Assembly (NCBI GenBank): GCA_028867275.1
Contig: JAGWGU010000005.1
Span: 1 to 53,798, forward strand
Length of the DNA: 53,798 nt
Origin: Nitrososphaerota archaeon
GTDB lineage: Archaea > Thermoproteota > Nitrososphaeria > Nitrososphaerales > Nitrosopumilaceae
Direction of reading: 5' to 3'
Below the pieces are notes generated by a model. The model was given only the letters and a program-made list of their open reading frames with translations, did no database searches and was not told the DNA's origin. Of the stretch, positions 1 to 53,798 are shown one piece after another. The position numbers and the translations under genes were made by a program. How positions within the stretch are numbered: the stretch's first letter is position 1; each line of letters starts with the position of its first letter.

Positions 1-1098
1 CTTGCATATTCCATGTATTCAAAATGGATAAAGAGTTGGAGAGACCTTCCCCTAAAGATTAATTTTTGGAATACTGCCCTTAGAGCGGAGATAAAGGCAA
101 CCAAGCCATTTTTGAGAACATCAGAGTTTCTCTGGCAAGAGGGCCATACGGTACACACAACAAAAGAAGAGGCAGAGGAGGAGGTAATGGCAATACTTGA
201 AATGTACAAAAAGACAGTAGAAGAAGAACTTGCAATTCCTGTAATCACTGGCAAAAAAAGCGAGAAGGAGAAATTTGTTGGGGCAGTTTACACCACAACA
301 ATGGAATCAATCATGCCAGATGGTAAAGCCCTTCAGATGGGAACATCACACTTTTTGGGACAAAACTTTTCAAAACCATTTGATGTAAAGTTCCTTGACA
401 AGCAAAATGTAGAGACCTTTGCATGGCAGACATCATGGGGAGTATCATGGCGACTAATAGGAGCACTGATCATGATTCACGGTGACGACAAGGGACTTGT
501 TCTGCCTCCACGAGTTGCACCCATTCAAGTAGTCATAGTTCCAATATACTATTCCCCACAAGACATGGAACTTGTCCTCAACAAGGCCTCAGAGATAAAA
601 CAGACATTGGCAAAACACAATCTTCGCATACACATGGATGTAAGAGATGAGGTGACTCCGGGATACAAGTTTCACGATTGGGAGATGAAGGGTGTCCCAT
701 TGCGAGTGGAGATAGGTCCAAAGGACATTGCAAAAGGTAAGATGGTTCTTGTCCGAAGAGACAATCTTAAAAAAACCGATCTTGCATTTGAAAATACAGA
801 GAGTGGAATTCTTGCCATGCTAGAAGAGATTCAGCAGAGTTTATTTGAGAATGCCAAGAATCTTTTAAAAGAAAAAACAAGAGAAGTTACAGATTTTGAA
901 GAATTCAAGTCAGAGATGGAAAAGGGCGCATTTCTTTATTCTCCATGGTGTGGACAGACAAAATGTGAGGAGATCATCAAAGAATCAACAGGTGCAGATA
1001 TCAGAGTAATTCCATTTGATGCAAAAACACAAGACTCCAAATGTATCGTATGTGAGAATCAAACCAAGATACATGCAATTTTTGCAAGAAGCTATTAG
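1..1098 (+). CDS. proS: Prolyl-tRNA synthetase, 3' part (5' end outside window)
   Basis: This is the C-terminal part of archaeal/eukaryote-type ProRS, a class II enzyme that charges tRNA-Pro with proline in the cytoplasm. The frame is open from the first base, so the gene starts upstream; the first in-window ATG (13) is internal. Visible are the catalytic-domain segments SWRDLPLKINFWNT and GTSHFLGQNF, then GDDKGLVLPPRVAP leading into the anticodon-binding domain. The C-terminal zinc-type domain keeps its cysteine pairs (CGQTKC and CIVC), and the protein ends in a Tyr, as archaeal ProRS usually does. Nothing looks damaged. The next gene follows after 62 nt with its own TATA-like sequence. Identity is close to certain. 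Confidence 0.96.
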   Translation, partial: LAYSMYSKWIKSWRDLPLKINFWNTALRAEIKATKPFLRTSEFLWQEGHTVHTTKEEAEEEVMAILEMYKKTVEEELAIPVITGKKSEKEKFVGAVYTTTMESIMPDGKALQMGTSHFLGQNFSKPFDVKFLDKQNVETFAWQTSWGVSWRLIGALIMIHGDDKGLVLPPRVAPIQVVIVPIYYSPQDMELVLNKASEIKQTLAKHNLRIHMDVRDEVTPGYKFHDWEMKGVPLRVEIGPKDIAKGKMVLVRRDNLKKTDLAFENTESGILAMLEEIQQSLFENAKNLLKEKTREVTDFEEFKSEMEKGAFLYSPWCGQTKCEEIIKESTGADIRVIPFDAKTQDSKCIVCENQTKIHAIFARSY

Positions 1099-1160
1099 CA
1101 ATGATAAGACACATCATTATAATCAGGCATTGTACCATACCAAAGGGATTGTGATGTAAA

Positions 1161-1472
1161 TTGTCAGGATCAAGTCCATACCGCGATAGAATTTACATAA
1201 TCAAGGACATCATTCTCACATTGGTCCAGTATGGTGAGCTTAACCAGACAGCCCTTGTGAGCTTTTGCGGTCTGAATTTAAAAAAACACAAACCAATACT
1301 TGGGGAACTAGAATCAAATGGTTTGATTCAAAGCGAGGAGCGAAATCTGGGAAAACGTATTATTACAATCTACAAGCCAACCCCAAAAGGGATTGAGTTC
1401 TGTAGAACAATTTTAGATCCTTATGAAACATTGTTCCCAAGAAAGAAAAGCAAACCAGACAAAGAAATCTAA
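1161..1472 (+). CDS. Small winged-helix DNA-binding protein
   Basis: A 103-residue protein starting at TTG 1161, behind a TATA-like CATTATAATC at about 1115. It resembles the thaumarchaeal single winged-helix regulators: an N-terminal helix (YIIKDIILTLVQYGELNQT), a recognition region (FCGLNLKKHKPILGELESNGLI) and a basic wing (RNLGKRIITIYKPTPKG). That arrangement fits a MarR/ArsR-like wHTH, here without metal-binding cysteines (one Cys in FCGLN and one in EFCRT). The ligand and targets cannot be told from sequence. The C terminus is lysine-rich. Its last 4 nt overlap the 3' end of the convergent membrane-protein gene. Confidence 0.75.
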   Translation: MSGSSPYRDRIYIIKDIILTLVQYGELNQTALVSFCGLNLKKHKPILGELESNGLIQSEERNLGKRIITIYKPTPKGIEFCRTILDPYETLFPRKKSKPDKEI

Positions 1473-1852
1473 TCCTGGTCTAGTCCATATTGTGATGCAA
1501 TCTTTTTGTCAATCTCGTCTTTCTGCTGTAAATATTCTTGGTATTTTTTATTCCAAGACTTTAGTGTCGCATATTGCCTGATTCCCACTATCATCCAACC
1601 AGCAGATATTGCAATGACTAGACCTAGCAGTATACTCAGTGCTATGCCAAATTCATATTCACGTTCAAGAACAATGAAAAAGTGGCTATGCGTTAGCAAG
1701 AAGATAGAAAGCCCTATTGCAAAAGGTGCCAGGATGAAACCCGATATTGAGACTCCAAGAAGAGTTCTTCTTATTTCAAGAATTTTTTGTATGAAACTAT
1801 CCATTAAATCAAGCACGTCAAGGCGAGATGTAGGTGTCTTATTTTCACTCAT
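1469..1852 (-). CDS. Hypothetical two-helix membrane protein
   Basis: A 127-residue protein with two strong hydrophobic segments (about residues 33-55, LLGVSISGFILAPFAIGLSIFLL, and 68-90, IALSILLGLVIAISAGWMIVG). They are separated by a short charged loop and followed by a charged, coiled-coil-like C terminus (about 95-122, rich in K, E and Q). The N-terminal 30 residues are soluble. I do not recognise a family; small two-TM proteins with a coiled tail are common in Nitrososphaeria. Function is unknown. Confidence 0.65.
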   Translation of the reverse strand: MSENKTPTSRLDVLDLMDSFIQKILEIRRTLLGVSISGFILAPFAIGLSIFLLTHSHFFIVLEREYEFGIALSILLGLVIAISAGWMIVGIRQYATLKSWNKKYQEYLQQKDEIDKKIASQYGLDQD

Positions 1853-1916
1853 CTGTGATTAGCCTTTTCCTGTTTTATGTGGAAAGATTTTCTAAAAAAC
1901 ATTTTGACTGCCAAAT

Positions 1917-2423
1917 TTACGGATCCACAGTTAATGTGCCCTTCATTTCTGGATGTATTGTTGAATAGTACGGATATGAGCCAGCCTTGTCAGCTAAAAA
2001 GTTTATTGTCTGAGCTTCAAAGTATTTCAGATGTCTTGTATGTACATTAAAGGCATCAATGTTCAGATCTTGGTCTGAGCTGGTATCCTTGTCTTCATTT
2101 ATCACATGTAATGCAACAAGTGTTCCTTGTGGAATGTGAATGGAAGGGTCAACGTTTGTACTAGAAATGCTCTTCTTTCCAGTTTTAGTCGATTGCTCAT
2201 CATAATAATACCCTTGATCATTGTGAGTTGCCAATATGTAGACATTGGAAGCTGTTGCAAATACTGGATGGTCTACGTTTACTGGAATTGCAGAGTTCCA
2301 TAGATAGTACACTCCTCCTGCTACAGCAACTGCAATAACTGCAACCGTTATTATCATACCTTTAGAGATCGGACTAGATTTGGCCTTGTTCTTCTGCTTC
2401 TTTACCACGATGAGATCAGTCAC
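1917..2423 (-). CDS. Membrane-anchored cupredoxin-like protein lacking the copper Cys
   Basis: 168 residues: a basic N terminus, one transmembrane anchor (about 22-45), then an extracellular beta domain ending in a plastocyanin/CoxII-like C-terminal loop. Type 1 copper proteins carry Cys, His and Met in that last loop (usually YYC-x2-HPxM). Here the loop reads YYSTIHPEMKG, so His157 and Met160 are kept but the Cys position is Ser154. The other expected His could be the one in FNVHTRH. The fold therefore looks preserved, but a normal blue-copper site is unlikely. It may bind copper in another way or serve a structural role. Thaumarchaea encode many periplasmic cupredoxins, so the family fits. 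Confidence 0.75.
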   Translation of the reverse strand: MTDLIVVKKQKNKAKSSPISKGMIITVAVIAVAVAGGVYYLWNSAIPVNVDHPVFATASNVYILATHNDQGYYYDEQSTKTGKKSISSTNVDPSIHIPQGTLVALHVINEDKDTSSDQDLNIDAFNVHTRHLKYFEAQTINFLADKAGSYPYYSTIHPEMKGTLTVDP

Positions 2424-2568
2424 TTGTGTGTATATTTATGTAATGATTACCAAAGTTTAGCAAAACATAATACCAAAAAACCAGATCGGTTAACTCGACT
2501 GTCATCATGGAACAATGTATAGTAAAATATAATATTTTGATGGCCAGTATTTTGGCAGAGATTTCAAC

Positions 2569-3780
2569 ATGAGAAAACTTGAAGCCATACTTATTGGTAT
2601 AACCATCGTTCTTGCTGCTACGGTTGCATTGCAATTTAGTAATGGAAGAACATTAAATGACATATCACAGGCAACGGTGCAGGGACCACCAGGACCACAA
2701 GGTCCGCCTGGACCACAAGGACCCCCCGGCCCTCCAGGATCTGCCGAATCAAGCATTGTAGCAACAGATTCCACTCTTACACATATTTTCAAGAACGCAG
2801 AAAATTCAGTAGTACAGATAACAAGCAAGGTCTCAACGGTAGACAATAATTTCATAATCAATGGACAGCCGCTTGAAAGCCAATCTACAAGACTTGGGTC
2901 AGGCTTTGTCTATGACAAGGAAGGGAGAATAATTACCAACAATCACGTGGTGGAAGGATCAAAGACAGTAAACGTGTCCTTTATTGATGGTAATACATAC
3001 ACTGCAAAGGTTGTTGGAACGGATCCTGGAAACGACATTGCAGTCATACAGATAATTGACAACTTTTCAGACGAGCCGCTTGTTCCACTAACACTTGGAA
3101 ATTCGTCAAATCTTGATGTGGGTCAACAAGTCATTGCAATAGGCAATCCATTTGGACTAAGCGATACAATGACAACAGGAATCATAAGCCAGATTGGAAG
3201 GTTACTTCCAAACGATAATTCTGCAGGATTTTCAATCCCTGATGTCATCCAGGTAGATGCCGCAATCAACCCAGGAAATTCTGGAGGGCCACTGCTGGAT
3301 CTGAACGGTCAAGTAGTTGGAATGAATACTGCAATCAGCACCAATACAGGTGACTTTGCAGGAGTGGGATTTGCCGTACCGGTAAATGCCATAAGCAGAA
3401 TAGCTCCAGTCTTGATCAAAAACGGTACATACTCTCACCCATACCTTGGCATATCAGGAGGAAGTTTGAATCCAGACATTTCACTTGCAAACGGTCTTGC
3501 AAGAAATTTCAAGGGAGTAATAATTGAAGGCACAGTCAAGGGAGGACCTGCAGACAAGGCAGGCATAACCCCAGCAACAACAGATCAAAATAACATTCCA
3601 CACGGAGGAGACATCATAACAGCAATTGACGGGCACCCAGTCAAGACAATCTATGATGTAATAGCATATCTTGACGAGCAGAAAAATGTCGGAGATAAGG
3701 TAGTACTGACAGTATACAGACAAGGAAAATCAATGGATGTAACTGCCACACTTGGTGCAAGACCAAGTCCATCTTCCTAG
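2569..3780 (+). CDS. htrA: HtrA/DegP-like serine protease with collagen-like stalk
   Basis: 403 residues. An N-terminal membrane anchor (about 7-22) is followed by a linker with six uninterrupted Gly-X-Y triplets (residues 39-57, all Pro or Gln at X/Y). Next comes a trypsin-like domain with the triad His126 (TNNHVVEG), Asp156 (GNDIAV) and Ser238 (NPGNSGGP), then one PDZ domain (about 290-395). HtrA proteases degrade misfolded proteins outside the membrane. The anchor implies the catalytic part faces the pseudoperiplasm. The collagen-like segment is unusual in this family and may act as a spacer or oligomerisation stalk. Its stop overlaps the convergent glycosylase gene by 4 nt. DNA of the stalk is locally much more GC-rich than its surroundings. 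Confidence 0.93.
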
Positions 3781-4358
3781 TTTTGGTCAAAAACATTTTT
3801 TGTTATCTTAAAATTCCACATCTTGTCATTTGCTTTTTTTATTCCAACTCTTGGTCCTGCAAAAATCTCTGATTTTTTTATTTCCAGTCCATCAAGGATA
3901 AACAGGTTAGATCTCTTTGTGAGGTCTTCCCCATATTCTTTTTTTGTTATCTTTAACGCCTGGGTCAGCTTGGCAGGTCCATTTGTAAGGTTTGAAATGT
4001 CAGAAGTTTTGCGCCGCCTTGACATGAAATCAATTCCCTGTCTTGGCACAAGAGATCTGATCAAGACCGCACCTGCTTCATAATCCTGACTTCGTGCCAC
4101 TGCATTTACACAATAATGCATGCCATATGTGAAATAGACATATGCCCTTCCAACCTGGCCAAACATAGCCTTGTTTCGCTCTGTCATTCCTCCATAAGTG
4201 TGGCTTGCAGGGTCGTCTTTGTATCGGTAGGCTTCAGTCTCCACTATAACTCCAGACACTATTTGTCCGTCAATTTTTCGAACCAGTATTTTTCCAAGCA
4301 AATCACGGGCAACATCTGTTGTATCTCGTTCATAAAATGAGCGAGCAAGTATCTTCAT
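3777..4358 (-). CDS. 3-methyladenine DNA glycosylase (AAG/MPG family)
   Basis: 193 residues, normal for this family. It excises alkylated or deaminated purines in base-excision repair. Family motifs are clear: LARSFYERDTTDVARDLLGK at the N terminus, the catalytic-Glu region GVIVETEAYRYKDDPASH, then GRAYVYFTYGMHYCVN and the substrate-pocket GPAKLTQALKI segment. The ATG overlaps the stop of the upstream uracil-DNA glycosylase by 4 nt (ATGA type), so the two repair enzymes are probably translationally coupled in one operon that starts with tldD. Confidence 0.95.
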   Translation of the reverse strand: MKILARSFYERDTTDVARDLLGKILVRKIDGQIVSGVIVETEAYRYKDDPASHTYGGMTERNKAMFGQVGRAYVYFTYGMHYCVNAVARSQDYEAGAVLIRSLVPRQGIDFMSRRRKTSDISNLTNGPAKLTQALKITKKEYGEDLTKRSNLFILDGLEIKKSEIFAGPRVGIKKANDKMWNFKITKNVFDQN

Positions 4359-4936
4359 TGTGAAATTTCCACATCCAGACCCTTTCTTAATTTATCCAGG
4401 GCCTGTGCCAGCAAGACAAAATCATCCTTGAGAACTTGACGCAGGCCAGGATTGTATATTATCGCAGCTGGATGTACTGTGACAAAATAAAGCTGGCCGT
4501 TATTTTTTACAATCTTACCACGGTTTTTTGTTATGGCACTACCATCAAGCAGTGAGCTATACGCAGTGTTTCCCAGTATGCAAATTATTTTGGGTTTTAT
4601 TATTTCCAGTTCTTCTGAAAGATATGGTCTGCATGCAGTCCGCTCTTCTGCTAGCGGCTGCCTGTTGTTTGGAGGCCTGCATTTTACTACATTTGTGATA
4701 TACACCTGATCCCTTGTAAATCCAGCATATTCCAGTGCCTCAGAAAGAATTTGACCGGCAGTGCCCACAAACGGTTTTCCCTGAAGGTCCTCATTTCTTC
4801 CAGGAGCCTCTCCTACAAAAATTATGTCAGAATGATAATTTCCAGTTCCCGGCACAGCATTTGTTCTTGATTTTGAGAGACTGCAATTGATACAAGAAAT
4901 TACTCTGTTTTTCACATCAGCTAGTTTTTCAGACAT
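4355..4936 (-). CDS. Family 4 uracil-DNA glycosylase (4Fe-4S)
   Basis: Removes uracil from DNA, which is important against cytosine deamination. Family 4 marks are present: cluster cysteines C15 and C18 (ISCINCSL), two further cysteines in VVKCRPPNN and ERTACRPYL, the uracil-pocket motif GEAPGRNED with GKPFVGTAGQ, and the terminal TVHPAAI motif. I chose the ATG at 4936 (protein starts MSEKLADV). It gives about 193 residues and begins one base after the tldD stop. The ATG at 4951 would add five unusual residues and overlap tldD. Lies between tldD and the alkyl-purine glycosylase gene in one operon. Confidence 0.94.
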   Translation of the reverse strand: MSEKLADVKNRVISCINCSLSKSRTNAVPGTGNYHSDIIFVGEAPGRNEDLQGKPFVGTAGQILSEALEYAGFTRDQVYITNVVKCRPPNNRQPLAEERTACRPYLSEELEIIKPKIICILGNTAYSSLLDGSAITKNRGKIVKNNGQLYFVTVHPAAIIYNPGLRQVLKDDFVLLAQALDKLRKGLDVEISQ

Positions 4937-4937
4937 T

Positions 4938-6365
4938 TTATGTTGCCACACTTTTTACAATTGACTTGCCACGTATATGTGGACCACCATTTCCCATCCT
5001 CATTATTTGCATTGGATCGCCCTTGCCACAGTTTCCAATTGGCCTGACCTGGAAATCTTTACCTCTTGCATCAATTGACTCGAAAAATTCTGGTGAGTTG
5101 CCCATCACAATGACATCTCTTAATAGCCCACCAAGTTCTCCGTTCTCAATTTTTTGTGCATATTGACATGAGATGCTCCAGTTATATCGCATCATGTCTA
5201 TTGAGGGTATTTTCATGTTACAGATCAAAAATCCATTCTTTACGTCTTTTATCATTTCATCAGGATTCCAATTTCCAGGTGCAATGCATGTGCATGCCAT
5301 CCTCACAAGAGGCATAAAGGAGTATCCAGTTGCTCGCATCGATGAATTTGGAACAGTGTCAAAAAGAGATGCAGTCTCTCTGCTTTGCATGTGGTTGCAC
5401 AGGTTTCCATCCTCCACAAGAACCTTCTTTGTTGCAGGCACACCTTCATCATCATACTTGTACCATCCAAGACTGGAAGGAATTGTTGGGTCATCAATTA
5501 CATTAAGTTCAGAAGAGCCAATTTTTGTTCCAAGTTTTCCTGCCCACCATGCACCTCCTGCCCATGCCATCTCTTTTCCAAGGACTCGGTCAGCCTCAGA
5601 TGGATGCCCAAGAATTTCATGAGAAAGCAATGCGACAAAATCCGGATTCATCACCACTGTTGCTTTTTCTTCTTTCACTGTTTTTGCATCAAGCAATGCA
5701 TCTGCTTTTTCAGAGATTTCTCTTGATGCTACAAGAATATCATTTTTGTCAGTAATCATCTCCAGTCCTCCCCTTCCTCCTTCAGTAGTACTTACTGACT
5801 GGGTCAACCCAGAATAATGTGCTGTTGCAGACAGATTTGCCATGACATCATCAAAGTCTTGAGTAATTTTTGATCCTTCGCTGTTTACAAAATACTTGTG
5901 AAACTTGTCGTGATGTATTGATACAGATGACTTGATTATTCTTTTTTTGTCATGAATTAGTTTGTCAGATTCAAGACCAATTTTTATCATCTCTTCAATA
6001 TTTGGTTCAACTAGCATCTTGAAACTTACATTATCAATAAAAGAGCGAACCTCTGCAAGCCTTACCTTTTGCTTTTTATTTTCCGAATAGTATCTTGCTG
6101 TCTTTACAGTATCCATGATATTCTGTTTTATACCATCAAAGGAGTGCCTGGCAGAGACAGAGTAAAATCCCCATGCTCCGTTTACTAGTACTCTGATCCC
6201 AAGACCAGAATCGTTTGATGAAACAAAGTTTTCAACCTCTCCATTTTCAATTACAAATCCAGATGTCTTTACAAGTTCTGCCCTTACGTCACAATACTGA
6301 GAGCCAGCATCAAGTGCAATTTTGACTGCTTTATCAGCATAATCTTCAAGAGACATAGCGTTCAC
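4938..6365 (-). CDS. tldD: TldD/PmbA-family metalloprotease
   Basis: 475 residues, full length for TldD. TldD/TldE proteins are cytoplasmic zinc-dependent peptidases that act on unfolded peptides; in bacteria they work as a heterodimer in antitoxin and microcin processing. The zinc motif HExxxH is seen in LLSHEILGHPSEADR at about residue 250, so this is the catalytic TldD-type subunit. No PmbA/TldE partner lies in the window. First gene of the tldD-UDG-AAG operon. Its role in the thaumarchaeon is unknown. Confidence 0.92.
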   Translation of the reverse strand: MNAMSLEDYADKAVKIALDAGSQYCDVRAELVKTSGFVIENGEVENFVSSNDSGLGIRVLVNGAWGFYSVSARHSFDGIKQNIMDTVKTARYYSENKKQKVRLAEVRSFIDNVSFKMLVEPNIEEMIKIGLESDKLIHDKKRIIKSSVSIHHDKFHKYFVNSEGSKITQDFDDVMANLSATAHYSGLTQSVSTTEGGRGGLEMITDKNDILVASREISEKADALLDAKTVKEEKATVVMNPDFVALLSHEILGHPSEADRVLGKEMAWAGGAWWAGKLGTKIGSSELNVIDDPTIPSSLGWYKYDDEGVPATKKVLVEDGNLCNHMQSRETASLFDTVPNSSMRATGYSFMPLVRMACTCIAPGNWNPDEMIKDVKNGFLICNMKIPSIDMMRYNWSISCQYAQKIENGELGGLLRDVIVMGNSPEFFESIDARGKDFQVRPIGNCGKGDPMQIMRMGNGGPHIRGKSIVKSVAT

Positions 6366-6379
6366 TAGGCTGACTCGTC

Positions 6380-8254
6380 CTATATTGGCGTTCTATTTGT
6401 CTCGACCTTTGGAACTGTAAATGAGAATGTGGTTCCTTTTGACAGTTCGCTCTGCATCCATATAGTACCACCATGGGCTTCTACGATTCCCTTGCAGATT
6501 GACAGACCAAGGCCACTTCCTCCCTTTTCTCTAGTACTTGTAGTATCAGCCTGATAGAATTTTTTAAAGATCTTGTCTTTTGCATCAGGAGGTATTCCCC
6601 TACCATTATCTGTGACTGAGACCATAGCCTCATGATCTTTTTCTTCAAGTTTCACCTCCACCTTGCCTGTCTTTGGAGAAGTTGCCTTGAGACTATTTTT
6701 TATCAAGTTGGTGAGTACTTGTTTTATTCTATCGTCATCGTAAAATGCATAGACATCTTTTTTTGGAGTATAACTAAGTGATATATCATCTGCAATTGCT
6801 TGTGGTTGCATTCCAAGTATTGCTTTTTCAACTGTTTCCTTGAGATTGTTTTTCTCTTTTTTGATCCTAAGCTGTCCTAGCTCTAGTTTCTGTGCATCAA
6901 GTAAATCAGAGATGAGCTGTAATAGAGTGGTGGCACTTGAGCTGATGATCTTGAGCCTTTCTTTTTGTGTTGCATTTAGCGGTCCAAGATGTTCACCAAG
7001 CAATATGTCAGAATATCCTTGAATCGGTACAAGAGGAGTCTTTAGTTCATGTGTAACCATTGCTAGGAATTCATCTTTTGCAATCTCGATTTTCTTGGTC
7101 TCTTCTTCTTTTTTCTGGATTGTCAATGACATTGCGTTAAATGTCTCTGCCAGTTCACCGATCTCATCTTTTGAAGTGTAGGCGATTTTCTCCCCATACA
7201 CACCCTCTTTGATACGACTGATTGCCTTTGTCAAAGTCTCAAGAGGCGATAAGGACTTTCTAATCAACAATATTACAACAACAAATACCACAATATCGGC
7301 AATTACGAACAATTGCACGATCAGAACCTTGTCGTGTAGTTGAGAATCAATGATTCCGTTCCATTGATTTACAAAGTTAGAGGTGACATTGAGTAATACG
7401 TTTCTTTGTGAGTTTAATTTGGATAATGCAGACCCAAAATCTTTTGACAGCAGCGTATTTGATTCAATGTAGACTAGTTTTGCATTGACAGATTCCCAGA
7501 GGGGATCAATTTGTCTAATAGAGTCAGAATTCTGTCGCGGAATTTCTGGTAGTGTTTCAGGCGTTATACCATAGGCGGCATATTCAGGGTCATTTAGCGG
7601 CAATCCCTCCAATTTTTTCAGATCAGCATCAAAGAGTATTCGGTCTTTTTTCAACGATGAAGTGACATTTCCTCCCTCACCAATGGAATACAATAGTGTT
7701 TTTTCACCTATGTCTTTTGCAAGACTTATCATCTCAAGTGCAATTATTTTGTGTTTATTGTAATTTCGATCCAGCGGAGAAAGATCATTTTCTATACCAT
7801 TTGCTAGTGAAATCAGTTCGCCGTTTTTACTAAGGACGTATGTTAGTCCATCCTTTACCTTTGAATCAAAGATGGTTTCTTTTTTTATCTTCTCTGCATC
7901 TTCTTTGTATGGAGCCCATGCATCACCCACATTTTCATATGCAGGAGTCAATTCTGGTGGAACTGCAACTACATTTAGTCCACCAATATTTCCTCCCACA
8001 CCAAGCCGTGCATATGTTGTATCAAAATCAGATATTTGTTGTGCCATAGTTGCTCTATCTCCCTCATTTCCACTTGCAATAGAATTTGCAGTACCACCAA
8101 TTCTTTCAACTATAACCTTGAGATCACTTGCATAGCTGATAGAGTGTAGAATATCTTGATTTTGCTGCGACGTAAATATCAATAGGTAAAAGTTGACAGC
8201 AGAAACCCCAATTATCACGGCTAACAAAAAATATGTCTTTTGGGTCAGTTTCAC
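6380..8254 (-). CDS. Membrane histidine kinase with HAMP domain
   Basis: A sensor kinase of about 624 residues if started at GTG 8254 (VKLTQKTYFLL). Longer starts would run through the divergent gene at 8319 and the shared promoter region. Order: TM1 near the N terminus, a roughly 270-residue extracellular sensor region without a recognised fold, TM2 (IVQLFVIADIVVFVVVILLI), HAMP, HisKA with the phospho-His in AMVTHELKTPLVPIQGY, and HATPase_c with N box (NLIKNSLKA), G1 (DNGRGIPPDAK) and G2 (GGSGLGLSICKGI). It very likely autophosphorylates. Plausible partners are the adjacent Hpt protein and CheY-like regulator. The signal is unknown. Confidence 0.92.
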   Translation of the reverse strand: MKLTQKTYFLLAVIIGVSAVNFYLLIFTSQQNQDILHSISYASDLKVIVERIGGTANSIASGNEGDRATMAQQISDFDTTYARLGVGGNIGGLNVVAVPPELTPAYENVGDAWAPYKEDAEKIKKETIFDSKVKDGLTYVLSKNGELISLANGIENDLSPLDRNYNKHKIIALEMISLAKDIGEKTLLYSIGEGGNVTSSLKKDRILFDADLKKLEGLPLNDPEYAAYGITPETLPEIPRQNSDSIRQIDPLWESVNAKLVYIESNTLLSKDFGSALSKLNSQRNVLLNVTSNFVNQWNGIIDSQLHDKVLIVQLFVIADIVVFVVVILLIRKSLSPLETLTKAISRIKEGVYGEKIAYTSKDEIGELAETFNAMSLTIQKKEEETKKIEIAKDEFLAMVTHELKTPLVPIQGYSDILLGEHLGPLNATQKERLKIISSSATTLLQLISDLLDAQKLELGQLRIKKEKNNLKETVEKAILGMQPQAIADDISLSYTPKKDVYAFYDDDRIKQVLTNLIKNSLKATSPKTGKVEVKLEEKDHEAMVSVTDNGRGIPPDAKDKIFKKFYQADTTSTREKGGSGLGLSICKGIVEAHGGTIWMQSELSKGTTFSFTVPKVETNRTPI

Positions 8255-8318
8255 AAGGAAAAAAAGGCAGCGGGCGGGTATAAAAGTTAGTATAAAAGAT
8301 ATGTAGTAAGTAGTTAAA
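8255..8318. promoter_or_regulatory. Divergent promoter region, kinase / Hpt
   Basis: Only 64 nt separate the kinase GTG (minus) from the Hpt ATG (plus). The stretch has two TATA-like plus-strand sequences (GGTATAAAAG near 8277 and AGTATAAAAG near 8290), the second about 22-28 nt before ATG 8319. The shared region suggests common control of sensor and relay. Minus-strand elements are less clear. Confidence 0.5.
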
Positions 8319-8687
8319 ATGTCTGACGAGTTTCTCAGAGTGGCAAGGCAGGAAATACAATCAGAGATAGACATCTTGAATGAAATATTTCTTATCTGTA
8401 CCAACGATGAACAGCTCTATGAAAAATCAACAGAGATTGAAAAGCACATGCATAAAATCAAAGGTTTGGCACCAATGATGGAACAAGAGAAAATGGGCGA
8501 GATTGCAAGAATAAGTGACATAGTTTTAAAACATGTTGCAAGCCATGGCATACTGAAAGGCTCACATGGAATAACCATGGATGCGATAAATATAATGTCC
8601 AGTCTTTTTAGCGGAAATGCCAATATCCCGATAGACGATTTTAGAAAGCATGTAAGAGATTCATGTCCACAGATTTTTGGATTTTAA
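8319..8687 (+). CDS. Hpt-domain phosphotransfer protein
   Basis: 122 residues, all predicted helical. The segment EKHMHKIKGLAPMMEQEKMG matches the Hpt consensus H-x2-KG-x10-G (His45, Lys48, Gly49, Gly60). This motif is also seen in the P1 domain of CheA. A free-standing Hpt protein relays phosphate between a kinase or receiver and a response regulator. It lies head-to-head with a histidine kinase and 42 nt upstream of a CheY-like receiver, so a phosphorelay is plausible. The phosphoacceptor could be His45 or, less likely, His43. Confidence 0.82.
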   Translation: MSDEFLRVARQEIQSEIDILNEIFLICTNDEQLYEKSTEIEKHMHKIKGLAPMMEQEKMGEIARISDIVLKHVASHGILKGSHGITMDAINIMSSLFSGNANIPIDDFRKHVRDSCPQIFGF

Positions 8688-8729
8688 ATCACACTTGTAA
8701 TTATATAGCACAAACTCTGTAGAGTCGAT

Positions 8730-9092
8730 ATGGCCAATGTGATGATAGTTGATGATTCTGATGCCATTAGAATGGTCTTAAAGGACATACTTGTCATAGG
8801 CCAGCATAACTTGGTTGCAGAATTATCAAGCGGCATAGGAGTATTGGAAGAATATACCAAGACAAAGCCAGATGTTATACTTCTTGACATGGCAATGCCA
8901 AAAAAAGATGGCCTTGCAGTGCTTAGGGAAATTATTTCATACAATCCAAAAGCCAAGGTAATCATGGTTTCAGCTAGTGACAATCAAGAGACCATCAGAG
9001 AATGCATCAAGGCAGGTGCTAGTACATATGTTTTAAAACCATTTAATTTTCAAGAAGTGTTGGATATAATCAGCCACATCACAAAATCATAG
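8730..9092 (+). CDS. CheY-like single-domain response regulator
   Basis: 120 residues forming a complete receiver domain with no output domain. Acidic pocket Asp8-Asp9 (IVDDSD), phosphoacceptor Asp53 (VILLDMAMPKKDG), Ser81 (VMVSASD) and Lys103 (YVLKPFNF) are all present. It would act by protein-protein contact, as CheY does, or as a phosphate sink. No chemotaxis or archaellum genes are in the window. The preceding gene encodes an Hpt protein. Confidence 0.93.
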   Translation: MANVMIVDDSDAIRMVLKDILVIGQHNLVAELSSGIGVLEEYTKTKPDVILLDMAMPKKDGLAVLREIISYNPKAKVIMVSASDNQETIRECIKAGASTYVLKPFNFQEVLDIISHITKS

Positions 9093-9129
9093 ATTTGCAA
9101 TGCTACATAGGTACAGTTATGATTAAAAG

Positions 9130-10959
9130 GTGCCAAAAATGAGTACACCTGTGGAAAAATACGTTGTAGACACTAGTATCATAATAGATGGCGAGATTAC
9201 CAAATTAATCGAGTCAGGCACTCTGACAAATTGTGAGATAATAATACCTGTTGCAGTTTTAGACGAATTACAGTCGCAGGCATCTCAACACAAAGATTAC
9301 GGCTTTGTGGGCCTTGAGGAGATAAAAAAAATTCGTGAGCTGGCAGACAAGAACAACATAATACTCAGGTTTGAAGGGGAGCGCCCAAGCATGGACGACA
9401 TCAAGCTTGCAAGACATGGCAGAATTGATGCAATAATAAAAGACATTGCAAAAAAGAATGGCGCCATATTTTATACAGCAGATTACGTGCAAGCCCTTGT
9501 AGCACAGGCAGAAGGGGTAAAGACAAGCTACTCAAAACCTCAAGTCAAGATTTCAGACCTAGAGTTTGAAAAATACTTTGACAGTCAAACGATGAGCATT
9601 CACCTCAAGGATGGAACACTCCCACTTGCAAAGAAAGGCAAGCCAGGAACATTTTCTCTTGTAGAAGTTGGAGTGACCTTGCTGACAAAAGAATACCTGG
9701 AGGGGATCACCAGCGAAATCTTGGAAGCATCAAGAGCTACCCAGCTTGGCATAATAGAAATATCAAAATCGGGTGTACTTGTAATCCAGTACAAAGACTA
9801 TAGAGTGGTTGTTACCCATTCACCATTTTCAGCCGGCTATGAAATTACAATAACGCATCCAATAGTAAAGATGTCATTAGATCAGTATACAATCTCTGAA
9901 AAACTAATGCAACGACTTTCTGAGAAAGCAGAAGGAATGTTGATTTCAGGATCACCTGGGTCTGGAAAGAGTACACTTGCATCAAGCCTTGCAGATTATT
10001 ATTCGAAGAAGGGCAAGATAGTGAAAACATTCGAGTCTCCAAGAGACTTGCAGGTAAGCAAGCAGGTAACTCAATACACACATCTTGAGGGCAGCTTTGA
10101 AAATGCTGCAGACATACTTCTTCTTGTAAGACCTGATTATACAATATTTGATGAGGTCAGAAGATATCAGGACTTTAGAGTATTTTCAGACCTAAGACTT
10201 GCAGGAGTGGGCATGGTTGGAGTAGTTCATGCACATGCACCACTTGATGCAATACAGAGATTCATTGGAAAAGTTGAGCTTGGAATGATCCCACACATAT
10301 TGGATACCGTGATCTTTGTCAAGGCAGGTCAAATATCAAAGGTGTACGAGCTAGAGTTCAAGGTAAAAGTTCCCACAGGAATGACAGAGCAGGACCTAGC
10401 AAGACCAGTCATCGAAGTCAGAAATTTTGAGGATCACAACCTAGAGTACGAAATCTACACTTATGGTGAAGAAAACATCGTCATACCAATATCAAAGGAA
10501 AGCAAAAGTGGTGGCATTGAAAAACTGGCAGAGGCAAAGATAAGAGACACCATACGCAGATTTGATTCCGATGCAGAGATTGAGATTTTATCAAATAACA
10601 GCATACGAGTTAGAGTAGACAAGGAATCCATACCATCAATCATAGGCAGAGGTGGAGCAACTGTAAATGATCTTGAAAAAACACTCGGTGTTCACATTGA
10701 TGTAGAACCAAAAGAGAGAGGATCTTCAAGAGGTGGAGAATGGTTTGAAATGTCAGAGTCAGGAAACAATTTCGTATTAGAAGTGGATGTATCAAAATCT
10801 GGCATGGATGCAGAAGTCTATGTCAATGACAAAAACATTACATCGACAAGAGTGGGAAAGAATGGCAGAATAATAATTCCAAAAAAATCTAGCGCCGGAA
10901 GAAGATTGATTGGTGCAGTAATGTCAAAAGAAGACATTAGAATAACTGTACACGACTAG
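9130..10959 (+). CDS. PIN domain - VirB11/PilT-like ATPase - KH domain protein
   Basis: 609 residues. Order: PIN nuclease-like domain (about 10-145; acidic Asp14 in VVDTSIIIDGE, Glu46 in VLDELQSQ and FYTADYVQALVAQ), an RNase-E/TRAM-like linker, then a secretion-type ATPase with Walker A GSPGSGKST (274-282) and Walker B YTIFDEVR (about 337-344). A C-terminal KH domain has the GxxG loop in SIIGRGG. This architecture is conserved across archaea and is thought to act on RNA, possibly in ribosome or RNA quality control; the exact substrate is not established. Start is GTG 9130; ATG 9139 is also possible. The stop directly abuts the convergent repressor gene. Confidence 0.93.
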   Translation: MPKMSTPVEKYVVDTSIIIDGEITKLIESGTLTNCEIIIPVAVLDELQSQASQHKDYGFVGLEEIKKIRELADKNNIILRFEGERPSMDDIKLARHGRIDAIIKDIAKKNGAIFYTADYVQALVAQAEGVKTSYSKPQVKISDLEFEKYFDSQTMSIHLKDGTLPLAKKGKPGTFSLVEVGVTLLTKEYLEGITSEILEASRATQLGIIEISKSGVLVIQYKDYRVVVTHSPFSAGYEITITHPIVKMSLDQYTISEKLMQRLSEKAEGMLISGSPGSGKSTLASSLADYYSKKGKIVKTFESPRDLQVSKQVTQYTHLEGSFENAADILLLVRPDYTIFDEVRRYQDFRVFSDLRLAGVGMVGVVHAHAPLDAIQRFIGKVELGMIPHILDTVIFVKAGQISKVYELEFKVKVPTGMTEQDLARPVIEVRNFEDHNLEYEIYTYGEENIVIPISKESKSGGIEKLAEAKIRDTIRRFDSDAEIEILSNNSIRVRVDKESIPSIIGRGGATVNDLEKTLGVHIDVEPKERGSSRGGEWFEMSESGNNFVLEVDVSKSGMDAEVYVNDKNITSTRVGKNGRIIIPKKSSAGRRLIGAVMSKEDIRITVHD

Positions 10960-11415
10960 CTATTGGAAATTATCAAGAATTTTTGGATTAGATTTTAGAA
11001 AGGTGACAAACTTTCTTAATTGCTTTATTGTCTGGGGGTTTAGGTGATGCTCTATTCCTTCAACATCTTGGTTTGCAATCTCGTGGCTAATCCCAAGCAT
11101 CCTAAAGAACTCTAGTAGTGTACCATGTTTTTGTCGTACCGCATCGGCAAGTGCAGAACCCTTTGGAGTCAGATTGATTCCGCGATATTTTTCATATTCC
11201 AGATATCCTCCTTCTGCAAGCTTTTGGAGCATCTTTGTGACAGACGGGGCGCTGACTGTAAGGTATCTGGATATGTCAAGAGTATTTGCATACCCTTTGA
11301 GCTCCACAAGCTCAGATATTACCTCGAGATAGTCCTCTATCCTAGTATAGTTGGTTTTTGCCGATTTGTGGGCTTCTTTTATGGATTCTAGCCTCTCAGC
11401 GCGCTTTTCCTTCAT
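10960..11415 (-). CDS. DtxR/MntR-family metal-dependent repressor
   Basis: About 151 residues from the ATG at 11415. An upstream ATG (11442) is in frame, but a TATA-like GGTTATATG lies right at it, which fits a leaderless start at 11415. Domains: wHTH (about 25-85; YLTVSAPSVTKMLQKLAEGG recognition region) and dimerisation/metal-binding helices with His, Glu and paired His (KHGTLLEFF, EIANQDVEGIEHHL) in the MntR/IdeR arrangement. Members repress metal-uptake genes when loaded with Mn2+ or Fe2+. No SH3 domain is present, so it is of the short MntR type. Which metal it reads cannot be told. Confidence 0.9.
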   Translation of the reverse strand: MKEKRAERLESIKEAHKSAKTNYTRIEDYLEVISELVELKGYANTLDISRYLTVSAPSVTKMLQKLAEGGYLEYEKYRGINLTPKGSALADAVRQKHGTLLEFFRMLGISHEIANQDVEGIEHHLNPQTIKQLRKFVTFLKSNPKILDNFQ

Positions 11416-11469
11416 GTTTTTGTTAATTATACGCGAAATCATATAACCTAATCTCTTGATCAGAAATGT

Positions 11470-11483
11470 TCACCCAGTGGTGA
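11470..11483. promoter_or_regulatory. Short palindrome upstream of DtxR-type gene
   Basis: A perfect 5-bp inverted repeat TCACC-CAGT-GGTGA sits between the repressor gene (minus) and the next gene (plus), about 55-68 nt from the chosen repressor start. It is a possible operator for autoregulation, but short, so chance occurrence is not excluded. Confidence 0.35.
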
Positions 11484-11526
11484 TTGATCTTTTGCATGGA
11501 GTTTTAACTATTTTTTTAAAAATGAG

Positions 11527-11877
11527 GTGTGCATGGACGAGGGAGTCAGACAGGGTATTGATAAAATAAAGAAGGTAAGAGATTCCCTTCACAGAAGAGC
11601 CAAAATTTACTCAGAACTTGGGAGGATAGATGACAGGGGTACTGCACGTGCACTTGGCGGACTGCAGAGAGCGCCTGCACCAGGAAAAAAGATTACAAAG
11701 ATAGGATTCATTTTCCTTCTTTCGCCAGATCCACTTACCACACCTCTTGGCATTCCAATGATAATTGCAGGAAAATATCTAGAAAAAGTGTACAACGGTG
11801 CAACAATCAAAGATGTGGGCCAAGAGACAAAGAACTTTTTCAGCGATTATTCTCATCTAAAAGACAAGATGAATTAA
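11527..11877 (+). CDS. Conserved hypothetical protein with one hydrophobic segment
   Basis: 116 residues (GTG 11527; an ATG at 11533 is also possible). The N-terminal half is charged and helical (GIDKIKKVRDSLHRRAKIYSELG). The middle reads KITKIGFIFLLSPDPLTTPLGIPMI, a possible membrane-associated hairpin, and the end is polar. I do not recognise a family. It follows a T-rich promoter-like stretch and precedes the DUF192 gene by 60 nt. Function unknown. Confidence 0.65.
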   Translation: MCMDEGVRQGIDKIKKVRDSLHRRAKIYSELGRIDDRGTARALGGLQRAPAPGKKITKIGFIFLLSPDPLTTPLGIPMIIAGKYLEKVYNGATIKDVGQETKNFFSDYSHLKDKMN

Positions 11878-11937
11878 GACCAAAACTCCATATTTTTTTG
11901 CATGGGTTTTTAACTAGATATTGGCTACTAGTTTTTT

Positions 11938-12432
11938 GTGGCAACAAGGGCCCAAGTTTTAATTCCAATTGCAATTGCAGCAGTGGTAATAGGAATAGTA
12001 GGAGTGTTGACAATTCCTGCCGATTCCAAACTTGCAGAGGTCAAGTTTCCAAAAGGTACAATCAAGCTTGACGACAAGGTTTTAGATGTGCAGATTGCAG
12101 AGACAGATGCTCAGAGGGTAAGAGGCCTGATGTTTCAAAATGAACTTCCTGATGATCAGGGAATGATTTTTGTTTTTAGCCAAGAGCAAATCGTACCCAT
12201 ATGGATGCTAAACATGCAGTTTCCACTAGATATAATTTGGTTTGATGCAGATGGAAATGTCATCCACATTGCAAAAAATGTTCCACCCTGCAAGTCTGCA
12301 CTTGAAACTGCAACATGTACAGTTCAAAACGCAGATGGTAAGAAAGCAAAATATGTTTTAGAAGTGACCGGCGGATTTACAGACAAGTTTCACATAACTG
12401 AAAGTTCCAAGATGCAGATAATTTCAATCTAG
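11938..12432 (+). CDS. DUF192 family protein, membrane-anchored
   Basis: 164 residues starting at GTG 11938: an N-terminal signal anchor (about 8-26) followed by a DUF192 domain. Typical segments are seen: VQIAETDAQRVRGLMFQNEL, GMIFVF, the W-x3-M segment PIWMLNMQFPLDIIW and IHIAKNVPPC. DUF192 is a small extracytoplasmic beta fold of unknown biochemical role. Two extra cysteines (PPCKSALETATC) could form a disulfide outside the cell. The last 4 nt overlap the end of the convergent acyl-CoA synthetase gene. Confidence 0.87.
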   Translation: MATRAQVLIPIAIAAVVIGIVGVLTIPADSKLAEVKFPKGTIKLDDKVLDVQIAETDAQRVRGLMFQNELPDDQGMIFVFSQEQIVPIWMLNMQFPLDIIWFDADGNVIHIAKNVPPCKSALETATCTVQNADGKKAKYVLEVTGGFTDKFHITESSKMQIISI

Positions 12433-14339
12433 GGTTTTGCAAGAGCATTTTTTAGATCTGCAAATGCTGCCCTGACCTCATCAACAGATGCCTCATCTTC
12501 CAGTGTGCTGATATCTCCAATTTTTTCATCTTGGGCTAGTGCTTTTAGAAGCCTTCTCATTATCTTGCCGCTTCGTGTCTTTGGAAGCTTTGTGACAAAG
12601 TGAAGTTGGTCAGGAGATGCAATTGGGCCTATTGTTGTTCTGATATGCTGCACAAGATCTTTTTTTAGTTGTTCAGTTGGAGCGATGCCATCTTTTAGAA
12701 CTAGGAATGCAATGATTGCTTCTCCCTTGACATCATGTGGTATACCACAGACTGCAGCCTCTGCAACTGCCTTGTGCGATACAAACCCGCTTTCAAGCTC
12801 TGCAGTACCTAGCCTGTGACCTGCAACTTTTAACACATCGTCTGCCCTTCCAAGCATCCAGATGTATCCATCCTTGTCCCTTATTGCATAGTCACCTGCA
12901 TAGTACATGTTTTTGTATTTTGACCAGTAGACTGTCTTGTATTTTTCATCATCATTCCACAGTGTAAGAAGCATTCCAGGCCACGGGTTTTCCACTACAA
13001 GATATCCCTTGGAATCAGGCGGTATTGATTTTCCATTTTCGTCAACTACAGACAGGCGAACTCCTGGAATAGGTCTTGATGCAGATCCTGGTTTTAACGG
13101 AATTGTTTCAAGCCCTGGAAGAGGAGATATCATTGCACCACCTGTTTCCGTTTGCCACCATGTATCAATGATAGGGCATTTTCCCTTTCCAATTGTTGTA
13201 AAGTACCATTTCCAGACTCGGGGGTTGATTGGCTCACCCACCGTTCCAAGCAGTCTCAGACTGGACAGGTTGTTAGAGTTTGGCAGGTCATCACCATACT
13301 TCATGAACATTCGCAGTGCAGTAGGAGTTGTGTACAAGATTGTAACACCATATCGTGAAATGATTTCCCATATTCTTGCAGGGGTAGCATAATCAAGTGC
13401 ACCTTCGTACATTACTTGGGTTGCTCCATGCATTAGCGGTCCATAAACTACATAACTGTGTCCTGTAACCCATCCAATGTCAGCTGTACAGAAATAAACA
13501 TCAGAATCCTTGATATCAAAAATCCACTTGAATGTAGAAAAGACATGCGTAAGATATCCTCCAGTTCCATGCAGTACGCCTTTTGGTTTTCCTGTTGTTC
13601 CCGAAGTATAAAGAATGTAAAGTGGGTGAGTACTATCAAGCATCTCTGCATCACAGAACGGCTCCATAGAATTGACAAGTTCTTTCCATTTCTTGTCCCG
13701 TGCAGTAAAGGTAACTGGATTATGCGTATGCTCAAGAACAATTACGCTTTCTACAAAATCAAGACCTTGTATGGCCTCGTCCACAACATCTTTTAATTTT
13801 ATTGTGGTACTACGTCTCCTTCCTCCATCTGCAGTGATTATCACCTTTGATTTTGAATCATCAACTCTGTCCCTGATGGATTTTGCACTAAATCCTGAAA
13901 ATATCACAGTATGAATAGCACCTATTCGTGCGCATGCAAGAAGTGAGACTATTAGCTCAGGCACCATTGGCAGATAGACTGTGACCCTGTCGCCTTTTTG
14001 TACTCCAAGTGCTTTCAAGGCATTTGCAAGTTTTGATACTTCGTCAAGTATGTCTTGGTAAGTCAGGACTCTTGTTGTCCCATCTTCGCCTTCCCAAAAT
14101 ATTGCCTTTTTGTTTGGATTTTTCTTTACGATTCTATCAAGTGCATTGTATGATGCATTGGTTTTTCCTCCCACAAACCATCTTGCAAATGGAGGATTCC
14201 ATTCTAGGGCAGTATGCCACCTTTCAGACCAGTAAAGATTCTCAGCCTGTGATTCCCAGAATTTTACACTGTCCTGGTTTGCTGCAGCCCTTGTCTTTAG
14301 ATCATTATTTCCAAGACCTATGTTGTACAAGTCCAACAC
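12429..14339 (-). CDS. acs: AMP-forming acetyl-CoA (acyl-CoA) synthetase
   Basis: 636 residues, full length. Activates acetate (or propionate/3-hydroxypropionate) to the CoA thioester via acyl-adenylate. Visible: the ACS N-terminal segment around YWSERWHTALEWNPPFARWF, P-loop YTSGTTGKPKGVLHGTGGY, the WWQTETG motif, the YAGDYAIRDKDGYIWMLGRADD hinge region (split here as YAGDYAIRDKDG and GRADDVLKVAGHRLGT), and the acylatable Lys in RSGKIMRRLLK. The start is GTG 14339. Thaumarchaea fix carbon by the 3-hydroxypropionate/4-hydroxybutyrate cycle, so substrates other than acetate are possible; sequence alone does not decide. Confidence 0.93.
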   Translation of the reverse strand: MLDLYNIGLGNNDLKTRAAANQDSVKFWESQAENLYWSERWHTALEWNPPFARWFVGGKTNASYNALDRIVKKNPNKKAIFWEGEDGTTRVLTYQDILDEVSKLANALKALGVQKGDRVTVYLPMVPELIVSLLACARIGAIHTVIFSGFSAKSIRDRVDDSKSKVIITADGGRRRSTTIKLKDVVDEAIQGLDFVESVIVLEHTHNPVTFTARDKKWKELVNSMEPFCDAEMLDSTHPLYILYTSGTTGKPKGVLHGTGGYLTHVFSTFKWIFDIKDSDVYFCTADIGWVTGHSYVVYGPLMHGATQVMYEGALDYATPARIWEIISRYGVTILYTTPTALRMFMKYGDDLPNSNNLSSLRLLGTVGEPINPRVWKWYFTTIGKGKCPIIDTWWQTETGGAMISPLPGLETIPLKPGSASRPIPGVRLSVVDENGKSIPPDSKGYLVVENPWPGMLLTLWNDDEKYKTVYWSKYKNMYYAGDYAIRDKDGYIWMLGRADDVLKVAGHRLGTAELESGFVSHKAVAEAAVCGIPHDVKGEAIIAFLVLKDGIAPTEQLKKDLVQHIRTTIGPIASPDQLHFVTKLPKTRSGKIMRRLLKALAQDEKIGDISTLEDEASVDEVRAAFADLKNALAKP

Positions 14340-14418
14340 AAGCAGGTAATATGCATGTCAAAAAAAAGGTTCGCTCAAATGGAGTTGGGAGCGAATCCTT
14401 CAATCCCGTCAGTCTGTA

Positions 14419-15240
14419 TTAAGATGATGATATTCTCTTAAGCCAATCTGAATCTTGAGGGACTTCATCACCATCGGCTCCAATGGCTACAGGCTTTGAT
14501 GTCGGCGTAGTGGGAATACTAGTACCAACTCCAAGGTCAGCAGTTACTGGAGTCTTTGGCTGTGAAGGAGAAGGACTTTCTACCTTTCCAAGATATGAAA
14601 TGGCGGCTGAATGAACGTCCTGCTTTGGACTTTCTATGCGCTCTCCACTCTCAACTGAAAGATCGCTGATGCGACGTTGGATGCTTGTTATCTCTGCCTT
14701 TTCATGCTCGATGTGTTCGATGATTTCGACCGTGTGAGTTTTGACCAAATCATACTTGGCATCAGATATCTCATTGCTCTTGTTTTGCAACTTGGCGTCA
14801 AATCTTAGCATCCTGATTGACTTGAGTTGGCTATCAAGTTCTCCGAGTCTTTTTTCAAGTTTTTCTTTGATCTGTCTCTCAGTCTCATCCAGAGTTAACA
14901 ATTTCATCTTATACTTCTCATGGATCAATTCAGCATCGTCTTTCATGTCATCGTTTTCAGATACGATATCCATCAGGGCACGTATACGACGCATGGTAAG
15001 CCCCTTCTCTCGCAATAGCCTCTGGGCATCTAATCTCCATCTAGGGATAAAGATTACAAATTGTCCCTGAATGACCAATTGCTCGAATGCTATCTGCTTA
15101 AGTCCTTCAGAACCACAGTCAACGCCAACGGTTTGTACACTTCCGTCAATGTCTGTTATAGTTCCTATTACTTTGCCGATAAAGGTGCCGTACATGTCCT
15201 TAACTTGCTTGCCGATAAATTCGATCTCTTCCTTGCTCAT
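14419..15240 (-). CDS. cdvA: CdvA cell-division protein
   Basis: 273 residues: an N-terminal PRC-barrel (about 1-72, starting MSKEEIEFIGKQVKDMYG), a long coiled coil (about 75-210, with RWRLDAQRLLREKGL and alternating charged heptads), and a Pro/Ser/Thr-rich linker with a terminal peptide DSDWLKRISSS. CdvA binds membrane and DNA and recruits the ESCRT-III protein CdvB in Sulfolobus through a C-terminal peptide; the conserved tail here probably plays the same role. cdvB and cdvC are not adjacent, as is usual in Thaumarchaea, where cdv genes are scattered. A divergent promoter region separates it from the next gene. Confidence 0.88.
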   Translation of the reverse strand: MSKEEIEFIGKQVKDMYGTFIGKVIGTITDIDGSVQTVGVDCGSEGLKQIAFEQLVIQGQFVIFIPRWRLDAQRLLREKGLTMRRIRALMDIVSENDDMKDDAELIHEKYKMKLLTLDETERQIKEKLEKRLGELDSQLKSIRMLRFDAKLQNKSNEISDAKYDLVKTHTVEIIEHIEHEKAEITSIQRRISDLSVESGERIESPKQDVHSAAISYLGKVESPSPSQPKTPVTADLGVGTSIPTTPTSKPVAIGADGDEVPQDSDWLKRISSS

Positions 15241-15381
15241 TAGGTAGGTGTTTTAAATTTCATATAATCAGGAACATGTTAACAAGCTTTTCAGTTTTGG
15301 TAAGATCATTTTAGCTAATGATCATGCAAAATTGCAAAAAATGCGTAATTTTATAATCACTTGTTTAGTAATGGTCCAATA

Positions 15382-15666
15382 ATGATTACAAAGGAAGAAC
15401 TAGATCAGATACTACATTTTGTCTCCAAGCGCTGGGTAGACATGAGCAGAGATGAAAAGAACAAGGCGTTTGAAAACATGCCGACAGACTTTTGGATGAA
15501 TTCCATGGGAGGCACTGCAGGTCCAGGCAAGTGGGTTACAACTTTGATGTATACAGAAGATCCGCAGGAAGCTGATTCCTTCAAAGAAGTTTTGCTGCGA
15601 TGGCAGGCAAAACACAATGCGGCAAAGATGGGACCATCCGATCTGATCCAGATTGGAAAGAAGTAG
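15382..15666 (+). CDS. Small conserved hypothetical protein
   Basis: About 94 residues from ATG 15382 (MITKEELDQILHFVSKRW). A TATA-like TTTTATAATC lies at about 15349-15358, 25-30 nt upstream, which supports this start over the TTG at 15361. The sequence is soluble and mostly helical, with conserved-looking WMNSMGGTAGPGKWV in the middle. No family recognised. 18 nt separate its stop from the next gene (TTG 15685), so the two may be cotranscribed. Confidence 0.65.
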   Translation: MITKEELDQILHFVSKRWVDMSRDEKNKAFENMPTDFWMNSMGGTAGPGKWVTTLMYTEDPQEADSFKEVLLRWQAKHNAAKMGPSDLIQIGKK

Positions 15667-15684
15667 TTATTATCCACAGATGGT

Positions 15685-17337
15685 TTGAACGATATATTGT
15701 CATCAGAGTTTTCAGGTTCTGAAAAAGAAATTCTTTTGAAACATTTTTCAAATGTAGACGATTCTGTATTTGCCATTACCAGCCCAAGACAGGTAGACAG
15801 GGGTGCCCTAATGTCAAGATACAGCAGAACTGATAAGAGCATGCGAAAAATTTTCTTGGACGAGTTTGCACAAAATGAAAATCGTGGTGAAGAATTTTAC
15901 AACAAAGTTTTGCTTGAATATGGTGATGATTCTGTTGCAGAGCTTGGCGAAGCCCAAATTGCAATTGAAGGTTTGTCAAACATTGCAGTAAAAAAAATTG
16001 AGGACCGCAGAATTGGGTTATCATATCTTGAAAAATCTTCAAGGTATGTAGCATGGGATAAAAAAGTAAATGGAGAGTACAAGTTTTACAGAGAACCAGA
16101 GATAATGAGCTCAAGGCATGCGGACAAGTATCTTGAGGCATGCAACCTTGATTTTGAAGTCTACTCTAGAAGTATCCAGCCAGCAATAGACTACATGAAA
16201 GAGCAGGAGCCAATAGAGAGCCAAAAGTTTCGAAATTCTAATGGGGTAGACGTATTGTATTCCAAACTTACAGGAGAAGATGAGATAAAGTCTGCAACTA
16301 GAATTTACAATGCGACAATTAGAGCCAAAGCACTAGATATTCTCAGAGGAATACTTCCAGCATCTACTCTGACCAACGTTGGCATAACAGGAAATGGAAG
16401 GGCCTTTGAGTATCTGCTCACCATACTTTATTCCTCAAGACTAGAAGAAGAGAGGGTTCTTGCAGGCAAGATTCAGAGAGAATTGAACACAACCATAAGG
16501 TCATTTGTAAGAAGAGCAGATGACAACCACGGTAAGGCCTTGCAAAAATATCTAAGAGACATTAAGACAAAGTCTTCTGCACTTGGCAAGAAACATCTCA
16601 AGGTAAAGGAAAATGCAAATCATCTTGCAGACTTGGTTGACTGGGAGCAAGAGAAAAAGGCAGAAGAAAAAATAATTTCTGCCATATTATATGAACAGTC
16701 AGCAGGAATATCATATCGAGATATACTTGCCCAAGTAAGAAAAATAAAATCACAAGACAGGAAAAAAATAATCAAGATATTTTCTGATCAAAGACAGAAC
16801 AGAAGGCAGAGGCCACCACGGGCATTTGAAATGACAGAATACACATTTGATTTTCTGACAAACTTTGGAATGTTTCGAGACTTTCACAGACACCGAGTGC
16901 TTACACTTGAGCGACAGTTGCTTGCAGCAAACCATGGATATTTTATGCCAGACGAGATAAAACAACTTGGAATCAAAAAAGACTTTGATGACTGCATGTA
17001 CAAGTCAAAAGAAGTTTGGGATGCCATGAAATCAAAGATGCCAGAGCAGGCTCAGTATGTTGTAAACTTTGCATACAATTACCCATACTTTATGAAACTA
17101 AATCTACGCGAAGCTTCACATTTAATCGAATTAAGAACTGTTCCGCAGGGACATCAGGACTATAGGAAAGTTGCACAAGAAATGTTCAGGGCAATTAAAA
17201 AAATTCACCCAAACTTGTCCAATATAATCAAGTTTGCAGACATGAAATCATACACTCTTGAAAGGCTGGAAGCAGAAAAAAGAATTGAAGAAAAAAGAAA
17301 AAGATTTTCTGGTAAAAGCAACGCCGGTTCAGAATAA
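15685..17337 (+). CDS. Long ThyX-like (FAD-dependent thymidylate synthase family) protein
   Basis: 550 residues, about twice the length of a standard ThyX. The C-terminal half has a motif like the ThyX signature RHRxxS ([14 protein letters not shown], about 398-412), and the N-terminal half has a related but weaker segment ([16 protein letters not shown], about 106-121). It looks like a tandem duplication. Long ThyX-like proteins of this kind occur in archaea and some bacteria, often beside another thymidylate synthase. The signature departs from the canonical one (Thr-Leu-Glu-Arg in place of Ser-x-Asn-Glu), so dTMP synthesis is not certain. It starts with TTG 15685. Confidence 0.8.
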
Positions 17338-17593
17338 TCAGGCATCAAATCTTTTGAATACGTCACCTTTACGTCTATTCCACAGATCTGGCAATGCTTC
17401 CCAAACATGTTAGGGCATACAAAAAATTCCATTTAAAGTCCAATTACAAATATCACATAGTGCAACATGGTCTTCTATGATGACATTGTAACATAATACT
17501 TAATTGAAAGATTTTATTTTTTGATATAATCATTTCTGATAAATACAAAACCGTATTAAAGTCAGCATTAATTTGTATATTGGCGATTATTGA
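17338..17593. other. Gene-free stretch upstream of copA
   Basis: 256 nt, AT-rich. Open frames here look like shadows. A TATA-like TTTGTATATT near 17573 probably serves copA. I see no palindrome that would clearly be a metal-repressor site. Confidence 0.4.
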
Positions 17594-19702
17594 ATGGCAA
17601 AAGATCCTGTCTGTGGAATGTATGTGGAAGAGAAAAAAGATACCATAGCACAAAAAGTTGAGGGTGTTCAATATTATTTTTGCAGCAACAATTGTCTGAA
17701 CGAGTTCATGGCACCAGAGAAAGAACTCAAAAAACTAAAAATGTTTGTAATCATCGGGATTGCCCTCACAATCCCAATTTCCTTTCTTACCTATGTCTCT
17801 CTGTTTGAATCTCGTATTACACATTACATACTTTTTGCGCTTGCAACTCCGGTGCAGTTCTGGATAGGTTGGAGATTCTATCAAGGTACAATAGATGCAA
17901 TAAAACACAGGACTACCAACATGGACGTGCTGATTGCCATGGGTACAACAGCCGCATGGCTTTACAGCAGTCTCATCACGTTTGTCCCAGGAATATTTCC
18001 ATTCAATGAAGTTTACTTTGATACGTCTGCCATCATCATTGTACTGATACTGATTGGAAGATTGTTGGAACAAAAAACCAAGGCAAAGGCGTCACAGGCG
18101 GTAAGAAAGTTACTTGACATCCAACCCAGAATGGCTCATGTTTACAAAGATGGACAGGAAGTCGAGATTCCAGTTGAGCAAGTGCAGCTTGGCGACATAG
18201 TAGTTGTTCGACCCGGGGAAAAAATTCCAGTTGACGGCATTGTAACAGAAGGACACTCGTCAGTTGACCAGTCCGCAATCACTGGCGAGAGCATTCCTGT
18301 GTCAAAAGATGTCGGAGACGAGGTGATAGGAGCAACCATCAACAAGAGCGGGATGATGAAGATAAAGGCAACCAAGGTTGGTCAGGATACTCTTTTGTCC
18401 CAGATAATAAAACTTGTAGATGAAGCAAAATCAAGCAGGGTTCCACTTCAAAGACTTGCCGACAAGATCTCTTCGTACTTTGTTCCGGCTGTTACAACAA
18501 TTGCGATTGTTTCCGCGTTGGCATGGTTCTTTGTTGGAGGGATTGGTCTGACATTTTCGCTTCTTGCATTTGTTTCAGTAATAATAATTGCATGTCCATG
18601 TGCACTGGGGATTGCAACTCCTGCGGCTCTGATGGTGGGAGGAGGTAAGGCTGCTGAAAATGGCATACTCATCAAGGGTGGAGAAAACTTAGAGATTGCA
18701 AGAAAAGTAAATGCGATGGTGTTTGACAAGACGGGAACCCTTACCAAGGGCAAGCCTTCGGTAACTGATGTCATACCACTTGGAGAGATTAATTCAGATG
18801 AGGTTCTAAGGCTTGCTGCCATAGCAGAGATAGGCTCGGAGCATCCTCTGGGAGAGGCTGTTGTTAGAGGTGCAAGGGAGAGAGGTCTTGTGGTAGGAGA
18901 GCCCCAATCATTTGAGTCCGTAACTGGACATGGAATAAAGGCAGGTTATGGGGATCATACAATTCTTCTTGGAAATAGAAAACTCATGAAAGACAATGGA
19001 ATGGAAGTTGATGCTGCAGATGATAAAATGAGGGATTTGGAAAAAGATGGCAAGACTGCGACACTGATTGCACTTGACAACAAGATCATTGGAATTGTTG
19101 CCATGGCAGATACAATAAAAGAAAATGCCGTAGAGGCCATAAAAGGTCTCAGACAACTTGGCATCGAGATAACAATGCTAACTGGGGACAATACCAAGAC
19201 AGCCAATGCGATTGCTCATAAATTAGGAATTGATAACGTACTTGCAGAAGTATTACCAAGCCAGAAAGAAGAGATGATTAAAAAATTAAAATCAGAAGGC
19301 AAGGTTGTGGCAATGGTCGGAGATGGTGTAAATGACGCACCTGCACTTGCAGCAGCTGATCTTGGCATAGCAATAGGAAGCGGAACTGATGTTGCAAAAG
19401 AGACAGGCGGAATTGTATTGATAAAAGAAGACCTAAGGGATGTCGTAATAGCAATTGAGATAAGCAAAAAGACAGTCTCCAAAATAAAACAAAATCTGTT
19501 CTGGGCGTTTGCATACAATATGGGGTTGATCCCTATTGCAGCTGGTGCACTGGTACCGGTATTGGGAGCAAACATGTACAGTTATTTGCCATTTCTTGCC
19601 GCAGGTGCTATGGCCATAAGCTCGGCAACCGTTGTAGGAAACTCACTTTTGCTAGGAAGATACAAACCAAAGAAATATGAAATGACGATTGTATCAAAAT
19701 AA
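17594..19702 (+). CDS. copA: Cu+-exporting P1B-type ATPase with N-terminal YHS domain
   Basis: 702 residues. Instead of the usual HMA domain the N terminus is a YHS domain ([10 protein letters not shown]..., YYFCSNNC), a small metal-binding module. Core: membrane helices, actuator loop [11 protein letters not shown] metal motif (334-336, IIACPCALG), phosphorylation site Asp378 ([11 protein letters not shown]), SEHPLGEA, and [10 protein letters not shown]. It exports Cu+ from the cytoplasm, relevant for an organism that depends heavily on copper enzymes. Followed by a free YHS protein and an HxlR/Cys-rich pair. The 256 nt upstream are gene-free and AT-rich and include a plausible TATA (TTTGTATATT). 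Confidence 0.95.
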
Positions 19703-19750
19703 TTCTACATCATAGAAATCTTTTTCTCTGTTGGAATCTAATCAGTCCTA

Positions 19751-19894
19751 ATGTTCAAAGATCCAGTATGTAACATGATGATAGATGAAAAGAAAACTGA
19801 ACATGTTTCTGAGGTTAACGGGAAAAAAGTGTATCTCTGTTCACCTTCATGCAAAAATCAGTTTGACAGAGATCCAAAGAAATACGGATATTGA
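19751..19894 (+). CDS. Free-standing YHS-domain protein (47 residues)
   Basis: ATG 19751 to TGA 19894 gives a 47-residue protein that is a single YHS domain: FKDPVCNMMIDEKK, then KVYLCSPSCKNQFDRDPKKY. Cysteine spacing matches the YHS head of the copA protein 48 nt upstream. YHS domains bind metals through these cysteines. A free copy beside a YHS-headed transporter suggests a metallochaperone or a sensor that passes copper to the pump; this is inference. Confidence 0.85.
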   Translation: MFKDPVCNMMIDEKKTEHVSEVNGKKVYLCSPSCKNQFDRDPKKYGY

Positions 19895-19971
19895 AAATTT
19901 ATTTACAATTATAAATTGAAATTCAGCTCAGAACACAAATATTGTGTGAAATAGACATTATGACGTATTTG

Positions 19972-20382
19972 CTACTTGGCAGCCTTTGTAGATTTCCCAA
20001 ATACTTGCTCCAATGTTCGTGGTTTTCCATCTTTGAACACGTCTGAGCTACAGTGTCTCATAGAAAATGCGGCCATTTGCATTATGATTGCTTTTAGTTC
20101 CTTGCCCTTTTCTGTAACAGTATACTCGATCTTGATTGGAGTCTGTGCATAGACCTGTCTTTTTATCAAACCACTCTTTTCCATCTCTCGCAATCTCACA
20201 GATAGTGTCTTAGGGTTTATCCCCTCTACCGATTCCAAGAATTGATTGAACCTTGTCTGATTCAAAATTAGCATGTTGCGAAGTATGTGTATGGTAAATT
20301 TTTTACCGACAAGTCTGAACGTGTTATCTACTGGACAGCATTTCATCTGGTCTGACATGTCTTTGAGTTCTTGTGGCATCAA
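19972..20382 (-). CDS. HxlR-family transcriptional regulator
   Basis: 136 residues, typical HxlR wHTH: a CC pair near the start (Cys15-Cys16, KCCPVDNTF), the helix-turn-helix FTIHILRNMLILNQTRFNQF, the recognition region INPKTLSVRLREMEKSGLI and the wing (QTPIKIEYTVTEKGKEL). HxlR proteins are dimeric and often sense electrophiles or redox state through a conserved Cys near the N terminus. The gene is divergent from the Cys-rich protein, with a palindromic site between the two, so it probably controls that gene and perhaps itself. Confidence 0.92.
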   Translation of the reverse strand: MMPQELKDMSDQMKCCPVDNTFRLVGKKFTIHILRNMLILNQTRFNQFLESVEGINPKTLSVRLREMEKSGLIKRQVYAQTPIKIEYTVTEKGKELKAIIMQMAAFSMRHCSSDVFKDGKPRTLEQVFGKSTKAAK

Positions 20383-20424
20383 CTTACTAAATTCTCACTT
20401 GCTTTCTGTTTTCTCACTTTCCAA

Positions 20425-20464
20425 TTTATATACTTACCTTTCTATAGTGACTATAAGAAAGTAA
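20425..20464. promoter_or_regulatory. Promoter and palindromic operator, HxlR / Cys-rich intergenic region
   Basis: The 83-nt divergent spacer contains a TATA-like TTTATATA at about 20425-20432. Next comes an imperfect inverted repeat: left arm TTACCTTTCTATAG (20434-20447) and right arm CTATAAGAAAGTAA (20451-20464), around a 3-nt centre. The right arm ends 2 nt before ATG 20466. Binding there would cover the predicted transcription start, which fits repression. HxlR dimers bind such palindromes. The match of both arms is visible directly; the link to HxlR is inferred from position. Confidence 0.6.
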
Positions 20465-20465
20465 C

Positions 20466-20804
20466 ATGGAATGCAAAACAGGAACATGTAACATGGAAGA
20501 AGATGCAACATGCTCGTGCACCTCAGAGATGGAATGCAGTGATTGTGGTTGTGGAACAGCTGATCCTGTAAAACAATCAATGGAATTACTACACAAGGCA
20601 TTCCACGATGCACTGTATCAGGCACATGTGGAACGACTCAAAAAGAGGATTGATTCATCGTTTGGTCCTTCACTTGACAAGGCAGCTGATGCAATGATTG
20701 AGACTGCAGCAAAGGTATGGCAGTCAATGCTGATACAGTCAGAGGGCAAAAAAGAACTAGAGTCAAAGTTGCAAAAAATATTTTCTGAAACAAGTAGGAA
20801 ATAA
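20466..20804 (+). CDS. Cys-rich N-terminal protein, probable metal- or redox-responsive
   Basis: 112 residues. The first 30 contain seven cysteines (C3, C8, C16, C18, C24, C27, C29), including CSC and CSDCGC, like a metallothionein-type or cluster-binding head. The remainder is a helical domain (about 35-110, rich in amphipathic helices such as HKAFHDALYQAHVERLKKRI). No family recognised. It sits behind a probable HxlR-controlled promoter, downstream of the copper pump. A role in metal buffering, or as a redox-linked partner of the regulator, is plausible but unproven. Confidence 0.75.
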   Translation: MECKTGTCNMEEDATCSCTSEMECSDCGCGTADPVKQSMELLHKAFHDALYQAHVERLKKRIDSSFGPSLDKAADAMIETAAKVWQSMLIQSEGKKELESKLQKIFSETSRK

Positions 20805-20830
20805 TCTACTCCCCAAGGCAGAAATCTCCC

Positions 20831-20848
20831 ACTTTTATTTTTTAATCC
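20831..20848 (+). terminator. T-rich tract after Cys-rich gene
   Basis: Plus-strand TTTTATTTTTT about 30 nt downstream of the stop at 20804, where archaeal oligo-T terminators are expected. The convergent DoxX gene ends at 20876. Confidence 0.4.
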
Positions 20849-20875
20849 AAGCAGGACAGATGATTCAAACAATCA

Positions 20876-21292
20876 TCATTGTAGGAATCTTGGGATTTTT
20901 TTCATGATATGTGATATAGAAATTCTTCCAGGTCCAAGAACTAGCACAGTCAACATAATCACAAATATGAGCAATTCCAACTCAAGCCCATTTTTTCCAG
21001 AAAATGACTGTAATTTTTTTATGTATACCATGATCGTGAGCATCTCCATTGCAAGAAGGCTTGCTGCTATTCTTGTCAGTATACCTGTAATAAGCAACGC
21101 ACCGCCTATCAATTCCAATAGTCCTATTAATGGAGCCATCTCAGAAGGAAGACCAATGCTGGAGAAAAAGCTAGCACCACCGCTGTCAAACTTGCCAAGA
21201 CTGTGAACTATGAGCAACACACCTACAGAGATTCTCAGCCCAAAATGACTGAGATCATGAAACTTGTGTGTTCGAAGTGCAGCATCTACCAT
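20876..21292 (-). CDS. DoxX-family membrane protein
   Basis: 138 residues, four transmembrane helices. The DoxX pattern is visible: GLRISVGVLLIVHSLGKF in the first helix, LIGLLELIGGALLITGILTRIAA across helices 2-3, and a hydrophobic fourth helix. DoxX proteins were first linked to thiosulfate:quinone oxidoreductase; many homologues have other, unknown membrane roles. A TATA-like TATAAA on the minus strand lies about 45 nt before the ATG. Monocistronic by its layout. Confidence 0.85.
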   Translation of the reverse strand: MVDAALRTHKFHDLSHFGLRISVGVLLIVHSLGKFDSGGASFFSSIGLPSEMAPLIGLLELIGGALLITGILTRIAASLLAMEMLTIMVYIKKLQSFSGKNGLELELLIFVIMLTVLVLGPGRISISHIMKKIPRFLQ

Positions 21293-21476
21293 GTCGTGGT
21301 CACCTTGTATGCCATAGTTATTGTTTGTTTATACCATTTACTAAGCTGGTTGCGTGAAAATTCAGCTATCATTTCCAAGCTAGGTGTTTGCAATTTTTGT
21401 CCTGCTTTGAAATTTTTTAATTTTGACATCAGTTGGAAATTTCTTTCATCTAGTGCGCCAAAACTCAACACCAGAA

Positions 21477-23486
21477 TCAATCAAGAGGCAACAACATGTG
21501 GATTTCAGTCCCATTGCCATCCCCTTCAGACTCTGCCCAGATCTTACCGCCATGTGCTTCTATTATCCCCTTACACACAACAAGGCCAAGTCCAGAACCT
21601 CCATGTTCTCTTGTTGCAGATGTGTCAATTTGGTAAAACTTGACAAAAATTTGTTCTAGTTTATTTTTTGATATTCCAATTCCATTGTCTTTCACTACAA
21701 TTTTTGCATTATTGTTTTCGGCGTACAGTTTTATGAGAATTTTTCCGTTATCTTTTGGACAAAAATCAATTGCATTACTTATGAGATTATTTATGACCTG
21801 CTCGATTCTCAGCGAATCACACAGGCAAAACAGATCAGGCTGCAATTGTGTCAGTATCTTGATGTCGTATTTTTCCATAGTAGGTTTCATATTTTCTACC
21901 AGTCTTTGCAAGAGGTCAGCCAAGTTGTGTCGTGCTTTTGATACCCTCAGTTGGCCAATCTCGATCTTTTGTACATCTAAAAGATCAGTCATAAGTTTTG
22001 AGAGAGTTTTTGAGTTTAGTTTTATAATTTCCAGCCTTTGCCTTTGTGCATCAGTTAGTTTGCCAAATGCATCTGTAAGTAGAATATCCACATACCCTTG
22101 AATCGGTACGAGAGGAGTCTTCAACTCATGTGTTATCATTGTCAGGAATTCTTCTTTTGATTTGTCAGTCTTGCGGAGTTGTTCATACTGCTCTCGTATA
22201 TGTGCCTCATTTTCCTCTATCTTCTTTCTTGCATCGTAAACCTCTGTAATGTCTTTGATTATGGTGTTACTTCTCATTTCATCATCTCCATCATAAAATG
22301 TGGTTGCACTCAACAATGCTGGAAAGATTGTACCATCTTTTCTTTTCATCCAGACCTCTTTGTTTGTGATTCTCAGTCCAGACTTCCAAGAATCAAAAGT
22401 TTGTCTCATAGAATCAATGCTTTTTTCTGCAGTATGATCAAAGATTGACATTCCAATGACTTCTTGTTTTGCATATCCTAGGTTTATGGCATATGCATCA
22501 TTACAATCAGTGATTATACCATCAGGAGATATAGCGCGCATCAGGTCAGGCGAGGTATCATATAGACTACGAAATTTTTTTTCGGCTGCTATAAGCAAGA
22601 GGTTTGCTTTTTTTAGATCATCATACTGCTGGTTTATCTTTTTTTGATCTTGTTCTATTCTAGATCTTGCCGCATAAATATCAGATATGTCCCTAAATGA
22701 GACAGTCCTTCCCACGAGATTGCCTTTTTCATCATACAAGTTGTTTCCAGAGAACAAGGTGGGAAATGAACTTCCATCTTTTCTTTTGAGCCAGATTTCA
22801 ATATTAGACATAACTCCAGATGCTTTCCATTCATCTACTCCTTTTTCTAGATCTGCATAGCTTCGCTCATCAGTGTGCTTGAAGATAGAGCTTCCAATGA
22901 TCTCATTTTTTTCATATCCAAGATTGTTTGCGTATGATTTGTTACAGTTAACAATTACCCCATTCATATCAATAGTACGTAAAAGATCAGGGGAGGATTC
23001 ATAGAGATTTTGGTATTTGGATTCTACCATCATGAGAGTATCATACATTTTCTTGAGTTCATCGTATTTTTTTTCTATCTGGGCCTCTGCATGTTTTGCC
23101 CTTTCTAGTGATTCATGCATCACAGATACATCCTGGATAGTAATCAGATAGATGTTTGATGTTTCAGTCTCATCCCCTATTTTTGCACCTCTGCACAAAC
23201 CAAAAAATGTGCTATGGTTCTTTTTGAATAGTTGGATTTCTATCAATGGACCCACTCCTTTGTCTTTCATCTCTTTGAATCCTCCAAGTGCAATTTTTTT
23301 GTATTCAAGAGTGATAAAGTCAAAGCAAGACTTTCCAACAACTTCATTTTTTAGATATCCAAAATGCTCCAGCATGCGTTTGTTGACATCCAGAATTATT
23401 CCGTTTTCATCTAATGTGCACACAAGATCTGGTGTTATCTCATAAAATGTCCTGTATCGCTGATCAAGTATATGTGGTGGAATCAT
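21477..23486 (-). CDS. Soluble triple-PAS histidine kinase
   Basis: 669 residues, no transmembrane segment, so cytoplasmic. Three PAS domains in series (about 10-125, 160-280, 300-420; each begins with a ...FYEITPDLV / LYESSPDLL / LYDTSPDLM segment and the last two are close repeats). HisKA follows with His in TMITHELKTPLVPIQGY (about residue 454), then HATPase_c (N box NNLISNAIDF, G1 DNGIGISKN, G2 GGSGLGLVVCKGI). PAS modules often sense redox, oxygen or small ligands; no haem or flavin ligand is obvious. No response regulator gene lies next to it, as is common in Thaumarchaea. Confidence 0.94.
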   Translation of the reverse strand: MIPPHILDQRYRTFYEITPDLVCTLDENGIILDVNKRMLEHFGYLKNEVVGKSCFDFITLEYKKIALGGFKEMKDKGVGPLIEIQLFKKNHSTFFGLCRGAKIGDETETSNIYLITIQDVSVMHESLERAKHAEAQIEKKYDELKKMYDTLMMVESKYQNLYESSPDLLRTIDMNGVIVNCNKSYANNLGYEKNEIIGSSIFKHTDERSYADLEKGVDEWKASGVMSNIEIWLKRKDGSSFPTLFSGNNLYDEKGNLVGRTVSFRDISDIYAARSRIEQDQKKINQQYDDLKKANLLLIAAEKKFRSLYDTSPDLMRAISPDGIITDCNDAYAINLGYAKQEVIGMSIFDHTAEKSIDSMRQTFDSWKSGLRITNKEVWMKRKDGTIFPALLSATTFYDGDDEMRSNTIIKDITEVYDARKKIEENEAHIREQYEQLRKTDKSKEEFLTMITHELKTPLVPIQGYVDILLTDAFGKLTDAQRQRLEIIKLNSKTLSKLMTDLLDVQKIEIGQLRVSKARHNLADLLQRLVENMKPTMEKYDIKILTQLQPDLFCLCDSLRIEQVINNLISNAIDFCPKDNGKILIKLYAENNNAKIVVKDNGIGISKNKLEQIFVKFYQIDTSATREHGGSGLGLVVCKGIIEAHGGKIWAESEGDGNGTEIHMLLPLD

Positions 23487-23608
23487 CTTTTCTGTATGAA
23501 TAATGTGTTTTTAAGTATTAAGACCTTAGTTAAAAGTCATTATACGTGTACGGGACGAATACTAGTATTTTTTTCTGGTGAGACAAACCATCATAAACAA
23601 AAGGATGG

Positions 23609-23752
23609 TTATTTTTCGTTTTTCCTATATTTCTTGCCCGTATTTTTGTCAAAGTATATGAATTTACACTCATGATTAGGGCAGTGATATATGCCAGAGT
23701 TTGGGTCAAACTCTATCAATACAAAGTCACAGTCAGGACAATTCAGTGTCAC
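23609..23752 (-). CDS. Very small zinc-ribbon protein (47 residues)
   Basis: Start GTG 23752, stop TAA at 23609-23611. The product reads MTLNCPDCDFVLIEFDPNSG and then IYHCPNHECKFIYFDKNTGK. CPDC and CPNHEC give four cysteines in zinc-ribbon spacing (C-x2-C and C-x4-C). The minus strand upstream has a TATA-like TTTAAATAA about 28 nt away. Tiny zinc ribbons are common in Nitrososphaeria and usually unassigned. Codon use and the clean motif support a real gene. Confidence 0.75.
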   Translation of the reverse strand: MTLNCPDCDFVLIEFDPNSGIYHCPNHECKFIYFDKNTGKKYRKNEK

Positions 23753-23845
23753 TAGAGCACTAGTCCGGTACTCTTATTTAAAAAATTCAGTTAATTTTCT
23801 AGCAAAGTGTCAAAAGAAAGTGTTTTTCCAGAAAAGATTTAGTTT

Positions 23846-24610
23846 ATGCACCCATTGAACATAACATACACATTGGATACTTTTCAGTGCTACGAAATAC
23901 TGGGGTTAAAACAAGGTGCGACGATACAGGAGATAAAACAGGCATACAGGGAACTTGCATTACGATATCATCCCGACAAGGATTCCACAGAAGGAAGCCA
24001 GACAAGATTTAGCCAGATTGCAGATGCATATCAGACCCTAAGGATGCATGCCAAAAAGGCTGCAAAGATCGTACAGAAATTTGACGACATTTATCCAGAA
24101 GATGCAGTGCTATCATACGAGCAGGCCCAGACACTTGTTGCAAAATCCCAGTACGAGGAGGCAATTCCATTTTATGACAAGGCATTGGAGAGGCTGCCGC
24201 GATATGCAAATGCCTGGCTCAAAAAAGGTGATGCTCTATACCATTTGAAAAGGCATAAAGACGCACTTTTGTGCTATGGCAAAGTTTTGCAGATAAACCC
24301 TGAATCTGCAGATGCGTGGAACCTGCAAGGAATATGCCTGTCTGACCTGAAAAGATATGAAGAGGCGCTTGAATCTTTTGATGAGGCAACCATACTAGAC
24401 CCAGCACATGGTCCAGCATGGAACTTTAAGGGCGTATGTTTTTTCATGCTAGGAAGGCTAGAGATGGCACTTGATTGTTTTGAGAGGGCAACAAAGAATC
24501 ACCCAGAATTTGCCGTTGCATGGCACAACAAGGGCGGAGTCTTGATGAAGATGGGAAAAAAGAAGGAAGCGGAAAAGTGTTATGAAAAAGCAGAAAAGCT
24601 AAGACAATAG
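23846..24610 (+). CDS. J-domain protein with TPR repeats
   Basis: 254 residues. N-terminal J domain (about 14-75) with the Hsp70-stimulating HPD in RYHPDKDST. It is followed by four tetratricopeptide repeats (about 85-250), each with the canonical W/Y-x-G-x-A pattern (for example AWNLQGICLSDLKRYEEALE). J-domain proteins deliver clients to DnaK; the TPRs would bind peptides or other proteins. No zinc-finger cysteine domain is present, so this is a class III J protein. No DnaK in the window. Confidence 0.93.
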   Translation: MHPLNITYTLDTFQCYEILGLKQGATIQEIKQAYRELALRYHPDKDSTEGSQTRFSQIADAYQTLRMHAKKAAKIVQKFDDIYPEDAVLSYEQAQTLVAKSQYEEAIPFYDKALERLPRYANAWLKKGDALYHLKRHKDALLCYGKVLQINPESADAWNLQGICLSDLKRYEEALESFDEATILDPAHGPAWNFKGVCFFMLGRLEMALDCFERATKNHPEFAVAWHNKGGVLMKMGKKKEAEKCYEKAEKLRQ

Positions 24611-24706
24611 TTTTGATCGGATACATCTTTGTACCAATGCATAAAAAGTCGTTCCAAGTCACTAGGATTACAGAATCTCTGTAATCCATGTCATCACATA
24701 AAAAAT

Positions 24707-24832
24707 CTATTTGGAGAAATTATCCATCATGCCTTTTTTGTGGGCACGTATCAGGTGGACTTCGAGGCCTTCAGTAGAGTAAAAAACAGTATTACATTCT
24801 TTGCAGGTTGGCATGGGTATAGTTGGAATCAT
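24707..24832 (-). CDS. Tiny C2H2 zinc-finger protein (41 residues)
   Basis: ATG 24832 to TAG 24707. The product contains one classical C2H2 finger: Cys10 and Cys13 (PTCKECNT), then His26 and His31 (EVHLIRAHKKG), spacing C-x2-C-x12-H-x4-H, with Phe and Leu at hydrophobic-core positions. Single-finger micro-proteins of this type occur in Thaumarchaea and are thought to bind nucleic acid or protein. Too short for ordinary gene calling. No operon partner. Confidence 0.8.
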   Translation of the reverse strand: MIPTIPMPTCKECNTVFYSTEGLEVHLIRAHKKGMMDNFSK

Positions 24833-24873
24833 TTTGATTTAATGGGTTTGATTGAAATGAAGCTATCTTTAGA

Positions 24874-25075
24874 TTAAAGATTCTTTGACAGAACCAAAAC
24901 ATGTGATTTGAACTTGAACGTGCTGCCAACCAGGATTTCATAGCCCAGTAGAATCCAGTTTTGTTACCGGGTAAAATATCATATGTGTATGTACCATTGT
25001 ACGGCACAAGTTCTGCACTCTATTTTAGAGGCATCAAATGTATGCCTCGTTTGCAGTACAGAGGAAAATTTTGAC
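24874..25075 (-). pseudogene. Remnant of an unidentified gene (frameshift and stop)
   Basis: On the minus strand two frames join into a protein-like sequence. One reads ELVPYNGTYTYDILPGNK; after a 1-nt shift near 24956 the next frame reads WILLGYEILVGSTFKFKSHV and VLVLSKNL, then TAA (24874-24876). Upstream in the first frame a TAG (at about 25020) interrupts YCKRGIHLMPLK. The simplest reading is a decayed gene with one stop and one frameshift. The parent family is not recognised. The plus strand of 24983-25099 also carries a coding-like small frame (see separate entry), so this call is tentative. Confidence 0.35.
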
Positions 25076-25099
25076 CAATGTTATGATTACACCACCTAG
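24983..25099 (+). CDS. Possible Cys/His-rich micro-protein (38 residues)
   Basis: Plus-strand ATG 24983 to TAG 25097-25099 encodes MCMYHCTAQVLHSILEASNV and then CLVCSTEENFDQCYDYTT. Cysteines are at 2, 6, 21, 24 and 33, and TATA-like GTAAAATATC lies about 8-18 nt upstream, closer than usual. It overlaps the minus-strand remnant, so at most one of these readings is likely real. Low confidence. Confidence 0.3.
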   Translation: MCMYHCTAQVLHSILEASNVCLVCSTEENFDQCYDYTT

Positions 25100-25148
25100 A
25101 GTAGAAGTACATGCAAAATGCTCTGAAAAGAGCCCAAGACTATTGGCT

Positions 25149-25286
25149 TTATCCTAAAAACTGCTTCAAGGCATCCCCAGTATAAGCAAAATGTTTACCA
25201 TTTGTTTGTACACTATGACAAGAAATGCCATTCTTTGGATATTTGCAGACAATTCGAAACTAAAGAAATTTTACAAATCTAGGCAT
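25149..25286 (-). pseudogene. Small ORF interrupted by TAG, remnant
   Basis: ATG 25286 starts MPRFVKFL, then TAG at 25260-25262, then in the same frame 36 further codons including CKYPKNGISCHS and KHFAYTGDALKQFLG before TAA (25149-25151). The tail reads like real protein with Cys and His residues, but no normal start follows the TAG. Many intact genes here end in TAG, so TAG is a real stop and readthrough is unlikely. Probably a decayed small gene. Confidence 0.35.
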
Positions 25287-25449
25287 TAAGATAATCTAGT
25301 AGCCAAACATCTTTTCACATTCTTTGCGATCAAACGCTTCCAAAACAGATAGACTTTTCCTGTATTATACCACATATGGCGTACACAAGCCTAGATCCAG
25401 ATCTTAGATTGAAACAAAACAATGTGTGAATCGGATGACTTTTTATTTT

Positions 25450-25566
25450 TTAGGCCACAGATTCCGGGGTATTTTGTCTCTGATAAAATCTTTTGAATAG
25501 ATCCAGTGCTTTGTTGATCTCATTGTGTCTGTCACATGTCTTATCTAGCGAATTGAAAAATTCCAT
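25450..25566 (-). CDS. Possible small helical protein (38 residues)
   Basis: ATG 25566 to TAA 25450-25452 encodes MEFFNSLDKTCDRHNEINKA followed by LDLFKRFYQRQNTPESVA. It is amphipathic and helical. In-frame sequence upstream of the ATG (FKIIQGAPDF) also looks coding but has no start before a stop, so the gene may be 5'-truncated. No family known. Confidence 0.35.
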   Translation of the reverse strand: MEFFNSLDKTCDRHNEINKALDLFKRFYQRQNTPESVA

Positions 25567-25621
25567 AAAGTCAGGTGCACCCTGAATAATTTTGAAAGAA
25601 CCTTAGATCAATATGACAATT

Positions 25622-26374
25622 TTACCATACGATAACGGTCCCCTCTCTCCATGGATTGAGAGGATCATTGTAATGATATATTCCAGGATTCACAAATGTA
25701 TATCGGAATATTTCGTTTGTGTTTAGAACATTACTGCTAAAGAAAGGAGTAATTTTTCCTCTCTCATCAATGCTCTGGATGACATGTGGTGCATCATCTT
25801 CATTAATCCAGACTACTGTAGTTCCTCTGAATATTTCTAGATGAAGAGGAATAAAGGAAGTGAAGTTGGTTGGCCCAGTGATGCCTCTTGGAATTACTAG
25901 AAACTCTACAAGTGATGACTTTGTATATGGAAACAAGTCATTTCCGCTTACAATGCAATAAAGCGAATATTGTGCAGTACCTTTTACCAAACTTCCTTTT
26001 ACTTCCCAGGCAGATCCATTATTTGTAACATACATCCTTTTTCCCATCAACTGTACGTTGTAAATGTCATCTTGCGACGTTTTTGCTTGTCCTTGACCTC
26101 TAAATGAACCATCAGGGTGATATGAAAAGATCCAGTTCTGAGGAATTAATTGGACTGCAACTTCATGATTTGAACCAGTCAAATTTACCGAGCCATTTGA
26201 TATTGTGGTCGTATTTTGTAAATCCAACTTTAAACTGGTTTGATAGAGGGATGCACCATTCAATTCATTATTGATTCCAACTCCCTTTCCTTGAATCTCA
26301 ACCTCTCCTTCAGCATATGATATACCACAGGTAAGAAAAATTGCAAAAAACATGGTAAACAGTATTTCTTTCAT
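25622..26374 (-). CDS. Secreted cupredoxin-like protein without copper Cys
   Basis: About 250 residues from the ATG at 26374, which starts a clear signal peptide (MKEILFTMFFAIFLTCGISYA). A TATA-like AATATATTAAG about 30 nt upstream favours this over the ATG at 26422. The N-terminal 150 residues are beta-rich with no named family. The C-terminal 90 residues look like a cupredoxin: EIFRGTTVVWINEDDAPHVIQS holds the first His ligand region, and the last loop reads GIYHYNDPLNPWREGTVIVW. That loop has no Cys or Met, so a type 1 copper centre is not expected. Similar two-part secreted proteins are common in Nitrososphaeria. Confidence 0.8.
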   Translation of the reverse strand: MKEILFTMFFAIFLTCGISYAEGEVEIQGKGVGINNELNGASLYQTSLKLDLQNTTTISNGSVNLTGSNHEVAVQLIPQNWIFSYHPDGSFRGQGQAKTSQDDIYNVQLMGKRMYVTNNGSAWEVKGSLVKGTAQYSLYCIVSGNDLFPYTKSSLVEFLVIPRGITGPTNFTSFIPLHLEIFRGTTVVWINEDDAPHVIQSIDERGKITPFFSSNVLNTNEIFRYTFVNPGIYHYNDPLNPWREGTVIVW

Positions 26375-26422
26375 ATTTTTGATTGTAATTCTGATTCCCT
26401 TAATATATTGTAAAGAGATCAT

Positions 26423-26893
26423 CTTGGATAATTATGACCTATGTTATAAAATAGGTTGTACTGTGTGCTTTTCATGAGGGTAACTGTCATAGAGCGAAAA
26501 GTCTCACAATACCTGACAGAGAATCCTACCCTTGTACTTCCGGATGTGGAATTTTTGCAATAGCCGTAGCGTTATTTAATGTGATAGAAATAGCAAATGT
26601 AATAATTAATGGAAGTATCTTGCTTTACTTATTCAAACCCAATGTCAAGAAATATTTTAGTATGGAGATTCCGTCAACTCAGAGTTAACAGTCAGATTTA
26701 CATGCTGTGAGTATAATTATTTTATTTCTCTAAAAAAATTAGAAGGATAGATAGAACAACTGCGCACTTGGAAGCACTTGTGCTAGAATAATTAATTCAC
26801 ATGTTAGATAATATTTATTATAATATAGATCATAAATGTCAAAATTGAAAATGGTCTTTCCTCTTTAAATAAACAGTTTATTGCTCTCACATT
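26423..26893. other. Intergenic stretch with membrane-protein remnant
   Basis: 471 nt between the cupredoxin-like gene and a UspA gene. It contains the fragment at 26548-26688 and, near 26866, a TATA-like TTTAAATAAAC about 25 nt before the uspA GTG. Nothing else is supported. Confidence 0.4.
26548..26688 (+). pseudogene. C-terminal fragment of a small membrane protein
   Basis: An open frame without a proper start (preceded in frame by a TAG at about 26450) reads GIFAIAVALFNVIEIANVII, then NGSILLYLFKPNVKKYFSME and a short tail to TAA (26686-26688). The hydrophobic helix followed by YLFKPNVKKYF is the typical end of small multi-TM archaeal membrane proteins. The first helices are missing, so this is likely a 5'-truncated relic. 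A GTG at about 26580 could still allow a 36-residue product. Confidence 0.4.
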
Positions 26894-27328
26894 GTGAAAG
26901 TAAAACAGATTCTGGTTCCTCTTGATGGATCTGAAAACTCTCTCAGGTCCTTGAGATACGCATTGGACTTGGCAAATCAATGTAACGCATCAGTTATTGG
27001 TTTACACGTAATTACTAACCTGAGCGCCTTTGCGGCAGTCCATCCAATAGTAATAAGTGAAAGCAAATGGCCTGGCTACGTAAAAGACTTGATGAATGAA
27101 GCTAGGAAGATTGCTGTCAAAAAGGAAGCAGTACTTTATGAAGAGTTAGTCATAGGCGGCAAAGCTGCAGGATATGACATTGTGACTTTTGCAGATAGCA
27201 AGAGTAACAGCATAGATTTGATAGTGATGGGACATAGGGGATTAAGCTTTCCAAGAGAGATAATTCCTGGCAGTACAGCAAATTTTATCATTCACAAATC
27301 AAAGACGCCGGTTCTATTAGTGAGATAA
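26894..27328 (+). CDS. Universal stress protein (UspA family)
   Basis: 144 residues starting at GTG 26894. Usp alpha/beta fold: ILVPLDGSENSLRSLRYAL at the start and the ATP-binding motif G-x2-G-x9-GS in MGHRGLSFPREIIPGSTANF near the end, so it is of the nucleotide-binding type. Usp proteins respond to starvation and oxidative stress. A second uspA-like gene lies 3.2 kb away (30546), with an extra TFB and a PoxB-like enzyme between. Confidence 0.93.
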   Translation: MKVKQILVPLDGSENSLRSLRYALDLANQCNASVIGLHVITNLSAFAAVHPIVISESKWPGYVKDLMNEARKIAVKKEAVLYEELVIGGKAAGYDIVTFADSKSNSIDLIVMGHRGLSFPREIIPGSTANFIIHKSKTPVLLVR

Positions 27329-27446
27329 TGTCAAATTATGACCTCCTGCGGATTTTCAACGTTATTTTATACTAGTACAGGTCTAAAATTATCACTATTG
27401 TCAATCTACGATTCATTATAATACCAGAAAGGTATGAACTATAACT

Positions 27447-27566
27447 ATGTCAGAATGTAATTGTGACCCTGCAGTTTGTAAGGGCGATAAAAAGAAAAAC
27501 CACAAGCATGAAAATGGCCAATGCATACATCCAGACGGAACAAAACACGCAATACACAAAAAATAA
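27447..27566 (+). CDS. Cys/His-rich micro-protein (39 residues)
   Basis: ATG 27447 to TAA 27566 encodes MSECNCDPAVCKGDKKKNHK, then HENGQCIHPDGTKHAIHKK. It has four cysteines (4, 6, 11, 26) and five histidines in a lysine-rich chain. A TATA-like CATTATAATACC lies about 28 nt upstream, right for a leaderless transcript. It could bind a metal. No family known. Confidence 0.65.
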   Translation: MSECNCDPAVCKGDKKKNHKHENGQCIHPDGTKHAIHKK

Positions 27567-27647
27567 TTTTTCAAAGTGACTGTCTCAGTTCCGCGATTTC
27601 AGTTCTCGCAAAGTCAGGTTTCAAGGTTGGCTTTTCTTTGAGTGTAA

Positions 27648-28571
27648 TTAGACGTTGAGTAAATTGTGGATGTTAAAAGTTTGCAGAATTGATTCAGACC
27701 TCAATCTTAGACTTACATTGCTTATTCCTGCAGCCTTTGCAATCTCTCTTTGGGTGAATTTTTCTCCATTGATTGTACATGAAACGTAAAGTGCTGAAGC
27801 TGTCAAAGCTATAGGACTCTTCCCTTCTGAATATCCTGTTTCTCTAGTCTTTGCCAGGATGATTAACGCATCTCTGCAACTTTTTTCACTAGCTCCCACA
27901 GTACTTCCTACCCTAGTAACAAAATCAGACGAGTTGTAAGATTCTACCTTCAGATCCAGACTATCAATCAATATTCTGACATGTCGTGACAGATCTTTGA
28001 TACTCACGTTGCCTGCTGATGCAATATCCGGTATGGTTCTTGGAATATTTGCCATTCTGCAGGACAAGTATAATGAAGCTAATGCCAGACAATCAATTCC
28101 CCACCCTCTTGCTTTTTTGGCTTTTACCTTTCTGTATAGATAAGCTGCTTTTTCAATTACTGCATCTGGCATGGCAAGCTTTGTTTGTACTGTATCAATT
28201 AGAATAAACGCAGACCTCATACTTGTTTTAGAGGATTTTGATTTACTTCTACTATCCCACATTCTCAATCTGTCAAATGTTTGCTTCATGCCACCAGATA
28301 TGGAGCATCCAGAAGCATCCCTGTTCGTTTTCCCGATAATTGTTGACAAACCCATATCGTTTATTGCAAGCGAAGTTTTGGAACCAGTCCTGGACTTTTC
28401 AAAATACTCTTCGCTAGTAAATGTCTGATGTTCTTGACCTGAAACTGTAGTCTTCTCAACTAGTACCAAACCACAGCCAGAACACAAGATCTCTCCACTC
28501 TGGTCATCATTTACAACTGAACCTTTGGTACAGTTTTCATTTGTACATTCTCTGATATCTTGGTAAATCAT
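27648..28571 (-). CDS. tfb: Transcription initiation factor TFB (TFIIB paralogue)
   Basis: 307 residues. N-terminal zinc ribbon with Cys9, Cys14, Cys30 and Cys33 (ECTNENC... LCSGCG), B-finger/linker (GLVLVEKTTVSGQEHQTF), then two cyclin-like repeats (about 110-200 and 205-305). TFB bridges TBP-bound promoters and RNA polymerase. The first cysteine pair has four intervening residues rather than two, a deviation. Thaumarchaea carry several TFBs; this one lies among stress genes and may direct a condition-specific regulon (inference). Confidence 0.94.
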   Translation of the reverse strand: MIYQDIRECTNENCTKGSVVNDDQSGEILCSGCGLVLVEKTTVSGQEHQTFTSEEYFEKSRTGSKTSLAINDMGLSTIIGKTNRDASGCSISGGMKQTFDRLRMWDSRSKSKSSKTSMRSAFILIDTVQTKLAMPDAVIEKAAYLYRKVKAKKARGWGIDCLALASLYLSCRMANIPRTIPDIASAGNVSIKDLSRHVRILIDSLDLKVESYNSSDFVTRVGSTVGASEKSCRDALIILAKTRETGYSEGKSPIALTASALYVSCTINGEKFTQREIAKAAGISNVSLRLRSESILQTFNIHNLLNV

Positions 28572-28634
28572 TATAAAATCAGGGACTCTAATAGGTCGTT
28601 TTTCTCATTTAAACGCTGACAATTTTAGGTCACC

Positions 28635-30431
28635 CTAACTGTCTTTTGGGTCATCAGGATGAATCTTTCTTAATACTTCATGTATTTGATTCCTAAAGAT
28701 TGTCAGTCCTATTCTCTTTGCATACGGTTCTCCTTTTGCAAAAGATTCTGCCATCTTGCTTACTAATGCGATATCTACTTTTGGCGGCATGGGAGGCTCA
28801 AAGGGATCTACATATGCCTCTATGATAGTAGGTACATCTTGTGCCATTGCTTCATGCATCACTTTTTTAATCTCATGGGGTTCTTTGATTGAATATCCTT
28901 TTCCACCGCATGCTTCTGCAAACTTGACAAAATCTATTGGAGAAAATTCTACTCCGTATTCTGGATTCCCAAGAAATGCTAGCTGTTCCCACCTAATCAT
29001 TCCAAGAATGTCATTTTTTATTATGATAACTTTTATCGGGAGATTGTATTTTACAGCCGTAGCAAATTCTCCCATCAGCATTGTAAATCCGCCATCTCCT
29101 ACGAAAGCTATGGACTGTCTATCTGGAAATGCAATTTGAGCTGCTATTGCATATGGCAAGCCACATGCCATTGTAGCAAGGGTTCCAGAGAGGGAGAACT
29201 TCATGCCTTTTCTGATATCAATATGACGCGCCGCCCAGATAGTGTTAGTTCCACTATCTACTGAAATTATTGCATTATTTTCTAATTCCTCTGAGACTGC
29301 AGCTGCAATTAGCTGCGGTTTTATTGGTTTTGCCAATGGATCAGAAGAATGCATTAGACTGTTCCATTTCTTCATGGATTCCTGTTTTGATTTTAGAAAT
29401 TTGTCATCCTTTTGATGTAATAATGGCAACAACTTGTCAAGAGTAAGTCTTGCATCTCCGACAAGGCCAACATCTACTGGATATCTCAGTCCAATTCTTT
29501 CAGAGAACAAGTCGATCTGAACTCCTCTTGCGTTCCCGGGTTTTGGGAGGTATTCCATATACGGAAAAGATGTTCCAATCATCAACAAGGTGTCTGCTTC
29601 AGCCATTGCATCACTTGCAGGTTCAGTCCCTAGTAACCCGAGACCTCCTATGCTATACGGATCATTGTCAGGTATGACTGCCTTGCCAAGAAGTGCTTTG
29701 ACTACGGGAGCCGAAAGTTTCTTTGCAACTTCGATTACTTCATCTCCTGCACCAAGGGCTCCTTGTCCTACTAACAAAACTATTTTGTTACCCGCGTTTA
29801 AAATTTCTGCTGCCTTTTCAAGTAAGATCGTGTCAGGAATCCTTGCCGCTGTTGTTGGAGAAAGAAGATGAGCTGTATGACCCCCGACATTATGTCTTGT
29901 GTATTTACCTTCAAGTTTTCTCTCTTGTGTATCTATTGGAATGGTTATGTGACTTACGCCTCTTAGTGTCAGTGCACTTCGACATGCAATATCAATTACA
30001 GATTCTGCGTGTTCTGGACTATTGATCATATTGTTGTAAACTGTAACATCTGAAAATAATTGCAACAGATTGACGTCTTGTGCATATTTTGTTCCCATCA
30101 CATCAGAATATGTGTTTCCAGTGATTGCAAGTACTGGGGCACCATCTGCTTTTGCGTCATACAATCCAGTTAGCAGATGAGTTGCACCGGGTCCTGATGT
30201 AGCTATACAAACTCCGAGCTTGCCGGTATATTTGGCATATGCACATGCCATAAAGGCAGCGGATTCTTCGTGTCTTACTAGAATGAATTTTATCTCATTT
30301 TGACGACGCCTTAATGCTTCAATTACTCCGTTGATTCCATCCCCAGGCAATCCAAAAATTACCTCTACACCCCATTGGAGTAGACCTTCAACAATTATGT
30401 CAGCTGTTCGAAGTCCTTCATATTCTGTCAT
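28635..30431 (-). CDS. ThDP-dependent enzyme, pyruvate oxidase/dehydrogenase (PoxB)-like
   Basis: 598 residues. Three-domain ThDP fold: N-terminal PYR domain with the catalytic Glu (about 55) in LVRHEESAAFMACAYAKYTG, a central FAD/Rossmann domain, and a C-terminal PP domain with the Mg-ThDP motif FVGDGGFTMLMGEFATAVKY (GDG-x25-NN-like). It resembles PoxB/acetolactate-synthase-type proteins; pyruvate to acetate (or acetyl-phosphate) plus CO2 is the likely reaction, but acetolactate synthase or another 2-oxoacid enzyme is possible. It lies between TFB and a second uspA gene, in the same direction. Confidence 0.85.
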   Translation of the reverse strand: MTEYEGLRTADIIVEGLLQWGVEVIFGLPGDGINGVIEALRRRQNEIKFILVRHEESAAFMACAYAKYTGKLGVCIATSGPGATHLLTGLYDAKADGAPVLAITGNTYSDVMGTKYAQDVNLLQLFSDVTVYNNMINSPEHAESVIDIACRSALTLRGVSHITIPIDTQERKLEGKYTRHNVGGHTAHLLSPTTAARIPDTILLEKAAEILNAGNKIVLLVGQGALGAGDEVIEVAKKLSAPVVKALLGKAVIPDNDPYSIGGLGLLGTEPASDAMAEADTLLMIGTSFPYMEYLPKPGNARGVQIDLFSERIGLRYPVDVGLVGDARLTLDKLLPLLHQKDDKFLKSKQESMKKWNSLMHSSDPLAKPIKPQLIAAAVSEELENNAIISVDSGTNTIWAARHIDIRKGMKFSLSGTLATMACGLPYAIAAQIAFPDRQSIAFVGDGGFTMLMGEFATAVKYNLPIKVIIIKNDILGMIRWEQLAFLGNPEYGVEFSPIDFVKFAEACGGKGYSIKEPHEIKKVMHEAMAQDVPTIIEAYVDPFEPPMPPKVDIALVSKMAESFAKGEPYAKRIGLTIFRNQIHEVLRKIHPDDPKDS

Positions 30432-30545
30432 AAAATAAAAAACCCGTACTTGGATAAGAGTATTCTTTAGATTATCAAATCAATTGATGGAATCAACTTA
30501 TGTTTTTTCCAGATTTGGAAGCAAGTTCTTTTCAGATCTAAAAGA

Positions 30546-30977
30546 CTATTTTACAATAAGAACTGGTATTTTAGATTCATGAAGTACGCCATTTGCGACA
30601 CTCCCCAGATATTCTGCGCGAGGGGAACCCTCTCCTCTTGAGCCCATCACGATGATGTCGAATTTTCTTGATTTTGCAAATCCGACTATTGTCTTTACTA
30701 CATCTCCTGACACGGCAACCTTTTCATTAAAGACTATACCATGTCTTCCCGTACTGGTTCTTGCATGTAACATAATTTTTTGTGCATTCTTTATCAATCC
30801 CATCCTGTAAGATTTGAGTATCCGAGCTACTTTTGGTGAGAAATTTGGCATAACATAGACGCCTGTCATTATAGCACCACTTTGTCTTGCAAGAGATATT
30901 GCCTCATTTAATCCTCTTATGGAATTTAATGAACCGTCTAATGGTACGAGAATTTTCTTGAATCTATTTTGTAACAT
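30546..30977 (-). CDS. Universal stress protein (UspA family), second copy
   Basis: 143 residues. ILVPLDGSLNSIRGLNEAIS at the start and the nucleotide-binding motif MGSRGEGSPRAEYLGSVANG near the end define a UspA-type ATP-binding domain. About 115 nt upstream of the PoxB-like gene and in the same orientation, so cotranscription is possible. Divergent from the first UspA gene in sequence. Confidence 0.93.
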   Translation of the reverse strand: MLQNRFKKILVPLDGSLNSIRGLNEAISLARQSGAIMTGVYVMPNFSPKVARILKSYRMGLIKNAQKIMLHARTSTGRHGIVFNEKVAVSGDVVKTIVGFAKSRKFDIIVMGSRGEGSPRAEYLGSVANGVLHESKIPVLIVK

Positions 30978-31074
30978 GTTTTCTCATTTCGTTAAATTTG
31001 ATATAAGAATAACATACGATTTCTAATATTGATAATCACTACTGGGAAATTGCTCCATATTGACAAACATTTGT

Positions 31075-31230
31075 CTAAGCCCTGATCTTCTTACCTTCGC
31101 TAGTTTTGATGTACTTGTATAGATGATGTGAAAACAGCAAAAATCCAAGCATTGCTTGTACATAGTCTCCTGCAGCAGCAACGTTGTTTTCATCTTGGTC
31201 GTATTTTGGGCTATTTTTGTGAAAAATATG
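31075..31230 (-). pseudogene. Protein-like ORF fragment without start
   Basis: In the 283-nt gap (30978-31260) a minus-strand frame between TGA and TAG reads SPKYDQDENNVAAAGDYVQA, then MLGFLLFSHHLYKYIKTSEG and KKIRA. It is coding-like, with a helix that could sit in a membrane. The only normal start is an internal ATG, leaving 25 residues, so this looks like the 3' end of a decayed gene. Parent family not recognised. Confidence 0.35.
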
Positions 31231-31260
31231 TCAATAGTCAAACTTGATCACAGCAGGAGT

Positions 31261-34200
31261 TTAGCGCTTACTGCCTTGAAAGCTTCCATTATCACAACCC
31301 TCTGCACCACAGGCTGTAAAAGTTCCTTGTATAGTGCTGCTTGTGAAGATTCCTCTTGCATTTAATTCTCCATCTGAGCTAGTTACGGTAAACGATGATG
31401 AACTAACAGACCCGCTCAAAGAATATGTCAATCCTCCAAAACTGCAATGGATGGGGGTAGTACTTCCTGCCAATGTAGATTCAGAACTTGCGGGTGCATA
31501 TGAAACTGTTCCAGTTAGAGCATTCCCACTTTGGGTTATCTCTGCTTCAAAAGTACTCTGAAATTTGCAAGTAATTCCAGAGTAAACATCTACAAGATTG
31601 AATGTACCACTCCAATGACCGGTTAGATCCCCGGCTGTTTTTTTACTTGGATTGACTGTAATTGTAGCTGTGCTGCAATCAGATTTACCTGCAGTATCTA
31701 CTACACAAACTCCAAAATCATACGAACCTTCTCTAGTAGGTGTTCCAGTGCTGTGTCCGTAAATGCCAATAGTCATTCCAAATGGAGGAGTCCCATTTCG
31801 AAACGTATCAGATTGGAAATGATAAGGTGCCAAGCCACCACTTGCAGTTGCTATCAGAACATCACAATATTCATTCACGGTGCATGACCCACTACTGACA
31901 TGAATTGCAATTGGTTCTACAGCCACGTTGTTGCTGGGGATTGGTTGAAGGACTGATTGTATAGTTGATGTCTGTTGTGGAAGAACTGTAACATCCTCTG
32001 TTTTAGGAGTTTTGCCAGGAGCCGATATTTGCACGTTATAATTATCAGCTGGAACTGGAACAGGTTGGCCTTTTTCTGTTTGAATCCTTTCGCCAAATCC
32101 TGGGTTTGCTTTGCTTAGAAGTTCAAGTGATATGTGATTAGTCTCGGTTGGAGGGTCGTACCTTAACAAACCAAATGCTTTGTTGGTTGTGCAAGAATAA
32201 ATGCGAGTAAAACCAATCTGCACCCATTTTATTTCCTCCGTTTGTGGATTACATCCTGATACGGTAGAAATATCCATGATTGTGGTTGCAGTATTGATAG
32301 TTGTACCGACTGTAGCTCCCTTGATGGCATGGCTCGCATATCCTGTGACAGAACCACCGGTTAGAAAGATGGCATCCCTAACAGATCCTTTTATTGTTTC
32401 TTCATGAATCTCTTCTTTAGCTTTATCAAGAGTTGTAGTTCCTGTCATGTATCCGTGATTTTCTAAATAACTACTTACAGGTAGCCACCCTCTTTTGTCT
32501 GCATATTTTGCAGCTAAAGCAACACCCTCATAGAGGTTATTCACAATGTCACCAGCTACAGCACCAACCCCAGGCAAAAAGGTTACCAACATTAAACTTC
32601 CTACTGTTCTAGGATCACTTAGAACTTTAACCACAATGTTACTTTTAGTTTCAGCAGAAGCATTCGGTATACCATAATTTTCCCAAGATGTAGCTACATT
32701 AGAACTTGGTACACTTCCTGTTAGCACAATTATTTGTAAAGGATAATGTTTGTTAGGATCTATAACCAGTAATGTACCCACCGATTGAGTTTTTGGATCT
32801 AAAGCAAAGACTACATCAACTCCAGAGAGTGGTTGTCCTGTAGTATCGTCAACAAAGCTAAATTGCACATTCTGACCAGATATTTGAAAAGTTGCTATCC
32901 CCTGTTGATCAGTTACGGCTCCCTGTGCTTGGTCAGCAGTTTGGGTAACTATGACACCAGTTTGAACCAGATATTGTACACTTTTGATAAAGTCAGAGTC
33001 AGCAACAGTACCATCTGCCCACCACTTGGCAGTATTCTTAATCCATGAGGGTATACCTTGAGATTGTTTTGCAACAGACGTTGTTGTAGGTATTTTGATT
33101 AGGCCTTGCTGTATCATGTACTGGATTCCAGTGATAAAATCAGAATCTGTGACTTGACCTTGTGCCCACCATTTTGCAGTGTTCTTAATCCAACCTGGAA
33201 TTGCTGTGGCTTGACTAGGCTGCACACCGGACTTGCCAAGTTCGGACCAGTCAATCGTTTTTACTTCATAGTGCATCTTGAGATATTTTGCACCTACTAT
33301 TTTCATGTCAACTAATCCATCTAACATTAATCCTGTTTTCTTGTCGTAATGAGCTGTAGCATTCAACGTAGTAACAGTTGCCCCATCTTGAGAAACATTT
33401 CTTGTCGAGCCCGACAGTTCAAAGACTGGAATGTCTGTGTTTCCCAGATTTATTGTCGTTATTTTGTTGACTGTTCCTTGCAACATAGCGCCTGCTCCTG
33501 ATGAGAATATGTCAAATGAATCACCTACCTTGGAAGTTATTGGAATTGCCGTTCCTTGGAGATATTTTATATCTCTTTGATTTTGAAAAACTTCTAGATT
33601 CCTGACCTTTGTTTCTTCATTGAACAATATATTTGTCGAGGAAACATTTGTTACAGTGTACTTGATCCATTGTACATCATCAATTGAATTCAGTGTGACG
33701 TTGCCGATTTGTTTTGCAAGAGATTGAAGCATCACATTAGTGACTGTTTGTTGTGTCTCCATATCAGATGCCTGTACTGACATAGAATAGCGGTATGAAA
33801 TCGATTCTCCTTTTTGCAGTCCAAAGTTTGAATAATCAGTTTTCGGTGTGACAGGTTCTTCTGGAACGCTGTATACATCAAACGATGATAGCATGTGAGT
33901 TAATTCGCTCTGATAAACACTCGCTGCCTCAGTTGATAGTCTCATCACGATGGCATAAAGATCGTTTTGGACTGGAACTACTGCCCATATTGAAATCATG
34001 TCAAGTGTAGAACCATCAGGTAATGTTTTAGTCCACGTGTTTAATACCTCATATGAAGGCAAGCCGCGATAGGTCTCAACATTTGATTTGAATTGAGGAT
34101 TTGAACATGTAAAGCCGTTTGATCTTAGTGAATATTGCTGGCAGTTATGTTGCATGGTAGCTGTTAAGGTGTTTAAAATTTGTTGGCCAGAAAGCCCACG

Positions 34201-34533
34201 AAGAGCAGTACTGTCTTTTTGATAATTAACTGAAAGCCACGTATTTGTTGTCTTTGAATCTGGTGCAAAATATGCTACAGGTGAGAGGTTTCCAGCAGTT
34301 GCAGTCAGATCCTCATGATACCAAGTAGCAGGATATTCTATTGAAAATCCATAATTGGCATTTTTGTACAGCAGGTATTGTGATTGGCCTACTCCTAACA
34401 CTGGTTTTATTGGCATAACCACACTAGGTAAGAGTAGCATCAAGATTAATGTCAACGTCAGGAGAATTCTTTTATTTTTGTGCAACGCTTGTTTTTGATA
34501 CCATGATAAAAATAACAACACTACGATTCTCAA
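31261..34533 (-). CDS. Large secreted multidomain protein with WIKNTAKWW repeats
   Basis: 1090 residues with a TTG start at 34533 (another TTG some 16 codons in also fits). Signal/anchor about 20-47. Then a PsbP/MOG1-like domain (about 53-205, YKNANYGFSIEYPATWYHED), a beta-rich region, and two thaumarchaeal repeats IPGWIKNTAKWWAQGQVTDSDF and IPSWIKNTAKWWADGTVADSDF (starting about 443 and 495). A Gly-rich hydrophobic stretch (about 650-680) and an Ig/cadherin-like domain with GGLAPYHF (about 890-985) follow. The repeat is widespread in Nitrososphaeria envelope proteins. Function unknown, probably cell-surface. Motif blocks shown are shortened. Confidence 0.85.
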   Translation of the reverse strand: MRIVVLLFLSWYQKQALHKNKRILLTLTLILMLLLPSVVMPIKPVLGVGQSQYLLYKNANYGFSIEYPATWYHEDLTATAGNLSPVAYFAPDSKTTNTWLSVNYQKDSTALRGLSGQQILNTLTATMQHNCQQYSLRSNGFTCSNPQFKSNVETYRGLPSYEVLNTWTKTLPDGSTLDMISIWAVVPVQNDLYAIVMRLSTEAASVYQSELTHMLSSFDVYSVPEEPVTPKTDYSNFGLQKGESISYRYSMSVQASDMETQQTVTNVMLQSLAKQIGNVTLNSIDDVQWIKYTVTNVSSTNILFNEETKVRNLEVFQNQRDIKYLQGTAIPITSKVGDSFDIFSSGAGAMLQGTVNKITTINLGNTDIPVFELSGSTRNVSQDGATVTTLNATAHYDKKTGLMLDGLVDMKIVGAKYLKMHYEVKTIDWSELGKSGVQPSQATAIPGWIKNTAKWWAQGQVTDSDFITGIQYMIQQGLIKIPTTTSVAKQSQGIPSWIKNTAKWWADGTVADSDFIKSVQYLVQTGVIVTQTADQAQGAVTDQQGIATFQISGQNVQFSFVDDTTGQPLSGVDVVFALDPKTQSVGTLLVIDPNKHYPLQIIVLTGSVPSSNVATSWENYGIPNASAETKSNIVVKVLSDPRTVGSLMLVTFLPGVGAVAGDIVNNLYEGVALAAKYADKRGWLPVSSYLENHGYMTGTTTLDKAKEEIHEETIKGSVRDAIFLTGGSVTGYASHAIKGATVGTTINTATTIMDISTVSGCNPQTEEIKWVQIGFTRIYSCTTNKAFGLLRYDPPTETNHISLELLSKANPGFGERIQTEKGQPVPVPADNYNVQISAPGKTPKTEDVTVLPQQTSTIQSVLQPIPSNNVAVEPIAIHVSSGSCTVNEYCDVLIATASGGLAPYHFQSDTFRNGTPPFGMTIGIYGHSTGTPTREGSYDFGVCVVDTAGKSDCSTATITVNPSKKTAGDLTGHWSGTFNLVDVYSGITCKFQSTFEAEITQSGNALTGTVSYAPASSESTLAGSTTPIHCSFGGLTYSLSGSVSSSSFTVTSSDGELNARGIFTSSTIQGTFTACGAEGCDNGSFQGSKR

Positions 34534-34655
34534 GTATGATAATTGATTTTCAAGTCGCGGTTATGTTCTTGTCCTAAATGTGATACAACTCCATCAAGAT
34601 TCGGTTTTTCATTTTTTCATTTTTACGCCCTAATGGATTACCAAACATTTAGTCT

Positions 34656-34731
34656 GAATCTCTGACTTTCAACAAAAATTACGAACGAAATTTCACGAAA
34701 TTTACAATAAAAAATTACAGCGCCAGGTAAG
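34656..34731. repeat. Left end of tRNA-associated element (displaced tRNA 3' end)
   Basis: Contains GCGCCAGGTAAG (34720-34731), identical to the 12 nt at the 3' end of tRNA-Ser (37283-37294). About 63 nt of flank, beginning GAATCTCTGACTTTCAA, is similar but not identical to the flank of the tRNA (GAATCTCCAACTTTCAA at 37218). This is the expected footprint of integration into a tRNA 3' end. The following TACTTGGCG may be a further scrap of the tRNA. Confidence 0.6.
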
Positions 34732-34836
34732 TACTTGGCGTAAAAAGTTTGACACCCTCACATTTTTCCATATAAAGGCGGCCTGTTTTGGAATTTATCT
34801 TGTGTTTTTCCAATGATAGATTTTACCAGAACTCAT

Positions 34837-34900
34837 GTAGTTGGTTATCCCTACATTTTGAATAAAAATGATAATTATATAAATATGTAGGGGTAACTAC
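34837..34900. promoter_or_regulatory. Palindromic promoter of the Fic gene
   Basis: Inverted repeat flanking a TATA box. Left arm GTAGTTGGTTATCCCTACAT (34837-34856); right arm ATGTAGGGGTAACTAC (34885-34900), whose complement reads GTAGTTACCCCTACAT. The TATA-like TTATATAAAT lies between them at about 34875-34884, and ATG 34905 follows the right arm by 4 nt. A dimeric repressor bound here would block transcription. No obvious regulator gene is adjacent, so autoregulation by the Fic protein or control by a host factor is open. Confidence 0.65.
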
Positions 34901-34904
34901 TTTC

Positions 34905-35792
34905 ATGGCTGCAATAAGAAAGAAAACTGTAAAGGGACAGACATACTACTATCTGGAGCACAGCTACAGGGAAGGTAAGAAGGTCCAGAAGAAGGAACTC
35001 TATCTTGGAAACAAGATTCCAAAGAACATCGAGGAGATCAAGACAAAGTTCCTAGATGACATCTACAAGGAGAAGTGGTACTCTGACGCAGACAAGATCA
35101 AGAAGAACTTTTCCAAGGAACAGAGAACAATACCAAAGTCTGTCAGGGAGAAGGAATTGCAGACGTTTGTCACTAGGTTCACCTATGACACACAAAAAAT
35201 CGAGGGCTCGACACTCACTAGGAGGGAGACTGCTGACCTACTCGAAAGAGGAATCACGCCAACAAACAAACCCCTAAGGGATGTAAAAGAGGCCGAGGCA
35301 CACAGGGATCTTTTTTATGAAATTCTAAAAGAGAAAAAGGATCTTTCACTACAAATGATTCTGGACTGGCACTGGAAACTCTTCCATCAGACAAAAAAAG
35401 ACATTGCTGGAAAGATCAGAAAGTACCAGGTAGCAATAGGTGGAAGCAAGTTCATGCCACCATCACCAGTTGAAGTCTTTCCCATGCTGACAGAATTCAT
35501 CGAGTGGTACAACAAGAACAAAAACAAACTGCATCCAGTGGAACTTGCGGCAGTTACACATTTGAAATTCGTGACGATACATCCCTTCGGTGATGGAAAC
35601 GGCAGAGTATCAAGACTAATCATGAACTTCATACTGAACAAGAAAGATTATCCAATGATGGACATTCCATACGAGGGAAGAAACAGCTATTACAACTCGC
35701 TTGAGAGGTCTCAGATGAAAAAGGAAGACAGAATATTTCTCCAGTGGTTTGCTAAGAGATACATCAAGGAATACAAAAGATATCTCAAGTAG
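34905..35792 (+). CDS. Fic-domain protein (probable AMP-transferase)
   Basis: 295 residues. Fic motif HPFGDGNGRVSR at 226-237 matches HPFx(D/E)GNGRxxR completely, so it should be catalytically competent, usually transferring AMP to a hydroxyl side chain of a target. An inhibitory-type motif (S/T)xxxE(G/N) is seen at 96-101 (TQKIEG), so the protein probably holds itself inactive through an N-terminal helix (class II-like). The N-terminal part (1-80) is basic and beta-rich. Proteins of this kind can act as toxins or as modifiers of host enzymes; no separate antitoxin is evident. Behind a palindromic promoter. Confidence 0.93.
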   Translation: MAAIRKKTVKGQTYYYLEHSYREGKKVQKKELYLGNKIPKNIEEIKTKFLDDIYKEKWYSDADKIKKNFSKEQRTIPKSVREKELQTFVTRFTYDTQKIEGSTLTRRETADLLERGITPTNKPLRDVKEAEAHRDLFYEILKEKKDLSLQMILDWHWKLFHQTKKDIAGKIRKYQVAIGGSKFMPPSPVEVFPMLTEFIEWYNKNKNKLHPVELAAVTHLKFVTIHPFGDGNGRVSRLIMNFILNKKDYPMMDIPYEGRNSYYNSLERSQMKKEDRIFLQWFAKRYIKEYKRYLK

Positions 35793-36103
35793 GTTTGCCT
35801 ATAGTCCTTTTTGCTTTCGTTACAATTCTGACATGTCCTAACCAATGGCCAGTGAAAACAGATGTAGCGGGTCCGGGGGTTGCCACCATAACTGTTTTAG
35901 CGATCACCGTATCTAACTTTTTATTTATATCATGTATCTTGTAATTTGACTTTGTTCAACGTTCAAGGTTATAGATATAAGTTAATGGTGTTAAGGCAGG
36001 TAACAGGAATTACATTTATTCAAAACGAAAAAAGAAGTTAAGCAGATTTATGAAATAGAGGAAACATACCAACAATAATAGTCTCAAGTTTTTATAATTT
36101 GCA
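35793..36103. other. Intergenic stretch, Fic to ynfA
   Basis: 311 nt. Contains a small GC-rich patch (TAGCGGGTCCGGGGGTTGCC near 35866) out of character with the AT-rich surroundings, then AT-rich DNA with a TATA-like TTTTTATAAT near 36090, about 15 nt before ATG 36104. I see no gene that I would defend. Confidence 0.4.
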
Positions 36104-36466
36104 ATGAACACAAAGGAACTTTTGACATCGATCTTCTTGTTCTTTGCTGCTGGATTATGTGAAATTGGTGGTGGGTATCTTGTATGGTTATGGTTAAGAG
36201 ATGATTTTAGCTGGTGGGTAGGCGGTATTGGCGGTTTTATCTTATTCCTATACGGGATAGTTCCCACATTTCAAAAATCTCATTTCCATAGGATTTACGC
36301 AGCTTACGGAGGGGTTTTCATTGTGATGTCTGTGTTTTGGGGATGGTTAATTGATGGAATAAGGCCAGACATCTATGATGTCATTGGATCTGTTATTGCG
36401 GTAATTGGAATGCTGATTATTTTCTATTATCCAAGAAAAGGAGAAACTGTTTGGTCGAAATCATAA
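36104..36466 (+). CDS. YnfA/UPF0060 family small membrane protein, copy 1
   Basis: 120 residues, four transmembrane helices. The family signature is clear: [20 protein letters not shown] at the start, [33 protein letters not shown] and [13 protein letters not shown]. YnfA proteins belong near the small multidrug resistance transporters and have been linked to efflux, though function is weakly supported. Its last 16 nt overlap the next gene, which encodes a paralogue. Confidence 0.92.
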
Positions 36467-36783
36467 TCAAAACTCTTGGTCTATTCTTTTTTGCATCATT
36501 GCTTGAGATAGGAGGAGGCTATCTAGTATGGAAATGTATTAGGGAACACAAGGGTAAGATTTTTGGTTTGGTTGGGGGCTTGATACTTTTTTCTTATGGA
36601 ATCATACCCACGTTTCAACCTGCAAATTTTGGCAGAGTGTATGCAGCTTATGGTGGGATATTCATTATTTCATCCATACTGTGGGGATATTGGATAGACA
36701 AGAAAAAACCAGATAGGTTTGAGATCATTGGTTCAGTAGTTGTGTTGGTTGGTGTTGCAGTTATGTTTTATTTTCCCAGATGA
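36451..36783 (+). CDS. YnfA/UPF0060 family small membrane protein, copy 2
   Basis: 110 residues starting with TTG 36451 inside the end of copy 1. It has the same four-helix plan: [52 protein letters not shown] and PDRFEIIGS. The two copies differ in loop charges. Overlapping tandem SMR-like genes usually produce a heterodimer of opposed topology (as in EbrAB), which is plausible here but unproven. Located inside the tRNA-bounded region. Confidence 0.9.
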
Positions 36784-36822
36784 TTTAGTTGTAATAGGGT
36801 TCAATTAAATCAAATTCAATAA

Positions 36823-37089
36823 TTACCTATTAACCGCATTGACAGGTTTCCACGTCTAATTCTTTTATTATGGTATCACTATGAGTTTAGATATTTTGAA
36901 TCTATTGGGGTAATACTAACTTCGCCAACATTTCATGATGATTGTTTTTATTTTATGAATAATGTTCAAACTAGAATGAGTAGAATAATTCCAAATGATC
37001 TCCGTACTGATGATTTAGTAATACCTGAAAAAATTCAATTTGAAATATTTAACGATAATGAAAAAATTCAACGATCTATTGCAGCGTAG
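36823..37089 (+). pseudogene. Open frame without a 5' start, decayed
   Basis: A plus-strand frame from TAA (36820-36822) to TAG (37087-37089) gives 88 codons, including YHYEFRYFESIGVILTSPTF and IIPNDLRTDDLVIPEKIQFE. The first ATG (36955) would leave 44 residues. It reads as real protein, probably a 5'-truncated relic carried on the element. No family recognised. Confidence 0.35.
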
Positions 37090-37217
37090 ATGAGATATGT
37101 TTAATTGAAAAATCATTTTCGAATCATGGATTTTAGTCTGAAAATATTTTTAATGTCTATCTCTTGATTTCAGGTTTTAGTGTTAGGTTCTCTATTGGGG
37201 TGTCTGACAGTATGTTC

Positions 37218-37294
37218 GAATCTCCAACTTTCAAGTAAAATTTAGGAACGAATTTCTGCAATTTTTAAATGAAAAACAAAAGGCGCCAGGTAAG
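37218..37294. repeat. Right-end repeat next to intact tRNA-Ser
   Basis: Partner of the repeat at 34656-34731. It shares the exact GCGCCAGGTAAG (37283-37294, which includes tRNA 3' bases) and an approximately aligned AT-rich flank. Together they bound the candidate element. Confidence 0.6.
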
Positions 37295-37380
37295 GGATTC
37301 GAACCCCTGAGTGCTGAAAGCACAACCGCTACCTTGTTTTTGATCTCGAGGCGGTCGCCGTACCACTTGGCTAACCTGGC
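37284..37380 (-). tRNA. tRNA-Ser (anticodon CGA), with intron
   Basis: On the minus strand: acceptor GCCAGGT pairs with ACCTGGC, discriminator G (typical of archaeal Ser), D arm GCC-loop-GGC, and anticodon stem ACCGC with GCGGT. A long variable arm marks a class II tRNA (TGTGCTTTCAGCACTC), and the T arm is AGGGG-TTCGAAT-CCCTT. Removing 14 nt (37331-37344) gives the 7-nt loop CTCGAGA with anticodon CGA, reading UCG. The CCA tail is not fully encoded. TATA-like TTATTTATG lies 27-35 nt upstream on the minus strand (37407-37415). Confidence 0.93.
37331..37344 (-). other. Short tRNA intron
   Basis: 14-nt intron ATCAAAAACAAGGT at the canonical position between nucleotides 37 and 38 of tRNA-Ser(CGA). 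It would be removed by the archaeal splicing endonuclease from a bulge-helix-bulge-like structure. The exact cut sites are inferred from the 7-nt loop. Confidence 0.75.
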
Positions 37381-37492
37381 ACCTGTCAGAGAATCTGGTT
37401 TTGGCACATAAATAACATGACAATGTAACTGATCAGTAGATCAAATATATAATAAAGGATATAAAGTAGACAATTGATTATATAGACATCAA

Positions 37493-37672
37493 ATGGAGGC
37501 AATCACAAAAAAGACAGTCTCGATTGAATTTGCAGGCAAAAAGCATGTACTTCCAGATGATATCACAGTAGGCATGATCTTGGTTCACCTTGGACTCCCA
37601 GAAGACACTCCCGTGAGAATGACAACCACAAAGGAAGGCTTTGTAATTGTACCACAAACAGAAAAAAATTGA
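37493..37672 (+). CDS. Small hypothetical protein (59 residues)
   Basis: ATG 37493 to TGA 37670-37672. It reads MEAITKKTVSIEFAGKKHVL, then PDDITVGMILVHLGLPEDTP and a basic tail, beta-strand rich. A TATA-like GATTATATAG lies about 19 nt upstream. Compact and coding-like, but of no family I can name. Next gene after 49 nt in the same direction. Confidence 0.65.
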   Translation: MEAITKKTVSIEFAGKKHVLPDDITVGMILVHLGLPEDTPVRMTTTKEGFVIVPQTEKN

Positions 37673-37721
37673 TAGTGTATAGTTTATTATTGATAGTTAC
37701 CAATACCACAAGTGGTACCAG

Positions 37722-37901
37722 TTGGCAAAGACCCGAGTTTCAATAACAATTGATGACAAGACTGCAAAGGCAATAGAACTGTACTATAGAGACAAAGTAA
37801 AAATTGCAGCAGAAAAAGGCGAGGCAATTCCCAAGCTCTCAAACATCTACGAAGAAATTATAGAAAAAGGCTGGGAAAAGTCTGCTGTAAAAAAGAAATA
37901 A
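37722..37901 (+). CDS. Small probable ribbon-helix-helix protein (59 residues)
   Basis: Start TTG 37722, stop TAA 37899-37901. It begins MAKTRVSITIDDKTAKAIEL, a basic beta strand followed by a helix, then KLSNIYEEIIEKGWEKSAVK. Strand-helix-helix is the RHH/CopG pattern, so DNA binding as a dimer is likely. It precedes the FEN-1 gene by 34 nt, possibly cotranscribed. Targets are unknown. Confidence 0.7.
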   Translation: MAKTRVSITIDDKTAKAIELYYRDKVKIAAEKGEAIPKLSNIYEEIIEKGWEKSAVKKK

Positions 37902-37935
37902 GAAGTCAAGCATTTAACATGTAAAGCAGAGAAAG

Positions 37936-38961
37936 ATGGGCCTAGATCTAAAACAGCTTTGTGTAAGAGAGAGAACAAACCTTGAATCATTTACATCAAA
38001 GATTGTAGCAATTGATGCATACAATGCAATTTACCAGTTTTTGTCAATCATACGTGGACCTGACGGGCTTCCACTGACTGACTATAACGGAAAAATAACA
38101 AGCCACATCAGCGGCCTGTTTTATAGAAACATCAACTTCTTGTCCCTTGGAATAAAACCAGTTTATGTGTTTGACGGAAAACCTCCATCACTAAAGTCTG
38201 CAGAGATTCAAAGAAGAAAGCAGGTAAAAAAAGATGCCACGATAAAATATGAAAAAGCAATAAGCGAAGGAAAATATGCTGAAGCAAAAAAGTTTGCACA
38301 GCAGACATCAGTTCTGCGAGACGACATGGTAGAAGAGTCAAAAAAATTCCTTGACCTATTTGGGATACCATCCATCCAGGCACCATCAGAGGGAGAGGCA
38401 ACTGCAGCATATCTTACCACAACAGGAAAAGCATATGCATCTGCAAGCCAAGACTTTGATTCGTTATTGTTTGGCGCAAAAAGGCTTGTCAGAAACTTTA
38501 CAAACAGTGGAAAAAGAAAGCTGCCAAACAGAAACACCACAATAGAGATAGAGCCAGAAGTCATCCAGCTTGACAAGACATTATCTTCACTTGGGGTTAC
38601 AAGGGAGCAGCTAGTCGACATTGGAATACTCATAGGCACGGATTTCAATCCAGATGGATTTGAGAGAATAGGTCCCAAGACTGCATTAAAAATGATAAAG
38701 GACAATGGTAGCTTGGAAAATGTCTCCCAGATCCAGGAAAAACTAGGAGAGATTGATTACAAGCAGATACGTGACATTTTCTTGAATCCAAAGGTGGCAG
38801 AGGTATCAGAGATAAAGTTTGGAGATGTGGATTACCCTGGAATTGTAAGTTATCTTACAAAGGAGAGGAGCTTTTCACTGGACAGAGTTGACACTTCGTT
38901 AAACAGGTTAAAGAAAGCGCTTGAGAAAAAGAGTCAGAACCTTGAGCAGTGGTTCAAGTAA
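37936..38961 (+). CDS. fen: Flap endonuclease 1
   Basis: 341 residues, full length. It cleaves 5' flaps and processes Okazaki fragments in the replication fork. N region [10 protein letters not shown] with catalytic Asp27 ([11 protein letters not shown]), acidic residues in [21 protein letters not shown] and [10 protein letters not shown], and the H3TH region. The C-terminal QNLEQWF (335-341) is a PIP box for binding the PCNA clamp. The start is ATG 37936. Confidence 0.96.
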
Positions 38962-39066
38962 GTCAAGACAAAATTCTGATTATCACGTTTGATAAACAGG
39001 ATCGTGCTTTTATGATCATTATGAAATTATAATCCATCGTGAATCTCCAGCAATCTCTGGCATAAA

Positions 39067-39113
39067 CATGACCACACTCCCCCGTCTGGATAGAATCTAG
39101 GCGGGTGGTCATG
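39067..39113. ncRNA. Candidate structured RNA (strong hairpin)
   Basis: In the 211-nt gap after fen. Outer stem CATGACCAC (39067-39075) pairs perfectly with GTGGTCATG (39105-39113). The inner stem, CCGTCTGGAT (39082-39091) with ATCTAGGCGG (39095-39104), has 10 pairs, two of them G-U, around a 3-nt loop. A 6-nt bulge lies on one side. Upstream are a smaller hairpin (CCAG-CAATCT-CTGG, 39047-39060) and a TATA-like ATTATAATCC (about 39025). The structure is too long and regular to be a simple terminator. No known class recognised. Confidence 0.45.
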
Positions 39114-39172
39114 ATTAATACGCACGACAGATCAGAAAATAATCAAAACATGTTTACAGATGTAATTAGAAA

Positions 39173-39310
39173 CTAGATCGTTTTTCGCTTAGCCATTTTC
39201 GGATCAAAGGGTTTGCTTTTTTCTATGCTCTTGTGAAGACATGCGTCAGAGCAATGGGTAGCTTGCGGTTCTTCAAGCACCTTACCGCAGGTGGCACATT
39301 TTCTAGTCAA
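39173..39310 (-). CDS. Tiny zinc-finger protein (45 residues, DUF2116-like)
   Basis: TTG 39310 to TAG 39173-39175. It reads MTRKCATCGKVLEEPQATHC and SDACLHKSIEKSKPFDPKMA plus a basic tail. Cysteine pattern C-x2-C-x11-C-x3-C matches short Zn-ribbon proteins of the DUF2116 type. A purine-rich GGTGGGTGGA precedes the TTG, so this start has a plausible ribosome site. Function unknown. Confidence 0.7.
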   Translation of the reverse strand: MTRKCATCGKVLEEPQATHCSDACLHKSIEKSKPFDPKMAKRKTI

Positions 39311-39337
39311 TTCCACCCACCTTGTATACAGTACAAA

Positions 39338-39493
39338 TCACTCGTGTTCATCATCATTTGATTCATCTGCCCATTTCCTGTTTCTTGTCCTGTAATGTTC
39401 ATCCCATTCCATCTCTTCAGAGTTGTCTTTAAGACCCCATTCAGAATCATCATGTCCATAATCTCTTGCTGATCTCTTATTCTCGTGATTCAA
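39338..39493 (-). CDS. Possible acidic micro-protein (51 residues)
   Basis: If started at TTG 39493 the product begins MNHENKRSARDYGHDDSEWG and ends in a strongly acidic stretch. A TATA-like TTTATTTAAAAG lies about 30 nt upstream on the minus strand. Low complexity (Asp, Glu, Asn, Trp, Arg) makes it hard to tell from chance. Confidence 0.4.
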   Translation of the reverse strand: MNHENKRSARDYGHDDSEWGLKDNSEEMEWDEHYRTRNRKWADESNDDEHE

Positions 39494-39648
39494 AATTATG
39501 GAATTTGGATAATCAAATGCGCTTTTAAATAAAAGGTTGATTATCAAATGTGAGAACTAGAATAACCAGACTCTATCCCAGTCCAACCATTCCAGTTAGG
39601 AGATGATTATATACAATCAAACCCTAATGCCATCATCCAGGTAATATC

Positions 39649-40695
39649 ATGAAAGTACAAGGATATGCAGCACAGAGTGCCAAGGCAACATTGGCACCGT
39701 TTTCATTTGAAAGGCGAGAGCCAGGGGACAATGACATTGTAGTAGACATACAATACTGTGGAATATGTCACACTGACATACACCAGGTCGGTGACGAGTG
39801 GGGCGGATCCACATTCCCAATGGTTCCAGGACATGAAATAACAGGGATTGTATCAAAGACAGGACCCAAGGTAACACGGTACAAGACAGGTGACAGGGTA
39901 GGAGTAGGTTGTTTTGTAAACTCGTGCCGCAAGTGTGAGCCCTGCAAGAAAAACTTGGAACAGTACTGCACAGGCGGAATGGTTACAACTTATAACGGAA
40001 CTGAAAAAGATGGCACTCCAACCCAGGGAGGATACTCTAACAAGATTGTCGTAGACGAAAATTACGTATTAAAAATTCCAGATACCTTGCCTCTTGACAA
40101 GACTGCACCTCTTTTATGCGCTGGAATAACACTCTACTCACCACTAAGACACTGGAAGGCAGGCCCAGGAAAAAAAGTTGCAATCATTGGCCTTGGAGGA
40201 ATAGGCCACATGGGAGTAAAGATTGCACATGCACTTGGCGCAGAGGTCACGGTTCTTAGTCACTCGCTCAAAAAACAAGAGGATGGAAAAAAGCTTGGAG
40301 CTGACTACTTTTATGCCACATCAGATCCCGCAACATTTGAAAAACTCAAAGGGTATTTTGACTTGATAATCAATACAGTATCTGCCGAGCTTGACTGGAA
40401 CCAGTACCTTGAGCTTTTAGCACTAGATGGTTCCATGGTAGTTGTCGGCATCCCAGAAAAGCAGACACCTGTTGGCTCGTTCCCACTTGTTGCTGGCAGG
40501 CGCAGCCTTGCAGGCTCACTCATCGGAGGAATCAAGGAAACACAAGAGATGCTTGACTTTTGCGGCAAGAACAACATTGCAAGCGAGATAGAACTGATTC
40601 CAATTCAAAAGGTAAACGAGGCCTACAAGCGTGTACTCAACAGCGATGTCAGGTACAGGTTTGTAATTGACATAAAATCGCTTGAACAAAAATGA
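39649..40695 (+). CDS. Zinc-dependent alcohol dehydrogenase (YahK/CAD-like)
   Basis: 348 residues, medium-chain dehydrogenase. Catalytic zinc ligands Cys37 and His62-Glu63 ([11 protein letters not shown]), structural zinc Cys92, Cys95, Cys98 and Cys106 ([16 protein letters not shown]), and the Rossmann motif GLGGIGHMG. Members reduce aldehydes with NADPH. In Thaumarchaea a related enzyme could serve as a semialdehyde reductase in the hydroxypropionate/hydroxybutyrate cycle; this is inference. TATA-like GATTATATAC lies about 45 nt upstream of ATG 39649. Confidence 0.93.
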
Positions 40696-40777
40696 CTAGC
40701 TGAAAGTGAAACACGTCAGATGACGAATTCTTAAATGCAATAGGACATCTTGTCAAAATGCAGGTAATAAAATAGAA

Positions 40778-41086
40778 TCAAGGATTTTTCGGCCCAACCA
40801 TTTCATTGCCTTTTACGTCATGGTCCCACTTGCCACGTATTCCCTTGTATATCACCACACCCCCGGCACCTAACAGGCCAAGTGTAAGCACTAGGTATAG
40901 CATGTAATCATAGTTCTTCTCAGAACATTTGACATGAACTGCCACTCCTGTAGAATAATCAAAACAGTCGTCAAAGTTTTGTGTCTGGATGGCATACTGG
41001 GAATAGCCAGAGTTTGCAATGCCTCCAACCACAAAGCCTGCAAATATTATCACTGCACCTATCATGACAAGCCGTATGTCACTCAT
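40778..41086 (-). CDS. Two-helix membrane protein, hypothetical
   Basis: 102 residues with two transmembrane segments (about 7-24, IGAVIIFAGFVVGGIA, and 60-79, YMLYLVLTLGLLGAGGVVIY). An external loop of about 35 residues between them contains two cysteines (DDCFD and VKCSEK), a possible disulfide. The tail is charged. Such loop proteins recur in Nitrososphaeria, but I know no function. Divergent from the coiled-coil gene. Confidence 0.7.
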   Translation of the reverse strand: MSDIRLVMIGAVIIFAGFVVGGIANSGYSQYAIQTQNFDDCFDYSTGVAVHVKCSEKNYDYMLYLVLTLGLLGAGGVVIYKGIRGKWDHDVKGNEMVGPKNP

Positions 41087-41153
41087 GGTATCAAGATGGG
41101 ATTCTGCATAATATTTAATGTTGTTACAATATCACAACAAATGATCAAGAAAA

Positions 41154-42431
41154 ATGGTTTTTGGCTTTGGCAAGAAAAAAACACATGAACAGCCCACTGT
41201 ACCAGTTCAGAGTAAGAAGACAATATCACTTGAGGACATACCTGGCATGCTACACGACATAGAGGCTCCACAGGTTGCAGATACAATAAGCATTGCAAAG
41301 ACAACAAAAGAAGAGGTGGAAACACACAGAAAAAAGATTCGCGACCTTATTTTGCATCTTGAATCAGACGACCTAAAACTAGATGATGTTGACAGAAATC
41401 TTGGAGTCATAGTAAAGCGCGGCAAGGATGCAATTGTATCAACCATCAAAAAAGAGACATCAACTAATCTCACAAGTGCTGCCAAGTATGACCAAGCAGT
41501 TGCACTCAACTTGGAGATAAGCCAGATGCTAAAAAAAATAGGCGATGTATTGGGATTGAATTCAAGAATAATCCACATCTTTGCAAAAAAATATGCAGAC
41601 AACCTCAAAGACGAGATTGCCAAAGTAGCAAAAAGCAGGAACCAGTTACAATCATCAATTAATATCGTAGAAAACTTTCGTGCAGACAGTAAAACCATCA
41701 TAGAGATAGGTCAAAAGATTTCAGAGTACAGAAATGCCATAACACAGAAAAATGAAAGGATATCAGAAATAGAATCAGAGATTCAAACCCTAAAAGATAC
41801 CATTACAACTCTTGAAAGACAGATCCATGATTTAAAATCAAGCAGCGGTCATGTCAAGTTTCTTGAGATAAAACACAGGGTAGATTCCATGTCATCTGAA
41901 AAGTCAGAGGTAAAAAACATCATAGACTTGCAGTTTTCAAAGATCTCAAGGCCCCTTGGAAGGTACAGCTACATCTCATCGTTTGAAAAGCCAGTAAGAA
42001 AGATGATGGACGACCTTGTTGCAAATCCATACGACATCATTTCCCCACATAACAAGGCTGACATAATACAGATACTTGAAGCCGTGGAAAAATCCGTGGT
42101 CTCCGGTTCCATATCTGTCAAGGACACGGACAAGTCACTGGAGCAGATTCAGGAAACAATATCACGGCTTGACGAATTCATTTCACTCAAGGAATCATAC
42201 TCTAACAAAGCATCAGCACTTGAAAAAGACCTGAAAGTCTTTGACATAAAATCACTCGAGTCAAAAGAACATGAACTTGAAAAAACAAGGTCAGATATTT
42301 CAAATATTGAATCTACCAAAAAGAAACTAGAGGAGGAGGTAAAGGACAGCAACCATTCCCTTTCAAAAAGCATATCAGATCTAGAGTCAGGCCTTGCAAG
42401 GCTGGCAAATATCAAAGTCTTGCTCAAGTAA
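41154..42431 (+). CDS. Long coiled-coil protein, hypothetical
   Basis: 425 residues. Short N-terminal MVFGFGKKK (basic and aromatic, could touch membrane), a first helical domain (about 25-150), then long heptad-like coiled coils (about 175-250 and 320-425) separated by a more globular part (about 255-315, including RYSYISSFEKPVRKMMDDL). Overall resembles SMC/ESCRT-type rods but has no ATPase domain or other catalytic motif. It is directly followed by a JAMM-domain gene, so a shared process is possible. Confidence 0.75.
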   Translation: MVFGFGKKKTHEQPTVPVQSKKTISLEDIPGMLHDIEAPQVADTISIAKTTKEEVETHRKKIRDLILHLESDDLKLDDVDRNLGVIVKRGKDAIVSTIKKETSTNLTSAAKYDQAVALNLEISQMLKKIGDVLGLNSRIIHIFAKKYADNLKDEIAKVAKSRNQLQSSINIVENFRADSKTIIEIGQKISEYRNAITQKNERISEIESEIQTLKDTITTLERQIHDLKSSSGHVKFLEIKHRVDSMSSEKSEVKNIIDLQFSKISRPLGRYSYISSFEKPVRKMMDDLVANPYDIISPHNKADIIQILEAVEKSVVSGSISVKDTDKSLEQIQETISRLDEFISLKESYSNKASALEKDLKVFDIKSLESKEHELEKTRSDISNIESTKKKLEEEVKDSNHSLSKSISDLESGLARLANIKVLLK

Positions 42432-42483
42432 TACAAGGGATACCATCACATCTTAATTAGTGACTAGATGAAAATAATTCCAG

Positions 42484-42897
42484 TTGATCTTTTCCAAGAA
42501 AGAAAAGCGCCAGAGGACTGTGACCATAAAAAAAGACGTCAGGGATGGAATTTTGTCATACTGCAAGATGAACCACCCAAATGAATGCATATTGATACTT
42601 AGGGGAAAATCAAGAAAGGGCAACATATTTGTCGAGGGTTTGGTCATTCCCCCGTTTTTCCACACAGGTCCCACATTTGCAGGGTTTCCTCACTCTTTTC
42701 TGCCACTTGATACAAGTTATGTTGGAACAGTCCACTCTCACCCAACAGGTCTTGCCAAGCCCTCAGTTACTGATCTGCACAATTTCTTTGGTTTTGTATC
42801 AATAATCATACAAGCACCGTATGAAGACGGTGACATTTTTGCCTACGATCGTGACGGCAACCTACTTGAGACTACCATAAGTCCAGAGCAATCATGA
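42484..42897 (+). CDS. JAMM/MPN metalloprotease-like protein
   Basis: 137 residues, the length of archaeal single-domain JAMM proteins. Zinc site: Glu34 (NECILILRG), His84 and His86 (VHSHPTG), Ser94 and Asp97 (PSVTD), exactly HxH-x7-S-x2-D. In archaea JAMM enzymes cleave isopeptide bonds of ubiquitin-like proteins (SAMPs). Start TTG 42484. Follows the coiled-coil gene by 52 nt and precedes a zinc-ribbon membrane protein by 36 nt. Confidence 0.92.
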   Translation: MIFSKKEKRQRTVTIKKDVRDGILSYCKMNHPNECILILRGKSRKGNIFVEGLVIPPFFHTGPTFAGFPHSFLPLDTSYVGTVHSHPTGLAKPSVTDLHNFFGFVSIIIQAPYEDGDIFAYDRDGNLLETTISPEQS

Positions 42898-42933
42898 CAA
42901 AAATTTATAAGCTTTTTGATGTAACCACTATCG

Positions 42934-43257
42934 TTGATAAATTACAAGACTTATCTCATATTCCTTTTTGGCTCTTTGGCGTTTAGCATAGGCATACAGT
43001 TGCTTGCATCTTATCTTGGCTGGCCGCCATTTTCAGGAGTAGCAATTGCACTTGCTGTGTTTATCATCTTCCCACTAGTTCTAAGAAACAGATCACTCAA
43101 GCGCATGGGTGGAATGGGCTCAGATGCGGGAGTTGGAGGCGGAGGATTCTTTGGACAGAACCAAGGTATCAAATACATCTGTCTTGCATGCAACAACAGA
43201 TACAAAGGCGGAATGTGCCCAAGATGTGGCTCCAAGATGAAGCGAGCAGACTTTTAG
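42934..43257 (+). CDS. Membrane protein with C-terminal zinc ribbon
   Basis: 107 residues: two hydrophobic segments (about 7-24 and 34-50), a Gly-rich linker (MGGMGSDAGVGGGGFFG), and a cytoplasmic zinc ribbon (C-x2-C-x8-C-x2-C in CLACNNRYKGGMCPRCGSK). Architecture suggests a membrane-anchored zinc protein, of unknown function. Start TTG 42934. The next gene begins 11 nt after the stop. Confidence 0.75.
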   Translation: MINYKTYLIFLFGSLAFSIGIQLLASYLGWPPFSGVAIALAVFIIFPLVLRNRSLKRMGGMGSDAGVGGGGFFGQNQGIKYICLACNNRYKGGMCPRCGSKMKRADF

Positions 43258-43268
43258 ACCATACCAAG

Positions 43269-43601
43269 ATGACCCTCGAAGAACTCAGAAGTAAAGCACT
43301 ATTCCAAAATACAATTGACACTTGGATAATGTTGTGTGATGAAAAAAAATCAGACTGGTACCTGCCTGAAGATTACAAAAAATTCATCTCACACTTGTTC
43401 CAGAGCGGATTGAAGTTGCAAAAGTTTCCATTATGCATAAAAGAATCCGGTGGAATGTACCAAAGAGGAAGGGACAAGACCCAGTTTGCAGAGATCCTAG
43501 CCCAATCAACTGATCCAAATGCTGCAGCCTATACAATCAAGCTCTCAGACGACACAATAAAGACAATTCGCAAGTTCAACTCTAGTGTCGTAGCTAGTTA
43601 A
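43269..43601 (+). CDS. Conserved hypothetical protein (110 residues)
   Basis: Chosen start ATG 43269 (MTLEELRSKALFQNTIDTW), just after the zinc-ribbon gene; longer starts lie inside that gene in another frame. Soluble, mixed alpha/beta, with a central KFPLCIKESGGMYQRGRDKT. No family recognised. Likely in one transcription unit with the JAMM and zinc-ribbon genes. Confidence 0.7.
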   Translation: MTLEELRSKALFQNTIDTWIMLCDEKKSDWYLPEDYKKFISHLFQSGLKLQKFPLCIKESGGMYQRGRDKTQFAEILAQSTDPNAAAYTIKLSDDTIKTIRKFNSSVVAS

Positions 43602-43642
43602 AAAAAATACTTGAATCAAGTAGGATGTTCTGTACAGTGCAT

Positions 43643-43679
43643 TTTCTAGTTTTGTTTGTCTTTTTTTGACCCGTTTTTG
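43643..43679 (+). terminator. T-rich termination tract
   Basis: Two plus-strand oligo-T runs (TTTTTTT at about 43661 and TTTTT at 43674) follow the gene ending at 43601. They fit archaeal termination and separate the cluster from mgtA. Confidence 0.45.
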
Positions 43680-43682
43680 TAA

Positions 43683-43722
43683 CATCATCATAATAAATGA
43701 TGGAGTTAAATTGTAAAAGGAG
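43683..43722 (+). promoter_or_regulatory. Leader of the Mg2+ ATPase gene
   Basis: A short hairpin (CATCAT at 43683-43688 with ATGATG at 43697-43702, 8-nt loop) and a purine-rich AAAGGAG (about 43716-43722) lie in the 133-nt gap before ATG 43735. The clear ribosome-binding sequence suggests a leadered transcript. Regulation by magnesium is common for mgtA, but nothing here proves a riboswitch. Confidence 0.4.
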
Positions 43723-43734
43723 AAATCATATCAA

Positions 43735-46257
43735 ATGACGCTTCAAAATGAGAGTGTGGAAATGTTTTGGCAGGTTCCCACATCAGAGTTGCTTCAAAAA
43801 CTTGCCACGTCTTTAAACGGTCTTACAAGTAGTGAGGCAGAAACAAGACTTCAGCATTACGGTCCCAACTCGTTGAAAAAACAGAAAAGTTCCAAAGGTG
43901 TCATTCTCTTCCTTTCGCAATTTAAAAGTCCGATTACACTCATCCTCCTCTTTGCAGCTGGTCTTTCATTATTTTTGCTTGATTCCACTGATGCTCTAAT
44001 AATATTTGTAATCATATTTTTGAGTAGCTTGTTAGGCTTTTGGCAAGAACATCAAGCTTCAAACTCAATCAAGCGATTGCTTGCAATGATCCTCATTACT
44101 GTAACAATAGTCAGAGATAAAAAACAACAAGAGATCCCATCTGAAAATATTGTACCTGGAGACATTATCATTCTTTCAGCAGGTAGCAAAATACCTGCAG
44201 ACTGTTCCATTCTGGAATCAAAAGATCTCTTTGTCAACGAGGCGGTACTGACAGGAGAAACATATCCAGTTGAAAAGAGAACTGGAATAGTTCCCCATGA
44301 CACCCCAATCTCAAAAAGAACCAATGCACTCTTCATGGGTACATCTGTTGTCAGTGGCAGCGGAAAAGCATTAGTGGTTAAGACAGGGCAGGAGACGGAA
44401 TTTGGAAATATTTCTGCCAGGTTGCGACTCCGTGTTCCCGAGACAGAGTTTGAACGCGGCATAAGGCGATTTGGTTATTTTCTCATGCAAGTAACACTGG
44501 TACTGGTAATTGCCATCTTTGCAATCAACGTATATTTTTCAAGACCTGTTTTAGAATCACTTCTTTTTGCTTTAGCGCTTGCTGTGGGGCTTACTCCACA
44601 GTTACTTCCAGCCATAATCAGTGTGAATCTGTCACATGGTGCAAGGCGCATGGCCACTCGCAAGGTCATTGTCAAGCGACTCACCTCAATTGAGAACTTT
44701 GGTAGCATGAACATTCTCTGTTCAGATAAGACAGGCACTCTGACAGAGGGCATGGTCAAGATTAGATCATTTCTTGATACAAACTGTATTGAAAATGAAA
44801 AAGTATTATTTTATGCATATCTCAATGCATTTTACGAGACTGGTTTTACAAATCCAATAGACGAAGCTATTAGAAACCATCAGAAGTTTGATCTTAGTAA
44901 CTACACAAAGACGGATGAAGTTCCCTATGATTTTAACCGCAAAAGAATGACCATACTTGTTTCTAAAGAAAATAAACACACCATGATTAGCAAAGGTGCC
45001 TTACTGAACATTCTTCCTACCTGTTCTTTTGCAGAAACCTCACAAGGAATTATTGAGATAAGCCAAGTAAAAGAATCATTAGTTGAACGGTTTGAGGAGC
45101 TCAGTCAACAGGGCCTTCGTGTTTTAGGTATTGCCTACAAAGAAATTGATTTTATTACCATAACAAAGGCCGATGAAACCAGTATGACATTTCTGGGTTT
45201 TCTTGTACTACACGATCCGTTAAAGGATGGAATTGCAAATACGATAAAGAGTCTAAAAGATCTTGGCATTTCTTTGAAAATTATAACAGGAGATAATAGA
45301 TTGGTTGCATCAAATCTTGGCAGTCAAGTAGGTCTTTCCAATCCTAAGATCCTCACAGGCATAGACCTTAGACATCTAAGTGATGAGGCATTATACCAAC
45401 AAGTAAACAACATCGATATTTTCTCAGAGGTTGAACCAAACCAGAAAGAACGCATAGTAATGGCGTTAAAAATTTCAGGCAATGTTGTGGGTTTCATTGG
45501 TGATGGAATAAATGATTCTCCTTCACTTCACGCTGCAGACGTTGGCATTTCAGTAGATAATGCTGTTGATGTTGCAAAAGAGGCAGCAGACATTGTTCTA
45601 TTAGAGAGAAATTTAGACATTCTTGTAGAAGGAGTGAAAGAGGGTCGAAGGACATTTGCAAACACCTTAAAGTATGTATTCATGGCCACCAGCGCAAATT
45701 TTGGAAATATGTTTAGCATGGCAGGAATATCTCTTTTTCTTTCGTTTCTTCCGTTATTACCAAAACAGATTCTACTTACTAATCTGCTTACTGACCTTCC
45801 AGAGACAACAATAGCAACAGATAATGTAGATTCTGAGTTGGTAAGTAAACCGCATCGCTGGAACATAAAATTCATCAGAAAATTCATGATGTCATTTGGA
45901 ATTCTAAGTTCCATCTTTGATTTTCTTACATTTGGAATACTTTTGGCAATAGGTGCAACCATTGAAGAGTTTAGAACAGCATGGTTTTTGGAGTCAGTTG
46001 TTTCTGCATGTCTTATTGTATTAGTGGTTCGCACCCGAAAGCCATTTTTCAAAAGCAGGCCAGGGAAACATCTGATAATTTCCACGATAGTTGTAATAGC
46101 TGTAACGTTGCTGCTTCCTTTGACTGTATTTCGCAAAGTATTCGAATTTGCGTTACCTCCAGTGTGGTTTCTTGGAGTAATTGGAGTCATCATTACAGCA
46201 TATGTCATGTCAGCAGAGATTATGAAAAAGTATTTCTACAAAAAGATAAGAATGTAG
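43735..46257 (+). CDS. mgtA: Mg2+-importing P3B-type ATPase
   Basis: 840 residues. P-type ATPase with actuator TGETYPVEK, phosphorylation site Asp331 (SDKTGTLTEG), GDGINDSPSLHAADVG and late helices with NLLTDLPETTIATDN, typical for MgtA/MgtB. It imports Mg2+ with the gradient using ATP. The N-terminal region is shorter than in E. coli MgtA, otherwise complete. Ribosome-binding sequence AAAGGAG upstream. Not next to other Mg genes. Confidence 0.93.
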   Translation: MTLQNESVEMFWQVPTSELLQKLATSLNGLTSSEAETRLQHYGPNSLKKQKSSKGVILFLSQFKSPITLILLFAAGLSLFLLDSTDALIIFVIIFLSSLLGFWQEHQASNSIKRLLAMILITVTIVRDKKQQEIPSENIVPGDIIILSAGSKIPADCSILESKDLFVNEAVLTGETYPVEKRTGIVPHDTPISKRTNALFMGTSVVSGSGKALVVKTGQETEFGNISARLRLRVPETEFERGIRRFGYFLMQVTLVLVIAIFAINVYFSRPVLESLLFALALAVGLTPQLLPAIISVNLSHGARRMATRKVIVKRLTSIENFGSMNILCSDKTGTLTEGMVKIRSFLDTNCIENEKVLFYAYLNAFYETGFTNPIDEAIRNHQKFDLSNYTKTDEVPYDFNRKRMTILVSKENKHTMISKGALLNILPTCSFAETSQGIIEISQVKESLVERFEELSQQGLRVLGIAYKEIDFITITKADETSMTFLGFLVLHDPLKDGIANTIKSLKDLGISLKIITGDNRLVASNLGSQVGLSNPKILTGIDLRHLSDEALYQQVNNIDIFSEVEPNQKERIVMALKISGNVVGFIGDGINDSPSLHAADVGISVDNAVDVAKEAADIVLLERNLDILVEGVKEGRRTFANTLKYVFMATSANFGNMFSMAGISLFLSFLPLLPKQILLTNLLTDLPETTIATDNVDSELVSKPHRWNIKFIRKFMMSFGILSSIFDFLTFGILLAIGATIEEFRTAWFLESVVSACLIVLVVRTRKPFFKSRPGKHLIISTIVVIAVTLLLPLTVFRKVFEFALPPVWFLGVIGVIITAYVMSAEIMKKYFYKKIRM

Positions 46258-46331
46258 AGACCAATCTCAAGTATTGGAATTTGATTTCTTGTCAGGCACA
46301 ATATGCCAAATGATCTAATCCCACAAGAAAT

Positions 46332-47696
46332 TCAACGCTGTCGCAGCTTTGGATTTACAATACTATCCATTGCTTGTCCCATAAACACAAACGCAAGCCC
46401 TGTCACTGCAATCATGATACCAGGAGGAAGAATCCACCACCACATACCGCGGGCTGCAGCACTGTAAGAGCTTGCATCATGGAGTATCTGACCCCAGGTT
46501 GGGAATGTTGGATCGCCCAGACCCAGAAAACTCAGGCCTGCTTCAGTAGTGATTGCACCCGGAACTGAGATGGCAATGCTTGCAAATGCATACGGAAGAA
46601 GTTGCGGTAAGATGTGCTTGAAGATTATCTTGTAATCTTTTTGTCCCATAAGTTTTGAAGCCTCTACATATTGTAATGTCTTGATTTGTAACGCCATACT
46701 TCGTGAGACCTTGGCAATTCCCACCCAACCAAATATGACAAGGAATCCAACTATCAGAAATATGCTGTTTCCTATAGTCACTGCCAGAATAATCAAGAGT
46801 GGAAGTGCAGGCATTGCATAAATGATGTCATTGAATCTCATCATCACCTCGTCTGTTGACCTTCCCTTGTATCCAGCATAGACCCCATAGACAAGGCCAA
46901 ACACCACAGAGCCAATTGATACGGTTATTCCTATAAAGAGCGCAAGCGGGGTACCCCAGAGCAGCCCAACTGATAGGTCTCTTCTTAGCTCGTCTGTTCC
47001 CATGATCCCATAGACTTTGCCCCCAATAATCAGGTTTGATTTGGCAAGAACAGGTGTCCCGGATACATCATACAGATGCACCCGGAAGACATACGGACCC
47101 TTTAGAATAGTATTTTCATCAAGTTTTGAGAATATAATTTTTTCAGACGACATTCCATCAAGTGAAAATGCATACTTGGTTTTTTTATCTTCAATGTTTT
47201 TTGTAATCACATCTTGCGTTGAAAATATCATGCTGCTGTATGTGGTATCACCATTTGCAAAAGGCAACGAGGTTGAAACAAGCTGTAGTATCATACCATC
47301 AGGCCTTGTCACAGACATCTGCAAAAGAGGAGAGCCTGAATACTTGGCAGTATACTGGTAGATAAAATCACTTGGAAACCCATCATATTGATAATTTACT
47401 ACAAATGAGTCCGTAAGAACAGAAACCGAATCAAGTTGTTGTGATGAGCTGATAGGTTTTAGGATCAAGTGCTCTGGAATTTTTTCAGACTGGAAATAAT
47501 TTACCCATGCAGGCTGGGCAGATTTTGGATACAGCAGCCAACTTGCTGGATCGTTCCATGTCTTGAAGTTGTCAAGAGGGATTGTCACAAATGCAACAAT
47601 TGACATTGAAAAAAGAATAACAAGTATCGCAATTCCCACAATTCCAATCTTGCTGTGTGAAAATTCTTTCCATATTGTTTTGGCTGAAAAACTCAT
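46332..47696 (-). CDS. ABC transporter permease (DppC/OppC type)
   Basis: 454 residues. Longer than usual (about 300) because of a roughly 170-residue extracytoplasmic insert between TM1 (about 17-38) and the core. The core has the permease loop GQKDYKIIFKHILPQLLPYA (EAA-like) and multiple helices. It forms the membrane channel with the DppB-type partner, whose stop overlaps its start by 4 nt. Third gene of the operon SBP-DppB-DppC. Confidence 0.9.
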   Translation of the reverse strand: MSFSAKTIWKEFSHSKIGIVGIAILVILFSMSIVAFVTIPLDNFKTWNDPASWLLYPKSAQPAWVNYFQSEKIPEHLILKPISSSQQLDSVSVLTDSFVVNYQYDGFPSDFIYQYTAKYSGSPLLQMSVTRPDGMILQLVSTSLPFANGDTTYSSMIFSTQDVITKNIEDKKTKYAFSLDGMSSEKIIFSKLDENTILKGPYVFRVHLYDVSGTPVLAKSNLIIGGKVYGIMGTDELRRDLSVGLLWGTPLALFIGITVSIGSVVFGLVYGVYAGYKGRSTDEVMMRFNDIIYAMPALPLLIILAVTIGNSIFLIVGFLVIFGWVGIAKVSRSMALQIKTLQYVEASKLMGQKDYKIIFKHILPQLLPYAFASIAISVPGAITTEAGLSFLGLGDPTFPTWGQILHDASSYSAAARGMWWWILPPGIMIAVTGLAFVFMGQAMDSIVNPKLRQR

Positions 47697-48745
47697 TCTC
47701 TTCGCACCCTAGGATCAAAGTATCCATACAAAACATCGGCCACAAATACACTGACAAGAAAGAATGCCGTGAGCACATATGTCGCTCCAATTATCACAGG
47801 AAGGTCCAAGACACTTATTGCCTCAAAGTACAGCCTGCCCATTCCTGGCCAGTCAAATACAGCTTCTGTAATTATTGCACCTCCAAGCGAGCCAGAGAGA
47901 CTGAGTGCAAGAATGGTAACTATTGGCGGTGCAGCATTTTTTAGTGCATGAGAGTATAGTATGCGCTTTTCATCAATTCCTGCAGCCCTTTTTGCCATGA
48001 TAAAGTCCTCCTGAAGCACCCCAACCAGGAAATTTCTTACCAAGTATGCCCACGCGCCAAACCCAATCATTACAAGCGTTATGAGTGGAAGTGCCATGTG
48101 GTAAAGTAGAGACCCCAAGTATCCAGGGTCTGATGTGGAAACATCAGGTGTAGCCCTTGCAGGAAATATAGGATACAAAAATGCAAAGACAAAGATCATC
48201 AAGACTCCAATCCACCAGACAGGAAAGCTTGATGATATTATTGCAAGCCCAGATGTTATCCTGTCAATTTTAGAGTTTACCTTGCTTGCAGCAACTGTCC
48301 CAAGAAATATTCCAAGGACAGAAACAATTGCCGTAGCTGTTGTGAAAAGAAGAATTGTCCTTGGTAGTTTTTCAAGTATTATATCCCTGACATCAGACGA
48401 GCCGCTGTCGCTTGTAAGAAATTTGGCATGTCCAAAGTCTAGTGTCAGAATTTTGTACATGGACAAACCAATTCTTTGTGGCGAGTACCATGGCTGGTCA
48501 AGCCCAAGTGCTGTAATTCTTTGTTTTATTTGATTTTCAATGTACGAATCAAGCTGCTCAGTTGTCTTAAAGCTTGAAAGAAGGTTCTTGTTGTTTGTCA
48601 CTTGTTGCCTAATCTCAAGTGCAGCACTCTGTTTGGATATAGAATCCATGTTAGAGCCAACAAGAATTATTGTAAGAAGAAGGGTTGCCATCAATACACC
48701 AAACATGGTAATTGCACGCTTGGCAAGGAATTTTTTAAATCCCAT
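47693..48745 (-). CDS. ABC transporter permease (DppB/OppB type)
   Basis: 350 residues, six helices. Family marks: GFKKFLAKRAITMFGVLMAT at the start, DQPWYSPQRIGLSMYKILTLDFG-type region (shortened as DFGHAKFLTSDS), and the permease loop KRAAGIDEKRILYSHALKNA. Starts one base after the binding-protein stop. Partners with the DppC-type permease to translocate peptide-like or nickel substrates. No ATP-binding subunit in the window. Confidence 0.9.
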   Translation of the reverse strand: MGFKKFLAKRAITMFGVLMATLLLTIILVGSNMDSISKQSAALEIRQQVTNNKNLLSSFKTTEQLDSYIENQIKQRITALGLDQPWYSPQRIGLSMYKILTLDFGHAKFLTSDSGSSDVRDIILEKLPRTILLFTTATAIVSVLGIFLGTVAASKVNSKIDRITSGLAIISSSFPVWWIGVLMIFVFAFLYPIFPARATPDVSTSDPGYLGSLLYHMALPLITLVMIGFGAWAYLVRNFLVGVLQEDFIMAKRAAGIDEKRILYSHALKNAAPPIVTILALSLSGSLGGAIITEAVFDWPGMGRLYFEAISVLDLPVIIGATYVLTAFFLVSVFVADVLYGYFDPRVRRE

Positions 48746-51235
48746 CTATTTTGTTCTCCTCTTCTTTGAGACATACCATATAACAGCAGCCGCAATGCCT
48801 GCAAGAATGACAACACCTGGAAGATACCCATAGTTTTCTTCAAGTAGCAAAGAATTTGGAATTACAGTCTCGACAGGAAATTGGTTTTTCCCTTTTGTCA
48901 CAAGAAAGCTAGAGTGATACATGTCTGGCTTGTATGCCTCATCTGAGACCACAAAAACCTGAAGGTCATTTGAGCCAAGCTCGAGGTTTGCCGTCTTTTG
49001 GGGCGATAATGTTATTGTCAAAGAACCATTCCTTGATACCTGCTTGCCATCATCAATTATTTTTCCCTGCGGATTTGTAAAGTAATAGTATACCGTAGCA
49101 TTTGGAGTTACAGACACAGGAATCTCAAGACTAGAACCTGCAGATACGCTTGTTGGCACATTGATGCTTTCAATCTTTGGCATGCTAATATCTTCAAACT
49201 TTTTCCAATATCCAGCCGGAAACGGATATGTAGCATCATCAAACGCCTTGACTACAATCTTTCTTGCATCAGGCGAATAGCTGTCAAGATAGTATGGTCC
49301 GTTGCTTATCACGGCATGCCCATGCTCTCCAATCCATGATGCAGAGGCTTGGTACCTTGAATCAAAATAACTAGAATTATTTACAAAAGCAAGTGCAGGC
49401 GGTACAGATTTTTCATTTGCAAACTCGTCCAGGTTTGCCTTGATTATTTTTGCATCGTCTGGAATTATCAATGACAACCAGCCAATATTTTTGCTTACTG
49501 CATCAGATCTTGAAAATGCAAGCTTGCCATCAGTTACTGCTTTTTCCATTGAATACATCATCTCCCAGGGCATGGCAGGCCAGACCTGTGCTGCGTCTGC
49601 AATCTCACCAGAGTCAAAATGCCAATAGTTTTGGTATACCTCAATTGTATCCTTGTCAAGGACTCGCACTCCGATGAGAGTTTTTGCTGCCTGGTTTGCC
49701 TTGGGTGAGTATTCAGAATCAAATGTCATGGTTCCATTTGTCTGGTCTGCACCCCACTGATACATGAAATAAATTCCGTACAGGACATCGTTCATGTCCA
49801 TTGGCATCTTGTTGTGCCAGTTTCCAAACTTGAGATGAAATGTAACCTCGCTTGTTGCCTTGGCCCCTTGTCCCACCTGGACCCACTTTTGTTTTGCAGC
49901 ATCCCATCGAATTGCATCAGGTGGCACGTCAAGCTTGTCAAGTGGCCCTTTTGCATGAACCACCCAGTCAGACCGGACAGGAATTGTATATCCAGTGTAA
50001 GGGTTCTTGAAGCTGCCAGGATCGCTTATTGTCCCCCATATTTGCTGGCTTGCCGAGTCCACAAATCCAGCTATTGGATTCCATGCACCCTGATAGATTT
50101 TTTTTACTCCAATTGTAAGGGTATCAGAGTCGGACCTTGCATTTATTGGTGTGAACCTGCTTGTGACCCCTGCACCAAAGTCGTTTATGATGCCGCCAAC
50201 TTTTTTGTTTGCAATAAACTGGTCAGTCTTACATGCAAGAAATATTCTAACAGAGTCATGTATTCCCTTGTCAACTGCTTGGTTTATCAGACTAGAGCGC
50301 TGCTCAGATGATGTAAAATTTCCAAAAAATATTGCCTTTGATAGAGAATCAACGTCATGGTCCTGAAAATTCCAGTATGCAGGATTGTTAAATCCAGGCA
50401 TGTTTGAGTACCACGGAGAGTACATTTGTGCAGTAATTACAGAGTCATATCTTACAAATCCACCTATTGTCCACCCTTCTGTATAGATATTCCATTTCAG
50501 ATCAGACGGGTTGGAGCCATATACTGTTGAAAATGCCTTGGTCAAATCACCATAGTCTTTTTTCACTGTAAATCCCATTTGCTGCAGCTGCGCTGCAAGA
50601 ATCTCTCCAATTGATTTCCTCACAGGATCATCGTTTCTAATAAAAATTATAATGGTTATGGGTTTGGATTTATAGTACCATGTAGAGCCTGTCTTTTGCG
50701 CTCCAGCTTTTTCAAGTGCATCAGTTATCATCTGGTTTGCAAGTGCTGGATTGTGCTTGAAATTAAATGACTGGAGTTCTCCAAGTATTGAAAGGTAATC
50801 AGGATCATATGGCTTGTATGCAGATATCATAGGTGTGCCATACCCATTGAGGACCTCATCTATTATGAGGTCCCTGTCTATCAGATAGTTTAACGCAAAC
50901 CTTACCTGCTGTATTGAAAACGGATTAAATTCTTCAGAGACTGCAGGGTTTATCAAAAGACTGTAGCTTGTCCCGGCAGACTGGAAGACATTCAAGTTTT
51001 GTCTTGACTTGTCATCAAGCCTGTCAACTGGAATTGCAGAATAGTAAATGTCAAGGTGGCCATTTTTTACTTCCTCTACTGCGGTATTGTCATCAGAGTA
51101 TTGGATGAACTGCACTTGATCAAAATTTGTCCCCTTTACCCCAAATGCAATTGCAGGTCCCAAAATAAAAAGTGCTAGCAGCAAGACTAGCATGAATTTC
51201 ATGAATATATTTTTCAATGAACTATATTTAACCAT
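48746..51235 (-). CDS. Extracellular solute-binding protein (SBP_bac_5), membrane-anchored
   Basis: 829 residues, much longer than the usual 530. Signal segment at 12-31 (FMLVLLLALFILGPAIAFGV), a large SBP_bac_5 body (FNPFSIQQVRFALNYLIDRD is a typical segment), a beta-rich C-terminal extension (about 690-790), and a C-terminal anchor (about 800-822, GVVILAGIAAAVIWYVSKKR). It captures peptides or similar ligands outside the membrane and delivers them to the two permeases. Anchoring at the C terminus is common in archaea. Confidence 0.9.
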   Translation of the reverse strand: MVKYSSLKNIFMKFMLVLLLALFILGPAIAFGVKGTNFDQVQFIQYSDDNTAVEEVKNGHLDIYYSAIPVDRLDDKSRQNLNVFQSAGTSYSLLINPAVSEEFNPFSIQQVRFALNYLIDRDLIIDEVLNGYGTPMISAYKPYDPDYLSILGELQSFNFKHNPALANQMITDALEKAGAQKTGSTWYYKSKPITIIIFIRNDDPVRKSIGEILAAQLQQMGFTVKKDYGDLTKAFSTVYGSNPSDLKWNIYTEGWTIGGFVRYDSVITAQMYSPWYSNMPGFNNPAYWNFQDHDVDSLSKAIFFGNFTSSEQRSSLINQAVDKGIHDSVRIFLACKTDQFIANKKVGGIINDFGAGVTSRFTPINARSDSDTLTIGVKKIYQGAWNPIAGFVDSASQQIWGTISDPGSFKNPYTGYTIPVRSDWVVHAKGPLDKLDVPPDAIRWDAAKQKWVQVGQGAKATSEVTFHLKFGNWHNKMPMDMNDVLYGIYFMYQWGADQTNGTMTFDSEYSPKANQAAKTLIGVRVLDKDTIEVYQNYWHFDSGEIADAAQVWPAMPWEMMYSMEKAVTDGKLAFSRSDAVSKNIGWLSLIIPDDAKIIKANLDEFANEKSVPPALAFVNNSSYFDSRYQASASWIGEHGHAVISNGPYYLDSYSPDARKIVVKAFDDATYPFPAGYWKKFEDISMPKIESINVPTSVSAGSSLEIPVSVTPNATVYYYFTNPQGKIIDDGKQVSRNGSLTITLSPQKTANLELGSNDLQVFVVSDEAYKPDMYHSSFLVTKGKNQFPVETVIPNSLLLEENYGYLPGVVILAGIAAAVIWYVSKKRRTK

Positions 51236-51314
51236 GGTCCAATGGTCCCATACAATTAAAAAATTTAAGATTGATTTGTAGCATAGTATTTTATTAAAGA
51301 AATTTCATGTACTC

Positions 51315-51938
51315 ATGATGAACCTTGCAACTCTTGTAAAAGGAATACCCGGAATAATTCCAGGCGGAATGTCCGTCAAGGATTTTAGCATGGCAACCCA
51401 GACAAGTGAAGATATGGCAAGGCAGATACTTGACAACCTGATGCAAAATGGAATTGGAAGATTTGAGGAAAGCCAGGTTCAGTTCTATGATTCTGACAAG
51501 CTAAAGACAAGCATTCTTGCAATAAGCATGGGTGCCCCAATTGATGAGATATCCCGCATGCTAGAGTGGCAGGACTTTGAGTCACTTGCAGCAGAGATCC
51601 TTGAAAAGCGAGATTTTGATACAACAAAAAATGTAATTATGAAAAACCCTAGGATACAGATAGACGTGATAGGCATCAAGTCAGATGTTGCCATACTGAT
51701 TGATTGTAAGCACTGGAGTAACATGACCCAGTCAGCACTTCAAGAGGCAGTCAAAAAACAAGTAATTCGAACCAAGCAGTTTGTCTCAAAACACAAAGTC
51801 AAGGGCGCAATCCCTGCAATTGTTACACTATATCAGCACAGTGTCCAGTTTATTGATAAAGTGCCAATAATTCCAATCCACCAGCTTGATTCATTCTGCG
51901 ACGAGTTTTACGGAAACCTCGAAGAGATGCAGAGCTAG
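51315..51938 (+). CDS. wHTH - PD-(D/E)XK nuclease-like protein
   Basis: 207 residues. The N-terminal wHTH-like part (about 1-80) is followed by a restriction-endonuclase-like fold: Glu94 (FESLAAEIL), Asp117 (IQIDVIG), then ILIDCKHW with Asp130 and Lys132 as the D-x-K core, and a downstream Gln (KKQVIRTKQF). The pattern resembles Mrr-type and archaeal RecB-like nucleases, with all catalytic residues present. Probable role in DNA repair or defence; substrate unknown. Divergent from the ABC operon; its 3' end overlaps the DUF2070 gene by 4 nt. Confidence 0.83.
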   Translation: MMNLATLVKGIPGIIPGGMSVKDFSMATQTSEDMARQILDNLMQNGIGRFEESQVQFYDSDKLKTSILAISMGAPIDEISRMLEWQDFESLAAEILEKRDFDTTKNVIMKNPRIQIDVIGIKSDVAILIDCKHWSNMTQSALQEAVKKQVIRTKQFVSKHKVKGAIPAIVTLYQHSVQFIDKVPIIPIHQLDSFCDEFYGNLEEMQS

Positions 51939-53674
51939 AGAAGAGTATATATGAAAAATCCGGTGGTTATCAAAAGAAATGCTTGGGTGATTCGCATTGC
52001 ATTGTCAAGTGACTTTGAATAGAGCTCAAGCTGGTTTCCTCCCATCACTTTGACATTTGTCTCACTTTCCAATAGCTCATATGATGTAGGCGATGCTGCC
52101 TGCTCTGCCTTTTTGGCAAGATCTGAAAACCATGATATCACATCATGTGCTTTTGAGAGGCTGCCAAACTCAAAATATCCATGCTTGTTTTTGGCTGTTC
52201 GTGCCTTGTAATGTGTATCAGAGGTACAGATTTCAAGAAAGTTAAATCCACTCTTTGAAAAATGGTTTGCAATCTCTTCACGCAATCCGTTTAGCATGTT
52301 GTTTGCATCAGCCCATGCAAGAAAGAATTTTTCATCACCTATCTTAAAGCACATGATTGCAACTTTTCCAGGTCCCAAGTCGTCTGCCTGGAAATTCAAG
52401 TTCTCCGAGTTTGCATATCCAACTTCAAGTGGAAGAGTCTCTTTTGTTATCAGCGTATCAAGAGTCGACTTGGCAGCATTTAGAAGATCGTCTGCATCAA
52501 GTTTTTCAATCTCTTTTCCCATCGCATTGTGGCTGTCAACAATTAGCACCCGCTCATATCCACGGTTCTTGCCGTACTGCTCTAGGTCTGATTTGATGTA
52601 ATACGGAATGTCCTCCATTCCATGTGGGGACAGGGAGAGAATCAGGACTGCAGTCTTGTCAAATAGCATACCAGTTGTTCGTGCCTTGTTCACTTGGATT
52701 GTAACAGGCTTGGTGCTAGTCGAGCCTTGCTGTATCTTTTGGTTTTGCTGTAGACTTGTAATGTATAGGTCAACTTGAGACTTGGACGGAAGATTTAGTG
52801 AGTGGTCAGATATGCTGTGCATAACCATTGCAGATGAATCAAGATTTTTGTATATCAAATATGGAATGTTGCTTCCACCTATCGGATGAAACGGTCCTGG
52901 ATGTAGGTCAGGAATCACCAGTCTACAGTTTTTGTTTGCTGTCTTGAATAAAATTTGAAATGTAGAGACCTTTGATGGCTCGGAGCGTTTCTCCATCAGA
53001 GACTCCATTGGAACTGGGTCATCGTTTGTCCATGCTGCAAGATATGCCTGCAAGAATGCATGGGTGCTTGATAATTTCCCACTTCCTGCAATTCTATCAC
53101 TGAGTAAAGTCCAGACGCTTCCAAGAACACAGAACACTATACCATATTCAATTGCTCTTGGGTCAGACAACATTGGAACCCACATGTTTATTGGTACAAA
53201 TGCAAGAAACATTGCAAGCGGCTGCAGCAGACATACTATCCATGCAGTCTTTAGCTTGGCTCCAAGCACGGATGTAAATATTGCAATACGAAAACTTGCA
53301 AACAAGAACATCCCCTCTGTTATGTAAATTGGCAACAAAGCTGGTTTTGAAAACACATAGGCAGAAAGAATTCCACACAGAATTGTTACAAGCCACAAAA
53401 GATTTCCAAATGCAGACATGTGAATTGATTTTGAATATTCAGTCTTGAGAATTTTAGGATCAATGAACTGTGTTACCACAAGTGCTGCAACTATTGATAC
53501 AATTGCAAACGACAGGTTGTCAGTTGATTTAAAATAATTAATGTATGATACAGCAGCTATCACGCATGCAACTGCAATAGAGATTGCAAGAGAAACATAG
53601 TGTGATGTTGGAGTAAATGTTGTTAGAGTATACCGTTTGTGAATACGTGATACGTCGTTTGAGCTTTCCGTCAT
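51935..53674 (-). CDS. DUF2070 family membrane protein
   Basis: About 579 residues from the ATG at 53674, which overlaps the Sec61-beta stop by 3 nt (ATGA). An upstream ATG-like start would lie inside that gene. The N-terminal half has seven or so helices (about 27-210). The soluble half contains the DUF2070 segment VIPDLHPGPFHPIGGSNIPY, and one helix closes the C terminus. DUF2070 is archaeal, of unknown function; the His/Asp-rich soluble part hints at metal binding or hydrolase activity. Confidence 0.9.
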   Translation of the reverse strand: MTESSNDVSRIHKRYTLTTFTPTSHYVSLAISIAVACVIAAVSYINYFKSTDNLSFAIVSIVAALVVTQFIDPKILKTEYSKSIHMSAFGNLLWLVTILCGILSAYVFSKPALLPIYITEGMFLFASFRIAIFTSVLGAKLKTAWIVCLLQPLAMFLAFVPINMWVPMLSDPRAIEYGIVFCVLGSVWTLLSDRIAGSGKLSSTHAFLQAYLAAWTNDDPVPMESLMEKRSEPSKVSTFQILFKTANKNCRLVIPDLHPGPFHPIGGSNIPYLIYKNLDSSAMVMHSISDHSLNLPSKSQVDLYITSLQQNQKIQQGSTSTKPVTIQVNKARTTGMLFDKTAVLILSLSPHGMEDIPYYIKSDLEQYGKNRGYERVLIVDSHNAMGKEIEKLDADDLLNAAKSTLDTLITKETLPLEVGYANSENLNFQADDLGPGKVAIMCFKIGDEKFFLAWADANNMLNGLREEIANHFSKSGFNFLEICTSDTHYKARTAKNKHGYFEFGSLSKAHDVISWFSDLAKKAEQAASPTSYELLESETNVKVMGGNQLELYSKSLDNAMRITQAFLLITTGFFIYTLL

Positions 53675-53798
53675 GGCGAGAAGAAGAACTTTAGAATCCA
53701 CGAAATTCCAATCAAAGATGCCGGTATTGCTACCACCACCTCTGGTTTTAACTTGTAACCCTTTGTCTCATCCTCGAAGAATCTTAGCAGTCCTGCGC
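53671..53798 (-). CDS. Sec61-beta/SecG preprotein translocase subunit, 3' part
   Basis: Minus-strand frame entering the window from the right and ending at TGA 53671-53673. It reads AGLLRFFEDETKGYKLKPEV, then VVAIPASLIGISWILKFFFS and P, matching the conserved C-terminal region and single helix of archaeal Sec61-beta. It is the small non-essential subunit of the SecYEbeta translocon. The 5' end lies outside. The ATGA overlap with DUF2070 indicates an operon. Confidence 0.88.
   Translation of the reverse strand, partial: AGLLRFFEDETKGYKLKPEVVVAIPASLIGISWILKFFFSP

Follow-up and report, generated by a model that had tools for sequence, protein, structure and literature searches.

What is the GC-rich hairpin that lies between fen and adh in this archaeal genome, and does it belong to a gene of its own? 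The window, i.e., the whole stretch of 53,798 nt that was analyzed, encodes a fen protein that is 89-96% identical to Candidatus Nitrosotalea records, so its source is a Nitrosotalea-like ammonia-oxidising archaeon. An initial annotation had singled out the sequence behind fen as a possible new structured RNA with its own promoter, consisting of a hairpin preceded by a smaller hairpin and a TATA box, in a gap with no convincing gene. The candidate unit shares the fen-adh interval with two small genes on the minus strand, and the features of the region are as follows:

37936-38961, plus strand: fen
38977-38998: dyad TGATTATCA-CGTT-TGATAAACA, with one mismatch to TGATTATCAN4TGATAATCA and kept in both homologues
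about 39007-39014, plus strand: TATA-box-like T-rich stretch CTTTTATG, about 8 nt after the dyad
39036-39041, plus strand: predicted start of transcription, on the GTG or immediately ahead of it, placed by the regulon spacing described below
39039-39065, plus strand: candidate leaderless micro-ORF, GTG AAT CTC CAG CAA TCT CTG GCA TAA, which would encode MNLQQSLA
39047-39059, plus strand: small hairpin CCAG/CTGG, specific to the window and broken in both homologues
39067-39113, plus strand: 47-nt hairpin from folding, with outer arms CATGACCAC/GTGGTCATG
39081-39105, plus strand: inner stem-loop CCCGTCTGG...CTAGGCGGG, with the C-tract before it and nine pairs in all three copies
39173-39316, minus strand: ORF for a small zinc-ribbon-like protein of 47 aa, the convergent neighbour of the unit
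about 39338-39497, minus strand: ORF for a small acidic protein, upstream of the zinc-ribbon gene
39538-39559: degenerate dyad of the acidic and zinc-ribbon gene pair, with three mismatches
39649-40695, plus strand: adh

Both the sequence and its folding bear out the 47-nt hairpin. On the plus strand, 39030-39135 folds with -36.4 kcal/mol (z = -4.38), a value that none of 200 shuffles equalled, and the minus strand folds less well (z = -2.59). The inner stem CCCGTCTGGA/TCTAGGCGGG contains two G-U pairs, which had been read as pointing to an RNA and not to a DNA palindrome. The outer stem had been described as a perfect 9-bp helix; eight of the pairs hold, but one G of the ninth is also claimed by the inner stem. 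The smaller CCAG/CTGG hairpin and the T-rich, TATA-like stretch are where they were said to be, and we too find no convincing protein ORF of normal size at the hairpin, the sole candidate being the 8-codon micro-ORF. When the stability of 60-nt windows was scanned on both strands over the whole 53.8 kb with correction for GC content, the plus-strand segment at 39061 ranked first of 17,914 overlapping windows (z = -5.46), though not wildly separated from the rest, since the runner-up loci reach z = -4.87 and -4.81. None of the 4227 families of Rfam 15 gave a match over the element at E ≤ 5. The only Rfam match in the window at the gathering threshold lies elsewhere, a 97-nt tRNA match of 45.7 bits at 37284-37380 on the minus strand, which is probably an intron-containing tRNA and was missed by an ARAGORN run.

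A BLASTN search over 37 genomes of the genus returned one real match, 76% identical over 113 nt, on contig C251 of assembly G022. A covariance model built from the window and this copy (R1) detected a third copy on contig C249 of the same assembly (E = 1.1e-9). A model built from all three (R2) scores them at 88.6-94.7 bits, with the next best match in 250 genomes of the family at 27.4 bits, and finds no further copy in 400 genomes sampled from the order. The homologous unit is present in 2 of the 37 genus genomes, with one copy in the window's own genome and two diverged copies in G022, and identity among the three is 72-78%. Note that two of the three copies are in G022, an assembly with 86% completeness and 7% contamination, and could therefore derive from two strains. 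The C251 unit is tandem to the zinc-ribbon gene pair that in the window is convergent with the unit, and the C249 unit lies beside unrelated small genes; because the surroundings differ in each copy, the unit appears to be self-contained. Its description as an element that follows fen does not carry over to relatives, as the related Nitrosotalea and Thaumarchaeota loci that were inspected have no such element after fen. In the nearest relative (L002), homology ends with fen and resumes about 60 bp on at adh, where the window has about 640 bp; to judge from this comparison, the fen-adh block is an insertion in the window or a loss in L002.

A number of other matches were set aside. With a 211-bp query, BLASTN hits many genomes through the dyad alone. 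Weak covariance-model matches in other genera (15-27 bits) looked coding-like or due to chance where inspected, and a recurring one, in a conserved coding stretch with ..REFATKAGINTSV.., was taken as chance. In viral contigs, three matches to CTGGCATA..CTCCCCC occur in one near-identical context with the second stem arm missing, and 14 matches to the stem pattern come without the rest of the unit and score 24 bits at most. A MITE or other repeat element was rejected, given the single copy in the window's genome and the two diverged copies in G022. Separately, a coding gene with ..REFATKAGINTSVPAAM.. near position 1501 of L117, L135, L136 and L138 shares ATCGTGAAT..CTGGCATAAACA with the unit, which was taken as chance, though it is seen in several genomes.

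The three copies allow us to follow conservation along the unit. In the three-way alignment, the identical columns number 16/22 in the dyad, 19/40 in the spacer (including GATCGT and the T-rich stretch, at whose position both homologues have TTTTTA), 18/27 in the micro-ORF, 3/12 in the linker, 9/13 in the C-tract and left arm, 1/8 in the loop and 9/9 in the right arm CTAGGCGGG, which is invariant throughout. The C-tract and hairpin have persisted in every copy despite the drift of linker and loop, and they are probably the working part. All nine pairs of the inner stem survive; two of them vary on one side only (U-G/C-G and G-U/A-U), and changes of this kind, from GU to GC or AU, indicate preservation with weak covariation. 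The search for covarying pairs that the initial annotation had proposed found no two-sided compensatory change in the inner stem among the three copies. The outer stem is partly retained, with 75% of scorable cells kept and two of the cells two-sided; as 85 of 500 whole-structure shuffles do as well, this retention carries no weight. Of the proposed structured RNA with its own promoter, the part that stands is a conserved promoter followed by a short conserved unit with a hairpin, whereas the covariation is weak.

The promoter of the unit, as judged by sequence, consists of the dyad and the TATA-like stretch, both of which are conserved in the three copies. The dyad, searched as TGATTATCA-N4-TGATAATCA, is found far beyond this locus: at 21 sites with up to three mismatches in its own genome, compared with one for the reversed control, and with up to two mismatches in 28 of the 37 genus genomes, where the reversed control gives none (examples are L145-L159 at 1501-1522 and the window sites 38977-38998 and 39538-39559). 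With at most one mismatch, it occurs in 50 of the 250 family genomes and in 10 of 22 genera (control 0), and other genera of the family also carry dyad sites. In the window's own genome it lies upstream of genes for Hsp20, the thermosome (Cpn60_TCP1), PAC2, a pair of universal stress proteins (Usp), a CBS protein, an M50 protease that also has CBS domains, and a PNPOx-like protein, among others, and an MFS transporter gene is likewise next to it. For ORFs of at least 60 aa, the start codons lie mostly 39-41 nt past the end of the dyad, with a mode of 40. This spacing leaves room for a TATA box and none for a leader, so that the mRNAs of the regulon are probably leaderless. Taken together, the dyad apparently marks a genus-wide, chaperone/stress-type regulon of leaderless genes in Nitrosotalea, and from the gene list we infer that it is induced by stress. 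The candidate unit fits the regulon spacing, with its GTG at +41 from the dyad at 38977-38998, and is probably switched by the operator that also serves the heat-shock chaperone genes. The initial annotation had overlooked the dyad, the regulon and the micro-ORF.

The neighbouring gene pair in the window also lies behind a dyad, the degenerate one, and in the homologous part of the acidic protein gene the first in-frame TTG is near 39495, about 43 nt from it. The zinc-ribbon gene has a DNA homologue, 75% identical, beside the C251 copy; Pfam treble-clef matches to its protein are weak and below cut-off, and further members of the family follow the dyad in other species (L094, L160, L165). Twice in G022 and once in G033, the divergent side of the dyad bears a second conserved element (L143:4867-4985, minus strand; L142:1786-1901, minus strand; L083:1549-1660, plus strand), which is 86-91% identical, absent from the window's genome, and may encode a small protein (..TTKVLVGKYDHRHPPTPSE..) or be a structured RNA. 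The segment L143:5709-9000, downstream of the C251 unit, contains a protein that matches PADLOC PDC-M23A (E = 2.7e-78) and, after it, a large helicase-like protein; the two form a candidate defence pair.

How, then, should the unit be read? We give about even chances to the explanation that 38977-39113 forms a small gene in its own right within the chaperone/stress-type regulon, producing a leaderless RNA with a micro-ORF and a 3' hairpin. A putative regulator would bind the dyad beside the TATA-like stretch, and upon derepression or activation RNA polymerase would start at or next to the GTG at 39039. The product would measure about 75-110 nt and have no leader, and in it the 8-codon micro-ORF would be followed by the C-tract and, at the end, by the stable GC-rich hairpin. 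Such a molecule may act as a small regulatory RNA: the hairpin would form its stable 3' core, and the C-tract or one arm of the hairpin would make contact with a target, be it an RNA or a protein. The micro-ORF may link the stability of the RNA to translation or yield a second product. A regulatory RNA is the favored main role, since the right arm, where constraint is strongest, lies outside the ORF. Counting against this reading, the copies number only three, and two of these come from a single assembly with some contamination; the conserved stem shows no two-sided compensatory change, the closest relatives, L002 among them, lack the unit, and no U-run follows the stem on either strand. In a bolder form, which is a tentative possibility, the transcript would be a dual-function leaderless stress RNA and the first RNA member of the regulon; it would begin with its own GTG, code for a peptide of 7-8 residues and act through the C-rich hairpin.

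The main rival to a regulatory RNA is a micropeptide gene, where the product would be MNLQQSLA (in the homologues MNFQQLA, of 7 codons, and MNLKKLLA), made from a leaderless mRNA that the hairpin only protects or ends. Its GTG sits precisely at the start-codon position of the regulon, 41, 41 and 40 nt past the end of the dyad in the three copies, and the reading frame is preserved, with an in-frame 3-nt indel of one codon, conservative replacements and a stop that is retained through TAA/TAG/TAG, in three copies that are too short for a codon test. However, a start triplet would fall at this spot with a chance of about 14% (three positions, 3/64 triplets), and because the three copies are homologous the placement of the GTG counts as one event. 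Peptides of 7-8 residues are also seldom stable, and the best conserved part of the unit is the right arm of the hairpin, beyond the stop codon. We regard a gene for the peptide alone as rather unlikely. Its first codons and its promoter could instead be what is left of a lost regulon gene of recent descent, with a fortuitous stem. The patchy distribution, in 2 of 37 genus genomes, would suit such a decaying remnant, as would G033, where the same promoter and flank precede another gene, for a radical SAM-like protein. Decay should not have spared the stem arms, C-tract and micro-ORF while linker and loop came near saturation, and the survival of all nine stem pairs at 72-78% identity makes a remnant improbable.

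The position of the hairpin between the 3' ends of fen (plus strand) and the zinc-ribbon gene (minus strand) raises another explanation, in which it is a terminator or a 3'-end processing or stability element of these convergent genes and the dyad serves something else. GC-rich stems at transcript ends are found in many genomes. An intrinsic terminator was rejected, as a scan of 38900-39700 found no U-run after the GC stem on either strand, and in G022 one unit is tandem to zinc-ribbon genes and the other is beside unrelated genes, while promoter and hairpin travel together; we consider an end element of this kind quite improbable. Far less probable still is a guide RNA of the H/ACA type, with a stem, a pocket, a lower stem and an ACA at about 39126. 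The window alone has the closing CGTG/CACG structure followed by ACA; both G022 copies lack the lower stem and the ACA, which largely excludes such a guide, and Rfam gives no match.

The autonomous gene with a leaderless RNA resembles several known arrangements. Small regulatory RNAs induced by stress occur in archaea and bacteria, among them dual-function RNAs with a micro-ORF, and the present unit shares with them a short autonomous layout, a stress-type promoter, a stable hairpin and possibly a micro-ORF. It differs from them in lineage, in its predicted leaderless start and in having no sequence relation in Rfam 15. A short ORF followed by a GC-rich hairpin also recalls leader peptide and attenuator regions, but there is no close gene in the same direction for it to control: adh starts 535 bp on in the window, the next gene at C249 is on the opposite strand, and at C251 there is none within about 400 bp. 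The regulon as a whole is reminiscent of that of Phr in Pyrococcus furiosus, a repressor that binds a palindrome and whose targets include Hsp20, VAT1 and PbaA (PMC10746257). In both cases a palindromic operator stands at the promoters of Hsp20, of other chaperone genes and of a PAC2-like proteasome-assembly gene, a likeness in the target list alone, and the Nitrosotalea dyad regulon differs in including a candidate RNA gene.

In the open papers searched in full text, we found no description of the operator, of the RNA or of small RNAs in Nitrosotalea, and the operator is apparently undescribed. The unit is a plausible new small stress RNA of roughly 80 nt, whose transcription and function we infer from the patterns above. 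Little is known of how ammonia-oxidising archaea regulate their genes, and the analysis of this locus yields an operator for an apparent chaperone/stress regulon, a spacing rule implying that its mRNAs are leaderless, and a candidate small RNA that would be under the control of the same operator.
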